From assembly GCA_002010065.2 (NCBI GenBank), contig MTMD02000008.1, forward strand, positions 248,001 through 312,000: DNA of 64,000 bases, in the 5' to 3' direction. The translations under genes were made by a program, and so were the position numbers. Of this stretch, positions 1 through 64,000 are shown piece by piece (position 1 is the first letter of the stretch; every line of letters starts with the position of its first letter). This DNA is from Candidatus Pyrohabitans jungbluthii. Its GTDB lineage: Archaea > Hydrothermarchaeota > Hydrothermarchaeia > Hydrothermarchaeales > BMS3B. The notes beneath the pieces are model-generated. The model was not told where the DNA came from, searched no databases, and worked only from the letters and a program-made list of their open reading frames with translations.

Positions 1-301
1 AGCTCATAAAGGCCTCCTTGAGCTTCATGTCGCCGGTGTACTCCACCAAACCACGACCTATCGCGGTGCGCACGGCTTCGGCTTGACCCATGAAGCCGCC
101 GCCTCTAACGCTTACATCTATGTCCACAGTGTTTCTAACATCGCCAGCGAGCTCGAGTACCTCTATTATCTTCAGCCTTGCCATCTCCGGCTCAAGAATC
201 TCCACAGGAATCTTATTTATCCTGACCCTACCCACTCCTGGCCTAATAGTGGCACGCGCTATGGCAGTTTTCCGCTTACCCACGCTGTGAACTATCTTCA
301 T
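1..301 (-). CDS. rps9: 30S ribosomal protein S9 (uS9), C-terminus cut by window edge
   Basis: This small-subunit ribosomal protein has a C-terminal tail that reaches the P-site tRNA; that tail lies outside the window. The minus-strand frame from ATG 301 reads [20 protein letters not shown] and later [20 protein letters not shown], which is the S9 signature. It follows L13 by 9 nt in the conserved archaeal ribosomal cluster and is surely co-transcribed. About 100 codons are visible. Confidence 0.95.
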
Positions 302-310
302 TCAATCACC

Positions 311-742
311 TCAAAATTTTGCACCAAGGTGCCTGCTCAGCTCCTCCAGGGTAACGTACTTGGGAATTCTGAGCTTTGTGTAGCTTGCATCTGGGAAGGT
401 AATCTTCTCGGCATCCGCGTACTCTTCTGGCACGCCAACATAAACGCGAAGGCGCTTGAAGGCACGCCTGCCGCGCTCCTGCTTATACGGGAGCATTCCA
501 CGCACCGCCCGCTTTAAAATCCTCTCCGGTCGGCGAGGGTAGTGCGGCCCATGGCGACGCGGATTAACTATGCTCTTCCTTTCCCTTCTCTCCTTATACT
601 TAGCAAAAACACTCGCCCTGTTACCTGAAATTACCGCTTTCTCGGCATTAACCACCACTACCTCTTCGCCCTCAAGTAGGGCTTTCGCTACGTAGCTTGC
701 CAGGCGACCCATTATTAAACCAGAAGCATCAACCACCTTCAT
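311..742 (-). CDS. rpl13: 50S ribosomal protein L13 (uL13)
   Basis: Large-subunit ribosomal protein of 143 aa, the normal archaeal length. The N-terminus MKVVDASGLIMGRLASYVAK and the internal GPHYPRRPERILKRAVRGML segment (residues about 65-84) are characteristic of archaeal L13. It lies 4 nt after L18e and 9 nt before S9, so it is internal to one transcription unit. Confidence 0.96.
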   Translation of the reverse strand: MKVVDASGLIMGRLASYVAKALLEGEEVVVVNAEKAVISGNRASVFAKYKERRERKSIVNPRRHGPHYPRRPERILKRAVRGMLPYKQERGRRAFKRLRVYVGVPEEYADAEKITFPDASYTKLRIPKYVTLEELSRHLGAKF

Positions 743-746
743 GTTA

Positions 747-1109
747 TCACTCCATAATCTTTACGTTAGAACCTTTGGGCATCTCCTGCATAAGCTCCCG
801 CAGCGAGAGGCAGCGCCCTCCGGCAGCGGTTATCTTCTGCCTTGCCTTCTCTGAAAAAGCGAAGGCGGCGACGGTTACAGGGTGAGCGATTCTCCCTGCA
901 CCGAGCACTTTGCCTGGTACAGCGACGATGTCGCCCTTCTGAGTGTACCTCGCAATCCGGCTTACATTGACCTCTGCACGGCGCGAGTTGGAGCGAGCCA
1001 ATCTCTCTGCGAGGTCGCGCCACACAGGTGAGCCTACTTCATGAGTCTTCTTTGCCAGGTCAACAATTATATTCCTGAGCACTGGGTTAGTGGTTCTGCT
1101 CATCTTCAT
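747..1109 (-). CDS. rpl18e: 50S ribosomal protein L18e
   Basis: Archaeal/eukaryotic-type large-subunit protein, here 120 aa. It starts MKMSRTTNPVLRNIIVDLAK and contains VAVPGKVLGAGRIAHPVTVA at about residues 60-79, typical of L18e. The frame is open further upstream to 1142, but AAGGAGG sits about 10 nt before ATG 1109, which decides the start. It is the first ribosomal gene after the tRNA-Leu and repeat-bearing spacer. Confidence 0.94.
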   Translation of the reverse strand: MKMSRTTNPVLRNIIVDLAKKTHEVGSPVWRDLAERLARSNSRRAEVNVSRIARYTQKGDIVAVPGKVLGAGRIAHPVTVAAFAFSEKARQKITAAGGRCLSLRELMQEMPKGSNVKIME

Positions 1110-1157
1110 AGATACTGTGCCTCCTTGCTGCACCGTTTGCAAGAATTATTATAGGCC

Positions 1158-1262
1158 AAACTTCGTCACCCTATCGCCTATCGGCGAGACGGGTAACTTC
1201 GTCACCCTGAGCGCTGCTCAGGGTAACTTCGTCACTCCGGAAGCGGAGCTTCCGGGCAACTG
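1158..1262. repeat. Constant-box/variable-hairpin repeat array (copy 1)
   Basis: Three copies of the box (GGGTA)ACTTCGTCAC(C), with CTTCGTCAC at 1161, 1197 and 1227, are followed by a degenerate fourth (GGGCAACTGC, 1254). Each spacer is a different perfect hairpin: TCGCC-tatc-GGCGA, CCTGAGC-gct-GCTCAGG and CCGGAAGC-gga-GCTTCCGG. The array lies upstream of L18e and outside any gene. A related array is at 49844-49925. Its function is unknown. Confidence 0.8.
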
Positions 1263-1397
1263 CATACAGTTTGACCATCAGATTGCGGTATTTTCGCTAG
1301 CGCTCAATACCGCTATGTTTCCATAATGTTTTTCCTTCTATCCTTGTGGGGGGTTGGGTATACCTAAGGGAAGGGGGCTCTCCCCCTTCCCTGGATA

Positions 1398-1482
1398 TGC
1401 GGGGGAAGGGATTTGAACCCTCGCACCCACTTAGGGACAGGACCCTCAATCCTGCGCCTTTGTCCAACTCGGCCACCCCCGC
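1398..1482 (-). tRNA. tRNA-Leu (anticodon GAG)
   Basis: On the minus strand a class II tRNA folds with acceptor stem GCGGGGG/CCCCCGC, anticodon stem CAGGA/TCCTG around loop TTGAGGG (anticodon GAG, leucine CUY codons), a long variable arm and T-loop GGTTCAAATCC. Discriminator A is encoded at 1398 and CCA is not. It lies between RpoD and L18e inside the ribosomal cluster. No intron is seen. Confidence 0.96.
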
Positions 1483-1500
1483 ATAGTGACCGCAATATCT

Positions 1501-2274
1501 TTATAACAATGATACCATCTTCTCAGCTTTTTTGGAGATTTCCCTGCAAGCCTCGCGGAATATCTCCACCGCGGGTAGTGAGCCGTTGCTCTCGATGGTG
1601 AATATGAATCGCGTTGGGTCTCCTTTTACGTTTATAGCCTCTTCCTCACATGCCTGAGCGCACGCTCTGCACAGGGTGCATGCTTCGATGTCTTTAACCA
1701 CCACTTTGTTCTCCTCTATTGCCAAGATGTCGCGGGGGCAGGCTGCCACGCACTCGCCACAGGCGGTGCACTTGTCATTGACCTCAATCACGGGGTAGTA
1801 CTTGTAGCCTACTACGGCAGGCTGCCACTTGGCATGCTCCTTGCCTTTGCCCAGCACAGCCTCAGCCTCAAGTCTAAGCCGCTGACCCTTCCCCAGCTTC
1901 ACAATGGGGATGCCCTCTACAGGCGTAAGCTCCGGGTCAGGAGACTTCAAATCGTGAGAGTACACCACCTTAGGTCCCTCTTCCTCAAGGGTGAGCGTGA
2001 GAGTACAGCTCGGGCAACCTGCACCGCCGCAGACACAGGAATCGCGGAAGTTGAATCGCTTCAAATCTGTGCGTATGGGCACTAAACCAAGGCGATGGGC
2101 TAGGATCTCGTCGTAGAGTGAGGATGAGTTCTCATAGATTATAACATCCTCTATCGCCAGCGTGGGCACCTCGCTCAGTATCGCTCTGCGAAGCGCATTG
2201 GCATAACTGGGGTTTGCATTCTCAAGTAGAATCTTCGCCCTGTTGCCCTCGCCCTCAAAAATGCGCACTTCCAA
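1501..2274 (-). CDS. rpoD: DNA-directed RNA polymerase subunit D (Rpo3) with ferredoxin domain
   Basis: Rpo3 pairs with Rpo11 to form the assembly platform of archaeal RNA polymerase. The 257-aa protein opens with the alpha-like dimerisation domain (NPSYANALRRAILSEVPTLA). It then carries an inserted ferredoxin-like domain at about residues 160-215 with two full four-cysteine sets, CTACGECVAACP and CTLCRACAQACE, so two 4Fe-4S clusters can be bound. The gene starts 3 nt after S11 and is followed by the tRNA-Leu spacer. Confidence 0.96.
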   Translation of the reverse strand: MEVRIFEGEGNRAKILLENANPSYANALRRAILSEVPTLAIEDVIIYENSSSLYDEILAHRLGLVPIRTDLKRFNFRDSCVCGGAGCPSCTLTLTLEEEGPKVVYSHDLKSPDPELTPVEGIPIVKLGKGQRLRLEAEAVLGKGKEHAKWQPAVVGYKYYPVIEVNDKCTACGECVAACPRDILAIEENKVVVKDIEACTLCRACAQACEEEAINVKGDPTRFIFTIESNGSLPAVEIFREACREISKKAEKMVSLL

Positions 2275-2276
2275 GG

Positions 2277-2675
2277 CTATACTCTCCTCCCACGCTTACC
2301 GCCTTTCCTCTTGGTCCCGTCGTGAGGTATCGGCGTTACATCCTCAATACGGCCAATCTTGAGACCTGCCCTCGCAAGAGCACGTATCGCAGGCTGGGCC
2401 CCTGGGCCAGGAGTCTTAGGCCCGCTTCCGCCGGGGGCTCTGACCTTGATGTGCACCCCGACGATGCCCTTCTCCATGGCTTCTTCTGCGGCGCGCATCG
2501 CAGCCTGCATCGCCGCATAGGGCGAGGACTCATCACGATGAGCCTTGACTATCCTTCCGCCGGACCACCTGCTTATGGTCTCCGCACCTGTTAAGTCGGT
2601 TATGTGGATTATGGTGTTGTTGAAGGAAGAATAAATATGCGCTATACCCCAGTGCTCCTCCTGCTTCTTTGCCAT
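2277..2675 (-). CDS. rps11: 30S ribosomal protein S11 (uS11)
   Basis: Platform protein of the small subunit, 132 aa. The segments [20 protein letters not shown] at the N-terminus and [19 protein letters not shown] at the C-terminus are diagnostic of archaeal S11. It starts one base after S4 ends and 3 nt before RpoD, in the standard archaeal order S13-S4-S11-RpoD. Confidence 0.97.
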
Positions 2676-2676
2676 T

Positions 2677-3207
2677 TTACGCCGCCTCCTGCTTTGCTTC
2701 TTCCTTTCTCACTATCTGGATGTTTCGTATGGGAGAGTTTTCAGCATAGGCAATGGCGTCCTCCTCATCGGCGCGTACCAAGTAACTCGGCGCGGTTACC
2801 TTCCTTCCGGCGACGGTTATATGACCATGCACAATGAACTGCCTCGCCTGCTTTATGGTCGAGGCGAGACCCTTTTTGTACACAAGCGTCTGGAGCCTCC
2901 TGTCCAGAATATCACGAACGGTGAGAGCAAGCACGTCGTCAAGGCTGGCGTCCTCTTTGAGAAGATTGAGCCTTCGTAGGCGAGCCATGAGCAGCTCTTC
3001 CTGACGCCTTGCTTGCTCTCCGCGCTTGCCGAGAAGCTCTCTCGCCTGACCACGAATGCCGCGGAGTATGGCGAGAGCCTTCCAGATCTCCCGTTTGTTC
3101 TTTAGTCCATACTCGGCAAGCAGCTTCTTCTCTTCCTGAATGCGGTCCGCTTGCCATGGATGTGTTGGGGTGCTGTACTTCTTCCGTATTCTACGAGGAT
3201 CGCCCAT
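2677..3207 (-). CDS. rps4: 30S ribosomal protein S4 (uS4)
   Basis: Assembly-initiating small-subunit protein, 176 aa. It starts [20 protein letters not shown] as in archaeal S4. The S4 RNA-binding domain lies at about residues 104-165 ([20 protein letters not shown], then [14 protein letters not shown]). It is 9 nt after S13. Confidence 0.97.
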
Positions 3208-3216
3208 GAAATCACC

Positions 3217-3687
3217 CTACTTTTTCTTCTTGGAAACACCCACGGTTATGCCACGCCTGAAGCTGGTACGGGTGCGCTGGCCACGCACAGGCAAGCCCAG
3301 CTCGTGTCTTATTCCGCGGTAGCTTCTTATCTTCCTCAAGCGGTTGAGGTCTTCTCTCAGCGCTATCGCTAAGTCTGAGCCAATGACATGTAGGTCTTTA
3401 CCAGTCTCATAATCTTTGCGGCGGTTGAACAGCCAGCTTGGCACCTTCTGGTTTTGAAAATCCGTAACCAGCTTGTCCAGCTTCTCCACCTCTTCGTCGG
3501 TGAGATAACCTATCCTCTTTTCGGGGTCAACCTTTGCGAGGTTGCATATCACCTCGCCTGTTCTCACCCCTATCCCTTTTATAAGCGCAAGGCCTACGGG
3601 CACCTTCTTGTTGCCATCTATGTCAGTACCACCTATCCTTACGAGGTACTTGAACTCCTCTTTCGCTTCCTCGCTGCCTTTAGCCAC
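3217..3687 (-). CDS. rps13: 30S ribosomal protein S13 (uS13)
   Basis: Head protein of the small subunit that contacts tRNA, about 156 aa. It has the S13 core (EFKYLVRIGGTDIDGNKKVP) and the basic C-terminal RSYRGIRHELGLPVRGQRTR. The frame is open to an ATG at 3720, but the TATA box at 3721-3730 would place transcription start near 3697. The GTG at 3687, preceded by GGAGG, is therefore the likely start. It is the first gene of the cluster. Confidence 0.93.
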   Translation of the reverse strand: MAKGSEEAKEEFKYLVRIGGTDIDGNKKVPVGLALIKGIGVRTGEVICNLAKVDPEKRIGYLTDEEVEKLDKLVTDFQNQKVPSWLFNRRKDYETGKDLHVIGSDLAIALREDLNRLRKIRSYRGIRHELGLPVRGQRTRTSFRRGITVGVSKKKK

Positions 3688-3720
3688 TACTATTCCTCCG
3701 TTGGTATGAGGTAATATCAC

Positions 3721-3730
3721 CTATATATAA
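3721..3730 (-). promoter_or_regulatory. TATA box of the ribosomal/RpoD cluster
   Basis: The minus strand reads TTATATATAG about 34 nt upstream of the S13 GTG start. This gives a predicted transcription start near 3697 and a leader of about 10 nt carrying GGAGG. The next gene is divergent (homoserine kinase). Confidence 0.7.
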
Positions 3731-3845
3731 TACTTTTGGACTTTCAAAATCAAGCTCCTCTCAATTGGAAAAGTACCATGGTAAAGATTTATGCAAAGCT
3801 TGCACAAGGGAAGCTTTTTATCTCAGCCCCGCGGAAGTCTTTAAT

Positions 3846-4751
3846 GTGATAAAGGTAGTTTCTCCTGCAACGAGTGCAAATCTTGGGTCTGGCTTTGACG
3901 TCTTTGGCTTGGCGTTAAGCTCGCCTGCTGACGAGATGGGCTTCAAGGAGATTGAGGAGGGTGTGAGGATTAAAGTTAGAGGGTACCCCGTGCCAGAGAG
4001 CAGCGAGGAGAACATCGCTGGCTACGTCGCGGCGCGCGTGCTCTCAGCAAAAGGTGTGGAAGCGGGTGTGGAAATATCCATAAATAAAAAAATACGGCCA
4101 AAGAGCGGCCTAGGCTCAAGCGCAGCTTCAGCGGTTGGCGCAGCGTATGGCGTAAATGAGCTTTTTAATCTCGAGATGAGCAGGGAGGAGATTCTCCACT
4201 TCGCCCTTATGGGCGAGAAATACTTCTCAGGCGCTGAGCATGCAGACAACATCGCCGCCTGCCTGTACGGTGGCTTTACCTGCGTCAGCTACTCTCCGCT
4301 GAAAGTGCTCTCCATCACCCCGCCAGAATTTATGGAGTACGCTGTTCTCTTGCCCGAGGTTGAGGTGGAAACGCGCTCCGCAAGGGCGATGCTCCCCGAG
4401 AAAGTGCCCTTAGCTTCGCATGTGCGCAACCTGGCTAATGCTGCCTTCCTCGTAGCTGGTATGCTGCGAGGCGATGGCAATGCTATACGCACAGGGATGC
4501 GCGACGAGATTATAACGCCTCTGCGTAAAAACTACATACCTCACTTTGAGGAGCTAAGCTCAGCTGCCATTAAAGCGGGTGCCCTGGGATTTGCGATAAG
4601 TGGCTCGGGCCCAGCATGCATAGCGCTGTGCGACTCATCCAAAATAGCTGGCGAGGAGCTTGCAGGCGTGCTTAGGGAGGTTTACCAGAAGCATGGCTTA
4701 GAATGCACCACCTACGCTGGAAAGGTCGGTGTGGGATGCGGTGTAAAGTAG
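3846..4751 (+). CDS. thrB: Homoserine kinase
   Basis: GHMP-family kinase that phosphorylates homoserine for threonine synthesis. From GTG 3846 it is about 301 aa, the usual length. The N-terminus VIKVVSPATSANLGSGFDVF and the ATP-binding loop RPKSGLGSSAASA (about residues 84-96) identify the family, and GFAISGSGPACIAL lies near the C-terminus. The frame is open to 3765, but homologs begin at the chosen position and the extra 27 residues look non-coding. No threonine genes are adjacent, and it is divergent from S13. Confidence 0.93.
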   Translation: MIKVVSPATSANLGSGFDVFGLALSSPADEMGFKEIEEGVRIKVRGYPVPESSEENIAGYVAARVLSAKGVEAGVEISINKKIRPKSGLGSSAASAVGAAYGVNELFNLEMSREEILHFALMGEKYFSGAEHADNIAACLYGGFTCVSYSPLKVLSITPPEFMEYAVLLPEVEVETRSARAMLPEKVPLASHVRNLANAAFLVAGMLRGDGNAIRTGMRDEIITPLRKNYIPHFEELSSAAIKAGALGFAISGSGPACIALCDSSKIAGEELAGVLREVYQKHGLECTTYAGKVGVGCGVK

Positions 4752-4790
4752 GCAGAATTGAATAATAGTTGTTTCGGGGAACGAAAGAAA

Positions 4791-4802
4791 AATTTTATAT
4801 AA
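4791..4802 (+). promoter_or_regulatory. TATA box of the structured RNA gene
   Basis: The string ATTTTATATAAT is preceded by a purine-rich BRE-like stretch. It lies about 27 nt upstream of 4824, exactly where the closing helix of the RNA begins. Confidence 0.75.
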
Positions 4803-4823
4803 TATTACAATCATGCTATATAC

Positions 4824-4953
4824 TGCGGGCTTAGGGGGAGAATAACAGTATTCCCGAGCTCTAAGCCGGGAATACTGTGGCTGACGCACCTAGTGGTGCC
4901 CACTCAGCCAATCCCCGGGCCGGGTATCTTCCCGGCTCCAACCTAAGCTCGCA
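4824..4953 (+). ncRNA. Unassigned structured RNA, ~130 nt
   Basis: The ends pair in a 12-bp closing helix (TGCGGGCTTAGG 4824-4835 with CCTAAGCTCGCA 4942-4953, one G-U). Inside are a 12-bp hairpin (ACAGTATTCCCG 4845-4856 with 4867-4878), an interrupted 6+5-bp hairpin (4879-4909) and a 6-8-bp GC hairpin (4917-4938). GGGA 4836-4839 may also pair with TCCC 4912-4915. The first hairpin loop repeats CTAAGC of the closing helix, allowing an alternative 7-bp pairing. There is its own TATA box upstream and a T-run downstream. It does not match 5S rRNA, SRP RNA or RNase P RNA consensus as I know them. Confidence 0.75.
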
Positions 4954-4969
4954 CCCATTCCATACTCTG

Positions 4970-4977
4970 ATTTTTTG
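4970..4977 (+). terminator. T-rich terminator after the structured RNA
   Basis: ATTTTTTG follows the closing helix by about 17 nt. Archaeal termination commonly uses such T-runs. The next gene has a separate TATA-like box (TTTTATATC, about 4996-5004). Confidence 0.5.
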
Positions 4978-5042
4978 TGACTGATGGGGATATGATTTTT
5001 ATATCACCGCTGCTGAATTCTGCATAGGCAGGGAAAGAGGAT

Positions 5043-5468
5043 ATGGGACTCCACCTTTACGTTGCGGCGCCGCTCTTCAGCGCAGCAGAGCGGGAGTTTA
5101 ACTCGCGGCTTTGTGCTGAGCTTGAACGCCGCGGCTACAGCGTAACGCTGCCTCAGCGAGACTGCTCTGGCGACAGGGAGGAGATATTCAGGTGCTGCCT
5201 TTCAGAGATCCGCAGAGCGAGTGTTGTTATTGCTGTGCTTGAAGGCGCCGGCTGCGACGACGGCACAGCCTTTGAGGTGGGTTATGCCTTTGCGCTGGGA
5301 AAGCGCATCTTAGGTTTAAGAACGGACTTTCGCAACGTGGGCGAGTATGGGGCAAGGGTTAATTTGATGCTGGAAAAAGCGTGCGAGAAGCTTTTAGCAA
5401 GCGAAGAAGAGCTTTTCGTCGCCCTTGAACATATGGAGGGAGAGTATGGAGAAAAAGCTAAGAATTAA
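5043..5468 (+). CDS. Nucleoside 2-deoxyribosyltransferase-family protein
   Basis: This 141-aa protein resembles nucleoside 2-deoxyribosyltransferases and 5'-deoxynucleotide N-hydrolases, which cleave or exchange the base-sugar bond. It starts LYVAAPLFSAAEREF, has the invariant region CDDGTAFEVGYAFALGKRIL (about residues 77-96), and is of family length. Its last 23 nt overlap the AMP phosphorylase gene, so the two are translationally linked and probably act in the same nucleotide salvage route. The exact substrate cannot be read from sequence. Confidence 0.82.
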   Translation: MGLHLYVAAPLFSAAEREFNSRLCAELERRGYSVTLPQRDCSGDREEIFRCCLSEIRRASVVIAVLEGAGCDDGTAFEVGYAFALGKRILGLRTDFRNVGEYGARVNLMLEKACEKLLASEEELFVALEHMEGEYGEKAKN

Positions 5469-6981
5469 AGCTCTGGACATAAAAGAGGGCAGGTATGAGA
5501 TAACCCTCAATGAGGAGGATGCCCGCGAACTCGGTTTGCACACCCGCGACAGGGTGAGGGTTTACCATAATGGCGAGTACCGCGTAGCCAGCGTTAATTT
5601 GTCCTCTCGAGCTATAGGCAAAGGTGAAGCAGGAGTTACCATCGACCTTCAGGAGGCATTTAATCTTAAGGAAGGGAACTTCATAACCGTTGTGCCCACG
5701 GCCAAGCCTAAATCCGTGGAGTTCATTCGCAAGAAGATGGATGGGCTTGTGTTAAATGAGGGCGAGATTGATGCGATTATCAAAGATGTGGTAAACCGCG
5801 ACCTGAGTGATATTGAGATTACGGCTTTTATAACTGCACTTTATATAAACGGGCTGAACATGGAGGAGGCCGCAAGCTTAAGCAAGAAAATGGCTGAGAA
5901 CGGAGAGATGCTGGAGCTAAGGCGAAGACCAGTGTTCGACAAGCACAGCATCGGGGGTGTGCCGGGCAACAAAATTACCCTGCTCATCGTGCCCATCGTC
6001 GCTGCTGCCGGGCTTGTGATACCCAAAACCTCTTCACGGGCGATTACCTCAGCTGCGGGTACAGCTGACATTATGGAAGTGCTCGCACCAGTGAGCTTTT
6101 CAGCGCGCGAAATTGAGGAGATTGTGGATAGGACCAATGGAATAATCGCATGGGGGGGCGGACTTAACCTTGCGCCGGCGGATGATATTTTTATCCAGGT
6201 GGAGTATCCCCTTGCGATAGACCCCCACTACTTAGCGCTGTGCAGCGTTATGGCTAAGAAGTATGCGGTGGGCGCTGATTTTGTGGTCATCGACATACCC
6301 ATGGGCAGCGAGGCAAAGGTTAAGACAATGGAAGAAGCGAAGCGCTTTGCAAGAGAGTTTATTGAACTGGGGGAGAAGATAGGGATAAATGTGGAGTGCG
6401 CCATAACCTACGGCGACAAGCCTATAGGTAGAGCCATAGGCCCTGCTTTAGAAGCTAGAGAAGCGCTTGCAACCCTGGAGAAGGGCGCTGGACCGAGCAG
6501 CTTTGTGGAGAAGTCTCTGGAGCTTGCGGGCATACTTCTCGAGGCAGGGGGCGTAGCGAGCAGGGGCAGAGGCAAGGAGGCGGCGAAGCAGATCCTTCGC
6601 TCAGGCAAGGCTTTAAAGAAGATGAAGGAGATAATCGCGGCCCAGGGGGGAGATGAAAAAATTAAGGCAGAGGATATCCACGTTGGCGAATACCGCGAGG
6701 TTATAACCAGCGATGGCGAGGGTTATGTAATCCACATATCCAATCGCGCTCTGGTGAGAATCGCCAGAGAGGCGGGCTCACCAAAGGATAAGGGTGCCGG
6801 GATACTTCTCCACGTGACCAAGGGTGAGAAGGTTAAGAAGGGCGACGTTCTCATGGAGATCTACGCAGATAGCGAGTACCGCTTAGAGCAGGCAGTGAAG
6901 CTGGCGAAGCAGCTCAAGCCGATAACCCTCGAGGGGATGGTTTTGGCAAGGGTGCCAGGGATTACCTACTTTGAGCACTGA
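5446..6981 (+). CDS. deoA: AMP phosphorylase
   Basis: Converts AMP (also CMP/UMP) and phosphate to base and ribose-1,5-bisphosphate, the first step of the archaeal AMP pathway. The 511-aa protein has the archaeal N-terminal extension (residues 1-90) before the pyrimidine-phosphorylase fold. Catalytic segments are KHSIGGVPGNK (about 166-176) and TSSRAITSAAGTAD (about 195-208). The start at ATG 5446 has GGAGG just upstream. Partner enzymes R15P isomerase and RuBisCO are at 48917 and 55062. Confidence 0.95.
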   Translation: MEKKLRIKALDIKEGRYEITLNEEDARELGLHTRDRVRVYHNGEYRVASVNLSSRAIGKGEAGVTIDLQEAFNLKEGNFITVVPTAKPKSVEFIRKKMDGLVLNEGEIDAIIKDVVNRDLSDIEITAFITALYINGLNMEEAASLSKKMAENGEMLELRRRPVFDKHSIGGVPGNKITLLIVPIVAAAGLVIPKTSSRAITSAAGTADIMEVLAPVSFSAREIEEIVDRTNGIIAWGGGLNLAPADDIFIQVEYPLAIDPHYLALCSVMAKKYAVGADFVVIDIPMGSEAKVKTMEEAKRFAREFIELGEKIGINVECAITYGDKPIGRAIGPALEAREALATLEKGAGPSSFVEKSLELAGILLEAGGVASRGRGKEAAKQILRSGKALKKMKEIIAAQGGDEKIKAEDIHVGEYREVITSDGEGYVIHISNRALVRIAREAGSPKDKGAGILLHVTKGEKVKKGDVLMEIYADSEYRLEQAVKLAKQLKPITLEGMVLARVPGITYFEH

Positions 6982-7546
6982 ACTCTTCGCAAATTCTTAT
7001 AAAGTTCTTGAAAATCTCCGGTCCCAGTGGTGTATGCTCCACTTCAGGGTGGAACTGCACACCGTAGAGGGGCAGGCTCTCGTGCGCCATGGCTTCGACC
7101 TCACAGGTCTCGCTGTGGGCAAGCTTTTTAAAGCCCTTGGGAAGCTTCGCCACCTCGTCCTTGTGGGAGACCCACGCCCTGAAGCTGGGCGCCAGCCCGC
7201 GGAGGATCTCATCTTCGTCGTCCACTATAATCTCCGCGTCGGCATACTCCCCAACTTCGGCGGTTCTAACCTCTCCGCCAAAAAGCTTTGCCATGAGCTG
7301 GTGCCCTAAGCAGATGCCGAGTATAGGCACTTTGCCCGCGAAGGCTTTTATTATCTCGCCGGAGTTGCCTATCTCCTCTAGGTAGGGTCCGCCCCCTACA
7401 ACTATGCCCAGAGGCGACTCCTTCTCCACCTCCTCCACGCTTATTGTGTTCTGCACCAGCTTTACGCTCTTACCCAAATAGCGAATGGTGCGATATATGC
7501 GGTGGTTGTACTGCCCGCGGTTGGCGATTACTATGTACTCAGTCAT
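6962..7546 (-). CDS. guaAA: GMP synthase subunit A (glutamine amidotransferase)
   Basis: Archaeal GMP synthase is split; this 194-aa class I amidotransferase releases ammonia from glutamine for the separate synthetase subunit. The nucleophile is C79 in GICLGHQL, and the other triad residues are H166 and E168 in FHPEVEHTPLG. The N-terminus IVIANRGQYNHRIYRTIRYL is specific to the archaeal subunit. Start ATG 7546 overlaps the stop of MptE as ATGA. Its 3' end overlaps the end of AMP phosphorylase by 20 nt on the opposite strand. Confidence 0.94.
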   Translation of the reverse strand: MTEYIVIANRGQYNHRIYRTIRYLGKSVKLVQNTISVEEVEKESPLGIVVGGGPYLEEIGNSGEIIKAFAGKVPILGICLGHQLMAKLFGGEVRTAEVGEYADAEIIVDDEDEILRGLAPSFRAWVSHKDEVAKLPKGFKKLAHSETCEVEAMAHESLPLYGVQFHPEVEHTPLGPEIFKNFIRICEEFSAQSR

Positions 7547-8205
7547 CTTACCCACCTTATCGGCGCGCCTCTATTTTCAAGAATTTTTATAAGCCTTTCA
7601 GCCCAGACAAGCTTCTTCCTCTTCTTCTCGCTGTCGCGAGAGAAGGAGTATCTTCCAATCTCGCTATGGAAGTCCATCCCATATAAATATATCTCCCCCG
7701 CCTTGAAGTGCTTGGCGAGAAAAACAGCGCGGTCGCCATCGGTGAAGCCGCCGAAGTTGTACACCTCGTCGAAGGGCTCCGCCTGCGTTGTGGCTACAAC
7801 ATTGACGAAGAGCGGAGCGTAGCGTCTGAGCGCTGCCATGTTGTCCCCGTGGGCGTGAATCACAACCACGCTCCCGCGGGCATTTGCCTCGAGTAAATCT
7901 TCAACCCTGCCGTCGAGGTCTGTAACCATAATCTCGGGCACAGTGCCGCGCTCCAGCAGGAAGCTCGTCGCCCCGTCGCATGCTATGGCTATGCCCTGGG
8001 GAATGCGCTCCAGCCTTTCAAGGCTCGGTCCAGCGCCGAAGATGTTCACCCGCTTGCCGGAGATGAGGGAATCCAGAACGGTTAGAGGCAGACGGCTCTT
8101 CACCAGCGAGGCGAGAAGCCTGGCAGCAGCTTTATCTTCCTCCTCGGAGAAGCCGAAGTCCACAAGAATTTCGCGGTATATGGTGCGCCATTCCTCGTAG
8201 TGCAT
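7543..8205 (-). CDS. mptE: 6-hydroxymethyl-7,8-dihydropterin pyrophosphokinase (MptE-like, DUF115)
   Basis: The archaeal MptE family activates 6-hydroxymethyldihydropterin with ATP during pterin cofactor synthesis. The 220-aa protein has the family core NIFGAGPSLERLERIPQG, then ACDGATSFLLERGTVPEIMV and TDLDGRVEDLLEAN in the central region. The start at ATG 8205 has GGTGA 5-6 nt upstream; an in-frame GTG at 8214 is less likely. It forms an ATGA-coupled pair with GMP synthase subunit A, linking purine and pterin metabolism. Confidence 0.88.
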   Translation of the reverse strand: MHYEEWRTIYREILVDFGFSEEEDKAAARLLASLVKSRLPLTVLDSLISGKRVNIFGAGPSLERLERIPQGIAIACDGATSFLLERGTVPEIMVTDLDGRVEDLLEANARGSVVVIHAHGDNMAALRRYAPLFVNVVATTQAEPFDEVYNFGGFTDGDRAVFLAKHFKAGEIYLYGMDFHSEIGRYSFSRDSEKKRKKLVWAERLIKILENRGAPIRWVR

Positions 8206-8228
8206 ATAACTCACCTTAAGGTGGGATG

Positions 8229-8345
8229 CTATCGAGGAAAAATAAAAGATGTTTTGATAGTCACTAAGGTTAGTGGAGTGCCCGAGTTCTGGAGCAGCTT
8301 AAAATCTATCTCGCTGAACTCATGCATAGATAAGTGAATATTGCG
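8229..8345 (-). other. Possible C-terminal coding remnant
   Basis: A minus-strand stretch with no start reads KYRNIHLSMHEFSEIDFKLL and continues to a TAG at 8229-8231. It resembles the remnant at 9356-9562 (both end in an EF-E-D motif) and may be debris of one gene family at the island boundary. This is weak evidence. Confidence 0.25.
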
Positions 8346-8368
8346 GTACTTACCAGACTGCGACAAGA

Positions 8369-8398
8369 TTATATATCGTTAATCTGTTAATAACGATA
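8369..8398 (+). promoter_or_regulatory. TATA box overlapped by an inverted repeat before the MNT gene
   Basis: TTATATATC (8369-8377) is a TATA box. The perfect inverted repeat TATCGTTA (8374-8381) / TAACGATA (8391-8398) overlaps it and the start region. The first codon is at 8410. The position is that expected of an autoregulatory operator for a toxin-antitoxin pair. Confidence 0.6.
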
Positions 8399-8409
8399 GA
8401 GGGAAGAAA

Positions 8410-8736
8410 ATGATAACTCTTCAAGTTATTGACGATATCGTCTCTGAAATAAAGAAATTTCTTCTCAAGCATTACGGAGAAAAGATAAAGAAGGTTATCG
8501 TTTACGGCTCTTTTGCGAGAGGCGAAGCCACACCTGATTCTGATATTGACCTTTTAGTTGTGGTTGATGATTCTCTTGATCCAAGGAAGGTCGAAGAGAA
8601 GCTCGATGATCTACTATTTGAGATTTTGCTGAACAGAAAGGAGCTAGTTTCTGTTATTGCAGTTAAGGAGACGATGTTTGAAAACTACAGGTCGCCTTTA
8701 CTGCTGAATGTAAAAGAAGAGGGCATTACAGTATGA
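8410..8736 (+). CDS. mntA: MNT-type nucleotidyltransferase (antitoxin of HEPN/MNT pair)
   Basis: This 108-aa minimal nucleotidyltransferase has the motif GSFARGEA (about 33-40) and metal-binding DSDIDLLV (about 43-50). Family members AMPylate and neutralise a partner HEPN RNase encoded just downstream. The next gene starts ATGA-coupled at 8733 and opens as a HEPN protein, but that partner is broken. A palindrome overlaps the promoter, suggesting autoregulation. GC is lower than in the flanking core genes. Confidence 0.88.
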   Translation: MITLQVIDDIVSEIKKFLLKHYGEKIKKVIVYGSFARGEATPDSDIDLLVVVDDSLDPRKVEEKLDDLLFEILLNRKELVSVIAVKETMFENYRSPLLLNVKEEGITV

Positions 8737-9002
8737 GAGAAGTGGACGACCTCATTAATAAGGCAAAGAGGTTTTTGAGAACCGCCGAGCTTGCCTTTAA
8801 TGACGGTGACTACGATTCCACTAAATCGGATATAATCTCTCTAATTTCTCTGAAAACCCCTCAATATCTGGCTTCTCACAATATTTATGCATTTCAGGAT
8901 TTTCAACTGGATGCTTATGCCAGCCACCAAGATTATCATACCCAAATGTCCTTTTTCCTTCCATTATTAATGCAAAGTCAATTATCATTTGAAGAATTAT
9001 AG
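8733..9002 (+). pseudogene. hepT: Truncated HEPN-domain toxin gene
   Basis: The first ~30 codons (MREVDDLINKAKRFLRTAEL then AFNDGDYDST) match the N-terminal helix of HEPN proteins paired with MNT. From about 8822 the frame continues into unrelated sequence and lacks the catalytic Rx4-6H region. The breakpoint coincides with the stop codon of a minus-strand fragment at 8821. Start overlaps the MNT stop as ATGA. Confidence 0.75.
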
Positions 9003-9027
9003 TAAATATCAAAATATAAACGTTCAC
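8821..9027 (-). pseudogene. Toxin-like fragment
   Basis: This 68-aa minus-strand frame starts with GTG overlapping the stop of the upstream antitoxin-like frame (GTGA), the arrangement of a toxin-antitoxin operon. The C-terminal part (RTFGYDNLGGWHKHPVENPE) loosely resembles the end of DUF6516-type toxins, while the N-terminal part looks out of frame or replaced. It is probably non-functional. The family call is tentative. Confidence 0.35.
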
Positions 9028-9335
9028 GAAATTTTATTCTCATTAAGCAGTTCGAGCCACCTCTCTTTTTCCATCTCCAGCGCTTCCCATTCTATGTAAT
9101 CTGCCTCCACTTCATGGGAATATTTGTCTTTTATCTCCCCGGCTTCCCATGCATGTCGAAATTCTTCAAATTTCATCCTATATTTTGATTCAAAGTTTGC
9201 AATCAGCTCGTTGCATTCTTTTATTTTTGATTTTATTACTTATCTTGCGAGATTGCCCAGTTTTTCGCTATAATCTCGCTCTGTAAATAAATCAAGGATA
9301 TTTCTTGTTTTTTCATCAATAGTAAGTGTGACCAT
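9024..9335 (-). pseudogene. Antitoxin-like gene with in-frame stop
   Basis: From ATG 9335, with GAGGTG about 7 nt upstream, the frame reads MVTLTIDEKTRNILDLFTER and hits TAA at 9240-9242 after 31 codons. The same frame then stays open for another 71 codons of charged helical sequence (ECNELIANFESKYRMKFEEF...) to a stop coupled to the toxin-like frame. The continuous frame around a single stop argues for recent inactivation or a sequencing error. Confidence 0.55.
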
Positions 9336-9355
9336 TTTAGAACACCTCAACATTT

Positions 9356-9562
9356 CTAATTTATGTTTTTAGTTTTTAAATTCATTAATTTTAACCTCAA
9401 AAGCAATTCATCAAAGCTCTGTGGCTGCCTCAAGTCTACCTCGCCAAATTCATACCTGAAAAAGTGAATCCCCTCCTCTTTAATCCTCCTCGGCACGCTC
9501 TCGGCTATCAGCACACCCGCAACGCACTCCTCGCCGAGGATTACGAAGTTTTCTGGCTGGAC
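9356..9562 (-). pseudogene. C-terminal gene remnant
   Basis: About 68 codons read QPENFVILGEECVAGVLIAE then VPRRIKEEGIHFFRYEFGEV to a TAG at 9356, with no start: the frame is closed upstream by TGA. GC and codon use match the core genome rather than the AT-rich flanks. It looks like the tail of a gene truncated when the island arrived. The original function is not recognised. Confidence 0.45.
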
Positions 9563-9650
9563 ATGTCATAGGGTTTTGTATGTTAGATTAATAACCGTTA
9601 GTTTTTTAAGTAAGTTAAAAATATGATTGATAATATAGGGGGTATGGAAT

Positions 9651-10379
9651 ATGCCATTTACATCAAGATTCATTTGCATGTCCCCAAGAGAGACACCAAG
9701 TATAGAAGAAATACGAAGAATTATTGAAGAAAGAGATGTTATAAAAAGTAAAATAGAAAATGAATTTAAATTGGAATCTTGGATAAAACTTTCACCTACT
9801 TTAGTTTCTTATAAAGATGAAAAATTTTTAGAAGGTGTTATATTCCACCAACACATCCAAAAAATACCAGATTATGTAAGAAAGGGAAGAGATATAGAGG
9901 AGATCTATCAGCCTATAAGAAAAACTAGTAAAGTTCGGTTTTGGTTTTCATCAAATCCAGGAGTCGTTTTATTTAATAATAGGCAGAATGGAAACACTTT
10001 TGGGAGAAGGATCTTATCTTTAGCTATATTTAACATTGAAGATCGCATTCTTCCAGTGACTTTTAGGATTTCCGACATAGAAAAAGATTATTATGAGACT
10101 GTATGGACGCATAGTTTCCAGAATAGACAAGGGAATATAATTAAAGGTCAACATTATGGAAATCAAATAGTAAATGATCCTATGTATGGAGAAACAATAG
10201 GAGCGCCAAGAAACTTTATTGGTGTTCTTTCTAGTTCGACGAATCCTGCATTTAAGGTTAGAATTAATAGAAATGGCGTAATTACAATTTTCAAAGATTT
10301 AAATGACCCAGCAGAACTACCAACAGTATTCAGAATTATACATGAATTTTTACCTTATTCAGTTGCTACTTATTACTAG
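9651..10379 (+). CDS. Hypothetical protein, AT-rich island
   Basis: This 242-aa protein is not recognised. It is soluble and mixed alpha/beta, with a charged N-terminal helix (SIEEIRRIIEERDVIKSKIE) and no signal or TM segment. The base composition is far more AT-rich than the core genes, indicating acquired DNA. GGGGGT lies shortly before ATG and a TATA-like GATAATATA at about 9628. It is convergent with the next unknown gene, 11 nt away. Confidence 0.7.
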   Translation: MPFTSRFICMSPRETPSIEEIRRIIEERDVIKSKIENEFKLESWIKLSPTLVSYKDEKFLEGVIFHQHIQKIPDYVRKGRDIEEIYQPIRKTSKVRFWFSSNPGVVLFNNRQNGNTFGRRILSLAIFNIEDRILPVTFRISDIEKDYYETVWTHSFQNRQGNIIKGQHYGNQIVNDPMYGETIGAPRNFIGVLSSSTNPAFKVRINRNGVITIFKDLNDPAELPTVFRIIHEFLPYSVATYY

Positions 10380-10390
10380 TAGAGATAAAA

Positions 10391-11056
10391 TTAGTAAATA
10401 AGAACAATATATTTTTTAACAGCTTCTAGTACATTTAACAAGTTTTTAGAATTTATCTGAACTGTTTTTTTGCCTACAATTACATCAAGATCGAGTTGTT
10501 CATCTTTTATTCTTTTCTTTTCGAACCAATATTCATCTTCAGGTTCTTTTTTGATTTCTATATTTACATTTGTAAATTTTGGTGTTTTACTGATATGTTT
10601 TTCCAGAATTTCAATTATTCTCTCTATTCGGTTTAGGTATTTTCTAGTATATTCATCGTCTCGAAAGTGACAGGTTATAAAACCTTTTAGTTTTATTAAC
10701 ACTTCCGTATTATTAATATCGGTATTGGATGGTATCTCAGCAGAAAGAGATTCTAAATCAATTTCTGGATGAAGTTCAAGCGTTATAGGGATTTGCAGGT
10801 CTTTATACCAAACTTCTAGATGGTTTTCATTGTATATTATTTCCTTAACAGGAAATATCTCCCTAAAATCTCTGTGGATAGTTCGAAAATCTATATTATA
10901 CAATCCAATATAGATTCTCGTAACCTTAAGATAAAGTATAAATTTAGCATTTTTTATCCAAAGATAAAATTTTTTGTAGCTAAATTTAACTATTCTATAA
11001 ATTCTTCCAAGAATTTTCTCTAATATGATTTGAGAAATAATCTCCCAAATACTCAT
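10391..11056 (-). CDS. Hypothetical protein, possibly membrane-associated, AT-rich island
   Basis: This 221-aa protein is not recognised. The N-terminal ~60 residues are alternating hydrophobic/basic (IISQIILEKILGRIYRIVKF) and could bind membrane or form amphipathic helices. The remainder is a charged soluble domain. It is convergent with the unknown gene at 9651 and shares its AT-rich codon use, so both probably came with the same transfer. Confidence 0.65.
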   Translation of the reverse strand: MSIWEIISQIILEKILGRIYRIVKFSYKKFYLWIKNAKFILYLKVTRIYIGLYNIDFRTIHRDFREIFPVKEIIYNENHLEVWYKDLQIPITLELHPEIDLESLSAEIPSNTDINNTEVLIKLKGFITCHFRDDEYTRKYLNRIERIIEILEKHISKTPKFTNVNIEIKKEPEDEYWFEKKRIKDEQLDLDVIVGKKTVQINSKNLLNVLEAVKKYIVLIY

Positions 11057-11229
11057 ATATACAATTTCTCCTATACCTTCTCTGTTTTGGTTTGGTGCTA
11101 TTGTTAGATTCTTAAGTTACTATTAATTCATAATCTTTACCCCTCAAATAGGTAGTATGCCTAATATTTATATAGTAATTATGTAATAATTATATTAAAA
11201 TGTAACAATTGGTAATGGTGGTTGGAAAA
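11057..11229. other. AT-rich promoter spacer
   Basis: This spacer separates two divergent units. It holds TATA-like strings on the plus strand (TAATATTTATATAG, about 11161-11174, and AATTATATTAAAATG) ahead of the zinc-ribbon gene and GGTGGTTGG just before its ATG. I see no further gene. Confidence 0.4.
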
Positions 11230-11361
11230 ATGAACAAAATAAAGATGCAACCTAAAGAAGCGAGATGTCTAAACTGTGGTTCAACCTCACTTAAGTACAG
11301 GAAAAGGTTTGATGATTTTGTATGTCTTAAATGTGGTGATATTTTTGTACCAATGATGTAA
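11230..11361 (+). CDS. 43-aa zinc-ribbon protein
   Basis: A small open frame, ATG 11230 with GGTGG about 7 nt upstream, encodes two cysteine pairs (CLNCGSTSLKYRKRF and VCLKCGDIFVP), the spacing of a zinc ribbon. It is convergent with a winged-helix regulator gene and may be a small DNA-binding or regulatory partner. The function is unknown. The shared AT-rich composition places it in the island. Confidence 0.65.
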   Translation: MNKIKMQPKEARCLNCGSTSLKYRKRFDDFVCLKCGDIFVPMM

Positions 11362-11380
11362 ACAGACCTAAATTTATAAT

Positions 11381-11644
11381 TTATTTTGTTAATTTACTAA
11401 TCTCATTTAGTATTTCCTTTCCTTTTTTTGTGATTGTGTAGAGTTTCATTTTTCTCCTTTCAGGAGTTAAACACATTATCAGATTTTTATCTTCTAATTC
11501 TTTTAATGTTTTGCTAACGTGACTTCTGGGCACTTTTAGAGAAGATGCCAAATTTGACGGTGTCTTTTGTGAATTTTTCAATTCTACTAATATTCTAAAT
11601 CGAAGTTTTCCAGACATAACGAAACTTATAGAGTTCCAATCCAT
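11381..11644 (-). CDS. Winged-helix transcriptional regulator
   Basis: This 87-aa single-domain wHTH protein reads FRILVELKNSQKTPSNLASS, then KVPRSHVSKTLKELEDKNLI (recognition helix) and a wing RRKMKLYTITKKGKEIL. It is similar in layout to small ArsR/MarR-type archaeal regulators. It is divergent from the putative restriction endonuclease at 11735, with 90 bp between, so it may act as a controller protein of the restriction-modification module. That role is inferred from position only. Confidence 0.75.
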   Translation of the reverse strand: MDWNSISFVMSGKLRFRILVELKNSQKTPSNLASSLKVPRSHVSKTLKELEDKNLIMCLTPERRKMKLYTITKKGKEILNEISKLTK

Positions 11645-11734
11645 GCTTACACAATATTTATTACGATATTTTAAATTAGTTATACAATTTTGTAATTAAA
11701 CATTTAATCACCTTTTTCAAAAATGTTATGAATC

Positions 11735-12289
11735 ATGGACTTAAGTGACCTAATTGGTCCTAGAAAACCACCTAATATAGGAATTTCCCCAAAAAAATAT
11801 CGTGAAACATATATAAAGTCACCATCAGAGGATGAAGTATCAAAATTTTCTGAAAATCCGCGTAACGCTTATGGAAAATGGTATGAGCACGTTATAAATG
11901 AACAAATACGTAAAATTTGTTCAAAACGAAGATGGAATTTTGATACACATGTGGATATGGGATATAGCAAAGTTTATCTAAGCAAGCGATATGCTGATAT
12001 TGTAGTAAATGGTGAATTAGGATTAGAACTAAAATTTCTTAAAGGTGGAGGTTCTCTTATAAAACCGAAGTGTCTTGTTGATGCTATTGATTTTTCAAAT
12101 CGTCCTATTGATACGATATATTTAATTGATGGAGAGGGGTGGCTTATAGGTAAGAAAGTAAAATACATAGAATATTTGAATAAGTGGTGGACTTTTACCA
12201 ATTCTGCAAATCTCGAATATTCATTGGTTAAATATTTTAATAAAAAGAAAAATAGGAAAAAAACCAAAAAATATAAAATAAATTTTTAA
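11735..12289 (+). CDS. Putative type II restriction endonuclease (PD-(D/E)XK-like)
   Basis: This 184-aa AT-rich gene carries an apparent PD-(D/E)XK core: GKWYEHVINEQIRK (helix with E), RYADIVVNGE, then GLELKFLKGGGS giving D...E-x-K at about residues 88-105. The basic C-terminus (NKKKNRKKTKKYK) could bind DNA. A Dam-type methylase lies 630 nt downstream on the opposite strand, consistent with a restriction-modification system. Cleavage specificity cannot be stated. Confidence 0.6.
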   Translation: MDLSDLIGPRKPPNIGISPKKYRETYIKSPSEDEVSKFSENPRNAYGKWYEHVINEQIRKICSKRRWNFDTHVDMGYSKVYLSKRYADIVVNGELGLELKFLKGGGSLIKPKCLVDAIDFSNRPIDTIYLIDGEGWLIGKKVKYIEYLNKWWTFTNSANLEYSLVKYFNKKKNRKKTKKYKINF

Positions 12290-12376
12290 ATCTAAGTTCT
12301 CAAACATTTAGTAACATATTACTTATGATTTTTTGTAATCATTATTTTAAACTGCTTCTCAAGCATAATTGCATTG

Positions 12377-12934
12377 ATGCGTATCGAAGAAGCGTATCAA
12401 TTATTAAGAAGACTAGCTCCTAGGCAGAGAATAGAAGTATACAAAGGCTTTGATGGCACAATTATAACAGCTACAAGAACAGATAAAATATGTCCACATG
12501 ACTTCGCAGTTGGATTGGTAATACCTGGAAGAAGAGAATTTTACCCGACGCATGTGAGACTTCTTTTTGACCTTTACCTGAAAAGGATAACTGACGGTGA
12601 AAATGCAAAAAAGCTGTTCTGTGCACTTGAAGACGTTTTTAGAGGAGAAGATCCTGAAAAGTTGGCAAAGGATTTTGAAGGAGTTAAGTTTAGGATGCAA
12701 TTAGATAATTGCGATGTCAATTTGTATTATGCTCAACTTTTAATGATTGAGCAGGATTTCAATTATGGAAAAGATGGATGTAAAAGCAGCAAATATAACC
12801 CTGCAAGAACTTACCTAATGGGATATATAAGATGGGTTGCTTCTGGAGACGATGAAATAGATAAAATCATAACAGGAGCTGTTCGAAACTATCCACCTCG
12901 AGTGAAATATATAGAGCCATTAGATTGTGAGTGA
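12377..12934 (+). CDS. Hypothetical protein between nuclease and Dam methylase
   Basis: This 185-aa soluble protein is not recognised. It starts MRIEEAYQLLRRLAPRQRIE and contains TDKICPHDFAVGLVIPGRRE and MIEQDFNYGKDGCKSSKYNP, with acidic and Cys/His residues that could be catalytic. Its 3' end overlaps the convergent Dam methylase by 15 nt. It may be the true nuclease partner or a DNA-recognition subunit. An in-frame TTG precedes the ATG directly. GC is intermediate. Confidence 0.6.
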   Translation: MRIEEAYQLLRRLAPRQRIEVYKGFDGTIITATRTDKICPHDFAVGLVIPGRREFYPTHVRLLFDLYLKRITDGENAKKLFCALEDVFRGEDPEKLAKDFEGVKFRMQLDNCDVNLYYAQLLMIEQDFNYGKDGCKSSKYNPARTYLMGYIRWVASGDDEIDKIITGAVRNYPPRVKYIEPLDCE

Positions 12935-13777
12935 GTAATTTTCATAATTTAAAATTACTAACTCGTTAATAGCTCCTCTCTTATCAGCTTTACTATTAAT
13001 AGCTCTTCTTGCTTTTACTTTGTGTATTTTCAATCCATCATAACTATATAGATTTTTAATAAACTCCGTGTCACTATTACTTAGCATAAGTAGACAACCT
13101 CGTTCATCAAGCTTTCTATAAACTTCTGCAAGTTTTCTTTGCTCATCATCTAAGAAAGCATCCTTGGTATAACTTGTGAAATTGGCGGTTTTGGAAAGGG
13201 GGTAATAAGGTGGGTCAAAATATATAAAATCCCCGCTTTCTGCATCTTCTAATACCTTTTCAAAAGATTGAAGTTTAATAGTTACTCCCTGTAATAACTT
13301 GTGAGCTTTTCTGAGATTTTCCTCATTTACAATATTTGGGTTTTTATATCTACCAAAAGGAACGTTAAATTTTCCTTTAGAATTGACACGATATAAACCA
13401 TTGTAGCATGTTTTATTTAAATATAAAAATCTGGCAGCCTTCTCTACGTCTGAAAGTTCATTTACATCAATTTCTCTTATCTTATAATAATACTCTTTGC
13501 AGTGGTTTCTTTTATGTACCTTTAATAGCTTTATCAATTCTTCTAGATTATCCCTAACCACTATATAAGTATTTATCAAATCTTCGTTGTTATCAGAGAT
13601 TATAACTTTTTTTGGATTGTATTTTCGTTTTATATAAAAAAATACTGCTCCACTTCCCACAAAAGGTTCAAGATAACCATTAAACTTCTTAGGAAAGAAT
13701 TTCTTAAATTGATCAAGAAGCTGAGTCTTTCCGCCAGCCCACTTGACAAAAGTTGGGACTGTATTATTTCGAGGCAT
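12920..13777 (-). CDS. dam: DNA adenine N6-methyltransferase, Dam family
   Basis: This 285-aa class D12 methylase modifies adenine in DNA using S-adenosylmethionine. Visible motifs are FVKWAGGKTQLL (residues 10-21), LEPFVGSGAVFF (SAM loop, 37-48) and the catalytic FDPPYYPL (187-194). Family members commonly recognise GATC-like sites. ATG 13777 is chosen because homologs begin just before the VKWAGGK motif. Convergent with the unknown gene and near the putative nuclease, it forms a restriction-modification unit. Confidence 0.92.
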   Translation of the reverse strand: MPRNNTVPTFVKWAGGKTQLLDQFKKFFPKKFNGYLEPFVGSGAVFFYIKRKYNPKKVIISDNNEDLINTYIVVRDNLEELIKLLKVHKRNHCKEYYYKIREIDVNELSDVEKAARFLYLNKTCYNGLYRVNSKGKFNVPFGRYKNPNIVNEENLRKAHKLLQGVTIKLQSFEKVLEDAESGDFIYFDPPYYPLSKTANFTSYTKDAFLDDEQRKLAEVYRKLDERGCLLMLSNSDTEFIKNLYSYDGLKIHKVKARRAINSKADKRGAINELVILNYENYSLTI

Positions 13778-13827
13778 GATTGATCTATTACACAACAATT
13801 AAAATGTTTCTACTCCTATATACTATC

Positions 13828-14751
13828 ATGAGTTATGATAGGTCAAAGTACAGAGAAATGCAGGAGGTCATCCACGAAGACTACCTCAACTTCCGCAAAA
13901 CTCACTCTTATGTCGTCATCGAAAATGTAAAGGTCGCTCTTCCAGAGCGTCATGTTATAAAAAAGTTCGCCCCAAAGGATTTTAAGCTTGAAACGACGAC
14001 GGTGTGGAGCTTCCCGGCGCGCGGGGACTGGGCGACGCACCGCGGAAATTACCGGGGCAACTGGTCCCCCTACATACCGAGAAACCTCATCCTGCGCTAC
14101 ACCAAGAAAGGCGAGCTTGTGCTCGACCAGATGGTTGGCTCAGGTACTACGGCGGTGGAATGCAAGCTTCTGCAGAGGCGCTGCATAGCCGTGGACATCA
14201 ACCCGGACGCGGTAATGGTTACCCGAAACCGCCTCGACTTCTCCTATGCCCACCTCGACGAGGAGTATGAGGAACCGGAGATAAGAACTTATGTGGGCGA
14301 CGCACGCAACCTCAACCTAATACCCAGCGAGAGTGTTGACCTCATTGCAACGCACCCGCCCTACGCTGGCATAATCGCATACTCTGCAAAACGCGTTCCT
14401 GGCGATTTATCCTCACTTAAGCTGGAGGATTACATAGAGGAGATGCGCAAGGTTGCTGAGGAGTGCTACCGCGTGCTCAAGCCGGGGAAGCACTGTGCCG
14501 TGCTAATTGGAGATACCCGCAAACACAAGCACTATGTGCCCATAGCCACGAGGGTGCTGCAAGCCTTCCTCGACGCTGGCTTTGTTCTGCGTGAGGAGGT
14601 GATAAAGCTTCAGTGGAAAATGAAAACAACGCGCGAAAGGTGGCGCGGCAGCTACGATTTTCTGCTAATTGCTCATGAGCACCTCTATATCTTCAGGAAG
14701 CTGGCAGAAGGGGAAAAGGCGAGCAAATACAAAGCGAGTGCGAGGTGGTAG
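13828..14751 (+). CDS. DNA (N4-cytosine/N6-adenine) methyltransferase
   Basis: The 307-aa protein has SAM-binding motif VLDQMVGSGTTAVECKLL (about 98-115), acidic loop CIAVDINPDAV and catalytic motif ATHPPYAGI (about 174-182), in which the usual D/S/N before PPY is H. Motif order is I then IV. The frame is open upstream to 13780, but MSYDRSKYREMQ begins the conserved part. It has core-like GC, unlike the Dam module it diverges from (50 bp apart). No restriction gene is adjacent, so it may be an orphan methylase. Confidence 0.85.
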   Translation: MSYDRSKYREMQEVIHEDYLNFRKTHSYVVIENVKVALPERHVIKKFAPKDFKLETTTVWSFPARGDWATHRGNYRGNWSPYIPRNLILRYTKKGELVLDQMVGSGTTAVECKLLQRRCIAVDINPDAVMVTRNRLDFSYAHLDEEYEEPEIRTYVGDARNLNLIPSESVDLIATHPPYAGIIAYSAKRVPGDLSSLKLEDYIEEMRKVAEECYRVLKPGKHCAVLIGDTRKHKHYVPIATRVLQAFLDAGFVLREEVIKLQWKMKTTRERWRGSYDFLLIAHEHLYIFRKLAEGEKASKYKASARW

Positions 14752-14810
14752 GTAAAGTGTATCCTTTAAATGGTAGAATGTTAAGAAATAATATAGAGTG
14801 AGGCTAAGAT

Positions 14811-15056
14811 ATGGAGAGAATAGTTGTTGACCCGAAAATAATGGCAGGAAAACCTGTGATAAAGGGCACACGAATACCCGTAGATGCAATTCTCAGAGCT
14901 CTTGCTGAGGGACTGAACGTAGATGAGCTTCTGGAGGACTATCCACAACTAACCCGTGAAGACATGAGGGCTGCGTTGATTTACAGTGCAAAACTGGTGA
15001 GCTCAGAGGACGTGTTTCCCAATGTTGCTGGCGGGCAAGGTGAAAAAGCTTGGTGA
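14811..15056 (+). CDS. DUF433 antitoxin
   Basis: This 81-aa protein has the DUF433 signature IVVDPKIMAGKPVIKGTRIP and the helix-turn-helix-like EGLNVDELLEDYPQLTRED. Family members are antitoxins of PIN-like DUF5615 toxins. Its stop overlaps the toxin start as GTGA, giving translational coupling. GAGGC lies about 5-9 nt upstream of ATG. Confidence 0.92.
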   Translation: MERIVVDPKIMAGKPVIKGTRIPVDAILRALAEGLNVDELLEDYPQLTREDMRAALIYSAKLVSSEDVFPNVAGGQGEKAW

Positions 15057-15406
15057 AGTTCCTGGTTGACGAAAGCTCCGGCAAGAAACTTTGCAATAAC
15101 CTTATTGCGAAAGGTTATGACGCAGTTTATGTCAGCGATGTAATTCCAGGCTCACCTGATGAGGGGGTACTTAAATTTGCCGAAAGAGAGGGCAGGATAC
15201 TGATAACCAATGACAAAGATTTTGCCGAGCTTGTTTTTAGGCTGCGCAAACCCAGCAGTGGGGCTATTCTCCTAAGACTAAAAAGAGATGTTCCCAAAAC
15301 AAGAACAGATTATCTGCTCTCTTTAATACAGGGTCAGGAAAATAAGCTGCCAGGAAGGTTTACCGTTCTAACAGAGATGGGTAATAGAGTTAGAAGAATA
15401 GAATAG
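15053..15406 (+). CDS. DUF5615 PIN-like toxin
   Basis: This 117-aa protein belongs to the PIN-like nuclease family. Acidic residues are visible in KFLVDESSGKKL (residues 2-13), SPDEGVLKFAE and TNDKDFAELV. Such proteins are probable RNases held in check by the DUF433 protein encoded just upstream. Start GTG 15053 (reading MKFLVDES) overlaps the antitoxin stop. Confidence 0.9.
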   Translation: MKFLVDESSGKKLCNNLIAKGYDAVYVSDVIPGSPDEGVLKFAEREGRILITNDKDFAELVFRLRKPSSGAILLRLKRDVPKTRTDYLLSLIQGQENKLPGRFTVLTEMGNRVRRIE

Positions 15407-15431
15407 GTAAGCAGGCAGCGCGAGGTGGTAG

Positions 15432-16109
15432 CTACTCCAGCACCCTTATCCCCTCTCGCGTAAAGCCCAGGCGGAGTATATCTTTGGGATGCTCAGTGCC
15501 CTTGAGCTTGCGCACCTGCAGCCCCGGCTTAAATGTAGATGGCGTCTCCCCCTGCTGTAGGTAGAGGTATATAACACCGTCCGCCATGTAACTCTCAGGC
15601 GCAGTCGTCGCCTCGGGAGAAAACTCCGCCACAAGCAGGGTTAGTGTCTCCATCGCCTTGAGCACAGTAAAGAACTCATGCAGGAAGCGGCGGTACTCCT
15701 GGGGCTCGGTGAAGGTGTACGAGAAGGGGGTTATGGAGTCTATCACCACTCTGCGAGCATCGCTCCGGCGTATGAAGTTTATGGTCATGTCCAGCGCTTT
15801 GCGAGCACCTCTCTTCATGAGCACCTCGCTTATGTCCAGAAACTTCACCAAGCCCTCGTCGACGAGACGGCGGTCGTAGAAGCGGTAGCTCGCCATATAC
15901 TTGTGAATCTGGTCCACCGGCTCTGAGATGGCGGTGACGTATATCCCGAGTTCTCCCAGCTTTGCTCCACGAAAGAGGCACTGCATGCAGAAGGTGGTTT
16001 TCCCTGTGCCGGGCTCGCCCGCGACGAGAATAACACTGGGCGTTGGCAAACCGCCGCCTATGCGCTCGTCCAAGCCCTTAACTCCGGTGGAGGCTCTCTT
16101 TATTTCCAT
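15432..16109 (-). CDS. KaiC/RadA-like ATPase
   Basis: This 225-aa single-domain RecA-fold ATPase starts ASTGVKGLDERIGGGLP and has Walker A GEPGTGKTTF (residues 31-40) and a Walker B-like strand RRVVIDSITPFSY (about 119-131). It lacks the second KaiC repeat and the N-terminal HhH of RadA. Archaeal KaiC-like proteins act in signalling or regulation, and the partner here is unknown. It is transcribed alone, and its terminal codon is near the DUF5615 gene. Confidence 0.85.
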   Translation of the reverse strand: MEIKRASTGVKGLDERIGGGLPTPSVILVAGEPGTGKTTFCMQCLFRGAKLGELGIYVTAISEPVDQIHKYMASYRFYDRRLVDEGLVKFLDISEVLMKRGARKALDMTINFIRRSDARRVVIDSITPFSYTFTEPQEYRRFLHEFFTVLKAMETLTLLVAEFSPEATTAPESYMADGVIYLYLQQGETPSTFKPGLQVRKLKGTEHPKDILRLGFTREGIRVLE

Positions 16110-16512
16110 GGTAACACCCTGCTCTCTTTCAGCGAAGCATCATTACTTTTGAACAGAAGTAGTATTTAAGCCTTGATTTAGAGCGTTGTGAAAGTGAAAT
16201 ACGGATGCCACATGTGTGGAGCACGGACTTAATCAGATGGTGCCTCGCAGCAGAGAGGATTAGATTCAATTTGTTTGTAGTCCTTTCCTGACACAATAAC
16301 TAAACAACAATCTTACTTTTTTACAGTTTGAGAAAAATAAATTATTTGTATCATGCCGGATAGGAATAAACTGAGGTTCGCCCAGAGACTATGCTTAAGC
16401 CAACTGCCAGAGTCTTAGGCTTTGCTACCTCCTGGGCAACCTCCCTCCTCACCTTTAACACAGCGCTTAACCGTCATACTCAGTATGTATTTTATCAGGC
16501 TAACCTAGGAAA
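16110..16512. other. 400-bp spacer with an imperfect inverted repeat
   Basis: I see no credible gene. On the minus strand GGTTGCCCAG (about 16430-16440) can pair with CTGGGCGAACC (about 16375-16385) with one bulge, enclosing AAGCC/GGCTT. A 40-codon minus-strand frame in the same stretch (reading VRREVAQEVAKPKTLAVGLS) could be a gene remnant. KaiC promoter signals should lie near 16120-16180. Confidence 0.35.
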
Positions 16513-17556
16513 TCAGTGCCAGTGCCTGTGATGTGTATCCGGGCAGTGAGGGTGGGTGTGTATAACCTCCTCATGCACATGCGCATGGATGTGGTAACCC
16601 TCTATTCCCTCGCTGTGCTCGTGGGTGTGGTGCCCGTCGTCGTGGCGGTGGTAGTGCTCGTGCACAACCCTAGCATGGTGATGCTCATGCGCATGGCTTT
16701 CGCTCACCATGAGCAGAGCTCCAGCGATCATGAGCAGAGTAGCAGGGAGCATAACCCAGCCCATCCACTCACCCAGAATCAAGACTGACACGGCAGCGCC
16801 CACAAAAGGCGCGAGACTGAAGAACGCCGCCGCTCTCGCAGCGCCAAGCCCCTGAAGCGCCATGATAAAGAGCACCAGGCTGAGACCATAACTGAAGGCA
16901 CCGAAGAGCAGGGCGATAATTATCGTTCCGCTGAGGGACAGGCTAATGCCAAGTGAAGCTGCAATGCCCAGTGATATCAGCCCGCCAGCTAAGCCCTTGC
17001 TCATTGCTATAAAAATGGGGTCTCTATCAGATATCATGCCTGTTAAGTTGTTGTCCAGGCCCCAGAAAAACATCGCAAGGACCACGAGCAATGAGCCCAG
17101 AACATTAAACTGCCCCAGGCTGGAATCCCATGTTAAGAGCACTCCACCTATGCTCATGGAGAGGAGAGCCGCCCAGAAGCGTTTTCCCGCATGCTCTTTG
17201 AATATCATAAAGGCGATTAAGGCGGTGGCAATGCTTTCGAGGTTGAGCAGCAGGGAGGTGGCAAAACCTGAGATTAAACTCAGCCCCTTCATTAACAGGA
17301 TGGGGGCGAGCACACCGCCGGCAATTATGGCACCCCCTAGCCAGGGTATGTCCTGCTTTCTAAGGTAAATCTTCCTCTCCGCGCCAAGACTTCTTTTGAC
17401 AGCCCAGAATAGGAATAAGCCAAAGAAGGCGCCAAGATAGAGAAAACCAGCCAAAGCTACCGGTGGAATCTCTCTCACAAGGATTTTGGCTATTGGGGGG
17501 CTGATTCCAAATAAAATGGCTGATAATAATATGTAAGCCAGTGAACGCGCGTTCAT
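16513..17556 (-). CDS. EamA/DMT-type transporter with histidine-rich tail
   Basis: This 347-aa protein has ten hydrophobic segments in two EamA repeats (residues about 5-285). A ~60-residue cytosolic tail follows that is extremely rich in His (HAHEHHHARVVHEHYHRHDD, later VIHTHPHCPDTHHRHWH). Such tails bind Ni, Co or Zn in metal transporters, so metal export or regulation is likely, whereas plain EamA proteins move metabolites. ATG 17556 is preferred over GTG 17562. A TATA-like box (ATTTTATAC, about 17600-17608) precedes it on the minus strand. Confidence 0.85.
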   Translation of the reverse strand: MNARSLAYILLSAILFGISPPIAKILVREIPPVALAGFLYLGAFFGLFLFWAVKRSLGAERKIYLRKQDIPWLGGAIIAGGVLAPILLMKGLSLISGFATSLLLNLESIATALIAFMIFKEHAGKRFWAALLSMSIGGVLLTWDSSLGQFNVLGSLLVVLAMFFWGLDNNLTGMISDRDPIFIAMSKGLAGGLISLGIAASLGISLSLSGTIIIALLFGAFSYGLSLVLFIMALQGLGAARAAAFFSLAPFVGAAVSVLILGEWMGWVMLPATLLMIAGALLMVSESHAHEHHHARVVHEHYHRHDDGHHTHEHSEGIEGYHIHAHVHEEVIHTHPHCPDTHHRHWH

Positions 17557-17686
17557 GACCACACCCTACTATCTTCTACTTGAAATCCCAGGCTCACATC
17601 AGTATAAAATTCTGCCTCACCTGTAATAAGATTGAGAGTTACCCGCTCAGTAAGGGATATAAGCATTGAAGTAAAATTTAAAACTT

Positions 17687-18628
17687 ATGCAAAAGCTTGC
17701 GGAAATCTTCAAAACCACCCTGGCGATTAAGCGTGAGGAAGAGGTGCTGCTTGTCACCGACAACGCCATGCTTGAGGTGGCTTCGCTCATAGAGAGCGCC
17801 CTGCGAGAGCTTAGCCAAGAGGTTCTCGTGCTTAAAATGAAGCCCCGCTCAATGCATGGCGAGGAGCCGCCCCGCGTGGTGGCTGAGGCAATGAAGCATG
17901 CAAGCGTCGTCGTCGCCCCAACGAGCAAATCTCTGAGCCATACCGCAGCAAGGAAGCGCGCCTGCGAGGCTGGGGCGAGAGTAGCCACGCTACCTGGGAT
18001 TACACTGGAGATGCTAACCTCAGGGGGGATGTTAGCGGACTACCGCGAGGTTAAGCGCCTTGCCGAAGCCGTCGCCGAGAGGCTCAGCAGGGCAGAGAGC
18101 ATACGGATAAAAACAGACCTTGGCACAGACTTCACCGCCAGCTTAAAAGGCAGAAAAGCCTTAGCCGACACCGGGATAATCACAAAGCCAGGCGACTTCG
18201 GCAACCTCCCAGCCGGAGAAGGTTTCATAGCACCGGTAGAGGGCGAGAGCGAGGGTGTGCTTGTCTTCGACGGCTCCTTCGGAATGATGGGGAAGCTTAC
18301 AAAGCCTTTAAAGATACGCGTAGCCGAGGGAAAGGCGGTTGAGGTTGAGGGCGACGATGGCAGGATAAGCGCGCTCTTTCAACGCTATGAGAATGCAAGC
18401 AACGTCGCCGAGATAGGGATAGGTGTCAACCCAATGGCACGGGTTATAGGCAACGTTCTCGAGGATGAGAAGGCTTTCCGCACCATCCACGTAGCCTTTG
18501 GAGACAACCACACCTTCGGCGGCGCGACGCGTGCTGAGGTGCACCTCGATGGGGTCATGCTTAATCCTGACGTCTGGCTCGACGATGAGAAGCTCATGGA
18601 AAAGGGGAAGCTGCTATGTTTCCAGTGA
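17687..18628 (+). CDS. Aminopeptidase T-like (M29-related) peptidase
   Basis: This 313-aa protein resembles archaeal leucyl aminopeptidase T-like enzymes, metal-dependent exopeptidases. The C-terminal third carries the signature GIGVNPMARVIGNVLEDEKA, FGDNHTFGGATRAEVHLDGV. The promoter is TATA-like GGGATATAAGC (about 17656-17666), giving an almost leaderless start. It overlaps the next gene (sirC) by 13 nt, so it heads the tetrapyrrole operon, a link whose meaning is unclear. Confidence 0.85.
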   Translation: MQKLAEIFKTTLAIKREEEVLLVTDNAMLEVASLIESALRELSQEVLVLKMKPRSMHGEEPPRVVAEAMKHASVVVAPTSKSLSHTAARKRACEAGARVATLPGITLEMLTSGGMLADYREVKRLAEAVAERLSRAESIRIKTDLGTDFTASLKGRKALADTGIITKPGDFGNLPAGEGFIAPVEGESEGVLVFDGSFGMMGKLTKPLKIRVAEGKAVEVEGDDGRISALFQRYENASNVAEIGIGVNPMARVIGNVLEDEKAFRTIHVAFGDNHTFGGATRAEVHLDGVMLNPDVWLDDEKLMEKGKLLCFQ

Positions 18629-19245
18629 TGCTCAACCTGCGCGATAGGCGAGTGGTGGTATTCGGCGGGGGTAAAGTGGCTGAACGAAGGGTGGCAAAGC
18701 TTCTCAGCGCAGGCGCTAGGGTTAAGGTAGTGAGCAAAAGCTTTACACGCACCATCAAAAAGCTCGAAGGGCAGAATCTAACCCTCATAAAGGCGGAGCT
18801 CAGCGAAGCAAACATAGCGCAACACCTGCGTGACGCTCTGCTTGTTTTCGCTGCCACCGATGATGCAGAGCTGAATGAAACCATAGCTAACTTGGCGAGG
18901 CGCGAGGGCAAGCTTGTGAACCGCGCAGATGGTGTTGCTGACTTTGTTGTACCTGCCTCCTTTGAGGTGGGCGACGTTATTATTGCAGTTTCTACTCATG
19001 GCAAGAGTCCTGCAACTGCGAAAATAATAAAAAGGAGAATAAAAAAAGCCGTGACACAAGAAGATATTCTCTTGGTAGAGTTACAAGAATTTTTGAGAGA
19101 AGCCTTGAAGCGCAGAATACCGAGCCAAGCTGAGAGGAGCCGCATGCTTAAGGCAATTGCTCATGATGAGAAAATTCTTGAGATGCTGAGAAGGGGCAAC
19201 TTAGAAGGGGCGAAAGCCCTGGGGCTCAAGTATCTGGAGGCGTGA
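18616..19245 (+). CDS. sirC: Precorrin-2 dehydrogenase / sirohydrochlorin ferrochelatase
   Basis: This 209-aa NAD-binding enzyme oxidises precorrin-2 to sirohydrochlorin on the path to siroheme and heme d1-type cofactors. It has MLNLRDRRVVVFGGGKVAER (Rossmann loop) and FVVPASFEVGDVIIAVSTHG (about 112-131). It overlaps the peptidase gene and ends one base before hemA. Confidence 0.92.
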   Translation: MFPVMLNLRDRRVVVFGGGKVAERRVAKLLSAGARVKVVSKSFTRTIKKLEGQNLTLIKAELSEANIAQHLRDALLVFAATDDAELNETIANLARREGKLVNRADGVADFVVPASFEVGDVIIAVSTHGKSPATAKIIKRRIKKAVTQEDILLVELQEFLREALKRRIPSQAERSRMLKAIAHDEKILEMLRRGNLEGAKALGLKYLEA

Positions 19246-19246
19246 G

Positions 19247-20581
19247 ATGCACACGGTAAACATACGTGTAACCCACCACCGTGCGGACGTTGCAACGCTT
19301 GAGGTTTTTGCCTTTCCCGACGTAAAAAAGGCTCTCAAGGACATCCATGCTTTGCGCTCTGTTAAGGAGTGTGTCATAATCCAGACCTGCAATCGCGTTG
19401 AGATTTTCGCCGCCGCAGAGGACGTGAACCTCGCATACCACGACATCGTGGACTACCTGATGGAGGATGTAATCTCGCGAATGCGCACCCGCAAGCTCTT
19501 TGAACACAGCGATGCCGAATGCGTGCCTCCCGATCTGCTCACAAAGCACATTGTGGAGTTCTCTGCAAAGCTCCACGACGCCATGGAGGTGGAGTACCAC
19601 ACAGACGCGCTGCGCCACCTGCTTCGTCTTGCAGCGGGCATAGAATCGATGATTGTCGGCGAAGATCAGATTCTGGGACAGGTGAGGGATGCGTACAACC
19701 TTGCGAAAGCGCTGGGCACAGTAGGTCCCTTCTTTGAGAAGGTTTTCACCAAAGCGCTTCATGTGGGGCAGGTGGTAAGGACTAAGACGAATATAAACAA
19801 GGGTGCGGTTTCCATAGGCAGCGCGGCGGTAGAGCTGGCAGAGCAGGTCTTCGGGAGCTTAGAAGGAAAGACTGCTCTCCTCATAGGCGCTGGTGAGATG
19901 GGCAAGCTCGTTGCCAAGTCGCTGGCTGAGCACAAGCTTAAGTCTCTTCTAGTGGCAAACAGAACCTACGAGAGGGCGGAGAAGCTTGCCGAGGAGCTGG
20001 GTGGAAAGGCGATACCTTTCGAGGCACTGCAGAAGGCGATAGCTGAGAGCGACCTAATAATCACCGCCACAAGTTCGCCAAAGGCTATAATTACCAGGGA
20101 GCTTATTGAGACAGCGCGAAAGGATAATAAAAACCTGCTGGTGATAATCGACGTCGCCATTCCTCGCGACGTTAGCGAGGACGTTGCCATGCTACCAGGT
20201 GTGCGCCTTTTTAATATAGACGGCTTGCGCGAGGTTGCTGAGCGCAACAGGAAGGCGAGGGAGAAGGAGATAGTAAAGGTAGAGGAGATTATAGACAGGG
20301 AGATGGCGCTGCTTATCAAGCAGCTTTACCGCATCGACGTGGAAGGCATAATACGTGACTTATTCAAAGAGGCGGAGAAGGTTCGCCAGCGCGAGCTTGG
20401 TAAGGCGCTGCGCATGCTGGGAGACGGGTTGGGGGAGAGGGAGAAGCGCATTATTGACGACCTCACCCGCGTAATTGTGAACCGCCTCACATCGCCAATA
20501 GCTGAGAACATACGCAAGGCTGCAGAGCAAGGCGACCAAGAGGCGGTGAAGGTGGCTGAGAAGTGGTTTAGGGGTGCGTAG
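19247..20581 (+). CDS. hemA: Glutamyl-tRNA reductase
   Basis: Reduces glutamyl-tRNA to glutamate-1-semialdehyde, the first committed tetrapyrrole step. The 444-aa protein has the catalytic cysteine C48 in [10 protein letters not shown]. It also has the tRNA/NADPH segments [20 protein letters not shown] and [20 protein letters not shown], and a C-terminal dimerisation helix. It is tightly packed: 1 nt after sirC and 1 nt before hemB. Confidence 0.97.
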
Positions 20582-20582
20582 A

Positions 20583-21563
20583 ATGTTTCCAACACGGAGA
20601 ATGAGGAGGTTGAGGAGGACCGAGAAGATTAGAAGCATGGTTCGCGAAACTGTGCTTACAAAGAACGACCTCATCTACCCAATTTTTGTGGACGAGACCA
20701 TAGAGGAGCGCGTAGAGATCGGGAGTATGCCTGGTCAGTACCGCCTGCCTCTAAGCGAGGTGCGCGACGAAGCGCTGGAAGTGGTAAGCTTGGGCATACC
20801 TGCGGTTATCTTATTCGGCATACCTGAGCACAAGGATGAGGTGGGAAGCGAGGCTTACAACAGCGAGGGCATTATCCAGCGTGCGGTTAGCGAGATAAAA
20901 GACGAAGTCGGCGATGATCTTGTGGTGATAACCGACGTTTGCTTGTGTGAGTACACATCCCATGGGCACTGTGGTGTTGTAGAGGACGGGGAGATTCTTA
21001 ACGACCCTACCCTAGAACTGCTCGCAAAGGAGGCGGTTTCCCATGCTGAGGCGGGCGCAGACATAGTTGCGCCAAGCGACATGATGGACGGGCGCGTAGC
21101 GAAGATTCGTGAGGCGCTTGACGACGCCGGTTACAAAAATGTGGCGATACTGAGCTACGCTGCCAAGTACGCCTCTTCCTTTTATGGACCCTTCCGCGAC
21201 GCTGCAAAGAGTGCACCCGCCTTTGGGGACAGGCGAAGCTATCAGATGGACCCTGCCAATGCGAACGAAGCTCTGAGGGAGGTTTATCTGGACATTCAGG
21301 AGGGTGCGGACATGGTTATGGTAAAGCCGGCACTAGCGTACCTAGACATAATCACCAGGGTAAAGGAGCGCTTCCGCATGCCCACCGCTGCGTATAACGT
21401 GAGCGGCGAGTATGCAATGGTGAAGGCAGCCTCGGCGATGGGTTATGTGGATGAGAAGAGCCTAGTGCTGGAGATTCTCACCTCTATAAAGCGAGCCGGC
21501 GCTGATATGATTCTAACCTACCACGCTAAAGACGTGGCATCGTGGCTAGAAAGGAGTGAGTAG
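20583..21563 (+). CDS. hemB: Porphobilinogen synthase (ALA dehydratase)
   Basis: Condenses two 5-aminolevulinate molecules. The 326-aa enzyme has the zinc-site cysteines in [16 protein letters not shown] and the Schiff-base lysine regions [19 protein letters not shown] and [15 protein letters not shown] 20583 immediately follows the hemA stop and matches the family start [15 protein letters not shown] 20574 is the alternative. Confidence 0.96.
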
Positions 21564-21564
21564 T

Positions 21565-22836
21565 ATGACACGTTCTGAGGAACTTTTCAATGAGGCTAAG
21601 CGTTACCTCGTTGGCGGAGTTAATTCGCCGGTAAGGGCGATGAAGCCCTTCCCCTTCTTCACTGCTCGCGCAGAGGGAGCAAGGCTTTACGACGTGGATG
21701 GCAATAGCTACATCGACTATTGCCTCGCCTATGGTCCGCTGATACTTGGTCATGCCTACCCGAGGGTGGTGGAGGCGGTTAAGGAGCAGCTGGAGAAGGG
21801 CTCCGCTTACGGCACGCCCACGGAGCTTGAGCTGGAGTTTGCGAAGCGTATTGTTAAGGCGGTGCCCAGCGCTGAGATGGTGCGCTTTGTGAACACTGGC
21901 ACTGAAGCTACAATGGCGGCGATACGCTTGGCGAGAGGGGTAACGGGAAGGAAGAAGATTGTCAAGTTTGAAGGCGCATTTCATGGAGCCCACGATTATG
22001 TTCTTGTAAAGGCTGGGAGCGGCGCAACCACGCATGGCGTACCCACCTCTGCGGGCATACCCGAGGAGACCACGAGCAACACGTTGCTGGCGCCCTTCAA
22101 CGACGAGGCTGCAATAGAGAGACTCTTTAAGGAACAGGGCGAAGAGATCGCTGCGGTAATTCTGGAGCCAATAATAGGCAACGCTGGCTGCATCCTTCCG
22201 AAGGAGGGTTACCTGAAGTTCCTGCGCGAGGTTACCGCTGAGGCAGGAGCGATGCTGATTTTCGATGAGGTTATCACTGGCTTCAGGCTTTGCCTGGGAG
22301 GTGCGCAGGAGTACTACGGTGTTACGCCGGATATAACCACGCTTGGCAAAATCGCAGGCGGAGGGTTACCAATAGGCATAATCACCGCCTCACGTGAGGT
22401 TATGGAGAACTTCTCGCCGGTGGGTAAGGTTTACCAGGCGGGCACGTTTAACGGCAACCCGCTGAGCATGGCAGCCGGACTGGCGACGATAGAAGAGCTG
22501 GAGAAGGGCGAGGTGTACCGCAAACTGGAAGAACTCGGCAAGCGCATCCGCAGAGGTTTGGAGGAGGTTAGCCATGACGCCGGGTTTGAAACCAAGGTTT
22601 ACGGCGTTGCCTCGATGTTCCAGATGTACTTCACTGGCAGCGAGGTATACGACTACACTTCAGCGTTAAAGGCAAACGCCGAGCTGTTTCTGCGCTACCA
22701 GCAGGAGATGCTTCGCCAAGGCGTGTTCATCCCGCCTTCACAGTACGAGTGCAACTTCCTGAGCTACGCCCACAGTAAGGAGGAGATAGACTATACGCTG
22801 GAGAAGGCTGAAGAGGTACTGAGGTCACTCAAATGA
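21565..22836 (+). CDS. hemL: Glutamate-1-semialdehyde 2,1-aminomutase
   Basis: This PLP enzyme converts glutamate-1-semialdehyde to 5-aminolevulinate. The 423-aa protein has [34 protein letters not shown], the PLP aspartate in [11 protein letters not shown] and the Schiff-base lysine in [26 protein letters not shown] lies about 6 nt before ATG 21565, directly after hemB. Confidence 0.97.
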
Positions 22837-23750
22837 AGCTCGTGATAGGCACCCGCGGGAGCAAGCTGGCACTGTGGCAGACGGACTACATTGCCTCTCT
22901 GCTCAAGGAGCGCTTCCCGGAGCTGGAGTTTGAGAAGAGGATAATTAAGACAACCGGCGACAAGCTTCGCGACGCTCCTCTTGCGAAGATAGGTGGCAAG
23001 GGTTTGTTCGTCAAGGAGATAGACGAGGCAGTCGCTCGCGGCGATGTTGACTTCGCTGTGCACAGCATGAAGGATGTGCCTACAGAGCTTTTACCCGAGC
23101 TCACCATCGCTGCTACGCCCGAGAGGGAGGAGGTGAATGACGCCTTAATATCGCGCGAAGGGCTGGGCATAGAGGAGCTACCTGAGGGCGCTGTAGTAGG
23201 CACCAGCAGCCTGCGCAGAATCGCGGAGGTGAAGAACTTCCGTCCTGACCTCGAAGTTAAGAACCTTCGTGGCAATGTGGACACGAGACTGAGGAAGCTA
23301 AAAGCTGGGGAGTACGACGCCATTGTCATGGCAAAAGCTGGACTTAAACGCCTTGGCTTTGAGCATGAGATAACCCAGACTTTGCCCGTGGAGCAATTCA
23401 CGCCCAGCGTGGGGCAGGGCGCCATCGCCGTAGTGGCGCGCAGAGATGGCGAGGTTATGGACTACCTCAGGGCGATAAACCACGAGGAAAGCCTGGCTCG
23501 TGTAAAAGCGGAGCGTGCTCTTCTCAGCAGCCTTGGTGGGGGATGCCAGGTGCCACTGGGCGCGTACACCGAGGTTAGCAATAATACCCTAAGTATCCAC
23601 GCAGTTGTGCTTTCGCCAGATGGAGGCGAGCGCGTGGAGGTAAGACTTAAAGGCAAGGTGAGCGATGCCGAGAGGCTGGGCAAAGCTGCGGCAGAGGCGC
23701 TTCTCGAGAAGGGCGCCAGGGAGATTCTGGATAGGGTTTATAGTCAGTGA
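22833..23750 (+). CDS. hemC: Hydroxymethylbilane synthase
   Basis: Polymerises four porphobilinogens. The 305-aa protein has [18 protein letters not shown], the catalytic-aspartate region [15 protein letters not shown] and the dipyrromethane-cofactor cysteine in [17 protein letters not shown] overlap with hemL. No uroporphyrinogen-III synthase (hemD) follows; the next gene is a ribosomal protein. Confidence 0.97.
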
Positions 23751-23835
23751 GCCATTGAAAGATTCCAAAAAATTTTAAGTGGTTACCCCGTGGGGATTGC
23801 CTTGATTTCGCTCATTCTTACCGGAGGAAATTTTT

Positions 23836-24225
23836 ATGGCAAGATGGCAAGGCAGATCTGTAAGGAAAATCACTGGCGGCAGGTACAAGCGCTTCAGGAA
23901 GAAGCGCAAATATGAGCTTGGCAGAGAGCAGGCAGAGACCAGGATAGGCAAGGTGCGCGCCAAGGTTATACGCGTGCGTGGGGGGAACGTAAAAGTCAGG
24001 CTCTTCGAGACCCAGTATGCGAACGTCGTCGACCCAAAGACGGGCAAAGCCCAGAAGGTGGAGATAAAAAGAGTGGTCGAAAACAAGGCAAACCCCCACT
24101 ACGTGAGGAGAAACATAATAACCAAGGGGGCAATAATCCTCACAGAGCTTGGTGAGGCGAGGGTAACCTCGCGACCGGGGCAAGATGGAAGTGTTAATGC
24201 CGTTCTTCTTGAGAAGAAGGCATAA
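23836..24225 (+). CDS. rps8e: 30S ribosomal protein S8e
   Basis: Archaeal/eukaryotic small-subunit protein, 129 aa. Its N-terminus ([20 protein letters not shown]) and internal [20 protein letters not shown] are diagnostic. It is a monocistronic unit with GGAGG a few bases before ATG. A T-rich stretch (TTTTTATATTCCCTTTTTCT) follows the stop and probably terminates it. Confidence 0.96.
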
Positions 24226-24311
24226 ATTTTTATATTCCCTTTTTCTTATTAAGTGTTATAAGATGCAAAACTGTCATAGAGGGGTTGCTCCTCCAGGAGG
24301 AATAAAGTAAG

Positions 24312-25568
24312 GTGCCTGAAGCACTCTGGTACGGTGAGATAGTAAGCCTAGCAGTGCTTTTCCTTTTATCAGCCTTCTTCTCGGGCTCTGAAACTGCCTA
24401 CCTTGCTGTGAGCAGGGCTAAGATACGGAAGCTTGCAAAAGATGGTGATCCCCGCGCTAAGGTTCTTCTCCATCTGATAGAGCACCCCAACCGCGTGATT
24501 GTTACAATACTAGTGGGCAACAACCTGGTGAATATCACCGCCGCCTCTCTCGCGACATCGCTGGCTATCGAAGCCTTCGGAAGCAAAGGGATAGGCATCG
24601 CCACCGGCGTGGTCACCCTGATAGTACTCATCTTTGGGGAAATAACGCCGAAGAGCTACTCTGCGACTAATGCCGAGAAGGTTGCGCTTTTTGTGGCAAG
24701 GCCAATATACCTGCTCATGAAGCTCCTTGCCCCGCTGGTGCTGCTCCTCTCCAAATTTGCGAAGCTGCTGGTGAAAAGCTTTGGTGGTGAGGTCAAGCTT
24801 GGTCCCTTTATTACAGAGGAAGAGCTGAAGATGCTGGTCGAGGTAGGCGAAGAGGTGGGGGCGATTGAGAAAGAAGAGAAGGAGATGATCTCCGGCATTT
24901 TTGAGTTTGGAGACACCGATGTCAAGGAAATAATGGTGCCGCGCATAGACATGAAGTGCATTGAGGCGGGAGAGAGCATTGAGACGGCGAGGAAGCTCAT
25001 TCTTGAGACGGGGCACTCGCGGATACCTGTGTATGAGGGGAGCATAGACAACATCATTGGCATCCTCTATGCTAAGGATTTGCTGAAGTATCTCAACTCA
25101 AAGGGTGCTAAACCGAAGTCGCTTCGCGAGATTATTCGCCCTGCGTACTTCGTGCCCGAGACCAAGAAGCTGGACGATTTGCTCCGAGAATTCCAGCAGA
25201 ACAGGGTGCAGATTGCAATAGTCGTCGATGAGTACGGTGGTACCGCTGGCATGGTGACGCTTGAGGACATTCTGGAGGAGATTGTGGGAGAGATAAAGGA
25301 CGAGTACGACATCGCAGAGGAGGAGCCACTGGAGCGCATAGATGAAAAGCAGGCTATCGTAGATGCGAGGATGAGCATCCACGACGTTAACGAGGCTCTG
25401 GATATCAACCTGCCCGAAGAGGAGTTCGACACCATAGGTGGGCTCGTGTTTAACACTATTGGCAGGATACCCTCGCCTGGAGATGAGGTGGAGATAGACG
25501 GTGTTAAGCTGAGGGTGGAGAAAATGAGGGGGAGGAGAATTATGAAGGTAAGGGTGATTAGGGAGTAG
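24312..25568 (+). CDS. CNNM/CorC-type membrane protein (DUF21-CBS-CorC_HlyC)
   Basis: This 418-aa protein has an N-terminal DUF21 domain with four TM segments (about 5-150, including [19 protein letters not shown]). A CBS pair follows (about 205-325, starting [17 protein letters not shown]), and then a CorC_HlyC domain (about 340-418). The family is implicated in Mg2+ or Co2+ efflux. The start is GTG 24312. A palindrome TCCTCC-A-GGAGGA (24289-24301) contains the ribosome-binding site and could hide it. No partner genes are adjacent. Confidence 0.9.
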
Positions 25569-25684
25569 GTCTGAAATATGTACTTAAGTCTTCTGGCCAC
25601 ATTCTGGCATTTTTAAAATCGCCACTTACACGTACAACTTTATAATGGCAAACCACTCGGCTTGCAAACCCTTTTGACAAAAAA

Positions 25685-25721
25685 TTTTAGTAACATCATG
25701 TTATAGTAACATTAGTTGTAA
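25685..25721 (+). promoter_or_regulatory. Tandem heat-shock-type operators
   Basis: TTTTAGTAACAT-C-ATGTTA (25685-25703) is almost identical to the palindrome at 33503-33527. A second, looser copy TAGTAACATTAGTTGTA follows at once (25704-25720). They lie about 50-85 nt before ATG 25770. The rest of the 25569-25769 spacer shows no gene. Confidence 0.6.
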
Positions 25722-25769
25722 AAAATTTTAGCATGTTACCTAGACTCTCACCATCTGGAGGCGGTGGAA

Positions 25770-26012
25770 ATGAGCGGGGAGATTGTAAAGATACTCTCAG
25801 GTGTGGTGCTGATCGTCCTGGGAATAGCGTGGTACTTTGTTCGCGTGCCGGTGCTCAGCGATGTGCTCAGTACTGGAACACTGGTGCCTTTCTGGCGCGC
25901 TTTGCTGGCCGCCTTCGCCGCTTGCTTCGGCATAGTCTTGTTGCTCGCTGGCCTTGTGATGGCCTGGATAGGTTATGACGATTACAGGGAGAGTCGAGAG
26001 GCAGAGACATAG
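25770..26012 (+). CDS. Small two-TM membrane protein
   Basis: This 80-aa protein has two hydrophobic helices (ILSGVVLIVLGIAWYFVRV and LAAFAACFGIVLLLAGLVMA) and a short charged C-terminus. The family is not recognised. GGAGG lies 8 nt before ATG 25770, and an upstream in-frame GTG is too close to that site. Tandem heat-shock-type operators precede it and a Phr/HSR1-type regulator follows by 49 nt, so it is probably a stress-induced membrane protein. Confidence 0.7.
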   Translation: MSGEIVKILSGVVLIVLGIAWYFVRVPVLSDVLSTGTLVPFWRALLAAFAACFGIVLLLAGLVMAWIGYDDYRESREAET

Positions 26013-26042
26013 CCGTACAATAAACCTTTCCTTTGATATTAA

Positions 26043-26059
26043 AGTAACATGATGTGGAA
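26043..26059 (+). promoter_or_regulatory. Operator-like site before the HSR1-type regulator
   Basis: AGTAACATGATGT followed by GGAAA places the left arm and centre of the 33503-33527 palindrome within 20 nt of ATG 26062. A regulator bound here would cover the transcription or translation start, suggesting autoregulation. Confidence 0.55.
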
Positions 26060-26061
26060 AA

Positions 26062-26646
26062 ATGCGTGCGGATGAGTTACTCGACATACTGGGAAACCGC
26101 ACAAGGAGGGAGATAATAAAACTGGTGAGCGAGGAGCCCAAGTGCCTCTCAGAGCTGAGCAAAGAGACGGGCGTGGAGAAGATGGCGCTTGCAAGGCACC
26201 TCGACTCTATGACAAGGGCGAACATACTCACTGTAGAGGAGGAAAAGATAAAGCGGGGAAGGCCCAGGAAGTACTACGAGATAGCGGAGCATATCCAGCT
26301 CAAGGTGGACATCTCGCCAGAAGAGTTCTCAATGAAGCTCAGGACGCGCTCTCAGGGAGAGAGGGAGGACAGAGCTAGCAATGTGCACACCCTTCGCTTA
26401 GAGAGCGCAAAATCAATTTCTGACCCCCTCCAGAGGCTTGCAGCGCTTTCAAAAATTGCCGAAGATGTAAAAAAAGAGATAATGTATTACGAGGATGCCC
26501 TCCAGAAGGCGGAAGATGTGCTTGACGAAGTGAGGAGGGCAGGCAGGGAGGCTGTTGAAGAATTAAATCTGAATAAGTCTGAGAGACGTTCACTCCTCAA
26601 AGTTATCGGGTTAGGCGGTAAGTTTAACAATATATCCGAAACGTAG
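26062..26646 (+). CDS. Phr/HSR1-family heat-shock transcriptional regulator
   Basis: This 194-aa ArsR-like winged-helix protein reads LLDILGNRTRREIIKLVSEE, a recognition helix EKMALARHLDSMTRANIL, then the family signature KRGRPRKYYEI (about 71-81) and a C-terminal coiled-coil dimerisation region. Characterised relatives (Phr of Pyrococcus, HSR1 of Archaeoglobus) repress hsp20 and AAA+ genes at normal temperature. A matching operator overlaps its own start. A paralog is at 37736. Confidence 0.8.
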   Translation: MRADELLDILGNRTRREIIKLVSEEPKCLSELSKETGVEKMALARHLDSMTRANILTVEEEKIKRGRPRKYYEIAEHIQLKVDISPEEFSMKLRTRSQGEREDRASNVHTLRLESAKSISDPLQRLAALSKIAEDVKKEIMYYEDALQKAEDVLDEVRRAGREAVEELNLNKSERRSLLKVIGLGGKFNNISET

Positions 26647-26650
26647 CTGT

Positions 26651-26683
26651 ATTGTGCCTCTTTGTGGATATAGGAGGCACAAT
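26651..26683 (+). terminator. Hairpin between regulator and ino1
   Basis: A perfect 10-bp stem ATTGTGCCTC (26651-26660) / GAGGCACAAT (26674-26683) with a 13-nt loop follows the regulator stop by 4 nt. It could stabilise the upstream transcript's 3' end. The ino1 promoter (TTAATTTAAAG, about 26704-26714) lies downstream, so it is not in the ino1 leader. Confidence 0.45.
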
Positions 26684-26731
26684 TGAAAACTCAGGCTAAT
26701 TTGTTAATTTAAAGATAGAGGAGGTGATGAA

Positions 26732-27835
26732 ATGGGTGAAGTGAGGGTAGCAATTGCTGGGGTAGGAAACTGTGCATCCTCGCTGGTGCAGGGTGTTGAG
26801 TACTACAAGAATGCAAAAGACGATGAGTTTGTCCCGGGCTTAATGCACGTGAACTTCGGTGGCTACCACATTCGCGACATCAAATTCGTCGCAGCTTTCG
26901 ACGTAAACGCAAACAAGGTGGGCAAGGACCTTAGCGAGGCAATCTTCACAGAGCCCAACTGCACAGCCAAGTTCTGCGACGTACCAGAGCTTGGCGTCGA
27001 GGTACTCAAGGCACCAGTGCTCGACGGCATAGGCAAGTACCTGCGCGGCACAGTGCCTGTGAGCAGTCGTCAGAAGCCAGTGGACGTAGCCAAGGTGCTG
27101 GAAGAGGTGAACGCCGACGTGCTGGTGAACTTCCTCCCAGTGGGCAGCGCCAAGGCAACGCGCTACTTTGCTCAAGCAGCGATAGACGCAGGGTGCGGCT
27201 TTGTGAACTGCATCCCTGAGTTCATCGCCAGCGACAAAGAGTGGGCTGAGAAGTTCACCCGCGCAGGTTTGCCTGTCGCAGGAGACGACATTAAATCCCA
27301 GGTAGGCGCTACCATACTACACCGAACCCTGGTGCAGCTTCTCAAGGACCGTGGGGTCAAAGTGGAGGAAACCTACCAGCTCAACATAGGCGGGAACACC
27401 GACTTCCTGAACATGCTCCAGGAGAGCAGACTGAAGTCAAAGAGGATAAGCAAGACAGAGGCTGTGACCAGCGTTGTGGGCTACGATATACCCACACGCA
27501 TTGGGCCCAGCGACTACGTGCCCTTCCTCAACGACAACAAGCAGGCGTTCATCTTCGTGAAGGGCAGAAAGTTCGGCGATATCCCCCTGACGATACAGGT
27601 GCACCTCTCCGTCGAAGACTCACCCAACAGCGCTGGCGTCGCTGTCGACGCGATACGCGCCACTAAGCTGGCGCTGGACAACGGCATCGCAGGCCCGCTA
27701 GAGGCAGTGAGCGCCTACTTCTTCAAGCACCCGCCAGTGCAGTATCCAGACAGCGTGGCAAAGCAGCTCGTGGAGGAGTTCATCAGGGAGAATGCACGCA
27801 GCAAGGTGGCGCCAGAGCTGGCGCTGAAGGAGTAG
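26732..27835 (+). CDS. ino1: Inositol-1-phosphate synthase
   Basis: Converts glucose-6-phosphate to L-myo-inositol-1-phosphate, precursor of di-myo-inositol phosphate and inositol lipids. The 367-aa archaeal-type protein has the NAD loop [40 protein letters not shown] and the catalytic-lysine region [31 protein letters not shown] directly precedes the ATG. It ends 3 nt before the IPCT/DIPPS gene. Confidence 0.95.
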
Positions 27836-27838
27836 GCG

Positions 27839-29107
27839 ATGAAGGCCGTAGTTCTCGCCGCTGGCAAAGGGGAGAGGCTTGGCTCAAGCCTCCCCAAACC
27901 CCTTGTTAAGATTCTGGGCAGAACGCTCATTGACAGGGTTATTGATAGCCTGGAAAAAGCCGGGATAAAGGATATTATCGTGGTGTACAGCGACCCACGC
28001 GTTAAGGCTTACCTTGAGGGCAGAGTGGAGCTGGTTTACAACGACAACGTGGAGAGAGAAGGCGGTTACTCCCTGCTCAAGGGCACAGAAGCTGCGGGAC
28101 ATGAGCCCTTTGTACTTGTGATGAGCGATCACATCTTCGACTCAACCATTGTCTCGAAGCTGCTTGAAGCAAAACCTGCGACAACCACACTTTGCGTTGA
28201 CAGAAGCTTTGAAGGTCGCGACCTGGAGGAGGCGACCAAGGTACTGGTTGGAGAAGATGGGAAAATATTAGACATTGGAAAAGAGATAGCGGAGTACAAC
28301 GCCCTGGACACGGGCATATTCTACTGCACCCAGGATGTGCTCGAGGCGGCGAGGAGCTTCACCGGCAAATTTACAGTTACCGACGTGATGAAAAAGCTTG
28401 TCGCTCAGAGAAAGCTGCACGCCTTCGATGTAACCGGTCACTTCTGGTGGGATGTTGACACCCAGAAGGAGCTCAAGCGCGCAGAGGACGCGCTCCTTCG
28501 CAGCCTGATTAAACCGGTTGACGGCATCATATCCAGGCACATCAACAGAAAAATTTCCCTGAGAATCTCCCGCATGCTGGTGACAACGCCTGTTACACCA
28601 AATGCGATTTCCATCTTCAGCTTCCTGCTTGGCGCATTATCAGGCGCTCTATTTGCCTTTGGTCACGCCGCCCTCGCTGGAATAATGGCGCAGGTTTCAT
28701 CTATCATAGACGGGTGCGATGGGGAGATAGCACGCTTAAAAGGCATAGCTTCGCCATACGGTGCCTTTCTCGATGCAACCCTCGACAGGTATGCGGACAT
28801 GCTCATCCTGCTCGGCATCATCGCCTCGCAGCCAGAGAAGTACTGGCTGGTGGGCGGCTTGGCTATGCTGGGCAGCTACTCCATAAGCTACACCGGCTCA
28901 AGGGCGGAGATATATGGCATTACCTTTGTCAACCTCACAGAGAATCTCATGAAACGAGACATGAGGCTTTTCCTGATATTCCTCGCTGGCGTGGCGAACC
29001 AGCTCTTCGCAGTACTTCTCCTGCTGGCGGTGCTCTGCAATCTGGTGGTGCTGAATCGCTTTATCCAGTTCCCCAAGCTCCTCGCAGCAAGGGGTGTAAA
29101 AATATAA
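27839..29107 (+). CDS. Bifunctional IPCT/DIPP synthase
   Basis: The 422-aa fusion makes phosphorylated di-myo-inositol phosphate, a hyperthermophile compatible solute. The N-terminal half is a CTP:inositol-1-phosphate cytidylyltransferase (VLAAGKGERLGSSLPKPL, residues 4-21). The C-terminal membrane half is a CDP-alcohol phosphotransferase with DGCDGEIARLKGIASPYGAF then LDATLDRYADM (from about residue 290). It is in an operon with ino1, which supplies the substrate. The dephosphorylating enzyme is not adjacent. Confidence 0.95.
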   Translation: MKAVVLAAGKGERLGSSLPKPLVKILGRTLIDRVIDSLEKAGIKDIIVVYSDPRVKAYLEGRVELVYNDNVEREGGYSLLKGTEAAGHEPFVLVMSDHIFDSTIVSKLLEAKPATTTLCVDRSFEGRDLEEATKVLVGEDGKILDIGKEIAEYNALDTGIFYCTQDVLEAARSFTGKFTVTDVMKKLVAQRKLHAFDVTGHFWWDVDTQKELKRAEDALLRSLIKPVDGIISRHINRKISLRISRMLVTTPVTPNAISIFSFLLGALSGALFAFGHAALAGIMAQVSSIIDGCDGEIARLKGIASPYGAFLDATLDRYADMLILLGIIASQPEKYWLVGGLAMLGSYSISYTGSRAEIYGITFVNLTENLMKRDMRLFLIFLAGVANQLFAVLLLLAVLCNLVVLNRFIQFPKLLAARGVKI

Positions 29108-29119
29108 GGAGGTGGTAGC

Positions 29120-29259
29120 ATGCAGCTTATTGCTCAGAAGCAGGCGCATGCTGAAAGGCTCATCACCACCACATCTTCATTATGCCCCGAATGTCATGCT
29201 CTGCTTAAAGCGGAGATTTTTGAGCGTGAGGGGAGGGTCTATATGCTAACCAATTGTGC
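29120..29259 (+). pseudogene. tes: 5' fragment of a tetraether lipid synthase-like radical SAM gene
   Basis: From ATG 29120 (RBS AGGAGGTGG 5 nt upstream) the frame reads through TTTSSLCPECHALLKAEIFE and REGRVYMLTNC. This is the N-terminal cysteine domain of tetraether lipid synthase-type proteins, normally followed by an EHG motif and two further cysteine sets. Here the similarity stops at about 29259 and the frame ends at 29326. The radical SAM half resumes at 30571, so this gene is interrupted. Confidence 0.7.
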
Positions 29260-29439
29260 AAGAAGGTTTTCAAAAAGGAGGTCTACCACTTCAGAGGCGT
29301 CGCCGAAAGCGTGTTCGGAGCGATAGAGGTGAGATACGGAGCAAAAATCAGAGCACGAAAGAGAAAAACGAGAGCTATAGCTATGAACTTCGAGAGGGTA
29401 TTTAGGCAAAGGTCATTTGTTTTGGTGGTGATTCGTTGA
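29254..29439 (+). pseudogene. Transposase C-terminal fragment
   Basis: The frame from 29254 reads KKVFKKEVYHFRGVAESVFG then AIEVRYGAKIRARKRKTRAI to a stop at 29437-29439. Residues FRGVAESVFGAIEVRYG resemble the end of DDE transposases, where a conserved E follows the helix start. No terminal inverted repeats or 5' part are visible. It marks the left side of the insertion in the lipid-synthase gene. Confidence 0.5.
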
Positions 29440-29491
29440 CAACCCGTTTGGAGGGTTAAATATTTATAGGGCTTTTTAATCTTGAATAAGT

Positions 29492-30484
29492 ATGCGTCAA
29501 ATTAGCAATAATAATACGTATGAACGTTATAATTTACCTCGATTTATTTTAATATTAATCGCAATGAGTTCTATAACGCCTATTCTTGGAATTTTAAAGG
29601 AAATTTTCCCTAAAAGTCCTAATCTTTTCAATGTTGGTTATTTGTTCTCTATTGGTGTAATATTAATGTATGCATATAAGTCTGAGATTTTGGATGCATT
29701 ACGCTTTATTATTCCAAATAAAAAAATCCAAATGGAGAAGAGGTATACGACTCTTAGTATGATTTTATTTTTTACTGTTTTTATTTTATTAAATTCGTCC
29801 ATTTTAATAACTTCTTACACAGGAATCGATATGTATGGCTTTTTTGATAGATATTCAAAGTTAATTACCCTTACACTTAATGTAATAATAAATACATTGT
29901 TAGCTATTTTGGCGACTTTAATTTTTCAGTACCTTTACATACAATATGAGCGAAAAGATAAAAGTTGGAGGTCAATACCTATAACTTCAAGTACATTTAA
30001 ACTTGTTTTTATTCCATTAATCATTGTCTATATACCAATAGCTATAATGGGAAATGGAGGAATATATTATTTAGAAGCGTTCTTTCCTTTTGCATTAGCG
30101 TTTCTAGCTATTATTGGTTATACACATCCTTCAAATAAAGTTGAATTATTTATATTCAAACTACTATTAGTTACGTGTGTAATTTGTATGGTTTCTGGTT
30201 TTATTTTGGCTTCAATTGGGCTATTATTTGTTCTTAAGGATATTAAGACACCTACGAAGTGGGAAAGTATTATATCTTCCAAGGAGATTGATTGGGCAAA
30301 ACTTAATTACTCTCAAGAAAATTTTAAAGATGAATATAAAAATAAATTCAGAACAGGATTTTCCTGGAAAGTTATTATCGACATGATATATTTGGAATTC
30401 ATTGGAGTTATTACAACTTTAATAATCTACAGTCATCAACGCTCTTGCTTCCAACATAACTCAGCGGTGGTAAGAGACAATTAG
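29492..30484 (+). CDS. Hypothetical polytopic membrane protein in the insertion
   Basis: This 330-aa AT-rich gene is not recognised. About eight hydrophobic segments are spread from residue 18 to 318 (e.g. ILILIAMSSITPILGIL, MILFFTVFILLNSSILI, FFPFALAFLAIIGYT), with a soluble loop at about 255-295. The TATA-like box AAATATTTATAG (about 29458-29469) predicts a leaderless start at ATG 29492. It lies between the two lipid-synthase fragments, so it arrived with the insertion. Composition matches the 9-12 kb island. Confidence 0.7.
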   Translation: MRQISNNNTYERYNLPRFILILIAMSSITPILGILKEIFPKSPNLFNVGYLFSIGVILMYAYKSEILDALRFIIPNKKIQMEKRYTTLSMILFFTVFILLNSSILITSYTGIDMYGFFDRYSKLITLTLNVIINTLLAILATLIFQYLYIQYERKDKSWRSIPITSSTFKLVFIPLIIVYIPIAIMGNGGIYYLEAFFPFALAFLAIIGYTHPSNKVELFIFKLLLVTCVICMVSGFILASIGLLFVLKDIKTPTKWESIISSKEIDWAKLNYSQENFKDEYKNKFRTGFSWKVIIDMIYLEFIGVITTLIIYSHQRSCFQHNSAVVRDN

Positions 30485-30570
30485 ACGGGGTTAAGGGTAT
30501 GTTCTCAATACTCCAATGAACTCTGGTATTACACCTAACTTAGAAATGGAAGCGTAGGACTTCTACTGGG

Positions 30571-31749
30571 GTGACAAACCGCTGCAACTTAGCGTGCTGG
30601 TATTGCTTCTACTACGCGGAGCGAGCGGGCTATGTTTACGAGCCCTCTCTCGAGGACATAGAGCGGATGCTGCGCTACCTTAAGGCACAGAAGCCTGTGC
30701 CGTGCAACGCTTTGCAGATCACCGGCGGCGAGCCCACGCTGCGTGAGGATATAGTGGAGATTATTAAGCTCGCAAAACGCTTAGGCTTTGACCACGTGCA
30801 GCTCAACACCAACGGCATAAAGCTTGCAGAAGATGCTGCGCTCGCGAAGGCAATAGTTGAGGCTGGGGCGGGAGTGGTGTACTTAAGCTTCGATGGTGTC
30901 ACCGCTAAAACCAATCCCAAGAACCACCGCTACATCCCTAAAATACTCTGGAATGCAAGAAGCGCAGGTATGAAGCTCGTGCTTGTTCCTACGGTGATAC
31001 GAGGAGTAAACGACCATGAGCTTGGGGATATAGTGGAGTTTGCCTTCACCAACCTCGATGTTGTACGCGGCGTCAACTTCCAGCCTGTTTCGCTTGTTGG
31101 TAGAATGCCCCAGGAGGAGCGGGAGAAGCACCGCATAACCATACCGGACGTTATTCGCGCTCTTGAGGAGCAGACCGGGGGAGCAATAGCGCGGGAGGAC
31201 TTCTACCCGGTGCCCAGCGTTTCCGCGATTTCCCACATTGTCGAGGCGCTCACAGGGAGAAAGCAGTACGAGCTTACAACGCATTTCGCGTGCGGTATGG
31301 CGACGTACGTCTTCAGAGACGGCAATCGCGTTGTGCCGATAACGCGGTTTATAGATGTTGAGGGGCTGCTGGAGTACCTCAACGAGAGCGCAGAGCGAAT
31401 CAATGGCGGAAGCAACAAACTGATGGAGAGGATAAAGCTTATCTCAGGAATAAGGCGCTTTATTGACGCGAGCAAAGCGCCAAAGGGGCTGAATGTGTAC
31501 TCGCTCCTCTTCGCTGCGCTGGTGCGCCACGACTACCGCGCCCTTGCGAAGTTCCACCATAACGCGCTGTTTATAGGGATGATGCACTTCATGGACCTGT
31601 ACAACTACGACATCGCTCGGGTCAAAAGGTGCTCCATCCATTACGTCACCCCTGACCTGCGCACCATACCCTTCTGCGCCTTCAACGTCTTGCCAGAGTA
31701 CTACCGCGATGCGATGCAGAAGGAGTACGTGGCGAAGAGGCAGGAATGA
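30571..31749 (+). pseudogene. tes: 3' fragment of a tetraether lipid synthase-like radical SAM gene
   Basis: The 392-codon frame opens VTNRCNLACWYCFYYAERAG, the CX3CX2C cluster motif of radical SAM enzymes, and continues with ITGGEPTLREDIVEI and LNTNGIKLAEDAAL. Tetraether lipid synthases join archaeol tails into GDGT membrane lipids and need additional N-terminal cysteine domains, which are missing here. GTG 30571 has no ribosome-binding site, and the frame upstream (KWKRRTSTG) is not family sequence. The radical SAM domain itself is intact, so residual function cannot be excluded. Confidence 0.75.
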
Positions 31750-31750
31750 C

Positions 31751-32275
31751 TCAGTCTCCACCCTTGCCCGACTTTGAAAACTCACGGGGGTGACGCCTCT
31801 TACCCCTGCGCCTGAAGATGTCTCTCAGCTCCGTATGGATAAAGCCCTTCTCCTCTATGTCGGCGCGCTCCTCCTTTACAGTGAGCTTTATCACAACCAC
31901 AAGGGCAAGGATGAAGAAGGTTGCCATTCCAAGGGTGAGAGGTGGGATTTCAAGGGCGCCTGTGAGTATCACCTCCCTGAGCACGGCAACGAGCGCAATC
32001 TCTGCCATGAAGCTCACAGCAACGCGGTGCTCCTTAAGGTAAACTATGAGCATGCGGTAGGTCTCAACCAGTATCATTATGTACAGAATCTCTGAAACCA
32101 CGCGCTTGAATTCAAAGGCGTGGGATATCTCAAAGACTATCTTAAGGAGCACCTTCAGGCTTACGTAGAAAATTATGATGGAAAGGGCGATTATTATAAG
32201 GTCTTGGGTGGTCTCCAGAGTCTTCCTGAAAACATCGTGAACTCTGCGGTAAAGCACCTGTTGCTCCTCGCTCAT
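31751..32275 (-). CDS. PsiE-family membrane protein
   Basis: This 174-aa protein has four TM helices (e.g. LIIIALSIIIFYVSLKVLL, IPPLTLGMATFFILALVVV) and the PsiE-like cytosolic stretch HRVAVSFMAEIALVAVLREV. PsiE proteins are phosphate-starvation-inducible in bacteria, and the role in archaea is unknown. The start overlaps the HtrA stop by 4 nt, so they form an operon that may serve envelope stress. Confidence 0.8.
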   Translation of the reverse strand: MSEEQQVLYRRVHDVFRKTLETTQDLIIIALSIIIFYVSLKVLLKIVFEISHAFEFKRVVSEILYIMILVETYRMLIVYLKEHRVAVSFMAEIALVAVLREVILTGALEIPPLTLGMATFFILALVVVIKLTVKEERADIEEKGFIHTELRDIFRRRGKRRHPREFSKSGKGGD

Positions 32276-33408
32276 TTTCTCCCACCCAGCTTTGCGCGCG
32301 TCGTCATAACCTCTCCGCCGCGAACGAAGGTTATCTCTATCTCCTGCCCCACCTGCTTGGAGGATATAATTTCCACCAGCTCCTCCATGGAGGCGACTTT
32401 CTCTCCATCTATCTCAACGATTATGTCGCCGCCTATTGTGAGAATGTAGCCCCGGTAAATTACCTGCACCTCGCCGCCGCGCAGACCCGCTTTATCTGCA
32501 GGACTGCCTGGCACTACCTCAACAACCATAGCACCCTCCTTTACGGGAAGGTTAAGCACCCGCGCGAGTTCCTCGGTGACTGTTATACCCGTTATGCCGA
32601 GCCACGGGCGACGCTTTATCTCTCGATCTTCCTGAATCATCCTCTCCATTATAACCTTAGCCTTGTTTATGGGTATCGCGAAGCCTATGCCTATGCTGCC
32701 TCCGCTTGTAGTGAGTATGGCAGTGTTTATCCCTATAACCTCCCCGCGAGAGTTCACCAGAGGCCCACCGGAGTTGCCAGGGTTAATAGAGGCGTCCGTC
32801 TGTATTAACCCCTCCATTATGTAGCCATGCTCGCTGCGTATACTCCTGTTCAAGGAGCTCACTATGCCCATCGTCGCTGTGCGGTCCAACCCAAATGGGT
32901 TACCTATCGCTATCACCAGGTCGCCCACGCGCAGCGTTGAGGAGTCCCCCAAGGGGGCTACTTCCAGGTTCTCAGGGGGGTTGAGGATTTTTATCACAGC
33001 TATGTCGTTGGCAGGGTCGCTCCCTATTAGCTCCGCCTCATAGCTCTCCCCGCTGCTCAGTGTTACCTCAATCTCGTCGGCATTCTCAATAACGTGGTTG
33101 TTTGTGAGCACGTACCCGTCCTTGGTGACAACTATACCAGAGCCTGTGCCGCGCTGAGGGATTACCTCAAAGAAGAATCCACGCCTGAGCACCGTCGAGG
33201 TTATGTGAACCACGCTGGGTGAAACTCTGTTGTAGGCGAGGTTGACCACATCCTCAATCGAGCCCGTGATGTTAATCACCGTATACTTCGTCTCCACCTC
33301 TGGCGCAGGCTTCTCCAGAGAGAGAGTGGCGAGATAGCCACCTGCAGCACCCGCAACAAGCGCAACGAGCATGTAGGAAAGGAGTTTCACCACTTTATTT
33401 GGCTTCAA
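32272..33408 (-). CDS. HtrA/DegP-like serine protease
   Basis: This membrane-anchored quality-control protease acts outside the cytoplasm. An N-terminal TM anchor (VVKLLSYMLVALVAGAAGGY) is followed by a trypsin-like domain with the triad H in TNNHVIENAD, D in ANDIAVIKI and S in NPGNSGGPLV (about residues 105, 135, 213), then one PDZ domain. The start is uncertain: GTG 33420/33417 or TTG 33408; GGTGGTGGG just before the TTG favours 33408. It diverges from the hsp20 operon, with the heat-shock palindrome in between. Confidence 0.9.
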   Translation of the reverse strand: MKPNKVVKLLSYMLVALVAGAAGGYLATLSLEKPAPEVETKYTVINITGSIEDVVNLAYNRVSPSVVHITSTVLRRGFFFEVIPQRGTGSGIVVTKDGYVLTNNHVIENADEIEVTLSSGESYEAELIGSDPANDIAVIKILNPPENLEVAPLGDSSTLRVGDLVIAIGNPFGLDRTATMGIVSSLNRSIRSEHGYIMEGLIQTDASINPGNSGGPLVNSRGEVIGINTAILTTSGGSIGIGFAIPINKAKVIMERMIQEDREIKRRPWLGITGITVTEELARVLNLPVKEGAMVVEVVPGSPADKAGLRGGEVQVIYRGYILTIGGDIIVEIDGEKVASMEELVEIISSKQVGQEIEITFVRGGEVMTTRAKLGGRK

Positions 33409-33502
33409 TTTACCCACCACCAGCCCAAAGAGGATTAAGTTGATTATGCTCTCTCTTACTATAAAAACCCTTCCAGGCGGAGCAGCATAACGAGGTCAGC
33501 AT

Positions 33503-33527
33503 TTTTAGTAACATGATGTTACTAAAA
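33503..33527. promoter_or_regulatory. Perfect heat-shock palindrome
   Basis: Arms TTTTAGTAACAT (33503-33514) and ATGTTACTAAAA (33516-33527) flank a single G. The core is GTAAC-N5-GTTAC, close to the CTAAC-N5-GTTAG operator described for Archaeoglobus HSR1. It lies between divergent HtrA (start 95 nt away) and hsp20 (68 nt away). Confidence 0.75.
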
Positions 33528-33559
33528 TTTTTGACAGCGTGAGGGTGCATGGAATGGTA

Positions 33560-33580
33560 TAGTAACAAAAAGTGACTAAA
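33560..33580 (+). promoter_or_regulatory. Second operator copy before hsp20
   Basis: TAGTAAC-AAAAA-GTGACTA is the same inverted repeat with one mismatched position. It sits 15-35 nt before ATG 33595, over the expected transcription start. Confidence 0.6.
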
Positions 33581-33594
33581 AGGAGGTGATGTGC

Positions 33595-34095
33595 ATGTGG
33601 AGGAGAAGGAGGATATTTGATGATTTCTTCCGCGAACTTGAGGAAGTTGACAGGCTCTTCGACAGGATGTTCGAATCAATGCGCTCATGGCAGGGTGTCA
33701 ACCTTGAGGAGCCTCTCTACTGGGGATTCTCAGTGCGAGTAGGACCAAGTGGTGTACCCGAGATTCAGACCTTCGGCAATGTGGAGACCTCGCCAACGCT
33801 TCGCGCAGGCGTTCGCGAGCCCTATGTGGAAACAATGGTGGACGAGAAGAACGGCGAACTCGTGGTCACGGCGGAGATTCCAGGCGTTACCAAGGAGGAC
33901 ATAAAAATCAACGCCACAGAGAGCAGCGTTGAGATAGAGGCAGAGCGCGATGACAGGAAGTACCATAAGGTTGTTGCCCTTGATGCTGAGGTTGATCCCA
34001 GCTCTGCGAAGGCAAGGTACAACAACGGCGTACTCGAGATCAAGTTCAAGCTCAAGGCTCCGCCCAAGAAAGGTGTTAACGTAAAAGTTGAGTAA
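33595..34095 (+). CDS. hsp20: Small heat-shock protein Hsp20 (first)
   Basis: ATP-independent chaperone of 166 aa. A basic N-terminal arm (MWRRRRIFDDFFRELEEVDR) is followed by an alpha-crystallin domain (about 75-165: LVVTAEIPGVTKEDIKINAT, ARYNNGVLEIKFKLKAP). The C-terminal I-x-I anchor is weak (VNVKVE). RBS AGGAGGTG lies 6 nt before ATG 33595. Two operators precede it, and the second hsp20 gene follows with 13 nt between, so both are induced together. Confidence 0.9.
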   Translation: MWRRRRIFDDFFRELEEVDRLFDRMFESMRSWQGVNLEEPLYWGFSVRVGPSGVPEIQTFGNVETSPTLRAGVREPYVETMVDEKNGELVVTAEIPGVTKEDIKINATESSVEIEAERDDRKYHKVVALDAEVDPSSAKARYNNGVLEIKFKLKAPPKKGVNVKVE

Positions 34096-34108
34096 GGAGG
34101 TGGTGGGA

Positions 34109-34549
34109 ATGATGCCAGCAGTGTGGGAGGAGATTCGCCGACTTGAGGACAGGATGAACCAGCTCTTCCGTGAGCTCTGGAGCAGCTTCCCCCGCGCAGA
34201 GGAGCGCTTCCCAACCATTGCGGGAGTACGCAGCCCCTTCTGCGATGTGCAGGAGACTGACAAGGAGATAATCATAACCGCAGAGCTTCCGGGGGTTAGC
34301 AAGGAGGACATAAAGATAAACGCCACAGAGCACGAGGTGGAGATAGAGGCAGAGGTAAAGCGTGAGGAGGAAGAGAAGAAAGAAGGTTACCTCCGCAGTG
34401 AGAGGCAGTACTCCAAGTTCTACCGCTGCCTTGCTCTGCCAGCGGAGGTTGATCCCGGCAAAGCCAAGGCAACCTACAAGAACGGCGTGCTTGAACTTCG
34501 CTTACCTAAGGTACATGCAGAAAAGAAAACCAGCATAAAAGTTGAGTAG
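34109..34549 (+). CDS. hsp20: Small heat-shock protein Hsp20 (second)
   Basis: Chaperone of 146 aa with N-terminal WEEIRRLEDRMNQLFRELWS and alpha-crystallin domain IIITAELPGVSKEDIKINAT to ATYKNGVLELRLPKVH. It ends with the family anchor KTSIKVE. AAGGAGGTGG precedes the start. It is most similar to the third Hsp20 at 38393. Confidence 0.95.
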   Translation: MMPAVWEEIRRLEDRMNQLFRELWSSFPRAEERFPTIAGVRSPFCDVQETDKEIIITAELPGVSKEDIKINATEHEVEIEAEVKREEEEKKEGYLRSERQYSKFYRCLALPAEVDPGKAKATYKNGVLELRLPKVHAEKKTSIKVE

Positions 34550-34552
34550 TCT

Positions 34553-35329
34553 TTATTTCCTTTTTTCTTTCCACTGTTTGAGCATAGCCTCGTGTCTGAG
34601 GCAAAGCTCCGGCTCTGAGAACTGGGCTTCTATAAGTTCTTCCTGCCAGTGGGCATTGTAAAGCCTGCATCGCTTTTCTTCACAAAAAGCTTCGCCAAAG
34701 AGCTGGTAAAACAACACCTGCAACGCGTAGCCTTTAAGCACCTCTCCCATGCGCACATCGCCATAATCTAAAATTTTTTGCCTGAGCTTCTGCTTGAGCT
34801 GAGCCTCAGCAAGGGGGTCTTCTCCGAGAAGGCGACGCTGAAGGTAAAACTCCGGGGGCTTTGCAGGCGCTTCGACAATGCCCGAGGTGGAGATTATCGC
34901 AGGGTAGCCCAGGATAACAGCGCGCGCATGGTACCGCCTGTCGTCGGTGTCGTAAGTTGCAAGGAGGCGAGATGTTATCACCAGGTGAAGCTTATCAAGG
35001 CTGATTTCACGCCTCGGGAGAAGGCTACGCATATAGCTCTGCAATGCGAAGCCGTCGTACAGCACGCCTCCAGCCTTTGCTTTGCCAGCAAGTACGCGCT
35101 GCTCATATTTAATCTCGCCGTACAGAGGCTCCTCCTGTACTACTGGCTTAGCCGGGTCGAAGATGCGCATCTTCGCTAGAGCTTTCGCCACATCTTCCAA
35201 GCTATGAGCAAATCTCGAGAAGAATCCCCCTCTCACCTCCACCCTTGCGCCCTTCTCCTCGAGGTAGCGTGCCAACTCGTGAAAGTCCAGTTCCTCTCCA
35301 CTTACCTCATTGTAGATAAAAATTTCCAT
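34553..35329 (-). CDS. DUF6775-type protein (putative metallopeptidase)
   Basis: This 258-aa archaeal conserved protein starts MEIFIYNEVSGEELDFHELA. It contains ITSRLLATYDTDDRRYHARA and YPAIISTSGIVEAPAKPPEF, and its C-terminus has clustered Cys/His (FCEEKRCRLYNAHWQ, ELCLRHEAM) that could bind metal. Its biochemical role is not established. It begins 1 nt after the Thi4 stop, so it may belong to the same thiazole or metal-related operon. The family name is from memory of the signature. Confidence 0.6.
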   Translation of the reverse strand: MEIFIYNEVSGEELDFHELARYLEEKGARVEVRGGFFSRFAHSLEDVAKALAKMRIFDPAKPVVQEEPLYGEIKYEQRVLAGKAKAGGVLYDGFALQSYMRSLLPRREISLDKLHLVITSRLLATYDTDDRRYHARAVILGYPAIISTSGIVEAPAKPPEFYLQRRLLGEDPLAEAQLKQKLRQKILDYGDVRMGEVLKGYALQVLFYQLFGEAFCEEKRCRLYNAHWQEELIEAQFSEPELCLRHEAMLKQWKEKRK

Positions 35330-35330
35330 T

Positions 35331-36122
35331 TTACTCTCTTTCAAGCATCTCCAGCGCAACCTCTGCGGCGCGCTTACCCGAGAGAAGCATTGCTCCGAAG
35401 GTCGGGCCCATTCGCGGCAACCCGTACACGGTGGAAACCGCCATGCCAGCGACGATTAAGCCGGGATGAGCCTCGCCTGTGTGCTCCACCACGGCGTCTT
35501 CGCTGCGCTCCACCCACATGGCACCGTAGCCGCGCACTTTCATCAGCCCTCTCCTCACGAGTGCGTTGACCACCTCTGCATCGTGGCCAGTGGCGTCTAT
35601 AACCACCCTTGCCTGAAGCGATATTGGGTCGACACAGGTTATCTCACGAGGAAGCGCAGAGATGGGCGTCCAGTTGATCACAACGCCAGCGACGCGGTTG
35701 CCCTCGCGTAGCACCACATCATCGACCTTGGTCATGTTAAGAATTCTCGCACCTGCGTCGCAGGCGGCGGCGATAAGCTTTGAGCACGCATGCGGGCCGT
35801 CGGTTACGTAGAGACCCTTAACGTACTCCTGGTAGGGCACGCCTATCTCGTCTAGCACCTTTTCGCCAGGAGCGCGCACTGTAACCTTATTCATCAGATA
35901 ACCGCCTATCCAGAAGCCTCCGCCTAGGTAATTGTTCCTCTCAATTATGAGGGTCTTTACACCCTTTGAGGCAAGCTCCTTGGCTGCGGTCAAGCCTGCG
36001 GGGCCGCCTCCAACTATTATAACATCGCTTTCAGCATACTCGCTGAGCATGCGCGAGAACTCGCCAACTATTGCCTGAGTAACATCCTTTTCCTCTACCT
36101 TCTCGAAGATCATGGCTATCAA
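35331..36122 (-). CDS. thi4: Thiamine thiazole synthase Thi4
   Basis: Makes the thiazole of thiamine from NAD and glycine with sulfur from cysteine or sulfide. The 263-aa protein has the dinucleotide loop [20 protein letters not shown], the [15 protein letters not shown] segment and [12 protein letters not shown]. The sulfur-donor position carries a cysteine ([10 protein letters not shown]163), as in yeast and haloarchaeal enzymes, rather than the histidine of methanococcal Thi4. It forms an operon with the downstream DUF6775-like gene. Confidence 0.92.
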
Positions 36123-36195
36123 CCTCTGAAGCTTACTCTACCCTAACCTGCACAGCAATATTAAAAGAAGTCAGGGGTCTTGCGACCCCTCTGTA

Positions 36196-36271
36196 TAGCG
36201 GGGGGTCGATTTGAACGACCGCTCTCCGGGTTATGAGCCCGGCGGGATGGACCTGGCTACCCCACCCCGCT
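36196..36271 (-). tRNA. Initiator tRNA-Met (CAT)
   Basis: The minus strand folds as a class I tRNA beginning AGCGGGGTGGGGTAGCCAGG, with anticodon stem CCGGG/CCCGG around CTCATAA. The A1-U72 end pair and three consecutive G-C pairs below the anticodon loop are initiator features. T-loop GTTCAAATC. CCA is not encoded. Confidence 0.93.
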
Positions 36272-36352
36272 ATGGTGCTGTTACTATGATATGGGGCAGA
36301 GATTACCATCATTATCCAAATATATAATCTTTTCCCTCGGGATGCGCTCGCC

Positions 36353-37345
36353 TCAGTGGGATATCATGCTGCGCAGGGGTATGTAGTACGCGTACTCATG
36401 GTAGGAAATCCCCGAGTTCCAGTGTCCCGTGAGCTTTGCTACGATTACGAAAAGGAAAAATGTGCCAAGGAGCAGAGCAGCGTAAGCGGTCTTCCGCAGA
36501 GGCAAGAAGCCAGTCACGGACATGGAAAGCGCCCCCTTAGGGCAGGCATCCACGCATGTGAAGCAGGCGTTGCACTCCGGGTTACGCACCACCTGCTTTT
36601 CATGAACCTTTATGCTGCTGTGGCATACGCGGGTGCATAATTTGCAGTTATTGCATCTCTCAACGTCCCTCCTAACGCCCGTTAAGCCAATAAAGCCCAG
36701 GATTCCGAGAAGTGCGCCGTATGGGCACAGATACCTGCACCAGAAGTTTCTTAATAACATGGACAGGAGCAGGAGGGCCGAAACGAAAATTATGGTATTT
36801 CTACCTGGATATATCCAGAAGTCCAGGAGCTTTGCATCCACCACTTTATAGTAAGGAGACTGGAGGAAGGCTGCGACAGCCTGTGGTGGCATGTCTATGA
36901 GCACCAACTTCAGGAAGAAGAGCAGGATAAGGTACTTTATAAGTCTGAGGGGCACATCTACCGCAGGAGGGAGCCTGAAGTTCCTTCCGAAGAGTCTGGC
37001 ACCAACCTTTCCCACCGCCTCGGAGAGCGCGCCCACTGGGCAAATCCAGCCGCAGAAACCTCTGCGGAAGAGCAGCGAAATCGTCAGAACGGCAAGGAAG
37101 ATTACAAGAGCCGCGGGATGGATTACGTCTATGGCGCGGTTAACCACGAGGTGCTTCAGTGCGACAAGCGCCCCCACTGGCATAAAGGCGTCCACGCTCT
37201 CAGGTCGAGGAACGTAGGGAGTCGTGCCCCCGGTATCGAAATGTCTGACGAAAAGGTAAAGGCGGTACCAGATGTAAATAGAGAATATAACAAAGAAAGC
37301 CTGGACGTAAACTCTCAGTCGCCCTTCATTTAATTTTACTTGCAT
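36353..37345 (-). CDS. NapH/YccM-like 4Fe-4S membrane ferredoxin
   Basis: This 330-aa integral membrane electron-transfer protein has about six TM helices. Two membrane-proximal motifs CGWICPVGALSEAV and CRYLCPYGALLGIL precede two C-terminal 4Fe-4S sets (CNNCKLCTRVCH and CNACFTCVDACP). Relatives pass electrons from quinols to periplasmic or reductase modules. No reductase is adjacent. ATG 37345 is preferred over GTG 37348. Confidence 0.87.
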   Translation of the reverse strand: MQVKLNEGRLRVYVQAFFVIFSIYIWYRLYLFVRHFDTGGTTPYVPRPESVDAFMPVGALVALKHLVVNRAIDVIHPAALVIFLAVLTISLLFRRGFCGWICPVGALSEAVGKVGARLFGRNFRLPPAVDVPLRLIKYLILLFFLKLVLIDMPPQAVAAFLQSPYYKVVDAKLLDFWIYPGRNTIIFVSALLLLSMLLRNFWCRYLCPYGALLGILGFIGLTGVRRDVERCNNCKLCTRVCHSSIKVHEKQVVRNPECNACFTCVDACPKGALSMSVTGFLPLRKTAYAALLLGTFFLFVIVAKLTGHWNSGISYHEYAYYIPLRSMISH

Positions 37346-37436
37346 CACATATAAGTTATTTTTATTAATTCATCTACGTTTCCTCGAACATGTTCGCACA
37401 AAAAACCTTTACAACGTTCCTTTCACAGCGCTGGGA

Positions 37437-37742
37437 ATGCTTGAAGTTTTAGTAAACGGAGATACCCACGAATACCTCTACTGGAGCACAGCCGAGGTTA
37501 TAGCTCGCGCTGTCGTGGTGGATCGCGAGGAAGAGGCTGAGATAAAGCTCATCAACGTTGCACGCCACCGCAGAGGCGAGGGGATAGGCAGCTTAATATT
37601 AGAGAGGATAATCTCAGACTTCGCCCACAAAAACCTAGTCACCTGGACGTTCAATGGAAGGACCTCGTGGTATGAGAGAAATGGCTTTGAAGTAGCGGAG
37701 GAGCGCGCATCTCTGTTAAAGATGGTGAGAAAAAATCAGTAA
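37437..37742 (+). CDS. Small GNAT-family N-acetyltransferase
   Basis: This 101-aa protein has the acetyl-CoA loop HRRGEGIGSLILERI (about 43-57) and the C-terminal WYERNGFEVAEER typical of GNAT enzymes. It is shorter than most members because the first strand is compressed. The substrate is unknown. Its 3' end overlaps the convergent heat-shock regulator by 7 nt. Confidence 0.8.
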   Translation: MLEVLVNGDTHEYLYWSTAEVIARAVVVDREEEAEIKLINVARHRRGEGIGSLILERIISDFAHKNLVTWTFNGRTSWYERNGFEVAEERASLLKMVRKNQ

Positions 37743-38272
37743 TAGAGAAGCTCCCTGAGCTCCTCAATGGCAACCTCTTTCTTTATCTCCTCGCGAATCT
37801 CGCGCTGGAGATACTCCACAACGCGCTTCGCCTCGTTTATCTTCTCGTGCTCCTTCATCAGCTCATGATAAAGCTCACGCAGCCTCTCCACGCGCTCCCA
37901 CCCTCTCATGCGAGAGGTTTCGTCCAGGCGGTGCATCACTTCTGCAAGCTTCGGGAAGGCTGTGAGCACTTCCTCATTGATCTCAGGCAGGAGGGTCTCG
38001 ATGTAAAAGTGATGCGGCGATATCTTCACCTCTATCAGGATGTCCTCGCTAATGTGGTAGTACTTCCTAGGTCTCCCTTTGTCGATCTTCTCCAAGCGAG
38101 TCTCCAGAATACCTGCCTGGCGCATCAACTCGAGGTGTTCAATAACCGCCTTCTGACCAATATTCAGTGTCTGAGAGAGCTCACTAACATAGCATGGCCT
38201 CTCAGACAGTAGCTGGAGAATCTCTCTTCGCGTTTCATTTCCGAGCATATTCAGGAGAATCTCCAGATTCAT
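37736..38272 (-). CDS. phr: Phr-like heat-shock transcriptional regulator
   Basis: This 178-aa winged-helix repressor closely follows the layout of Pyrococcus Phr: LLNMLGNETRREILQLLSER, recognition region NIGQKAVIEHLELMRQAGIL, KGRPRKYYHIS, then a C-terminal coiled coil. Start ATG 38272 fits homologs, and the 15 codons open upstream do not. It diverges from the third hsp20, so it probably controls it. The HSR1-like paralog at 26062 shares the GRPRKYY signature. Confidence 0.85.
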   Translation of the reverse strand: MNLEILLNMLGNETRREILQLLSERPCYVSELSQTLNIGQKAVIEHLELMRQAGILETRLEKIDKGRPRKYYHISEDILIEVKISPHHFYIETLLPEINEEVLTAFPKLAEVMHRLDETSRMRGWERVERLRELYHELMKEHEKINEAKRVVEYLQREIREEIKKEVAIEELRELLYY

Positions 38273-38392
38273 GCCTATTAAAGCGGGCGTTAACAATGTA
38301 AAAAATTTTATTAACAAATGGTAAGAAAAAGTTCCTTTTCCGCAAGTTATTTATCTCCTGAGGCTTAAGATAAATATAGGGAGGTGGTAAGG
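38273..38392. promoter_or_regulatory. Divergent promoter region, phr-like/hsp20
   Basis: This 120-bp spacer has TATA-like boxes in both directions (minus AATAAAATTTTTTA near 38297-38312; plus GTTATTTATC near 38346-38355) and half-operator strings ATTAACAAATGGTAAGAA. AGGGAGGTGG precedes the hsp20 start. No perfect palindrome is present here. Confidence 0.5.
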
Positions 38393-38830
38393 ATGTGGAT
38401 AGACCCATTCGAAGAGCTTCGCAGCCTAGAGAGACGGATGAACAGGCTTTTTGAGGAGCTCCTCGGGGAGCAGAGGCAAACGCTGCTTCCGATGCGCGCT
38501 CCTGAAGTGCGCCAGCCATTCGCAGACATCATTGACACAGGGAAAGAAATTAAGGTGACCGTGGAGCTTCCAGGAGTGGACAAGGAGAACATCCAGATTA
38601 ATGCCACGGAAACAAGTCTGGAAATTAAAGCGGAGGTTAAGCGCGAGGAGGAAGAGAAACGAGGCGACTATGTGCGAAAGGAGCGGAGCTACAGCGTCTT
38701 TCAGCGGAGCTTTTCCCTTCCGGCAGAGGTGGACCCCAGCAAAGCGAAGGCAACTTATAAAAACGGGGTGCTGGAGATAACCCTGCCGAAGATTAAGGAA
38801 GAGAAAAAGACCAGCATAAAGGTGGAGTAA
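38393..38830 (+). CDS. hsp20: Small heat-shock protein Hsp20 (third)
   Basis: Chaperone of 145 aa: WIDPFEELRSLERRMNRLFE, alpha-crystallin core IKVTVELPGVDKENIQINAT to ATYKNGVLEITLPKIKE and the anchor KTSIKVE. RBS GGGAGGTGG lies upstream of ATG 38393. The next genes are a glutaredoxin-like protein and two Cdc48 ATPases, a stress-protein block. Confidence 0.95.
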   Translation: MWIDPFEELRSLERRMNRLFEELLGEQRQTLLPMRAPEVRQPFADIIDTGKEIKVTVELPGVDKENIQINATETSLEIKAEVKREEEEKRGDYVRKERSYSVFQRSFSLPAEVDPSKAKATYKNGVLEITLPKIKEEKKTSIKVE

Positions 38831-38850
38831 ACCTCCACCTTTTAATATTT

Positions 38851-38896
38851 CTTACTAAAGGTAAGGAAATTATTTAGTAACAAAAAGTTAGTAAAA
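38851..38896 (+). promoter_or_regulatory. Operator pair before the glutaredoxin-like gene
   Basis: CTTAC-TAAAG-GTAAG (38851-38865) and TTTAGTAAC-AAAAA-GTTAGTAAA (38873-38895) are both inverted repeats with 5-nt centres. The second matches the heat-shock operator with one mismatch and abuts the ribosome-binding site of ATG 38908. Confidence 0.6.
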
Positions 38897-38907
38897 GGAG
38901 GCCTGGA

Positions 38908-39168
38908 ATGGAGGAAGGTATACTCATCGAACTTTTCACCTCACCAACGTGCCCATACTGTCCGCGCGCCAAGGAGGTTGCAGAGAGGATAGTCAAGAGG
39001 ATGCCAAAGGTGCTTCTCATAGAGCGCGACGTTTCTCAGCCAGAAAACGCTGAGATAGCGCGGAGCTATGGGATTCAGGGCGTACCAGCGATGGTCATCA
39101 ATGGCAGATACAAGATTTTAGGGGTGCCGAGAGAGGAGCAGCTTCTGCACTACCTCTCCACCCTTTAA
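38908..39168 (+). CDS. Glutaredoxin/thioredoxin-like protein
   Basis: This 86-aa thioredoxin-fold protein has active site [15 protein letters not shown] (CPYC at about residues 15-18) and the cis-proline loop [14 protein letters not shown]. It would reduce disulfides or sense redox state. A heat-shock-type operator precedes it and cdc48 follows 23 nt after its stop, so disulfide repair appears to be part of the heat-shock response. Confidence 0.9.
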
Positions 39169-39191
39169 AAAAATTAAGGAGGTGGTTTTTG

Positions 39192-41390
39192 ATGGCAAAG
39201 GAGATAGAACTTAAGGTAGCAGAAGCTAAGTCCAACGACGTTGGACGAGGCATAGCTAGGATTGACCCTCATGTTATTGAGGAACTCGGACTCACTTCTG
39301 GCGATGTCATCCAGATTATTGGTAAAAAGAAGACTGTGGCAATAGTGTGGCCCGGTTATCCTGAGGACGCTGGTTTCAAAATTATCCGCATCGACGGGTT
39401 TACGAGAAAGAACGCGGGCGTGGGAATAGACGATAAAGTAAAAATTCGCAAGGTTACAGCGCAGCCTGCAACTGTTGTGAAGCTCGCTCCAACTGAGCCT
39501 CTTCGCATCGTGGGAGGCGAGGCTTACCTCAGGCAGTACCTGGAGAACCGCGCTGTCTCGCGAGGAGATATGATAGAGCTCAACATAATGGGCAGGAAGA
39601 TAGGCTTAGTTGTGACCAGCGTGCAGCCACCCGCAGATGCAGTGATAATCAACTATGCAACGCGGGTTGAGATAAGCGAGAAGCCGGCGAAGATTACAGA
39701 GACCAAGATACCCCGTGTTACCTACGAGGATATAGGTGGACTCAAGGAGGAAATTCGAAAGGTTCGCGAAATGATAGAGCTTCCGCTGAAGTATCCCGAG
39801 ATTTTCGAGCGCCTAGGCGTTGAAGCGCCCAAAGGCGTGCTTCTCCATGGTCCACCCGGCACTGGCAAGACGCTCCTCGCTAAAGCGGTAGCCAACGAGA
39901 CCAACGCCAATTTCTACAGCATCTCCGGGCCAGAGATTATGAGCAAGTACTACGGAGAAAGCGAGGAGAGGCTCAGGGAGATATTCAAAGAGGCGGAAGA
40001 GAACGCTCCAAGCATTATATTCATAGACGAGATAGACTCTATAGCGCCGAAGCGCGAAGAGGTTACTGGCGAGGTTGAGCGCCGCGTCGTTGCGCAGCTA
40101 CTCGCCCTCATGGACGGGTTAGAATCTCGAGGACAGGTCGTTGTAATAGGTGCGACCAACCGTCCAAATGCTCTGGACCCTGCGTTGCGTCGCCCGGGCA
40201 GGTTTGACCGTGAGATAGAGATAGGCATACCCGACAGAAATGCCAGGAAGGAGATCCTGCTCATCCACACGCGGGGCATGCCATTGCCAGAGGATGAGGA
40301 GGAGCGTAAGCGCATCATAGAGGACTTCGCAGATAAAACCCACGGCTTTGTGGGCGCCGACTTAGAGGCTCTCTGCAAAGAGGCGGCAATGCGCTCCCTG
40401 CGCAGAATCCTGCCTGAGATTGACTTCGAGCTGGAGAGCATACCCGCAGAGATACTGGACAAGATACAGGTGACCTACCAGGACTTCGAAGAGGCCTTTA
40501 TGGACATTGAGCCCAGCGCCATGCGGGAAGTGCTTGTAGAAGTGCCCGACGTAAGGTGGGACGACATAGGCGGTCTGGAAGAGGCGAAGCAGGAGCTCCG
40601 CGAGGCTGTGGAATGGCCCCTCAAGTATCCAGAGGTGTTCTCCCACATGCGTGCCCAGCCGCCCAAGGGCATACTGCTCTATGGCCCGCCTGGCACAGGT
40701 AAGACGCTCCTCGCAAAGGCGGTGGCGAACGAGAGTGAGGCCAACTTCATAAGCGTCAAAGGCCCAGAGTTCCTGAGCAAGTGGGTGGGCGAGAGCGAAA
40801 AGGCGGTGAGAGAAACCTTCAGAAAGGCACGCCAAGCCGCGCCGTGCGTGGTGTTCATGGATGAGATAGATGCGATTGCACCTACGCGTGGCTCGGGCTT
40901 CGATTCTCACGTTACAGAGCGTGTGGTGAGCCAGATCCTCACAGAGCTCGATGGCTTGGAAGAGCTGCGCGGCGTAGTTGTAATCGCGGCAACGAATCGC
41001 CCGGATATAATCGACCCCGCTTTACTGCGCCCGGGTAGGTTCGACCGCTTGATATTCATCCCGCCGCCTGACAGGAAGGCGAGGGAAGAGATATTCAAGA
41101 TTCACACCCGTTCCAAACCCCTCGCTGAAGACGTGGATATTGCCAAGCTTGCGGAGATGACAGAGAACTACACCGGCGCTGATATCGCTGCGGTGTGCAA
41201 CGAGGCAGTGATGCTGGCGATACGCGAGTATATAAGCGAGGGCAAGCCCCTGGATAAGGAGACGATGAAGAAAGAGCTCAAGCTGAAGATGAAGCACTTT
41301 GAGGAGGCGATGAAGAAGATAAAGCCCATATCCAAGGAAGAACTGGAGCAGTACCTGCGAATAGCTGAGAAGTTTAAAACATCGGCATAG
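39192..41390 (+). CDS. cdc48: Cdc48/VCP-type AAA+ ATPase (first copy)
   Basis: This hexameric unfoldase of 732 aa delivers proteins to the proteasome. The N domain ([20 protein letters not shown]) and two AAA modules are complete: Walker A GPPGTGKT at about 219 and 498, Walker [13 protein letters not shown] and [22 protein letters not shown] precedes ATG 39192. It probably shares the operator upstream of the glutaredoxin-like gene. Confidence 0.96.
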
Positions 41391-41473
41391 GTGACGGAGG
41401 GCAAAGCCCTCCCCTTTACAACAACAAATTTTAAAGGCATAGCGATGAATATTAATTAGCGGTCGTGGTAAGT

Positions 41474-43657
41474 ATGGAAGTTGAGCTTAAGGTTGCAGAG
41501 GCGCTACAGAACGACGTTGGGCGAGGTATAGTTAGGCTGGATACCCGCACCAGGGAGATTCTGGGCATCTCCACAGGCGACATAGTAGAGATTTATGGTA
41601 AGCGTAAAACAGGCGCCATAGTGTGGCGTGCTTATGCTGAAGATGAAGGGCTGGGCATCATTCGAATGGACGGCATTATTCGTCAGAACGCCCAGATTTC
41701 CCTCGGCGAAAATGTGCGGGTGCGCAAGGCGAAGGTTAACGATGCTCGCCGCGTGGTACTCTCGCCCAACCAGGCAATACGCTTCTCCACCGGCTTCGGA
41801 GACTTCGTAAAGCGTAGGCTTCTGGGCAGGCCTCTCACCCAGGGTGATAAGATTGTGGTGGGCGTACTGGGCACAACCCTGCCCTTCACTGTGACGCAGA
41901 CTATACCAGCTGGTATAGTGCGCGTGGCTGATCGCACTGAGGTGATAGTGCGCGAGGAGCCGGTGAAGGAGCGCGCAGGGATACCCAGCGTCGCCTACGA
42001 GGACATTGGCGGGCTCAAGGACGAGGTGCAGAAGATTCGCGAGATGATTGAGCTGCCCATGAAGCACCCCGAGCTTTTTGAGCGCCTTGGCATAGAGCCC
42101 CCCAAGGGTGTGCTTCTCCACGGTCCGCCCGGCACTGGCAAGACGCTCATCGCAAAGGCTGTAGCAAATGAGACCAACGCCTACTTCATCCATCTCAACG
42201 GTCCTGAAATCATGAGCAAGTTCTATGGCGAGAGTGAGGAGAACCTGCGCAAGGTTTTCAAGGAGGCTGAGGAGAACGCTCCAAGCATCATATTCATAGA
42301 CGAGATAGACGCGATCGCGCCAAAGCGCGAGGAAGTGCACGGCGAGGTTGAGCGCCGCGTCGTTGCGCAGCTACTCGCGCTGATGGACGGGTTGAAGTCT
42401 CGTGGTAGAGTCGTGGTAATTGGCGCCACGAATCGCCCCGATGCCCTCGACCCTGCGTTACGTCGTCCAGGCAGGTTTGACCGCGAGATAGTAATCGGCG
42501 TGCCCGACCGCAAGGGGAGAAAGGAGATACTCCAGATTCACACGCGAGGAATGCCCCTCGCGGAGGACGTTAACCTTGACGAGTTAGCAGACATCACCCA
42601 CGGCTTTGTGGGCGCCGACTTAGAGGCTCTCTGCAAGGAGGCGGCGATGAATGCACTGCGCAAAGTGCTGCCCAAGATAGACTTAGAGGAGGAGAGCATC
42701 CCGCCGGAGATTCTGGAGAGCTTAGAGGTCACCCGCGAGGACTTCCTCGAGGCGTGGAAGGTGATGGAGCCCAGCGCACTGCGCGAGGTTTACGTAGAGG
42801 TGCCAGACGTAAGGTGGGACGACATAGGCGGGCTGCACGAGGTGAAGCAGGCACTGCGCGAGACTGTGGAGTGGCCCATAAAGTATCCCGAAGGTTTCAG
42901 CAAGCTCGGTATCTCTCCGCCTAAAGGTGTGCTCCTCTTTGGTCCGCCCGGCACAGGTAAAACGCTGCTCGCAAAGGCAGTTGCCACTGAGAGTGAGGCC
43001 AACTTCATAAGCGTCAAAGGCCCTGAGATTCTCAGCAAGTGGGTGGGTGAGAGTGAGAAGGCGGTGAGAGAGATCTTCAAGAAGGCGAAGCAGGCGGCGC
43101 CGACAGTGGTGTTCTTCGATGAGATAGACGCCATCGCAAGCATGCGCGGAATCGAGGTGGGAAGCAAGGTGGGCGAGCGGGTGCTCAACCAGCTCCTCAC
43201 TGAGATGGACGGCCTGGAAGAGCTTCACAATGTTATTATCATCGCCGCAACAAATCGCCCGGACATGCTGGATCCGGCGTTGCTGCGCCCGGGCAGGTTT
43301 GACAAGATATTACTCGTCCAGGCCCCTGACGCCGAGGCGAGGCGGGAGATCTTCAGGGTGCACACCCGCAAGATGCCCCTCGCTGAAGATGTGGACTTCG
43401 ACTTCCTTGTGAAGCAGACAGAGAACTTTTCGGGTGCGGATATTGAAGCACTCTGCCGTGAAGCTGCGATGCTCGCCTTTAGAGAGGCGGTGCTCAACAA
43501 GGAGAGCTTTGACGAGAAGAAGGTGGAGATGCGCCACTTCCGTGAGGCACTCAAGCACGTGAAACCGAGCTTGACAGAGGAGACAAAGAAGACCTACGAG
43601 CAGTTCCTCAAGCGCTACGAGACAAAGGAGCTGGAGCGGCTGGTGTATATGGGATAA
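41474..43657 (+). CDS. cdc48: Cdc48/VCP-type AAA+ ATPase (second copy)
   Basis: A 727-aa paralog of the preceding gene with the same N-D1-D2 layout: Walker A at about 217 and 490, Walker [13 protein letters not shown] and [12 protein letters not shown]. The Walker B region of D2 has FFDE instead of FMDE and the C-terminus differs. It has its own TATA-like stretch (AATTTTAAAGG, about 41428-41438), so it may be expressed independently of the first copy. Confidence 0.95.
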
Positions 43658-43672
43658 GCTTTCGCCACATAA

Positions 43673-44998
43673 CTATACTCCACCCATCCCCCGCATCATC
43701 CTCGCAAGCTGTGGGAAGCCCTTGCCTCTGCCCTTCTTGAAGCTTTTAAGTGCCTTCTTCATCGTGTTGTAGTACTTTAGAAGCTCCTTTACCTCCTCCA
43801 CCTTGGTGCCTGAGCCGAGGGCGATTCTCCTCATACGGGAAGAATTTATTATTTTCGGGTTCCTCTTCTCAGCGGCTGTCATTGAATCCATTATCACCAG
43901 AAAACGCTTCATCCTCGCCTCGGTTACATCAGCCGCCTCCTGAGGCAGCGCAAACCCAAGGCCAGGGATCATCTTGAGTATATTACCCAGTGGACCCATC
44001 TTTGTGAGGGACTCGATCTGGGCGTAGAGGTCTTCGAGGGTGAAATCTCCCTTGAGTATATCCCTTGCCTTTGATTCGTCTATGGTCTCCTTGGCCTTTT
44101 CCAGCAGGCTCTGCAAATCCCCCATGCCCAGCAAGCGAGAGATGAAGCGCTCAGCATCGAATGGTTCAAGCGCGTCTATACCCTCACCCGTGCCCACAAA
44201 GCGAATGGGCGCACCCGTTGCGGCGACCGCTGAAAGAGCACCTCCTCCGCGAGCAGAGCCGTCCAGCTTGGTGAGCACCACGCCGGTTATACCTATGTGC
44301 TCATTAAACGCCTTAGCCTGCGTACCCGCCTGCTGTCCCAAATTTGAGTCTATGACAAGAAACTTCTCGTCTGGCTTAAAGACCTCTGCAAGGGCAACCA
44401 TCTCTCTGAAAAGCTCTTCCTCGCTCTTGTGCCTACCTGCGGTGTCGAGGAGTATGATGTCGCTCTTACCTACCTGGGTAAGTGCCTCTCTGACCACCTC
44501 CACTGCGTCTTTGCTCTCGGGTGAGCCGAAGACTTTTATGTGGAGTGGTTCAACCAGCTGAGAGAGCTGCTCATACGCGGCAGGGCGATATGTATCTGCA
44601 GCTATAATCGATACCCTCAGCCCACGCTTCTGGAAGTACTTCGCCAGCTTGGCTACAGTGGTGGTTTTGCCAGAGCCCTGCAAACCCACTAGCATTATCC
44701 TCGCCTTCTGAGGCAGAGCATAAGCCTCACCTCCCCCGAGAAGATTTACAAGCTCCTCGTAGAGCACGCGTATGGTGTGCTCCTTTCTGCTCAGCCCCGC
44801 AGGAGGTTTCTCTTTCAGAGCGCGGCTCTCCACCTTCTTGGAAAGCTCCATTACGAGCTTCACATTAACGTCTGCACTCAGCAGAGCGCGCTGAATGTCG
44901 CGCACCACCTCGCGGACAAGCTTTTCATCCACCATTCCAGCGAGGGTTATCTTGCGTATCACCCCGCTCAGGGATTCGCCAAGCTTATCGAGCGCCAT
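43673..44998 (-). CDS. srp54: Signal recognition particle GTPase Srp54
   Basis: This 441-aa protein binds SRP RNA and signal sequences and targets ribosomes to the membrane. N domain, then G domain with GLQGSGKTTTVAKLA (105-119), DTAGRHKSEEELF and TKLDGSARGGGAL, then the Met-rich M domain (about 300-441) with the SRP-RNA-binding RMRRIALGSGT. It is convergent with cdc48. Confidence 0.97.
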   Translation of the reverse strand: MALDKLGESLSGVIRKITLAGMVDEKLVREVVRDIQRALLSADVNVKLVMELSKKVESRALKEKPPAGLSRKEHTIRVLYEELVNLLGGGEAYALPQKARIMLVGLQGSGKTTTVAKLAKYFQKRGLRVSIIAADTYRPAAYEQLSQLVEPLHIKVFGSPESKDAVEVVREALTQVGKSDIILLDTAGRHKSEEELFREMVALAEVFKPDEKFLVIDSNLGQQAGTQAKAFNEHIGITGVVLTKLDGSARGGGALSAVAATGAPIRFVGTGEGIDALEPFDAERFISRLLGMGDLQSLLEKAKETIDESKARDILKGDFTLEDLYAQIESLTKMGPLGNILKMIPGLGFALPQEAADVTEARMKRFLVIMDSMTAAEKRNPKIINSSRMRRIALGSGTKVEEVKELLKYYNTMKKALKSFKKGRGKGFPQLARMMRGMGGV

Positions 44999-45107
44999 CG
45001 CAAGCTTATAAAATATTACCCTGAAAAAATCTTATGGTACAGAGGTTTAGGAAAATTTTAAATAATTGGTGGTGCTAAACACACCACAGAAGAAGGAGGT
45101 CGCTGAT

Positions 45108-45371
45108 ATGGTCGAAGTCGAGTTACCAGATGTTGGGAAGATAAATGTTGACCGCGTGGTGGACTGCCAGGGGATGGTGTGCCCGAGGCCACAGCTTGAG
45201 GTGAAGCGTGCCGCAACACAGATGAAAGAGGGAGAAGTTGCAGAGGTACTGATAACCAACCCCGCCTCTGTCGAGGCGATACCCGGAATTTTGAAGAAGA
45301 CGGGTTGCACCCTCCTGGGCAAGGTAAAGGAAGGGAACGTCTTCAAGCTGTACTTCAAGAAGGGCACCTAA
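45108..45371 (+). CDS. tusA: TusA-family sulfur carrier
   Basis: This 87-aa protein has the TusA signature RVVDCQGMVCPRPQLEVKRA with the sulfur-carrying C25 in CPRP. It moves persulfide sulfur between cysteine desulfurase or rhodanese and acceptors such as DsrC, also encoded here (62925). AAGGAGGTC lies before ATG 45108. A Rieske protein gene follows after 5 nt, an association pointing to sulfur redox metabolism. Confidence 0.92.
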   Translation: MVEVELPDVGKINVDRVVDCQGMVCPRPQLEVKRAATQMKEGEVAEVLITNPASVEAIPGILKKTGCTLLGKVKEGNVFKLYFKKGT

Positions 45372-45376
45372 ATTTT

Positions 45377-45826
45377 ATGTTTGAGGATAAAACAAGAAGG
45401 CGGACGTTTATCGCCAGGCTTACCAAGCTCTTCTTTGGCATTTTTTCTTTAATCTCTATTGTCTCCGCCTTCAAGCTTAAGCCAGGCGCACCCGAGCGTG
45501 TGGTTTCTCTGGAAGCTATGCCGGTGCGCGTGGCGAGCATGGCGGAGCTCATGCAGAAGGGCTATGTTGCCTTTAACTTAAGAGGGAGGCCAGGGATTCT
45601 GCTCTTAGTCGGGGAGGAAATACGCGCCTTCGACGCAACTTGCACGCACATGGGCTGCCCGGTGAGCGGAAAATCTCTCAATACCAAGGGTGTGCTGGAG
45701 TGCCCCTGCCACGGCTCCACCTACGACCCGGCTACGGGTGAGCGCCTCTCAGGGCCAGCGCCTCGTGGCTTGAGTCCCCTCGAATTTGAGGTTCGCGGGG
45801 AGGAGGTCTACATCCTTCCGCAGTGA
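45377..45826 (+). CDS. Membrane-anchored Rieske 2Fe-2S protein
   Basis: This 149-aa protein has a twin-arginine-like N-terminus (TRRRTFIARLTKLFFGIFSL), a single TM anchor and a Rieske domain. Cluster ligands are C89/H91 (CTHMGC) and C109/H112 (CPCHGS), and C94/C111 can form the usual disulfide. It probably faces outward and passes quinol electrons. TatC, needed to export folded Rieske proteins, is at 60186. No cytochrome b gene is nearby. Confidence 0.9.
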   Translation: MFEDKTRRRTFIARLTKLFFGIFSLISIVSAFKLKPGAPERVVSLEAMPVRVASMAELMQKGYVAFNLRGRPGILLLVGEEIRAFDATCTHMGCPVSGKSLNTKGVLECPCHGSTYDPATGERLSGPAPRGLSPLEFEVRGEEVYILPQ

Positions 45827-45828
45827 AA

Positions 45829-46566
45829 CTAAACCTCAAAAAACATAATCACGAGCTGGATAACCAGTATGCCCAAGAGGAGGGTGAGAAGCGACTTGAC
45901 CACATCTCTGGTTTCCCCACTTTTCTGAAGTTCCGGCATTAAATCGGTGGTAGCTATGTATATAAACCCACCCGCAGCAAGCCCCAGCAGGGCGGGTACC
46001 AAATCAGTGACTAAAGAGGAGGAGAGAAGCGCAGCCGCAGCGCCAGCGAAACTGGCGAGGGCAGAGAGGAAGTTGAAAAACAGAGCCTTTGCTCTGGTAA
46101 ATCCCCCGTAAATCAGGATTCCAAAGTCGCCTATCTCCTGAGGTACCTCGTGGAAAATAATCGCTATGGTGGTGACCACGCCCAGGTCGAAGCTGGTTAA
46201 ATACGCCGCGGCTATAATTGCGCCGTCTATAAAGTTGTGCACTCCGTCGCCTATAAGGTTGAGGTAGGTGAAGGAGTGCACCTCGCATCTCTCCTCATGG
46301 CAGTGGTGCCACCTTATCACCCCCTCCACTATGAAGAAGAGCACTATACCGAGGAGCGCATAGGTTAGAGTGAAATCTCCATGCTCCGTAGCCTCAGGAA
46401 GAAGGTCGAGGAAAGCCGCACCGAGGAGCGTGCCCGAGGCGAAGGCAACCAAGGTTTTAATCACCCGCCTGAGCACACCCTCCTGAAACATGAGGGTAAA
46501 TATCCCCACCAGGGAAACAAGGCTGGTGAGGAGAACACTTAGGAGAATGGCTACAACAACATCCAT
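45829..46566 (-). CDS. ZIP-family divalent metal transporter
   Basis: This 245-aa protein has eight hydrophobic helices. The metal-binding motif DGVHNFIDGAIIAAAYL lies in TM4 and FHEVPQEIGDFGILI in TM5. A His/Cys loop (RWHHCHEERCEVHS) lies between TM3 and TM4, the usual place for a sensing loop. It likely imports zinc or iron. It is transcribed alone, convergent with the Rieske gene. Confidence 0.92.
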   Translation of the reverse strand: MDVVVAILLSVLLTSLVSLVGIFTLMFQEGVLRRVIKTLVAFASGTLLGAAFLDLLPEATEHGDFTLTYALLGIVLFFIVEGVIRWHHCHEERCEVHSFTYLNLIGDGVHNFIDGAIIAAAYLTSFDLGVVTTIAIIFHEVPQEIGDFGILIYGGFTRAKALFFNFLSALASFAGAAAALLSSSLVTDLVPALLGLAAGGFIYIATTDLMPELQKSGETRDVVKSLLTLLLGILVIQLVIMFFEV

Positions 46567-46715
46567 GGCATTTATTATGCTGCCCTAACATTAAAAAGCA
46601 TGCGATAATAATAGCTAACTTCTCCATGCCACAAGCTTCACTTGCGGGTAACGCATATATACCATGTTAATCTTACACAACTAAGGCAAGTGGAATCGCA
46701 GACTGGTGGTGAGCA

Positions 46716-47348
46716 ATGCCTTCGGAGGCTAAGTGGAAGTCCCTTGCTCTGGCTTTTGCAGTCCTCTTTCTACTATCTGCAATATGGGGGTATGCAAGAG
46801 TACCCTCTGGCTCTATGGTGGTGCCGGAGGAGGAGTACACCATCCTGAAAAGCAGCATCTCAGCGCTTCAGAAGGAGAATGATAAGCTTAAAATCGAGCT
46901 GGCGCAGATCAAGAAGGAGCTTGAGCAGGTAAGAAAAGAAAAGGGGAAGACCGTTGGGGATTTTACATATACGGGAGAAGAGTTGTGCACCTCTGATGGC
47001 AAGCCCGTGGTCTATTTCTTCGGCACCAGCTGGTGCCCTCACTGCAGATGGGAGAAGCCCATAATAAAGCAGGTGGCGAGCGAGTTTTCCAACAGCATCG
47101 ACTTCAGGTTCTATGAGTTGGACCTGCAGAGCGCCCCCGAGGAGGACATGAAGGTGTTCCGCAAATTCAGTCCGAACGGAGCGGTGCCCACCCTTGTGTT
47201 TGGGTGCAGCTACTACCGCGTGGGAAGCGGGGAGAACTTTGGAGAGGAGGCTGAGGCAGAGGCGCTTAGAGCACTGCTCTGCAAGATAACCCAGAGTAAG
47301 GCAGAGGTGTGCAAGAAGTACGCGGGCATAATCGCGGGAATACCGTAA
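46716..47348 (+). CDS. Membrane-anchored thioredoxin-like protein
   Basis: This 210-aa protein has an N-terminal TM anchor ([19 protein letters not shown]) and a coiled coil (about 45-80). An extracytoplasmic thioredoxin fold follows with active site GTSWCPHCRWEKPI (C107, C110) and cis-proline GAVPTLVFGCSYYRVG, plus extra cysteines at 91 and in the C-terminus. It probably oxidises or reduces disulfides outside the cell. It is followed by a lipoprotein gene 32 nt later. Confidence 0.85.
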   Translation: MPSEAKWKSLALAFAVLFLLSAIWGYARVPSGSMVVPEEEYTILKSSISALQKENDKLKIELAQIKKELEQVRKEKGKTVGDFTYTGEELCTSDGKPVVYFFGTSWCPHCRWEKPIIKQVASEFSNSIDFRFYELDLQSAPEEDMKVFRKFSPNGAVPTLVFGCSYYRVGSGENFGEEAEAEALRALLCKITQSKAEVCKKYAGIIAGIP

Positions 47349-47380
47349 AGGTATTATATGCGCGGGTATAACTTTCGTGT

Positions 47381-47785
47381 ATGCGCGTAGCTGTACTGCT
47401 TTTTCTGCTCCTGGTGCTGAGCGGGTGCACCGCACTGGGCTCAAAACATACGATTAAGCTTGAGAGTGAGGTGACGCCGAGCAAGGTGAGCATCGAGGAG
47501 CCTGAGGAGATTGTGGTCAAGGCGAAGACCACCAACATCGCCGATAAGATGGTGACAGTAGAGGTGAACGTGGTTGAAACTGAAGGGCTGAGCATTACCA
47601 GGCCCAACAAGACCACGTTCAGGCTTAAGCCCGGGGAGAGCAGGATAGTTGAGTTTAAGGTGAATCTCAACGAGGATGCGGTGCCAGGGGATTACAGGAT
47701 AGACGTCCAGGCAAAAACTACCGAGGGTGATGTGGTGCTGGACAAGGCAAAGCTCCGGGTCTACAGGAAGAAGGCGCTGCTGTAG
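47381..47785 (+). CDS. Small lipoprotein with Ig-like fold
   Basis: This 134-aa protein has a signal peptide with a lipobox-like end (AVLLFLLLVLSGC, cysteine at about 17). A single beta-sandwich domain follows (EPEEIVVKAKTTNIADKMVT, LKPGESRIVEFKVNLNEDAV) resembling Ig/CARDB-like adhesion modules. It is encoded just after the thioredoxin-like protein. Its function is unknown. Confidence 0.75.
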   Translation: MRVAVLLFLLLVLSGCTALGSKHTIKLESEVTPSKVSIEEPEEIVVKAKTTNIADKMVTVEVNVVETEGLSITRPNKTTFRLKPGESRIVEFKVNLNEDAVPGDYRIDVQAKTTEGDVVLDKAKLRVYRKKALL

Positions 47786-47830
47786 ATAAGATATTTATTT
47801 TACCTCGGGAATATAATCATATAACCCACA

Positions 47831-47904
47831 GGGCCCGTAGTCTAGCTGGTTATGACGTCGCCTTGACACGGCGGAGGTCCGGAGTTCGAATCTCCGCGGG
47901 CCCA
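47831..47904 (+). tRNA. tRNA-Val (anticodon GAC)
   Basis: Acceptor stem GGGCCCG/CGGGCCC, anticodon loop TTGACAC with anticodon GAC (valine GUY codons), T-loop GTTCGAATC. The A discriminator is at 47904 and CCA is not encoded. No intron. A TATA-like region TTTATTTTACC lies about 30 nt upstream. Confidence 0.96.
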
Positions 47905-47950
47905 CTTTTAACAAAATTTCATGGCACCTACACAACCTCTCTTTTTAGAA

Positions 47951-47986
47951 ATGTAAACTAAAAGGTGCATGTATGTAAACTAAAAG
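47951..47986 (+). repeat. 14-nt direct repeat
   Basis: ATGTAAACTAAAAG occurs at 47951-47964 and 47973-47986, a 22-nt period. It lies in the spacer after tRNA-Val. There are only two copies and no CRISPR-like regularity. Confidence 0.6.
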
Positions 47987-48017
47987 ATTATCTTTCAGAA
48001 TATGTATAATTTATATT

Positions 48018-48065
48018 GCCCAGGGAGGTAAGAATCCTACTTCTTTTTCTTCATCATCCCTGGGC
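48018..48065 (-). terminator. Hairpin downstream of CDP-alcohol phosphotransferase
   Basis: A 9-bp GC-rich stem GCCCAGGGA (48018-48026) / TCCCTGGGC (48057-48065) with a 30-nt loop lies 17 nt beyond the stop of the minus-strand gene and is followed by AT-rich sequence. A processing or termination role is plausible. Confidence 0.45.
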
Positions 48066-48081
48066 CTCCTCCCTCCCAACC

Positions 48082-48651
48082 CTATTCCATCTGTTTCATG
48101 GAATAGACCATCCTGTGGAAAGCGGTAAAGAACCCCATGAGTGCAAGAAAGACTAATAGGTAGTAAACCTGCCCTAAGAGGAGCCCTAATATTATTGCCA
48201 GTATCCTGAAATCCCGTGTGGCGAGACCTACTCTGCACTCTGCTCCAACAGCCTCTGCCCTGGAGCGGGTATAGCTCACAAGGAAAGTCCCCACAATCGC
48301 AAAGACACCCGGGAACCAGTAGTCAGCAGGGGCTAAGGCGATTAGAGCGATTATTAAGCCTGCGTCCACAAATCTATCCAGCACGCTGTCAAGATATGCT
48401 CCCCTCCTAGTTGTCTGTCCTTTTAGCCTTGCCAGGTCACCATCGGCGCAATCCAGAATCTGAGAAATAAAAAGCACAACTACGCCTGCGATTACCTCTC
48501 TGATTGCTATGAGATATGCGGCAAAAAATCCCACGAAGGCTGCAAACCAGGTAACTGCATTTGGAGAGACGCCCGTATGCTTCAGCAATTTTGCTATAGG
48601 GATGGAAAATCTCCTGTAAACGTAGTTTGTCAGCGGATACTTAAATTCCAT
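48082..48651 (-). CDS. CDP-alcohol phosphatidyltransferase (archaetidyl/inositol type)
   Basis: This 189-aa membrane enzyme links a CDP-activated lipid or alcohol to a polar head group. It has the full signature DCADGDLARLKGQTTRRGAY then LDSVLDRFVDA (DGxxAR-x8-Gx3Dx3D) at about residues 67-97 and six TM helices. The C-terminal half of the DIPP synthase at 27839 is homologous. Archaetidylinositol phosphate synthase is the likeliest identity. ATG 48651 is chosen because sequence further upstream overlaps a tRNA. Confidence 0.85.
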   Translation of the reverse strand: MEFKYPLTNYVYRRFSIPIAKLLKHTGVSPNAVTWFAAFVGFFAAYLIAIREVIAGVVVLFISQILDCADGDLARLKGQTTRRGAYLDSVLDRFVDAGLIIALIALAPADYWFPGVFAIVGTFLVSYTRSRAEAVGAECRVGLATRDFRILAIILGLLLGQVYYLLVFLALMGFFTAFHRMVYSMKQME

Positions 48652-48722
48652 CCCTAAGCACCACTTAATATACTCCCTATTTTTACAGATGAACGCAACA
48701 CCCACCCAATATAAGCAAGTTA

Positions 48723-48794
48723 TGGGCCCGGAGGGATTCGAACCCACGACCGCCCGGTTATGAGCCGGGCGCTCTACCGCTAAGCTACGGGCCC
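48723..48794 (-). tRNA. tRNA with CAT anticodon (elongator Met or Ile2)
   Basis: The minus strand folds with acceptor GGGCCCG/CGGGCCC, D-arm AGCTTAGCGGTAGAGC, anticodon stem CCCGG/CCGGG around CTCATAA and T-loop GTTCGAATC. The G1-C72 pair excludes the initiator. Without identity-element comparison, elongator Met and agmatidine-modified Ile2 cannot be separated. Confidence 0.9.
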
Positions 48795-48916
48795 GCAGGT
48801 GTAAGATTGCATTGAAAATATTTATCATTTTCTCTATACTAAGGAACGACAAAAAAGGATTATGTAAGGGTGTGATATTTATACCTGGGATGGCAGAATA
48901 TACTTGGGGAGACGTA

Positions 48917-49843
48917 ATGAACTACGAGCTGGTTAAGGAGACGGCAAGCAAAATTGCACGCATGGAGATTCGGGGCGCGGCGAAGATTGCCCAGAGCGCG
49001 GCTCAGGCTCTTCGCGATTTCGCCCTTAATTACCAGGGAGAGAGCGCGGCAAAGTTCCTCTCAGAACTTGAGAAGGCTGGCACCATCCTCAAGGAGGCGA
49101 GGCCGACTGCGGTAAGCCTTCCCAACGCAGTGAACTATGTGCTCCTTGCTGCTAGAGGAAAGGGCGAGGTAGAGGAGATTAGAAGGGCGGTGGTTAACGC
49201 AGCAGAGGACTTCATTGCCCGCTCAAAGAAAGCGCTCGGCAGAATAGGAGAGATAGGAGCCAGACGTATAAAGAGCGGCGACATTATACTTACCCACTGC
49301 AACTCCCAGGCGGCGCTTTCTGTGATAACTACCGCCTTTCGTCAAGGCAAAGATATAGAGGTGATTGCCACCGAGTCGAGACCACGCTACCAGGGGCATA
49401 TTACAGCGAGGCAGCTCGCCGAGCAGGGCATACCGGTGACGCTTATCGTCGACTCTGCTGTGCGCACATTTATGAAAGAGGTGGATAAAGTAATAGTGGG
49501 CGCGGACAGCATAGCCGCGAACGGGGCGGTGATTAATAAAATTGGCACCTCGCAGATAGCGCTCGCTGCCCACGAGGCGAGGGTGGTCTTCATGGTGGCT
49601 GCCGAAACATACAAGTTCCATCCCAAGACGCTGATAGGCGCGCTGGTGGAGATTGAGGAGCGCCCCAGCGAGGAGGTTGCCAACCCAGAGGAATTCCCTG
49701 GGGTAAAGATTCGAAACCCCGCCTTCGACGTCACCCCGCCCGAGTACATAGATTTGATAATCACTGAGAAGGGCGTAATTCCACCACAGGCGGCGATAAT
49801 GGTGTTAAAGGAGGAGTTCGGGCTGGAGCTTGAGAAGGAATAG
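48917..49843 (+). CDS. Ribose-1,5-bisphosphate isomerase
   Basis: Converts ribose-1,5-bisphosphate from AMP phosphorylase into RuBP for RuBisCO. The 308-aa protein is eIF2B-alpha-like but carries the enzyme features: [16 protein letters not shown], catalytic cysteine C128 in [27 protein letters not shown] and D197 in [13 protein letters not shown] 48890 is an alternative start. 48917 is preferred because a TATA-like GATATTTATA at about 48873 would start transcription past 48890, and GGGGAG precedes 48917. Confidence 0.92.
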
Positions 49844-49925
49844 TTACCCGCAACCGCAGGTTGCGGCATGACGAAGTTACCAAGAGCTTCGCTCCGGGTA
49901 ACGAAGCTACTCCATTACCCGAACC
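49844..49925. repeat. Constant-box/variable-hairpin repeat array (copy 2)
   Basis: Read on the minus strand, boxes TAGCTTCGTTACC, GGTAACTTCGTCA and GGTAACTATTCC alternate with hairpins GAGC-gaa-GCTC and CCGCAACC-tgc-GGTTGCGG. The constant box is that of the array at 1158-1262, in opposite orientation, while the hairpins differ. It occupies the whole convergent spacer between R15P isomerase and dCMP deaminase. Confidence 0.8.
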
Positions 49926-50356
49926 ACATCTATCCCACTCTTTTTCAAAACCTCTATGCCGTGCTTGTCGCTGTAGTCCGCGAACACAACCACTCGCTTA
50001 ATGCCCGAGTTTACTATAGCAAGAGCGCACCAGAAGCACGGGTCAACCTGGGTGTAAAGAGTCCCGTCCTTGATGCTCACCCCGTGGTAGGCTGCGTTGA
50101 TAATAGCGTTCATCTCCGCGTGCACAGAGGGACAGGAGTAGTCTATTACGCCTGAAGGTATGCCGTACTTATCCTTGTAGCACGGCACCTCGTCGCCACA
50201 GTTCTCCCACCCGCGGGGCGCACCGTTGTAACCCGTCGCCACGATGCGATCGTCCTTTACGATTATCGCTCCCAGCTTTCGCCTCGAGCATGCGCTTCTC
50301 GAGGCTATTGCATCGATAATCTTCTTGTACATCTCTATCTTTGTGGCTCTTCCCAT
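49907..50356 (-). CDS. dcd-like: dCMP deaminase
   Basis: Zinc deaminase converting dCMP to dUMP for thymidylate synthesis. The 149-aa protein has VHAEMNAIINAA (H79, E81) and the zinc cysteines PCFWCALAI (C107, C110). KLGAIIVKDDRIVATGYNGA and CGDEVPCYKD are typical of the family. The C-terminal codons overlap the repeat array. It starts 4 nt after the aminotransferase. Confidence 0.92.
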   Translation of the reverse strand: MGRATKIEMYKKIIDAIASRSACSRRKLGAIIVKDDRIVATGYNGAPRGWENCGDEVPCYKDKYGIPSGVIDYSCPSVHAEMNAIINAAYHGVSIKDGTLYTQVDPCFWCALAIVNSGIKRVVVFADYSDKHGIEVLKKSGIDVVRVME

Positions 50357-50360
50357 GCTA

Positions 50361-51515
50361 TCACCCGTAATTTTCTAAAGCCTTTTCAATTCTATCCATT
50401 GCCTCGGCAATATTCTCCAGAGAGTTGGCATAGGATATGCGGAGGTGCCCCTCGCCACGCCTGCCGAAGGCAGCGCCAGGGGTAACCGCAACCTTCGCGG
50501 TGTCGAGAATATATTCCGCCAGGGCAGAGGAGTCTGTGGAAATCTCACTCACGTCGGGGAAGACATAGTACGCTGCCTTGGGCTCATGGACCTCGAAGCC
50601 GGGGATATCCTTAAGTCTCTTAATAATATACTGCCTGCGCCTGTCGAACTCCGCCTTCATCGCTTTAACCTCGTCGCGAAGAGACAGCGCCACCACGGCG
50701 GCGTGCTGCGCAAAAGAGCTCGGGGAGATATAGAAGTTCTGCTGGAGCTTGAGCACCTGCGCTATTAGCTGCTTCGGTGCAACGACGTAGCCCAGGCGCC
50801 AGCCGGTCATGGCGTAGAGTTTGGAGAAACCGTCCAGCATAACAGAGCGCTCATAGCCTGCTTTGAGGATGCTTGGGCTTCGCTCTGCATCGTAGACTAA
50901 GCCCGAGTATATTTCATCGCTTATAACCCAAGCTTCAGCCTCGGAGGCAACTTCGCATAGCGCGCGAAGCTCTTCCATGGTGAGGTATGTACCAGTGGGG
51001 TTGGCTGGGGTGTTTATGAGTATCGCCTTTGTGCGCCTGCTGAGCTTCTCCTTAAACTCTTCCAGGTCAAGGGAATAATCCTCTCGCAGGTTTACGCTCA
51101 CAGGCTTGGCGTCGAAAAAACGAATAAAGTTGGGGTAGCACGGGTAGCTTGGATCTGTGATGAGCACTTCATCTCCGGGCTCAAGGAGAGAGGCGAGCAC
51201 AAACTGCAGCGCCAAGCTAACGCCGCCCGTAACGAGTACCTCCTGCGATGGATCCACCTCAACGCCCAGAGTTTCAGATATATGCTCACTAATCGCCTCT
51301 CTAAGTTCGCGGATTCCTCTCGCATCGGTGTAGTGGGTATCCCCACGCTGCATTGCCCTGTACGCCTCATCCACCACCTTTTTAGGCGTTGGAAAGTCAG
51401 GTTCGCCTATCTCCAAATGGATAACCCTCTCGCTCTGCCTCTCAAGACGCTGCGCCTTTGCCAAGATTTCCATCACCTGAAAGGGCTCAATCTGAAGCAC
51501 TCGCCTTGAGAACAT
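50361..51515 (-). CDS. Class I/II aminotransferase
   Basis: This 384-aa PLP enzyme of the aspartate/aromatic aminotransferase family has VIHLEIGEPDFPTPKKVVDE, NTPANPTGTYL, ISDEIYSGLVYDA and the Schiff-base lysine in MLDGFSKLYAMTGWRLGY. The substrate may be aspartate, an aromatic acid or alanine; the sequence alone does not decide. It begins 1 nt after the coiled-coil gene, so it may be co-transcribed with it. Confidence 0.92.
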   Translation of the reverse strand: MFSRRVLQIEPFQVMEILAKAQRLERQSERVIHLEIGEPDFPTPKKVVDEAYRAMQRGDTHYTDARGIRELREAISEHISETLGVEVDPSQEVLVTGGVSLALQFVLASLLEPGDEVLITDPSYPCYPNFIRFFDAKPVSVNLREDYSLDLEEFKEKLSRRTKAILINTPANPTGTYLTMEELRALCEVASEAEAWVISDEIYSGLVYDAERSPSILKAGYERSVMLDGFSKLYAMTGWRLGYVVAPKQLIAQVLKLQQNFYISPSSFAQHAAVVALSLRDEVKAMKAEFDRRRQYIIKRLKDIPGFEVHEPKAAYYVFPDVSEISTDSSALAEYILDTAKVAVTPGAAFGRRGEGHLRISYANSLENIAEAMDRIEKALENYG

Positions 51516-51516
51516 G

Positions 51517-53421
51517 CTACTTCCTCCTGCGCAACGCGTCTATCTTCTCGCCCACGTAGGCTTCGTCTCTGCCCGTCTTCATCGGCTTAACCTGCGACCT
51601 TCTCTTCAGAAGCCTTTTTAACCTCTCTACCTCTATTCTGAACAGCTCCACCTCCTCGCATACCTCCGCATAGCGACGCTCCAGCTCACTTTTCGCCACC
51701 TTTTCTTTCGAAAGCTCTGCCTTGAGGTCTTTAAGCTTTTTCTCTGCGTCTATCCTCAGTCTCCTTTCATTGATTAGTTCCTTTTTAATATTCTCCTCGA
51801 GCGTTAGCTTTTCTGCAAGAACCTCTTCGATTCTAGCTTTTAGCGAATATATAACCTCTTTTTTATCCTTCAATTCCTTCTCAAGTCTTTCATTTTCCTT
51901 CATCACCTGCTTTAGCCTGCTCAACTCCTCCTCTGTGGCATCCTTTTCCTTCAGAAGTTTTTCAATTTGACTTTTTAATCCGTTGATCTCCCCATCTTTT
52001 TCTTTTAGCTTTGCATTTATGGCAGCAATAGTTTTTTCAAGCTTAGCTTTTTCTGATTCTTCTTCTTTCAATACACCCTCAATTTTGCTTTTTTCTATTT
52101 CCGCAGCCTTTCTCAAATCTTTTTCTCTCTTTATCTCCTCTTTCAATCTGTGCAGTTCCTCTGCAAGTGCTGATTTTTCTTTTTCTAGCTTTTCAAGCTT
52201 TTTATGCATTTTTTTAGACTCTATTTTTAAATTCTCTATTTCTGATTTGAGGGCACTTTTTTCCTCCTCAAGAAGCACAAGCTCTTTCTCAAGCTTCTCA
52301 GCGCTTTTTATTTTCTTCTCTGCCTCTTTAAGCCGCTTTTCAGCCCGCTCAAGCTCTGCAGTGCGCTTTCTGAGCTCCTCCCTGAGTTTCCGCTTTTCAG
52401 CGTCGTCCTCCTCCGGAATGTAGTCTCTGAAGTCTTCCTCCAGAGCAAGAAATAGCTTTTTTCTCGCCTCTGTGGCAGAGTTTAGTATGCTGAGGTAATC
52501 TTCGCGCAGAGATAGTATTCTGCTGTAGCTGTTGAATCTTTCCCCCAGTGCCTCAGCGCGCTTTCGAAGTTCTTCAAGGCTCTTCTCAAGCTCTCTTTCT
52601 TTTTCTACAGCCTCTTTAAGCTCCTCCCTGAGACCTTCGCAGGTGCTGGATGCGCGCTCAACTTTGCGCTTCTCTTCCTCGAGCTTTGCAAGCTTTCTCC
52701 TCTCCTCCTCAAGGAGTGGAGGAATCTTCCTCGCCCCCTCGTCTGCAAGCTCTTTTATTGCATGCCGTAAGGGATCTTTATTCAACACCAGCCCAGTGAT
52801 TCTTATTCTCTCATGGTAGCCAGGGTCCTTAATAAGGTGCTCAAAAAGCACTTCCAGAGGCAGCTCCTCTCCAGCATCGCTGTAAACTCTGCAACCGCGA
52901 AGCAGACGACGAGCTTCTATCAAGAAGCTGTCCCTTATCTCAGCCAGCCTTTCATCTGTCTGGGCTCTTATCTCAGCTACCTTCTTCTCGTACGCATCTC
53001 TGAGCTTCTCTGCCTTATCGCATGCCCTTTGCACCTGCAGCTCAAGCTCCTGGCGATGCCCCTTATGAATTCCCAGCTTCCTCTCCTTTAACCTTATCTC
53101 CTCGGCGAGTTCCAGGTAGAGACGCAGCTTCTCTACGTCGTCTTCAACCGCCTGAGAGAACTTTTCAATCGCAGAGCCAACCTTCTGCATCGCCCCGTCG
53201 AAAAAGTCACGCCTCTCTGGAACAAGACGCATGGCAGAGGTGCAAACAAGGTCAAGATAGCGCTTAGTCTCTGCCGCAAGAACAGAGAGTTCAGCAAGAG
53301 AACTTTCAAGGCTTTCGCTGGCGGAGCGATGCTCTTTCAGAGCTTCCACGCTTTCGACGAGTTTGAACCAGCTTTCTGGAAGGCTCCTAAACTCCTCAGG
53401 GGGTAAAAATTCTGTGCCCAT
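51517..53421 (-). CDS. Giant coiled-coil protein A
   Basis: This 634-aa protein is not assigned to a known family. Helical N-terminal domain (1-185), a short globular segment LPLEVLFEHLIKDPGYHERI (about 185-204), a second conserved spot SRILSLREDYLSILNSATEA (about 305-324), and then near-continuous heptad-repeat coiled coil to residue 600 with a basic tail. There is no Walker motif, so it is not an SMC. The same landmarks recur in the adjacent paralog B, 15 nt upstream, suggesting a hetero-oligomeric filament or scaffold. Confidence 0.8.
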   Translation of the reverse strand: MGTEFLPPEEFRSLPESWFKLVESVEALKEHRSASESLESSLAELSVLAAETKRYLDLVCTSAMRLVPERRDFFDGAMQKVGSAIEKFSQAVEDDVEKLRLYLELAEEIRLKERKLGIHKGHRQELELQVQRACDKAEKLRDAYEKKVAEIRAQTDERLAEIRDSFLIEARRLLRGCRVYSDAGEELPLEVLFEHLIKDPGYHERIRITGLVLNKDPLRHAIKELADEGARKIPPLLEEERRKLAKLEEEKRKVERASSTCEGLREELKEAVEKERELEKSLEELRKRAEALGERFNSYSRILSLREDYLSILNSATEARKKLFLALEEDFRDYIPEEDDAEKRKLREELRKRTAELERAEKRLKEAEKKIKSAEKLEKELVLLEEEKSALKSEIENLKIESKKMHKKLEKLEKEKSALAEELHRLKEEIKREKDLRKAAEIEKSKIEGVLKEEESEKAKLEKTIAAINAKLKEKDGEINGLKSQIEKLLKEKDATEEELSRLKQVMKENERLEKELKDKKEVIYSLKARIEEVLAEKLTLEENIKKELINERRLRIDAEKKLKDLKAELSKEKVAKSELERRYAEVCEEVELFRIEVERLKRLLKRRSQVKPMKTGRDEAYVGEKIDALRRRK

Positions 53422-53436
53422 AATAACAGCAATGCC

Positions 53437-55005
53437 TTAGCTCCTGATTTTCTCAAGTATATCGAGCAGAGACCTCTCAACCTCAGCCCTGAGGCGGGCA
53501 ATTTCCTCCTCAAGTGCTTTCACTCTGCTCTTTTCCTCTTCAAGCTCTTTCTCGAGTTTTGCCTTCTCATCCTCAAGCTTCTCAGAGGCATTTGTAAACT
53601 TCTCCAGCTCTGCCCTGAGATTCTCAACTTCCCCAGCTAGCCTCAGATTCTCTTCCTTAAGAATTTCAGCTTTCTCCGACTCCCTCCGGCGGAATTCCTC
53701 ATACTCCTTCTCCAGCTCTGAAAGCTTCCTTTCCAGCTCTGAGTTCTTATCCTTTAGACTCGCTATGATGCTATTCCTATCCTCAAGTTCTCTGGCGTAC
53801 CTGCTCACCTTCTCCTTCAGCGCCTCCCTCTCCTCTTTCAAGCTTTCCAGCTGTGAAGCGAGTTTTTGCATCTCCTTCTCAAGCTCTCCTATTCTGGAGA
53901 GCAGGCGCCTCTTCTCAGGGTCGTGCTCTATCTCGAGGTCTCCGAATGTTGCTGCGATGTACTCAAGAAAACCTCTTATCTCAGGGTCAATAGAGTCGAA
54001 GACAGAGGTGAACTCCTCTTTTATTGACAGAATCTCATTGTAATCATCAAAATTTCTGTTTATCCTCTCCTCAAACTGTGCTATCTTATCCTCAAGCTCA
54101 TTTCTGTAATTTTCGAGTTCCTCTCTGCGCTTTTCCACATCTCTGCACGCTTTCTCCAAAGAGTCCAGGTCAGCGAACTCCCTGCTGAGGTTGCGCGCAT
54201 TCTCCATCTCCACCTCTTTTATTCGCCTAGCCTCTTCGATGAGCTCCTGGGCTATGTACCTGAGCACCTCCAGCCTCGCCTCCTCCCCAAGCCCCTCGCG
54301 CTTTAGCCTTATTCCCAGGAAGCTCCGCGAAGGCCTAGCCTCGCGAAGGTATACCTTCTCAATCGCGCTAGGGTCGCGAAGCATAGCCTTAAAGAGCTGC
54401 TCTGGCGTTGTGGGCTCACCCGCATAGTAAAGCTCGTAGTCCCCCACAATGCCAGTAGCCTTTTCCTCAAACTTCGCCTGGAGATCGTACAACCCCTTTT
54501 CCACCCGCGCCTTAATCTTCTCCTTCGCAAGCTTAAGCTCGCGCTGCCTCTCAAAGAACCTCGTGCACAGTGTCGCGACGCGAGCATCCACTTCTTTAAA
54601 TTCTTTATTTATCTTCCCTATTTCCTCCCTCAGCGCAGAAACTTCTCGCTTAATTGCAATGAACTTCTCAAGCTTCTCAAGCTCCTCCTTAACCTTAGAT
54701 GCCAGATCCTTCAAACCCTGCTCTATGCCCGCGGTTCTGTGGTCCACCTCGGCGCGAATCTCCGGCATGTGCCTCTTCGCTGAGCGCGCAAGCACATCAA
54801 GCTCAGTTAACAGATGTTCGAGATTTTTATTTATCTCAGCCAAAGTGCGTCTGAACGCAGGCTGCTCACCTGAGCTGAACTCTGCGATAGCGTCTATTTG
54901 CCTAGCTACCGCGTACCACTCCTCCTTAAAATCAGCACACCGCCTCTCAAGCTCAGCTGGTGATAATAACGCGTCGGTCACTCTCTCCCTCACATCCTTT
55001 TTCAA
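53437..55005 (-). CDS. Giant coiled-coil protein B
   Basis: This 522-aa protein is a paralog of the downstream coiled-coil protein A. Landmarks are TTPEQLFKAMLRDPSAIEKV (about 200-219) and NEILSIKEEFTSVFDSIDPE (about 322-341), each at the same relative place, followed by a 170-residue coiled coil. No ATPase, TM or signal sequence is seen. It is first in an apparent operon B-A-aminotransferase-dCMP deaminase. It diverges from RuBisCO, with a 56-bp spacer. Confidence 0.8.
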   Translation of the reverse strand: MKKDVRERVTDALLSPAELERRCADFKEEWYAVARQIDAIAEFSSGEQPAFRRTLAEINKNLEHLLTELDVLARSAKRHMPEIRAEVDHRTAGIEQGLKDLASKVKEELEKLEKFIAIKREVSALREEIGKINKEFKEVDARVATLCTRFFERQRELKLAKEKIKARVEKGLYDLQAKFEEKATGIVGDYELYYAGEPTTPEQLFKAMLRDPSAIEKVYLREARPSRSFLGIRLKREGLGEEARLEVLRYIAQELIEEARRIKEVEMENARNLSREFADLDSLEKACRDVEKRREELENYRNELEDKIAQFEERINRNFDDYNEILSIKEEFTSVFDSIDPEIRGFLEYIAATFGDLEIEHDPEKRRLLSRIGELEKEMQKLASQLESLKEEREALKEKVSRYARELEDRNSIIASLKDKNSELERKLSELEKEYEEFRRRESEKAEILKEENLRLAGEVENLRAELEKFTNASEKLEDEKAKLEKELEEEKSRVKALEEEIARLRAEVERSLLDILEKIRS

Positions 55006-55020
55006 TTAGGTGGTAAGCAG

Positions 55021-55031
55021 AAATATATATA
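55021..55031 (+). promoter_or_regulatory. TATA box of RuBisCO
   Basis: AAATATATATA lies 31-41 nt upstream of ATG 55062. GGGTGG about 4 nt before the start is the ribosome-binding site. A start at about 55050 would give a leader of roughly 12 nt. Confidence 0.65.
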
Positions 55032-55061
55032 CGTTTAGGTAGAGTAAAATAGGGTGGGATA

Positions 55062-56276
55062 ATGGGAGAAGTTATCGCAAGCTACAGAATAGACGCAGAT
55101 GACATAAAAGTAGCTGCCCGCGCAATAGCAATGGAGCAGAGCACGGGCACGTGGACGAAGGTTAGCACCGCCACGCAGGAGATTCACGAGAAGTACGGCG
55201 CCAAGGTTGTGGAGGTGGATGAGGAGGCGAAGGTTGCAAAGATCGCATTTCCCGTGGAGGATTTCAGCCTGGAGATAGGCGGCATACCCAACATCCTGAG
55301 TATAATCGCAGGCAACCTCTTCGGCTTGCGGGAAGTTCGCGCTGTTAAGCTTCTCGATGTCGAATTTCCCCGCGAGATTGTAACCTTTTTCCAGGGACCC
55401 AACTTCGGCATAGAAGGTGTGAGGAAGCTTGTGGGAACCTCGCAAACGAAGCGCCCGCACGTGGGCACAATTATAAAGCCCAAGATAGGCCTGCCCCCTG
55501 AGCGCTTTGCAGAAGTTGCATATGAGGCTGCGATGGGCGGCTTGGACTTTATCAAGGACGATGAAACCCTGGCGAATCAGGATTTCTGCCCTCTTGAGGA
55601 TAGGGTATCCCGCACCATGGAGGCGCTGGACAGGGCAAAGGAGGAGACGGGCAAAACCTGCCTCTATGCCGTCAACGTCACCAGCGAAGACATAGTTGAG
55701 ACTGCACAGCTTGCCGTGGACAATGGCGCCAATTGTTTGATGATCGACGTCCTTACATGCGGCTTTCCCGGGCTGAGGGCGCTTAACAGAAACTTCAAGC
55801 TTCCCATACATGTGCACCGCACAATGCATGGAGCAATAACGCGAATGAAGAACCACGGCATCGCTATGCTGGTGTTCGCCAAGCTTGTACGCTTAGCGGG
55901 TGGAGACCAGCTCCATGTGGGCTGCGCCATGGGTAAAATGGAGAGTGAGAACTTCCAGGCGAACTACAATGCGCTTAGAAGCGAGTGGTACGGCTTAAAG
56001 CCGGTGTTCCCAGTCTGCTCCGGCGGCGTTCACCCCGGCTACGTGGAGGGCAATGTCAGAGCTGGAGGCACGGATATAGTGATTCAGGCAGGAGGCGGCG
56101 TGCACGGGCATCCTCTGGGAACGAGAGCGGGAGCTAAAGCGATGATGCAGGCGGTGGAGGCTGTGATGAAGGGCATTCCTTTAGAGGAATACGCCAAGGA
56201 GCATGAGGAGCTGAGGCTTGCGCTGGAGAAGTGGGGTACGCAGCAAATCACGAGGTACTACAGTGAGGAAATGTAG
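55062..56276 (+). CDS. rbcL: RuBisCO large subunit, form III
   Basis: Fixes CO2 on RuBP produced by the AMP pathway. The 404-aa protein keeps the active-site residues: TGTW (28-31), N85 in AGNLFG, IKPK (138-141), the carbamylated lysine K165 in FIKDDE, HVHR (250-253), loop-6 K292 in GKMES, SGG and GGGVHGHP. It lacks about 25 N-terminal residues found in Thermococcus RuBisCO, and an in-frame stop just upstream shows the start is genuine. Downstream is an unrelated peptidase gene. Confidence 0.95.
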   Translation: MGEVIASYRIDADDIKVAARAIAMEQSTGTWTKVSTATQEIHEKYGAKVVEVDEEAKVAKIAFPVEDFSLEIGGIPNILSIIAGNLFGLREVRAVKLLDVEFPREIVTFFQGPNFGIEGVRKLVGTSQTKRPHVGTIIKPKIGLPPERFAEVAYEAAMGGLDFIKDDETLANQDFCPLEDRVSRTMEALDRAKEETGKTCLYAVNVTSEDIVETAQLAVDNGANCLMIDVLTCGFPGLRALNRNFKLPIHVHRTMHGAITRMKNHGIAMLVFAKLVRLAGGDQLHVGCAMGKMESENFQANYNALRSEWYGLKPVFPVCSGGVHPGYVEGNVRAGGTDIVIQAGGGVHGHPLGTRAGAKAMMQAVEAVMKGIPLEEYAKEHEELRLALEKWGTQQITRYYSEEM

Positions 56277-56957
56277 ATGGAGTTTCTTATTAAACTCATT
56301 CTCGCCCTGCTGGTGCTCTTCTACGCCTCTCTGCTCGACTGGCGGTATCGCGAGATAAACGATGCCTCCTGGTTAGCGCTGGTTTTCATGGGCATTGTGT
56401 TCATAGCTGTAGACGTTGCAAGAACTGGAGTTACAACCCCGCTCCTCTACTTTCTGATTTCTGTAGGTGTAACCTCTGCGCTCATGCTTGCGTTCTCCTA
56501 TTTTAACCTTCTCGGAGGCGGCGATGCGAAGATATTCATCGGCATAGCATCGCTATTCCCCTACTACCACCGCGAGGTAACGACGGTTTTTCCAATCTTC
56601 GCCCTCTCCGTCTTTGCAAACGCGATAACACTTTCGCTCGCTTTGCCGGTGTACTTCTTCTTGAGGAATCTTCCTCATCTTAAGCGGGTGAGGAGCGCTA
56701 AGGAGTTTTACGCCCTATTTCTGGGCTACAAAAAGAATGCCTCTGAGATCAAGCCCTATGAGGCGGTTTATGGCAACGGAAAGAGCTTCACCTTCCTTCT
56801 CCGCACAGATGCTGAGCTGGGAAAGGCTGAAGGAGAAGGTGAAGTGTGGGTAACGCCGGCGGTGCCATTTGTAATCCCGATAACTATTAGTGTGCTGCTA
56901 AGCGCGCTGTACGGTGATATAATAAGTGCGATTATACTATTTCTGAGAGGAAGCTAA
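56277..56957 (+). CDS. A24 prepilin/preflagellin peptidase
   Basis: This 226-aa membrane aspartic protease removes leader peptides from type IV pilins or archaellins. The two catalytic aspartates are D21 (LLDWRYREI) and D83 (LLGGGDAKI). Six hydrophobic helices are interrupted by a soluble insertion (about 140-190). It starts directly after the RuBisCO stop, so it may be co-transcribed. No pilin genes are in the window. Confidence 0.88.
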   Translation: MEFLIKLILALLVLFYASLLDWRYREINDASWLALVFMGIVFIAVDVARTGVTTPLLYFLISVGVTSALMLAFSYFNLLGGGDAKIFIGIASLFPYYHREVTTVFPIFALSVFANAITLSLALPVYFFLRNLPHLKRVRSAKEFYALFLGYKKNASEIKPYEAVYGNGKSFTFLLRTDAELGKAEGEGEVWVTPAVPFVIPITISVLLSALYGDIISAIILFLRGS

Positions 56958-56981
56958 TTATATGTCCGGAGGGGTAATATA

Positions 56982-58532
56982 TTGGCGAGGGAGATGAACA
57001 GCACCGCCAGAGATATTGCCACAATCCTCGCCAGCCTAATAGTACTCATCTTGGCAAGCACACTGTTAATAATGAAGTTCGAGAACCTCTCTCTCCTCGA
57101 CGCCTTCTATTTTGTAATAGTTACCATAACCACTGTAGGCTACGGCGACATAACCCCAGCCACCACCGAAGGGAGGATAGTAAGCCTGGTGCTCATAATT
57201 TTCGGCGTGTTCTCTGTTCTTGCCATTATCCCGGTCATATCCTCTCACCTCATCCAGCGGGGCATAAGCCGTACCCTTGGCATCGCCGGAATTAAGCGCC
57301 TGAAAGACCACATCATTATCTTTAAATATAACGACCTTGCGGAGCAGGCCATTCAGGAAATAAAAAGCTATGGAATACCCTTTATAGTAATCGAGGATGA
57401 CGCTGAGGTGCTGAGGAAACTTCAGGAGCTTGACCTGCCCTTCGTTGCCGGCGATGCCACGGATGAAAGGATACTCAGGAAAGCCAGCGCTGATGCTGCC
57501 CTGGGGATAATACTCACATCTCGAAAGGATGCGGAGAACGCTTTCGTAGCTATGGCTGCCAAGGAGCTCAACCCATCGCTAATCGCCGCCGCCAGGCTGG
57601 AAAAACCTGAGGATGCCAAGCTGCTTAAGAGGGCGGGGATAGACTACCTTGTCGACCCGCGTGAAGCAGCGCTTAACTTGCTGGTTAGGAGTGTGCTCTC
57701 CCCCTACAGCGCCGAGTTCCTGGACAGGATGTCCATCTTCAGGGGGATAAGCCTGGGGCAGTACAGGGTGTGTGGCGATTCTCCTGTAGCCGGAAAGAGG
57801 ATCGCTGAAACTAGGCTCAGGAGCAAGACGGGAGCAAGTATAGTAGCAGTGTGGAAGAAAGACACGCTCATCACCAACCCCCCTGCGGAGATGCTGCTTG
57901 AGGCTGGCGACGTGCTTCTCCTGCTGGGCACAAAAGAGCAACTTAAAAAGGCTAAAAGGCTTATAGAGAGGAAGACGAGAAGGAGAGTTAAGGTAGGGGA
58001 AGTAGAGGAGTCACGGGAGAGCGAAGCCCCTGAAGTTAGGGCGAGGTTCTCCAGGGTTATCTTCAACTCGGCTCTAATTTTCATGCTCCTCATAGCCTCG
58101 GTTGTGCTACTTCCCTACCTCTCGCGGATTTTTGAGGTTCTTCCCTACTCGATTGCAAGCTTCATGGGCACCCTACTTCCCCTTGCACTCTGGCTCGCGA
58201 TACTCGGCTTAACTCTAAAAATGCTGGAAGACCTCAAAGTGATTATCTCAATCTTCTCAGGCATCCTCACCTCCGCTGCTCCGGGAATACAGCGCAAGAA
58301 GGACTTGAACCGCGCCATGAAGGACATCACCTACGCCGCCCTTCTTGGCATTGCCTTCGCTGCGGTCGCCCCATTCTTATCCGGCATACCTAGGGCAAAG
58401 GCGGCGCTGACATACGTTGGCTTCGCAATTTCAGTACTCTTCCTCTACGACGCGGGCAGGATACTCTACAGCTACCTTCAGGGAATAGCAGGTCTCATAG
58501 CCGAAAAGATTGCACGCGAGGTTGAGAGATGA
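56982..58532 (+). CDS. Potassium channel with RCK domain and C-terminal membrane domain
   Basis: This 516-aa protein has TM1 (ATILASLIVLILASTLLIM), pore helix and selectivity filter TTVGYGD (50-56), TM2, then an RCK_N (about 105-225) and TrkA_C (about 245-330) gating domain. An extra C-terminal domain (about 355-505) has four more TM helices that are not part of standard MthK/Kch channels. The start is TTG 56982, preceded by GGAGGGG about 10 nt upstream. It overlaps the next gene as ATGA. Confidence 0.85.
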   Translation: MAREMNSTARDIATILASLIVLILASTLLIMKFENLSLLDAFYFVIVTITTVGYGDITPATTEGRIVSLVLIIFGVFSVLAIIPVISSHLIQRGISRTLGIAGIKRLKDHIIIFKYNDLAEQAIQEIKSYGIPFIVIEDDAEVLRKLQELDLPFVAGDATDERILRKASADAALGIILTSRKDAENAFVAMAAKELNPSLIAAARLEKPEDAKLLKRAGIDYLVDPREAALNLLVRSVLSPYSAEFLDRMSIFRGISLGQYRVCGDSPVAGKRIAETRLRSKTGASIVAVWKKDTLITNPPAEMLLEAGDVLLLLGTKEQLKKAKRLIERKTRRRVKVGEVEESRESEAPEVRARFSRVIFNSALIFMLLIASVVLLPYLSRIFEVLPYSIASFMGTLLPLALWLAILGLTLKMLEDLKVIISIFSGILTSAAPGIQRKKDLNRAMKDITYAALLGIAFAAVAPFLSGIPRAKAALTYVGFAISVLFLYDAGRILYSYLQGIAGLIAEKIAREVER

Positions 58533-59188
58533 AGAACCACATAATAATATGTGGCTACGGCTATCACGGCAGGAGAATCGCCGAAGCGCTGGAAAAAGAG
58601 AAGATTCCCCACGTTATTATAGACCTCACCGCTGAGGATGAGAAAGAGAACCTGATAAAGGGCGATGCCAAGGATGAGGAGAATCTGCTCAAGGCTGGAA
58701 TAAAGGAGGCGAAGGAGATTGTGATTGCGGTGAGCAACGACATTGATGCTGTGTTCATATCCCTGCTCGCAAGAAACCTTAACCCCGACATCAGGATAGT
58801 GGCAAAGGCAGACAGGCTTGACTCCATGAAGAAGATCTACATGGCTGGGGCTAACAAGGTTATTTCCCCCTACGTTATAGGGGGGAGGCTTTTAGCAAGG
58901 GCAGTTGCTAAGCCTCTCGTAGCTGAGTTCTTTAAGCGGGTAACAATCGCCAAGGACTTAGAGGTGGCGCAGGTCGCGATAGGTGCAGAGTCGAAGTTCG
59001 CAGGCAAGAAAATCAGGGACATGGACCTCGCCTCTCGCGGCTTGGCTATTCTTGCAGTTTACCGCGCCGGGGAGCTGATACCTAACCCACCGGCTGATTT
59101 TCTGGTGGAGGAAGGCGACCATCTGATAATCCTGGGCAGCAACGAGGAGATAATGAAGCTCAGGAGCAGGGAAAAGCTTCTTGGCTAA
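58529..59188 (+). CDS. TrkA-family RCK regulatory protein
   Basis: This 219-aa cytosolic NAD(H)/nucleotide-binding regulator of K+ flux has HIIICGYGYHGRRIAEALEK (Rossmann loop), GDAKDEENLLKAGIKEAKEI and a TrkA_C domain (FAGKKIRDMDLASRGLAILA). ATGA overlap with the channel gene implies a matched pair, probably gating the channel as a second RCK ring. Its stop overlaps the convergent AtpZ-like gene by 4 nt. Confidence 0.9.
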   Translation: MKNHIIICGYGYHGRRIAEALEKEKIPHVIIDLTAEDEKENLIKGDAKDEENLLKAGIKEAKEIVIAVSNDIDAVFISLLARNLNPDIRIVAKADRLDSMKKIYMAGANKVISPYVIGGRLLARAVAKPLVAEFFKRVTIAKDLEVAQVAIGAESKFAGKKIRDMDLASRGLAILAVYRAGELIPNPPADFLVEEGDHLIILGSNEEIMKLRSREKLLG

Positions 59189-59403
59189 GGTTTCTTTGCA
59201 TAGCTCTCTATCAGGGTCTTAATTCCCACCGCCAGACCGAGGAAGATACCCACCACCATGCCTATAAAGGCTGCAGCATCCCCATAGCGTTTTCCAAGGT
59301 AATAGCCGGCTAAGCCGAGGAGCACCGCTGGGGTGGCAAGCTCTATGCTCGCCCCCAGCGCTGCGATGGCGCCTTCAAGGGTCTGAGGCCTTCTATCTCC
59401 CAT
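59185..59403 (-). CDS. AtpZ/AtpI-like small membrane protein
   Basis: This 72-aa protein has two TM helices (TPAVLLGLAGYYLGKRYGDA, FIGMVVGIFLGLAVGIKTLI). This layout and the GYYLGKRYG turn match AtpZ/AtpI-type proteins associated with ATP synthase or Mg2+ uptake. It overlaps the upstream 2-TM gene by 11 nt. No ATP synthase genes are nearby. Confidence 0.65.
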   Translation of the reverse strand: MGDRRPQTLEGAIAALGASIELATPAVLLGLAGYYLGKRYGDAAAFIGMVVGIFLGLAVGIKTLIESYAKKP

Positions 59404-59650
59404 CCACCCCCACCTTCCTCTCGAGATAACGCAGCAGCGCATAGGCTAAGGAGAGAGAGAGCAGGAGAATCGCCAGGTCGTCGAGCTTATAATGGTAAAC
59501 CCACCTCCAGAAGCCCATAGCTTGAACTGCAGAATTCCAGAAAAACCACGACAGGGAAGCCTTTAGCACCAGACCTACAAAAACCACTCCAAGAAGGGCT
59601 AAAAGAGCAACAAAGGCTGCGTTGCTCCTCTTCACATCTCCAGCTTCCAT
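59393..59650 (-). CDS. Small two-TM membrane protein
   Basis: This 85-aa protein has helices AFVALLALLGVVFVGLVLKA and LAILLLSLSLAYALLRYLER. The family is not recognised. ATG 59650 overlaps the end of the PUA gene, and its 3' end overlaps the AtpZ-like gene, so the three are one operon. Confidence 0.6.
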   Translation of the reverse strand: MEAGDVKRSNAAFVALLALLGVVFVGLVLKASLSWFFWNSAVQAMGFWRWVYHYKLDDLAILLLSLSLAYALLRYLERKVGVDGR

Positions 59651-60123
59651 ATCCTGTCGCCCACGTGGTGAAGGTTCTTCACACACTTACCTTTCTCCTT
59701 TTCCCCAAACTCCTCGCCGCTCCACAGCGCCTTGCCTATGGCTATGGGCTTGCGGTGCCTCTCCTCGAGCACCACTACTAGGTCCCCCTTCTCAATCTTC
59801 TCATCGTAGTCAATCACGCCGGGACGCATTATGTCCGCACCGTTAACCACATAGGGCACAGCGCCTGCGTCAACCACGACGTAGAGACGATCCACACCAA
59901 CTTCAAGCGCACCCTTCAACGTTGGAAAGTACCTGCCCTCCACTTCAAAAATTTTCGGCTCACCATTAATCAGAAAGAGGGTTATCCCCTCTTCTGTCTT
60001 TGCAACCTCCACCTTCGCCTTATCTCCGAGAAGCTTTGCAAACGATGGCGAAGCCTTGGAAAGCTCCTCCCTAAGAGCCCTCACAACCTTCTGCTTTGCG
60101 AAGTACCTCTCTTTAATCTTCAT
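59632..60123 (-). CDS. PUA-domain RNA-binding protein (MCT-1-like)
   Basis: This 163-aa protein has an archaeal N-terminal domain (about 1-75, YFAKQKVVRALREELSKASP) followed by a PUA domain with YVVVDAGAVPYVVNGADIMR and GVIDYDEKIEKGDLVVVLEE. Relatives bind rRNA or tRNA and include translation-recycling factors of the MCT-1/Tma20 type. It is the first gene of the small operon. The spacer to divergent TatC is 62 bp. Confidence 0.85.
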   Translation of the reverse strand: MKIKERYFAKQKVVRALREELSKASPSFAKLLGDKAKVEVAKTEEGITLFLINGEPKIFEVEGRYFPTLKGALEVGVDRLYVVVDAGAVPYVVNGADIMRPGVIDYDEKIEKGDLVVVLEERHRKPIAIGKALWSGEEFGEKEKGKCVKNLHHVGDRIWKLEM

Positions 60124-60185
60124 CTCCCCTACTCCCCAAGGCTAACGCAGAAAATCTTTTTTAGCTACCCCGTGAAAAGAGCAGC

Positions 60186-60902
60186 ATGGCAGAGATACAG
60201 GACAAGGAGATGCCTCTTGAGGAGCACTTAGCTGAGCTCAGAAAGCGACTGCTCATCTCCCTGGCGGCGGTAGGTGTGCTCTCCGTTGTGGCTGCGCTCC
60301 TCTTTGGCAGGGGGTTAATAAGGCTGCTCATCTCCCACTTTCTACCCGCGGAGGTTAAGGTTATCGCCCTGAATCCGGTGGAATACGCCTATACGTGGTT
60401 CTTAATCTCCCTCTTCTTTGGAATATACCTGGCTCTGCCGATAATAATATACGAGATCTTCAGATTCGCTGAACCCGGGCTTTATCCCAACGAGAGGAGA
60501 TTTCTAATCAGGGTAGTGCCCACCTCCTTCATCCTCTTCACCCTAGGAGTGCTCTTCTCCTTCTTCCTCCTTACCCCTTTCTCAGCCAAGTTTCTGGTGA
60601 GCTATGCTGAGGCTACCGCTGAGCCTATGCTCTCGTTGCACCGCTTCGCGAGCTTCATAGGCTTCATGCTCATCAGCGCGGGCATAATCTTCCAAATACC
60701 TCTCATCGTAGCCTTTCTGGTTAAAAGTGAGCTTGTGAGCATGGAGCAGCTCAGAGACAAAAGGAAGTACGTGTACATCGCCTTTATCGCCATCTCCATG
60801 ACCCTCGCTCCAGACCCAACGCCTGTGACGCCACTGGTAATCGCGGGTACGCTTATTTTCATCTTCGAGCTAAGCTTGGTGCTCTCACGATACCTGCTTT
60901 AG
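60186..60902 (+). CDS. tatC: Twin-arginine translocase subunit TatC
   Basis: Signal-peptide receptor of the Tat pathway, which exports folded, often metal-containing proteins. The 238-aa protein has six TM helices and the conserved MPLEEHLAELRKRLLIS N-terminus, YEIFRFAEPGLYPNERRFL loop and SMTLAPDPTPVTPLVIA. The Rieske protein at 45377, with a twin-arginine N-terminus, is a probable cargo. No tatA is adjacent. Confidence 0.95.
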   Translation: MAEIQDKEMPLEEHLAELRKRLLISLAAVGVLSVVAALLFGRGLIRLLISHFLPAEVKVIALNPVEYAYTWFLISLFFGIYLALPIIIYEIFRFAEPGLYPNERRFLIRVVPTSFILFTLGVLFSFFLLTPFSAKFLVSYAEATAEPMLSLHRFASFIGFMLISAGIIFQIPLIVAFLVKSELVSMEQLRDKRKYVYIAFIAISMTLAPDPTPVTPLVIAGTLIFIFELSLVLSRYLL

Positions 60903-62161
60903 CGCCGTGAGAGGAGCACTATGTTCTCCACGTGTGGTGTGTGGGGAAACATATCAAAAGCCAAGAGCTTCACCAGCTCATAACCTTCGAGCTTCCTTAT
61001 GTCCTCTGCTTGGGTATAGGGGTTGCAGGACACATAGATTATAACCTCTGGGCTCAGCTTATTAAGCGCGGCTATAACCTTTGGGTGGAGACCTGCACGG
61101 GGCGGGTCAACTAGGATTGCGTCGAATCTTCCTTCCACCTTCGCCAGCGTTGCCTCAGCCTTTCCAGCGATAAAGCTGGCGTTGTTTATATCGTTCAGCT
61201 CTGCATTGAGCTTTGCCGCTTCAATCGCTGTCGCATCTTCCTCGATACCCACCACCTCGCTTGCCAAATCCACCAAAGCCAGGGAGAAGGTTCCCACACC
61301 GCAGTAAAGGTCGAGAAGCCTATCCACGCTTCCGAGCCAGGATTTAACGCACGCAAGAAGGCGCTCCGCCTGGTAGGGATTTGTCTGGAAGAAGGAGAAA
61401 GCTGGGATGCGGTAGGTTATTCCGCCGAGCCTTTCTTCAAGATACCCTTCTCCTGTGTGGGCGCGGATCTCACCAAAGGAAACATCCGCAAGCGAGTCGT
61501 TGACAGCCCACACAATGCTGTCGGCAAGCTCGCCAAGCGCTCCTGCATACTCCTCAACAGGAAACTCACCCTCTGTGGTCACAACGTTTATCAGCCTCTG
61601 CCCTGTGAACTTCCCCTCCCTCACCACGAGATAGCGCAGAAAACCTTTCTTTGCTAGGATGTCGTAAGCCTCAAGCTTTTTTTCCTGAAAGAACTTCCGC
61701 GAGAGGCGGAGAATCTCGTCGCTCTCTTTGGATAGGAGGAGGCAGCCCTCTGCGCTCTCCACCTCCGCAAAGCTGGAGTAGCGCCGCATGCCTATGGCCT
61801 CTCTGCTTATTGTGAAGTCCATGCGGTTTCTGTAATACCATATCTTTGGACTCGAGGTAATCCCCACCTCCTGCGCGAAGAGCTTTTCAACCACTCTCCT
61901 CTTAAACCTGAGCTGGGCTTCGTAGGCTAAGCCCTGCCACCTGCAGCTTCCGCAGCGAGAGAAGTGCTCACAGCGCGGCTCAACTCGAGCCTCGCTCGCC
62001 TCAATGACCTTCACCAGCCTTGCTCTGCCCCTCCCTATGGGCACAGCAAGAACCTTATCTCCAGGGTAGGCGTAGTCTACGCGATAACGTTTTCTCCCTA
62101 TCCTTCCCACACCTGCGCCGCGCTTATCCAAGGCAACAATCTCCAGCTCAAGCTCCCGCAT
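60899..62161 (-). CDS. RNA (uracil-C5)-methyltransferase, TrmA/RlmD family
   Basis: This SAM-dependent enzyme methylates uridine (U54 in tRNA or U1939-type in 23S rRNA). The 420-aa protein has a TRAM domain, 4Fe-4S cysteines in CEHFSRCGSCRWQG (64, 70, 73), SAM motif LLDLYCGVGTFSLALVD and catalytic YVSCNPYTQAEDI with DPPRAGLHPK. In archaea, members of this family make m5U54, so the tRNA role is the likelier. Its stop overlaps the convergent tatC end by 4 nt. Confidence 0.92.
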   Translation of the reverse strand: MRELELEIVALDKRGAGVGRIGRKRYRVDYAYPGDKVLAVPIGRGRARLVKVIEASEARVEPRCEHFSRCGSCRWQGLAYEAQLRFKRRVVEKLFAQEVGITSSPKIWYYRNRMDFTISREAIGMRRYSSFAEVESAEGCLLLSKESDEILRLSRKFFQEKKLEAYDILAKKGFLRYLVVREGKFTGQRLINVVTTEGEFPVEEYAGALGELADSIVWAVNDSLADVSFGEIRAHTGEGYLEERLGGITYRIPAFSFFQTNPYQAERLLACVKSWLGSVDRLLDLYCGVGTFSLALVDLASEVVGIEEDATAIEAAKLNAELNDINNASFIAGKAEATLAKVEGRFDAILVDPPRAGLHPKVIAALNKLSPEVIIYVSCNPYTQAEDIRKLEGYELVKLLAFDMFPHTPHVENIVLLSRR

Positions 62162-62281
62162 GCTACTGCCTCGTTTGCGGTAGGCTTAAAGTTTTTTGTA
62201 TATGAGAATCACCTGCTTAGGGGGAGTGTAGAGAAGGGTTCTTCCGAAACCCTTATTAGCCCGCGGTGAGAATCGCTAGCT

Positions 62282-62848
62282 ATGCAGGCTCAGGTTAAAA
62301 GGAAAACCAGAGAGACAGACATAACGGTACACTTAAAAATCAATGGCAGCGGCGAATACGAAATCTCCACCACCCTGCCCTTCTTTGACCACCTGCTTGC
62401 GAGCTTCGCAAAGCATGGCAGGTTTGACTTGAAGGTTAAAGCTCAGGGCGACCACGAGCATCACATTGTGGAGGACGTGGCTATAGTGCTTGGGCAGGCT
62501 TTCAGAGAGGCAGTGGGAAGCAAGGAAGGGATAAGGCGCTTTGGGCATGCAATTGTGCCCATGGATGATGTTCTTGTGCTGTGCGCCGTGGATATAAGTG
62601 GAAGAAGTTACTGTTCTAACGGCGTTAAGTTTCGCTACAAGCATGTGGAAGGTCTAAGCACTGAGCTTTTAGGCCACTTCCTCGAGAGCTTCTCCAATGA
62701 GTTCAGGATCAACCTGCACACGAAACTGCTTGACGGCAAAAATGAGCACCACAAGGCTGAAGCGCTATTTAAAGCTCTAGGCATGGCACTGAGCATGGCA
62801 CTTGAAAAGCGCGGCAAGGGCGTGCCCAGCACCAAAGGCGTGCTTTAA
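62282..62848 (+). CDS. hisB: Imidazoleglycerol-phosphate dehydratase
   Basis: Sixth step of histidine synthesis, Mn2+-dependent. The 188-aa protein has the two metal-binding half-sites DHHIVEDVAIVLGQAFREA and EHHKAEALFKALGMALSMAL plus ETDITVHLKINGSGEYEIST. The leader holds a 7-bp hairpin AAGGGTT/AACCCTT (about 62234-62254) and a TATA-like TTTTTGTATATGAG (about 62191-62204). Other his genes are not in the window. Confidence 0.96.
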   Translation: MQAQVKRKTRETDITVHLKINGSGEYEISTTLPFFDHLLASFAKHGRFDLKVKAQGDHEHHIVEDVAIVLGQAFREAVGSKEGIRRFGHAIVPMDDVLVLCAVDISGRSYCSNGVKFRYKHVEGLSTELLGHFLESFSNEFRINLHTKLLDGKNEHHKAEALFKALGMALSMALEKRGKGVPSTKGVL

Positions 62849-62924
62849 TGCTGCTTTCGACGGAGCAGAAAAGAGAGTCGAAAAGTTTAAATATGATTGA
62901 GACGAGTTCTAACTGGTGGTAGTG

Positions 62925-63263
62925 ATGGCAAAGACACTGAAAGTTGGAGATAAGGAGTTGGAGCTGGACGAGGACGGATTTCTGAAGGACCCAACCCAGT
63001 GGAACAAGGAAGTCGCCGAAGCCTTTGCTCGCGAGGAGGGCATTGAGCTCACCGATGAGCACTGGGAAATTATAAACTTCCTCAGGCAGTACTACGAGCA
63101 GTACCAGATAGCTCCCATGATTAGAATCCTTGTAAAAGAGGTGGGGAAGAAGCTCGGTCCCGAGAAGGGCAACCTCAAGTACGTTTACAAACTGTTCCCC
63201 AACGGTCCTGCAAAGCAGGCGTGCAAGATCGCCGGTCTGCCAAAGCCAACTGGCTGCGTGTAG
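62925..63263 (+). CDS. dsrC: DsrC/TusE-family sulfur carrier
   Basis: This 112-aa protein carries both conserved C-terminal cysteines, C100 and the penultimate C111, in GPAKQACKIAGLPKPTGCV. The pair defines true DsrC, the trisulfide-forming partner of dissimilatory sulfite reductase, as opposed to TusE-like proteins with only the last cysteine. GGTGG precedes ATG 62925 and TATA-like GTTTAAATATG lies at about 62885. The dsrAB genes are not in the window. Confidence 0.93.
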   Translation: MAKTLKVGDKELELDEDGFLKDPTQWNKEVAEAFAREEGIELTDEHWEIINFLRQYYEQYQIAPMIRILVKEVGKKLGPEKGNLKYVYKLFPNGPAKQACKIAGLPKPTGCV

Positions 63264-63270
63264 ACATCAC

Positions 63271-63312
63271 GCCCGAAATTACTCGGGCATCTCCGCTAAT
63301 TTTATTTTTTGT
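63271..63312 (+). terminator. Hairpin and T-run after dsrC
   Basis: Stem GCCCGA (63271-63276) / TCGGGC (63283-63288) is followed by TTTTATTTTTTG 10 nt later, a terminator-like arrangement 8 nt beyond the dsrC stop. The T-run also lies at the 3' end of the convergent UPF0058 gene. Confidence 0.55.
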
Positions 63313-63333
63313 TATTTTGAAAAATTTAAAAAA

Positions 63334-63615
63334 TCAGGGCTTTATTTCTTCTTTTGCCCTATCTGCCATTTCTTTAAGTCTCTTGGCTATACTTCTGGGC
63401 ACTATCTCATTATTTTCTGCAAGCACATCAGAAATCTCAGACGCTAGCAAAAAAACAGCATATTTATGCTCTGCTTTTGTTCTGTGGATGTGGTGGGGGC
63501 TTATGCCCAGCTCAGTGTACTCCCTGAAGTACTCCTTAGAGACACCATTCTCCACCAGGAATTTCATTAAATATATAAACAGCTGATGGAGGTAAATCAG
63601 CTCATCCTTATACAT
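63334..63615 (-). CDS. UPF0058 family protein
   Basis: This 93-aa archaeal conserved protein has KDELIYLHQLFIYLMKFLVE and the characteristic LGISPHHIHRTKAEHKYAVF with clustered His residues. The function is unknown; it is common in euryarchaea. ATG 63615 (MYKDELIYLHQLF) fits the family start better than 63627. Confidence 0.85.
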   Translation of the reverse strand: MYKDELIYLHQLFIYLMKFLVENGVSKEYFREYTELGISPHHIHRTKAEHKYAVFLLASEISDVLAENNEIVPRSIAKRLKEMADRAKEEIKP

Positions 63616-63687
63616 CTCACCACGCAAGTATGCTCATCGTTGAAGAATAAAAAGTTTACTGGTGGGCATAGCGCAGTGCTAAAAGCC

Positions 63688-64000
63688 TTACGCTATGCCC
63701 AGGTCATTTGCGGTGAGCAGGCGTATGTTCGCCGGCTTCTTTGTGAGGTTGCCCACCTTCGCTCCTACGAGGTACTCCACTTCCTTCTCTGCGGCTATTT
63801 CAACCAAGCGCTGGGTTATCACACCATCGAATATCACCACTGACACCACATCTTTTGAGTTCTTGAGCGCCATGGCGAGGTCTCTCACCGCCACCTCTTT
63901 TATTATGTTGGAATCCTGGTCGAGAAGGTAGGCCTTGAGGGTGCCCGATAGGTCGGTGAAGAACTTCTTGAAGGTCTCTAGCTTGCCGTCCTTCTCCACA
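63688..64000 (-). CDS. dnaG: DNA primase DnaG, C-terminal part (5' end beyond window)
   Basis: About 104 codons read FFTDLSGTLKAYLLDQDSNI, VVIFDGVITQRLVEIAAEKE then YLVGAKVGNLTKKPANIRLL, the C-terminal region of archaeal DnaG, which acts with the exosome or as a TOPRIM primase. The catalytic TOPRIM core lies outside the window. Confidence 0.88.
   Translation of the reverse strand, partial: VEKDGKLETFKKFFTDLSGTLKAYLLDQDSNIIKEVAVRDLAMALKNSKDVVSVVIFDGVITQRLVEIAAEKEVEYLVGAKVGNLTKKPANIRLLTANDLGIA

What the first reader, a model, noticed from the sequence alone, without database searches (positions are those of the whole stretch)
4791..4980. Unassigned structured RNA with its own promoter and terminator
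A TATA box sits about 27 nt before the first base of a 12-bp closing helix; three hairpins lie inside; a T-run follows. The loop of the 12-bp hairpin (4861-4866, CTAAGC) repeats part of the 3' closing strand, so GGCTTAG near the 5' end can pair perfectly with either. That suggests a pseudoknot or a two-state switch. It matches no standard archaeal RNA I can recall and lies between genes with separate promoters.
Basis: partly seen in the sequence, partly recalled or inferred. Interest (0 to 1): 0.8.

Follow-up and report, generated by a model that had tools for sequence, protein, structure and literature searches.

The report
Motility-regulon structured RNA in Pyrohabitans archaea
A real, previously undescribed folded RNA, found only in one genus of uncultured hydrothermal archaea, carries the same promoter element as the cell's swimming (archaellum) and chemotaxis genes, so it is probably a regulatory RNA of motility.

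Summary
Window 4824-4953 (+) encodes a structured RNA: a 12-bp closing helix, three inner hairpins, and a TATA box about 27 nt upstream. It matches no Rfam family. Homologues occur in all five genomes of its genus (Candidatus Hydrothermarchaeota / Pyrohabitans) and in none of 18 other genomes of the class. Ten closing-helix pairs never vary in sequence. The inner hairpins change sequence but keep pairing, and all five copies fold far better than shuffles. The proposed pseudoknot or switch fails: the CTAAGC loop repeat is absent in three of five homologues.

The new finding is the promoter. A palindrome TTTCG-N5-CGAAA sits directly upstream of BRE/TATA, exact in four homologues and one mismatch off in the fifth. 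In the same genomes this element marks archaellin, chemotaxis and archaellum-accessory promoters (18 of the 25 other exact sites). It is absent from the rRNA and tRNA promoters checked. So the RNA appears to belong to the motility regulon.

Best reading: a trans-acting regulatory sRNA of motility, acting by base pairing or through a protein bound to the invariant helix. No target was found and no expression data exist.

The parts
4772..4786 (+). Palindromic operator TTTCG-N5-CGAAA shared with archaellum/chemotaxis promoters
   Evidence: Exact in 4 of 5 homologous promoters, 1 mismatch in G003, spacer varies; same element before archaellin, che and arlC/D genes
4787..4802 (+). BRE-like A-rich stretch and TATA box (TTTTATATAA at 4793-4802)
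   Evidence: Sequence; position relative to closing helix constant in all five homologues
4815..4823 (+). Conserved AT-rich initiator-proximal element (GCTATATAC; GCTATWTAM in homologues)
   Evidence: Alignment
4824..4835 (+). 5' strand of closing helix P1 (TGCGGGCTTAGG), inferred transcript 5' end
   Evidence: TGCGGGCTTAG identical in all five genomes; fold
4835..4839 (+). 5' strand of short inner helix P2 (pairs with 4912-4916; G4835 competes with P1); weakly supported
   Evidence: MFE fold of G000; does not form in G002/G003 folds
4845..4878 (+). Hairpin H1 (12 bp plus 3 bp)
   Evidence: Fold; two pairs with two-sided changes; hairpin shorter in G002/G003 and stem partly broken in G001
4879..4909 (+). 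Hairpin H2, present in all five
   Evidence: About 96% of cells paired; two-sided changes
4912..4916 (+). 3' strand of P2
   Evidence: MFE fold
4917..4938 (+). Hairpin H3 (lost in G002)
   Evidence: Fold; 100% of cells paired in the four that have it
4942..4953 (+). 3' strand of closing helix P1 (CCTAAGCTCGCA)
   Evidence: CCTAAGCTCGC identical in all five genomes
4954..4976 (+). Pyrimidine-rich 3' tail and T6 run (4971-4976), possible termination region; T-run not conserved
   Evidence: Sequence, alignment
4996..5004 (+). TATA box of the downstream nucleoside 2-deoxyribosyltransferase gene (separate promoter)
   Evidence: T/A-rich TATA conserved in all five
5043..5468 (+). Downstream gene, nucleoside 2-deoxyribosyltransferase family (neighbour, not part of the RNA)
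   Evidence: PF05014, E 1.5e-22; follows the RNA in 5 of 5 genomes
3765..4751 (+). Upstream gene, GHMP kinase (homoserine-kinase-like) (neighbour; not linked to the RNA in G004)
   Evidence: PF00288/PF08544; synteny

Best explanation
This is a stand-alone structured small RNA of about 130-150 nt in a genus of Hydrothermarchaeota (Pyrohabitans and relatives). It is transcribed from a regulated promoter of the archaellum/chemotaxis regulon. A dimeric transcription factor is inferred to bind TTTCG-N5-CGAAA directly upstream of BRE/TATA, as at the archaellin and chemotaxis promoters, so the RNA is made together with the swimming apparatus. The RNA starts at its closing helix, which pairs its 5' and 3' ends and should stabilise it in a thermophile. 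It most likely acts in trans as a regulatory sRNA that tunes motility or chemotaxis output, through an effector (mRNA or protein) that reads the invariant P1 helix or tail sequence. Shown by sequence: the fold and its conservation, the promoter, and membership of the shared promoter class. Inferred: expression, control by the motility regulator, and trans-regulation.
For: Homologues in 5 of 5 genus genomes and in none of 18 other class genomes. A pattern scan of 84,980 species finds only this genus plus one Sutterella hit, which scores 17 bits against 61-146 for the real ones. All five fold with z from -4.6 to -8.3, and the interior alone from -3.2 to -8.6. Five pairs change on both sides; 0 of 500 shuffles reach the covariation score. 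The palindrome is exact in 4 of 5 homologous promoters with varying spacers. Of 29 exact palindromes in the five genomes, 4 are at the RNA and 18 at archaellin, chemotaxis or archaellum-accessory promoters (gene identities). The motility cluster L092 holds 5 sites (up to 1 mismatch) against 0.42 expected, 0 of 200 shuffles, and spacing to TATA is nearly the same at the RNA and the archaellin promoter. rRNA and tRNA promoters examined lack it. Precedent: Haloferax sRNA63 deletion raises flagellin and chemotaxis transcripts and swarming (PMC3956466).
Against: No complementarity to the leaders of archaellin, response-regulator or neighbouring regulon genes exceeds shuffles consistently. P1 strands have no conserved complementary mRNA site in the motility clusters. 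The palindrome also marks at least one non-motility promoter (pyruvate carboxylase subunit B in G001) and sites near an RPA-like gene, so the regulator may be broader than motility. No transcript data exist. The RNA lies far from the motility cluster, next to a nucleotide-salvage gene.
Confidence: 0.55

Rival explanations
1. The RNA is a protein-binding scaffold or sponge in the motility regulon. A protein recognises the invariant P1 duplex and the RNA titrates or assembles it, rather than base-pairing with mRNAs.
For: P1 is the only part fixed in sequence in all five genomes, while the interior varies in sequence and length. No mRNA complementarity found.
Against: No candidate binding protein. 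Ro60/TROVE, the classic partner of RNAs with a conserved terminal stem, is absent from all ten family genomes. No repeated binding motif as in CsrB-like sponges.
Confidence: 0.22
2. It is a cis-acting leader of the nucleoside deoxyribosyltransferase / AMP-phosphorylase-type operon, i.e. a riboswitch-like element.
For: The RNA lies 67-88 nt upstream of that gene in 5 of 5 genomes, including G004 where the upstream neighbour changed. The T-run is not conserved.
Against: A second TATA box between RNA and gene is conserved in all five. The operator is that of motility genes. The closed 5'-3' stem leaves no obvious expression platform. In the sister genus the gene exists without the RNA.
Confidence: 0.1
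3. It is a highly diverged or new housekeeping or guide RNA, for example pairing with rRNA through the P1 5' strand.
For: P1 5' strand CGGGCTTAG is complementary to nine bases of the 23S rRNA (CTAAGCCCG, L072 9965-9973).
Against: A nine-base match is within chance for this search. No box C, no H/ACA pocket with a following ANA. The Rfam scan is negative. The promoter carries a regulator site that the rRNA and tRNA promoters lack.
Confidence: 0.05
4. Two-state switch or pseudoknot between P1 and the H1 loop.
For: Loop CTAAGC repeats part of the P1 3' strand in G000, and the G001 loop is nearly the same.
Against: Loop is CACAT in G004 and CAACCA in G002 and G003, while P1 is unchanged.
Confidence: 0.03

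Closest known systems
Haloferax volcanii sRNA63 and other haloarchaeal intergenic sRNAs affecting swarming (PMC3956466)
   Same: Stand-alone archaeal intergenic sRNA tied to flagellin/chemotaxis expression; narrow phylogenetic range
   Different: There the link was found by deletion phenotype; here by a shared promoter operator. No sequence or structural relation was tested or is implied
Y RNA / bacterial YrlA (Ro60-bound RNAs)
   Same: 5' and 3' ends form a conserved stem; variable interior
   Different: No Ro60/TROVE gene in the family, no Rfam match; P1 is a continuous helix without the bulge I recall for Ro binding
EarA-dependent archaellum promoters (Methanococcus, Thermococcales)
   Same: Activator site next to BRE/TATA of archaellum genes
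   Different: Reported EarA site in Methanococcus is TACATA (PMC10665913); here it is TTTCG-N5-CGAAA, the regulator is unidentified, and an RNA gene is included
Archaeal H/ACA and C/D guide RNAs
   Same: Small structured archaeal RNAs with own promoters
   Different: No box C, no pseudouridylation pocket

Membership tests
Any Rfam 15 family (5S, SRP, RNase P, Hgc RNAs, snoRNA, etc.) | Score at or above a family's gathering threshold | tested here: not met
   No such match in the window stretch or in four homologous loci, even at permissive E-values
RNase P RNA / rRNA | Being the genome's copy of that RNA | tested here: not met
   RNase P RNA at C8:80134-80490; 16S and 23S on C14
C/D box guide RNA | Box C RTGATGA and box D CTGA flanking guides | tested here: not met
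   No box C in any homologue
H/ACA guide RNA | Hairpin with pseudouridylation pocket followed by ANA | tested here: not met
   Hairpins lack an adequate internal loop in the folds; no conserved ACA after a hairpin
Y RNA (Ro60-bound) | Ro60/TROVE partner in genome | tested here: not met
   PF05731 absent in 10 of 10 family genomes
Motility (archaellum/chemotaxis) regulon of this genus | TTTCG-N5-CGAAA directly upstream of BRE/TATA | tested here: met
Motility (archaellum/chemotaxis) regulon of this genus | Co-expression with archaellin genes / binding by the same factor | not testable with these tools
   No transcript or binding data available
Trans-acting regulatory sRNA | Conserved base-pairing to target mRNAs | tested here: inconclusive
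   No leader of five regulon promoter groups pairs better than shuffles consistently; the whole transcriptome was not searched
Riboswitch / cis leader | Continuous transcript into the downstream gene | tested here: inconclusive
   Conserved separate TATA box between RNA and gene in all five; transcription itself untested

The most novel reading that the evidence does not exclude
A non-coding RNA hard-wired into the archaellum/chemotaxis regulon by the same operator as the archaellins, feeding back on swimming through a protein or mRNAs that read its invariant closing helix: an sRNA integrated into the transcriptional motility circuit of an archaeon.
Probability: 0.4. Interest if true: 0.72.

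Novelty: new variant of a known kind. Interest (0 to 1): 0.55.

Why it matters
The archaeal sRNAs linked to motility that I found reported came from knock-out phenotypes in haloarchaea. Here comparative genomics alone ties a new RNA family to the archaellum/chemotaxis promoters of an uncultured archaeal genus, gives the likely operator sequence of that regulon, and offers directly testable predictions about how an archaeon coordinates RNA regulation with swimming.

Tried and rejected
Pseudoknot/switch: rejected, loop repeat not conserved. Second copy in the window at 48929-49036 (-), 20.7 bits: lies antisense inside a protein-coding ORF, treated as chance. Copies in the sister genera: none at the orthologous loci with the unfiltered model or genome-wide. 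Sutterella pattern hit: treated as chance. Target search against leaders of archaellin, response-regulator and other regulon genes: no consistent signal. P1 complementarity to motility clusters and rRNA: chance-level matches only. Ro60/Y RNA: no partner gene. Coding potential: no shared small ORF across the five homologues.

Full report
Observation. The 168-nt stretch 4818-4985 folds at -81.5 kcal/mol, z = -7.9, with none of 200 shuffles as stable. The closing helix P1 is 4824-4835 with 4942-4953; three hairpins lie inside; a TATA box (4793-4802) is centred about 27 nt before P1. Nothing in Rfam 15 reaches a gathering threshold, and the permissive hits are chance-level; the same holds for four homologous loci. 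RNase P RNA and the rRNAs are elsewhere in the genome.

Relatives. Near homologues were found by DNA search in the genus, and two diverged copies in G002 and G003 could be aligned once reverse-complemented. A covariance model built from the five copies finds exactly those five in 23 genomes of the class, with E-values from 1e-26 to 2e-9. A scan for the two P1 strands across 84,980 species returned the same genus (records named Candidatus Hydrothermarchaeota, Candidatus Pyrohabitans JdFR-17 and an unclassified euryarchaeote) and one Sutterella contig that scores only 17 bits. The RNA is therefore restricted to one genus as far as these collections show, with one copy per genome.

Structure and constraint. 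P1 is nearly invariant: ten pairs never vary, and the two end pairs break in one or two genomes. It therefore gives no covariation evidence; its sequence itself is constrained. The interior is different: H1, H2 and H3 change sequence and length but keep pairing, with five pairs changed on both sides; 0 of 500 shuffles reach the covariation score and sliding the partners lowers pairing from 88% to at most 46%. That alignment was fitted to the model, so it leans toward the structure; the unfitted alignment gave weaker counts. Independent support comes from folding each copy alone: z -4.6 to -8.3 for the whole, -3.2 to -8.6 for the interior without P1. H3 is lost in G002 and H1 is partly broken in G001. 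The CTAAGC repeat that suggested a pseudoknot or switch is absent in G002, G003 and G004, so that idea is dropped.

Transcription unit. The TATA-to-P1 distance is the same in all five, consistent with a transcript beginning at the first base of P1. A second TATA box between RNA and the downstream gene is conserved in all five. In G004 the upstream neighbour is a different gene (a CTP_transf_like nucleotidyltransferase, NMNAT-like), yet promoter, RNA and downstream gene stay together. The T-run behind the RNA is not conserved.

The regulon. Upstream of the TATA box lies TTTCG-N5-CGAAA (4772-4786), exact in four genomes with a varying spacer, one mismatch in the fifth: the pattern expected of a dimeric regulator's site. 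A search of the five genomes found 29 exact sites. Reading their surroundings and annotating the genes gives: 4 at this RNA; 5 at the archaellin operon; 4 at a divergent pair of small unknown genes between the archaellins and cheB; 4 between a response regulator and a histidine kinase/cheY operon; 4 at the cheD and arlC/D-E side; 1 at cheR (assigned by its position after cheB and its sequence); 1 at a FlaH/FlaI/FlaJ-like secretion locus; 3 near an RPA-like gene; 1 at pyruvate carboxylase B; 2 inside genes. So 18 of the 25 sites not at the RNA are at motility genes. Two cautions: orthologous sites in five genomes are not independent, so the count rests on about five separate promoters; and the raw count of the pattern in whole genomes does not exceed the control, so the evidence is in the positions. 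The motility cluster L092 holds five sites at up to one mismatch against 0.42 expected, 0 of 200 shuffles, whereas the 64-kb window has one exact site, the RNA's, and two single-mismatch ones, no more than chance in number. Site-to-TATA spacing at the RNA and the archaellin promoter is nearly the same. rRNA and tRNA promoters examined do not have the element.

Mechanism. The best-supported reading is a regulatory sRNA expressed together with the archaellum and chemotaxis genes. The shared operator is shown; co-expression and the direction of control are inferred. How it acts is open: pairing of RNA parts with the leaders of five regulon promoter groups was not better than shuffles in a consistent way, and no conserved mRNA complement of P1 was found in the motility clusters. 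The invariant P1 sequence with variable interior fits recognition by a protein at least as well as antisense pairing. Ro60 is absent. A candidate regulator for the operator is the CheC-V4R-wHTH protein encoded beside the archaellins, but this is a guess from domains.

Precedent and novelty. In Haloferax volcanii, deleting sRNA63 raised flagellin and chemotaxis transcripts and swarming, and six of 17 tested sRNA mutants changed swarming (PMC3956466). EarA, the known euryarchaeal archaellum activator, uses TACATA in Methanococcus (PMC10665913), unlike the element here. The RNA is a new family and a new variant of the known kind 'archaeal motility-linked sRNA', reached through promoter logic rather than phenotype.

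Noticed in passing
L092:4863-6206 (-) (G000:C8:375862-377205): Protein with CheC phosphatase, V4R (MsvR-like) and TrmB-type wHTH domains beside the archaellins: a possible chemotaxis-linked transcription factor and candidate binder of the TTTCG-N5-CGAAA operator.
   Followed up: partly
L092:9076-9570 (-) and L092:9671-10012 (+): Two conserved small proteins of unknown family (about 164 and 112 aa), divergently transcribed from one palindromic operator between archaellin genes and cheB in four genomes; no Pfam or NCBIfam match above threshold.
   Followed up: partly
L096:1881-1980 (+): Behind a motility operator next to arlC/D-E and cheD, the sequence reads as the start of a small Cys-rich (CPVCG) zinc-finger-like protein.
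   Followed up: no
L101:1840-1878; G000:C8:341442-341461: The same promoter architecture stands before the pyruvate carboxylase subunit B gene in G001, with a similar A-rich/TATA match at G000:C8:341442, hinting that the regulator also covers carbon metabolism.
   Followed up: no
window 48812-49843 (+) and 5425-6981 (+): A ribose-1,5-bisphosphate-isomerase-like ORF (judged from sequence) and an AMP-phosphorylase-like (Glycos_transf_3/PYNP_C) gene lie in the same window, as in archaeal AMP-salvage pathways.
   Followed up: no
window 8410-9002 (+): A nucleotidyltransferase-like ORF (MNT type) followed by a small HEPN-like ORF, possible toxin-antitoxin pair; judged from sequence only.
   Followed up: no
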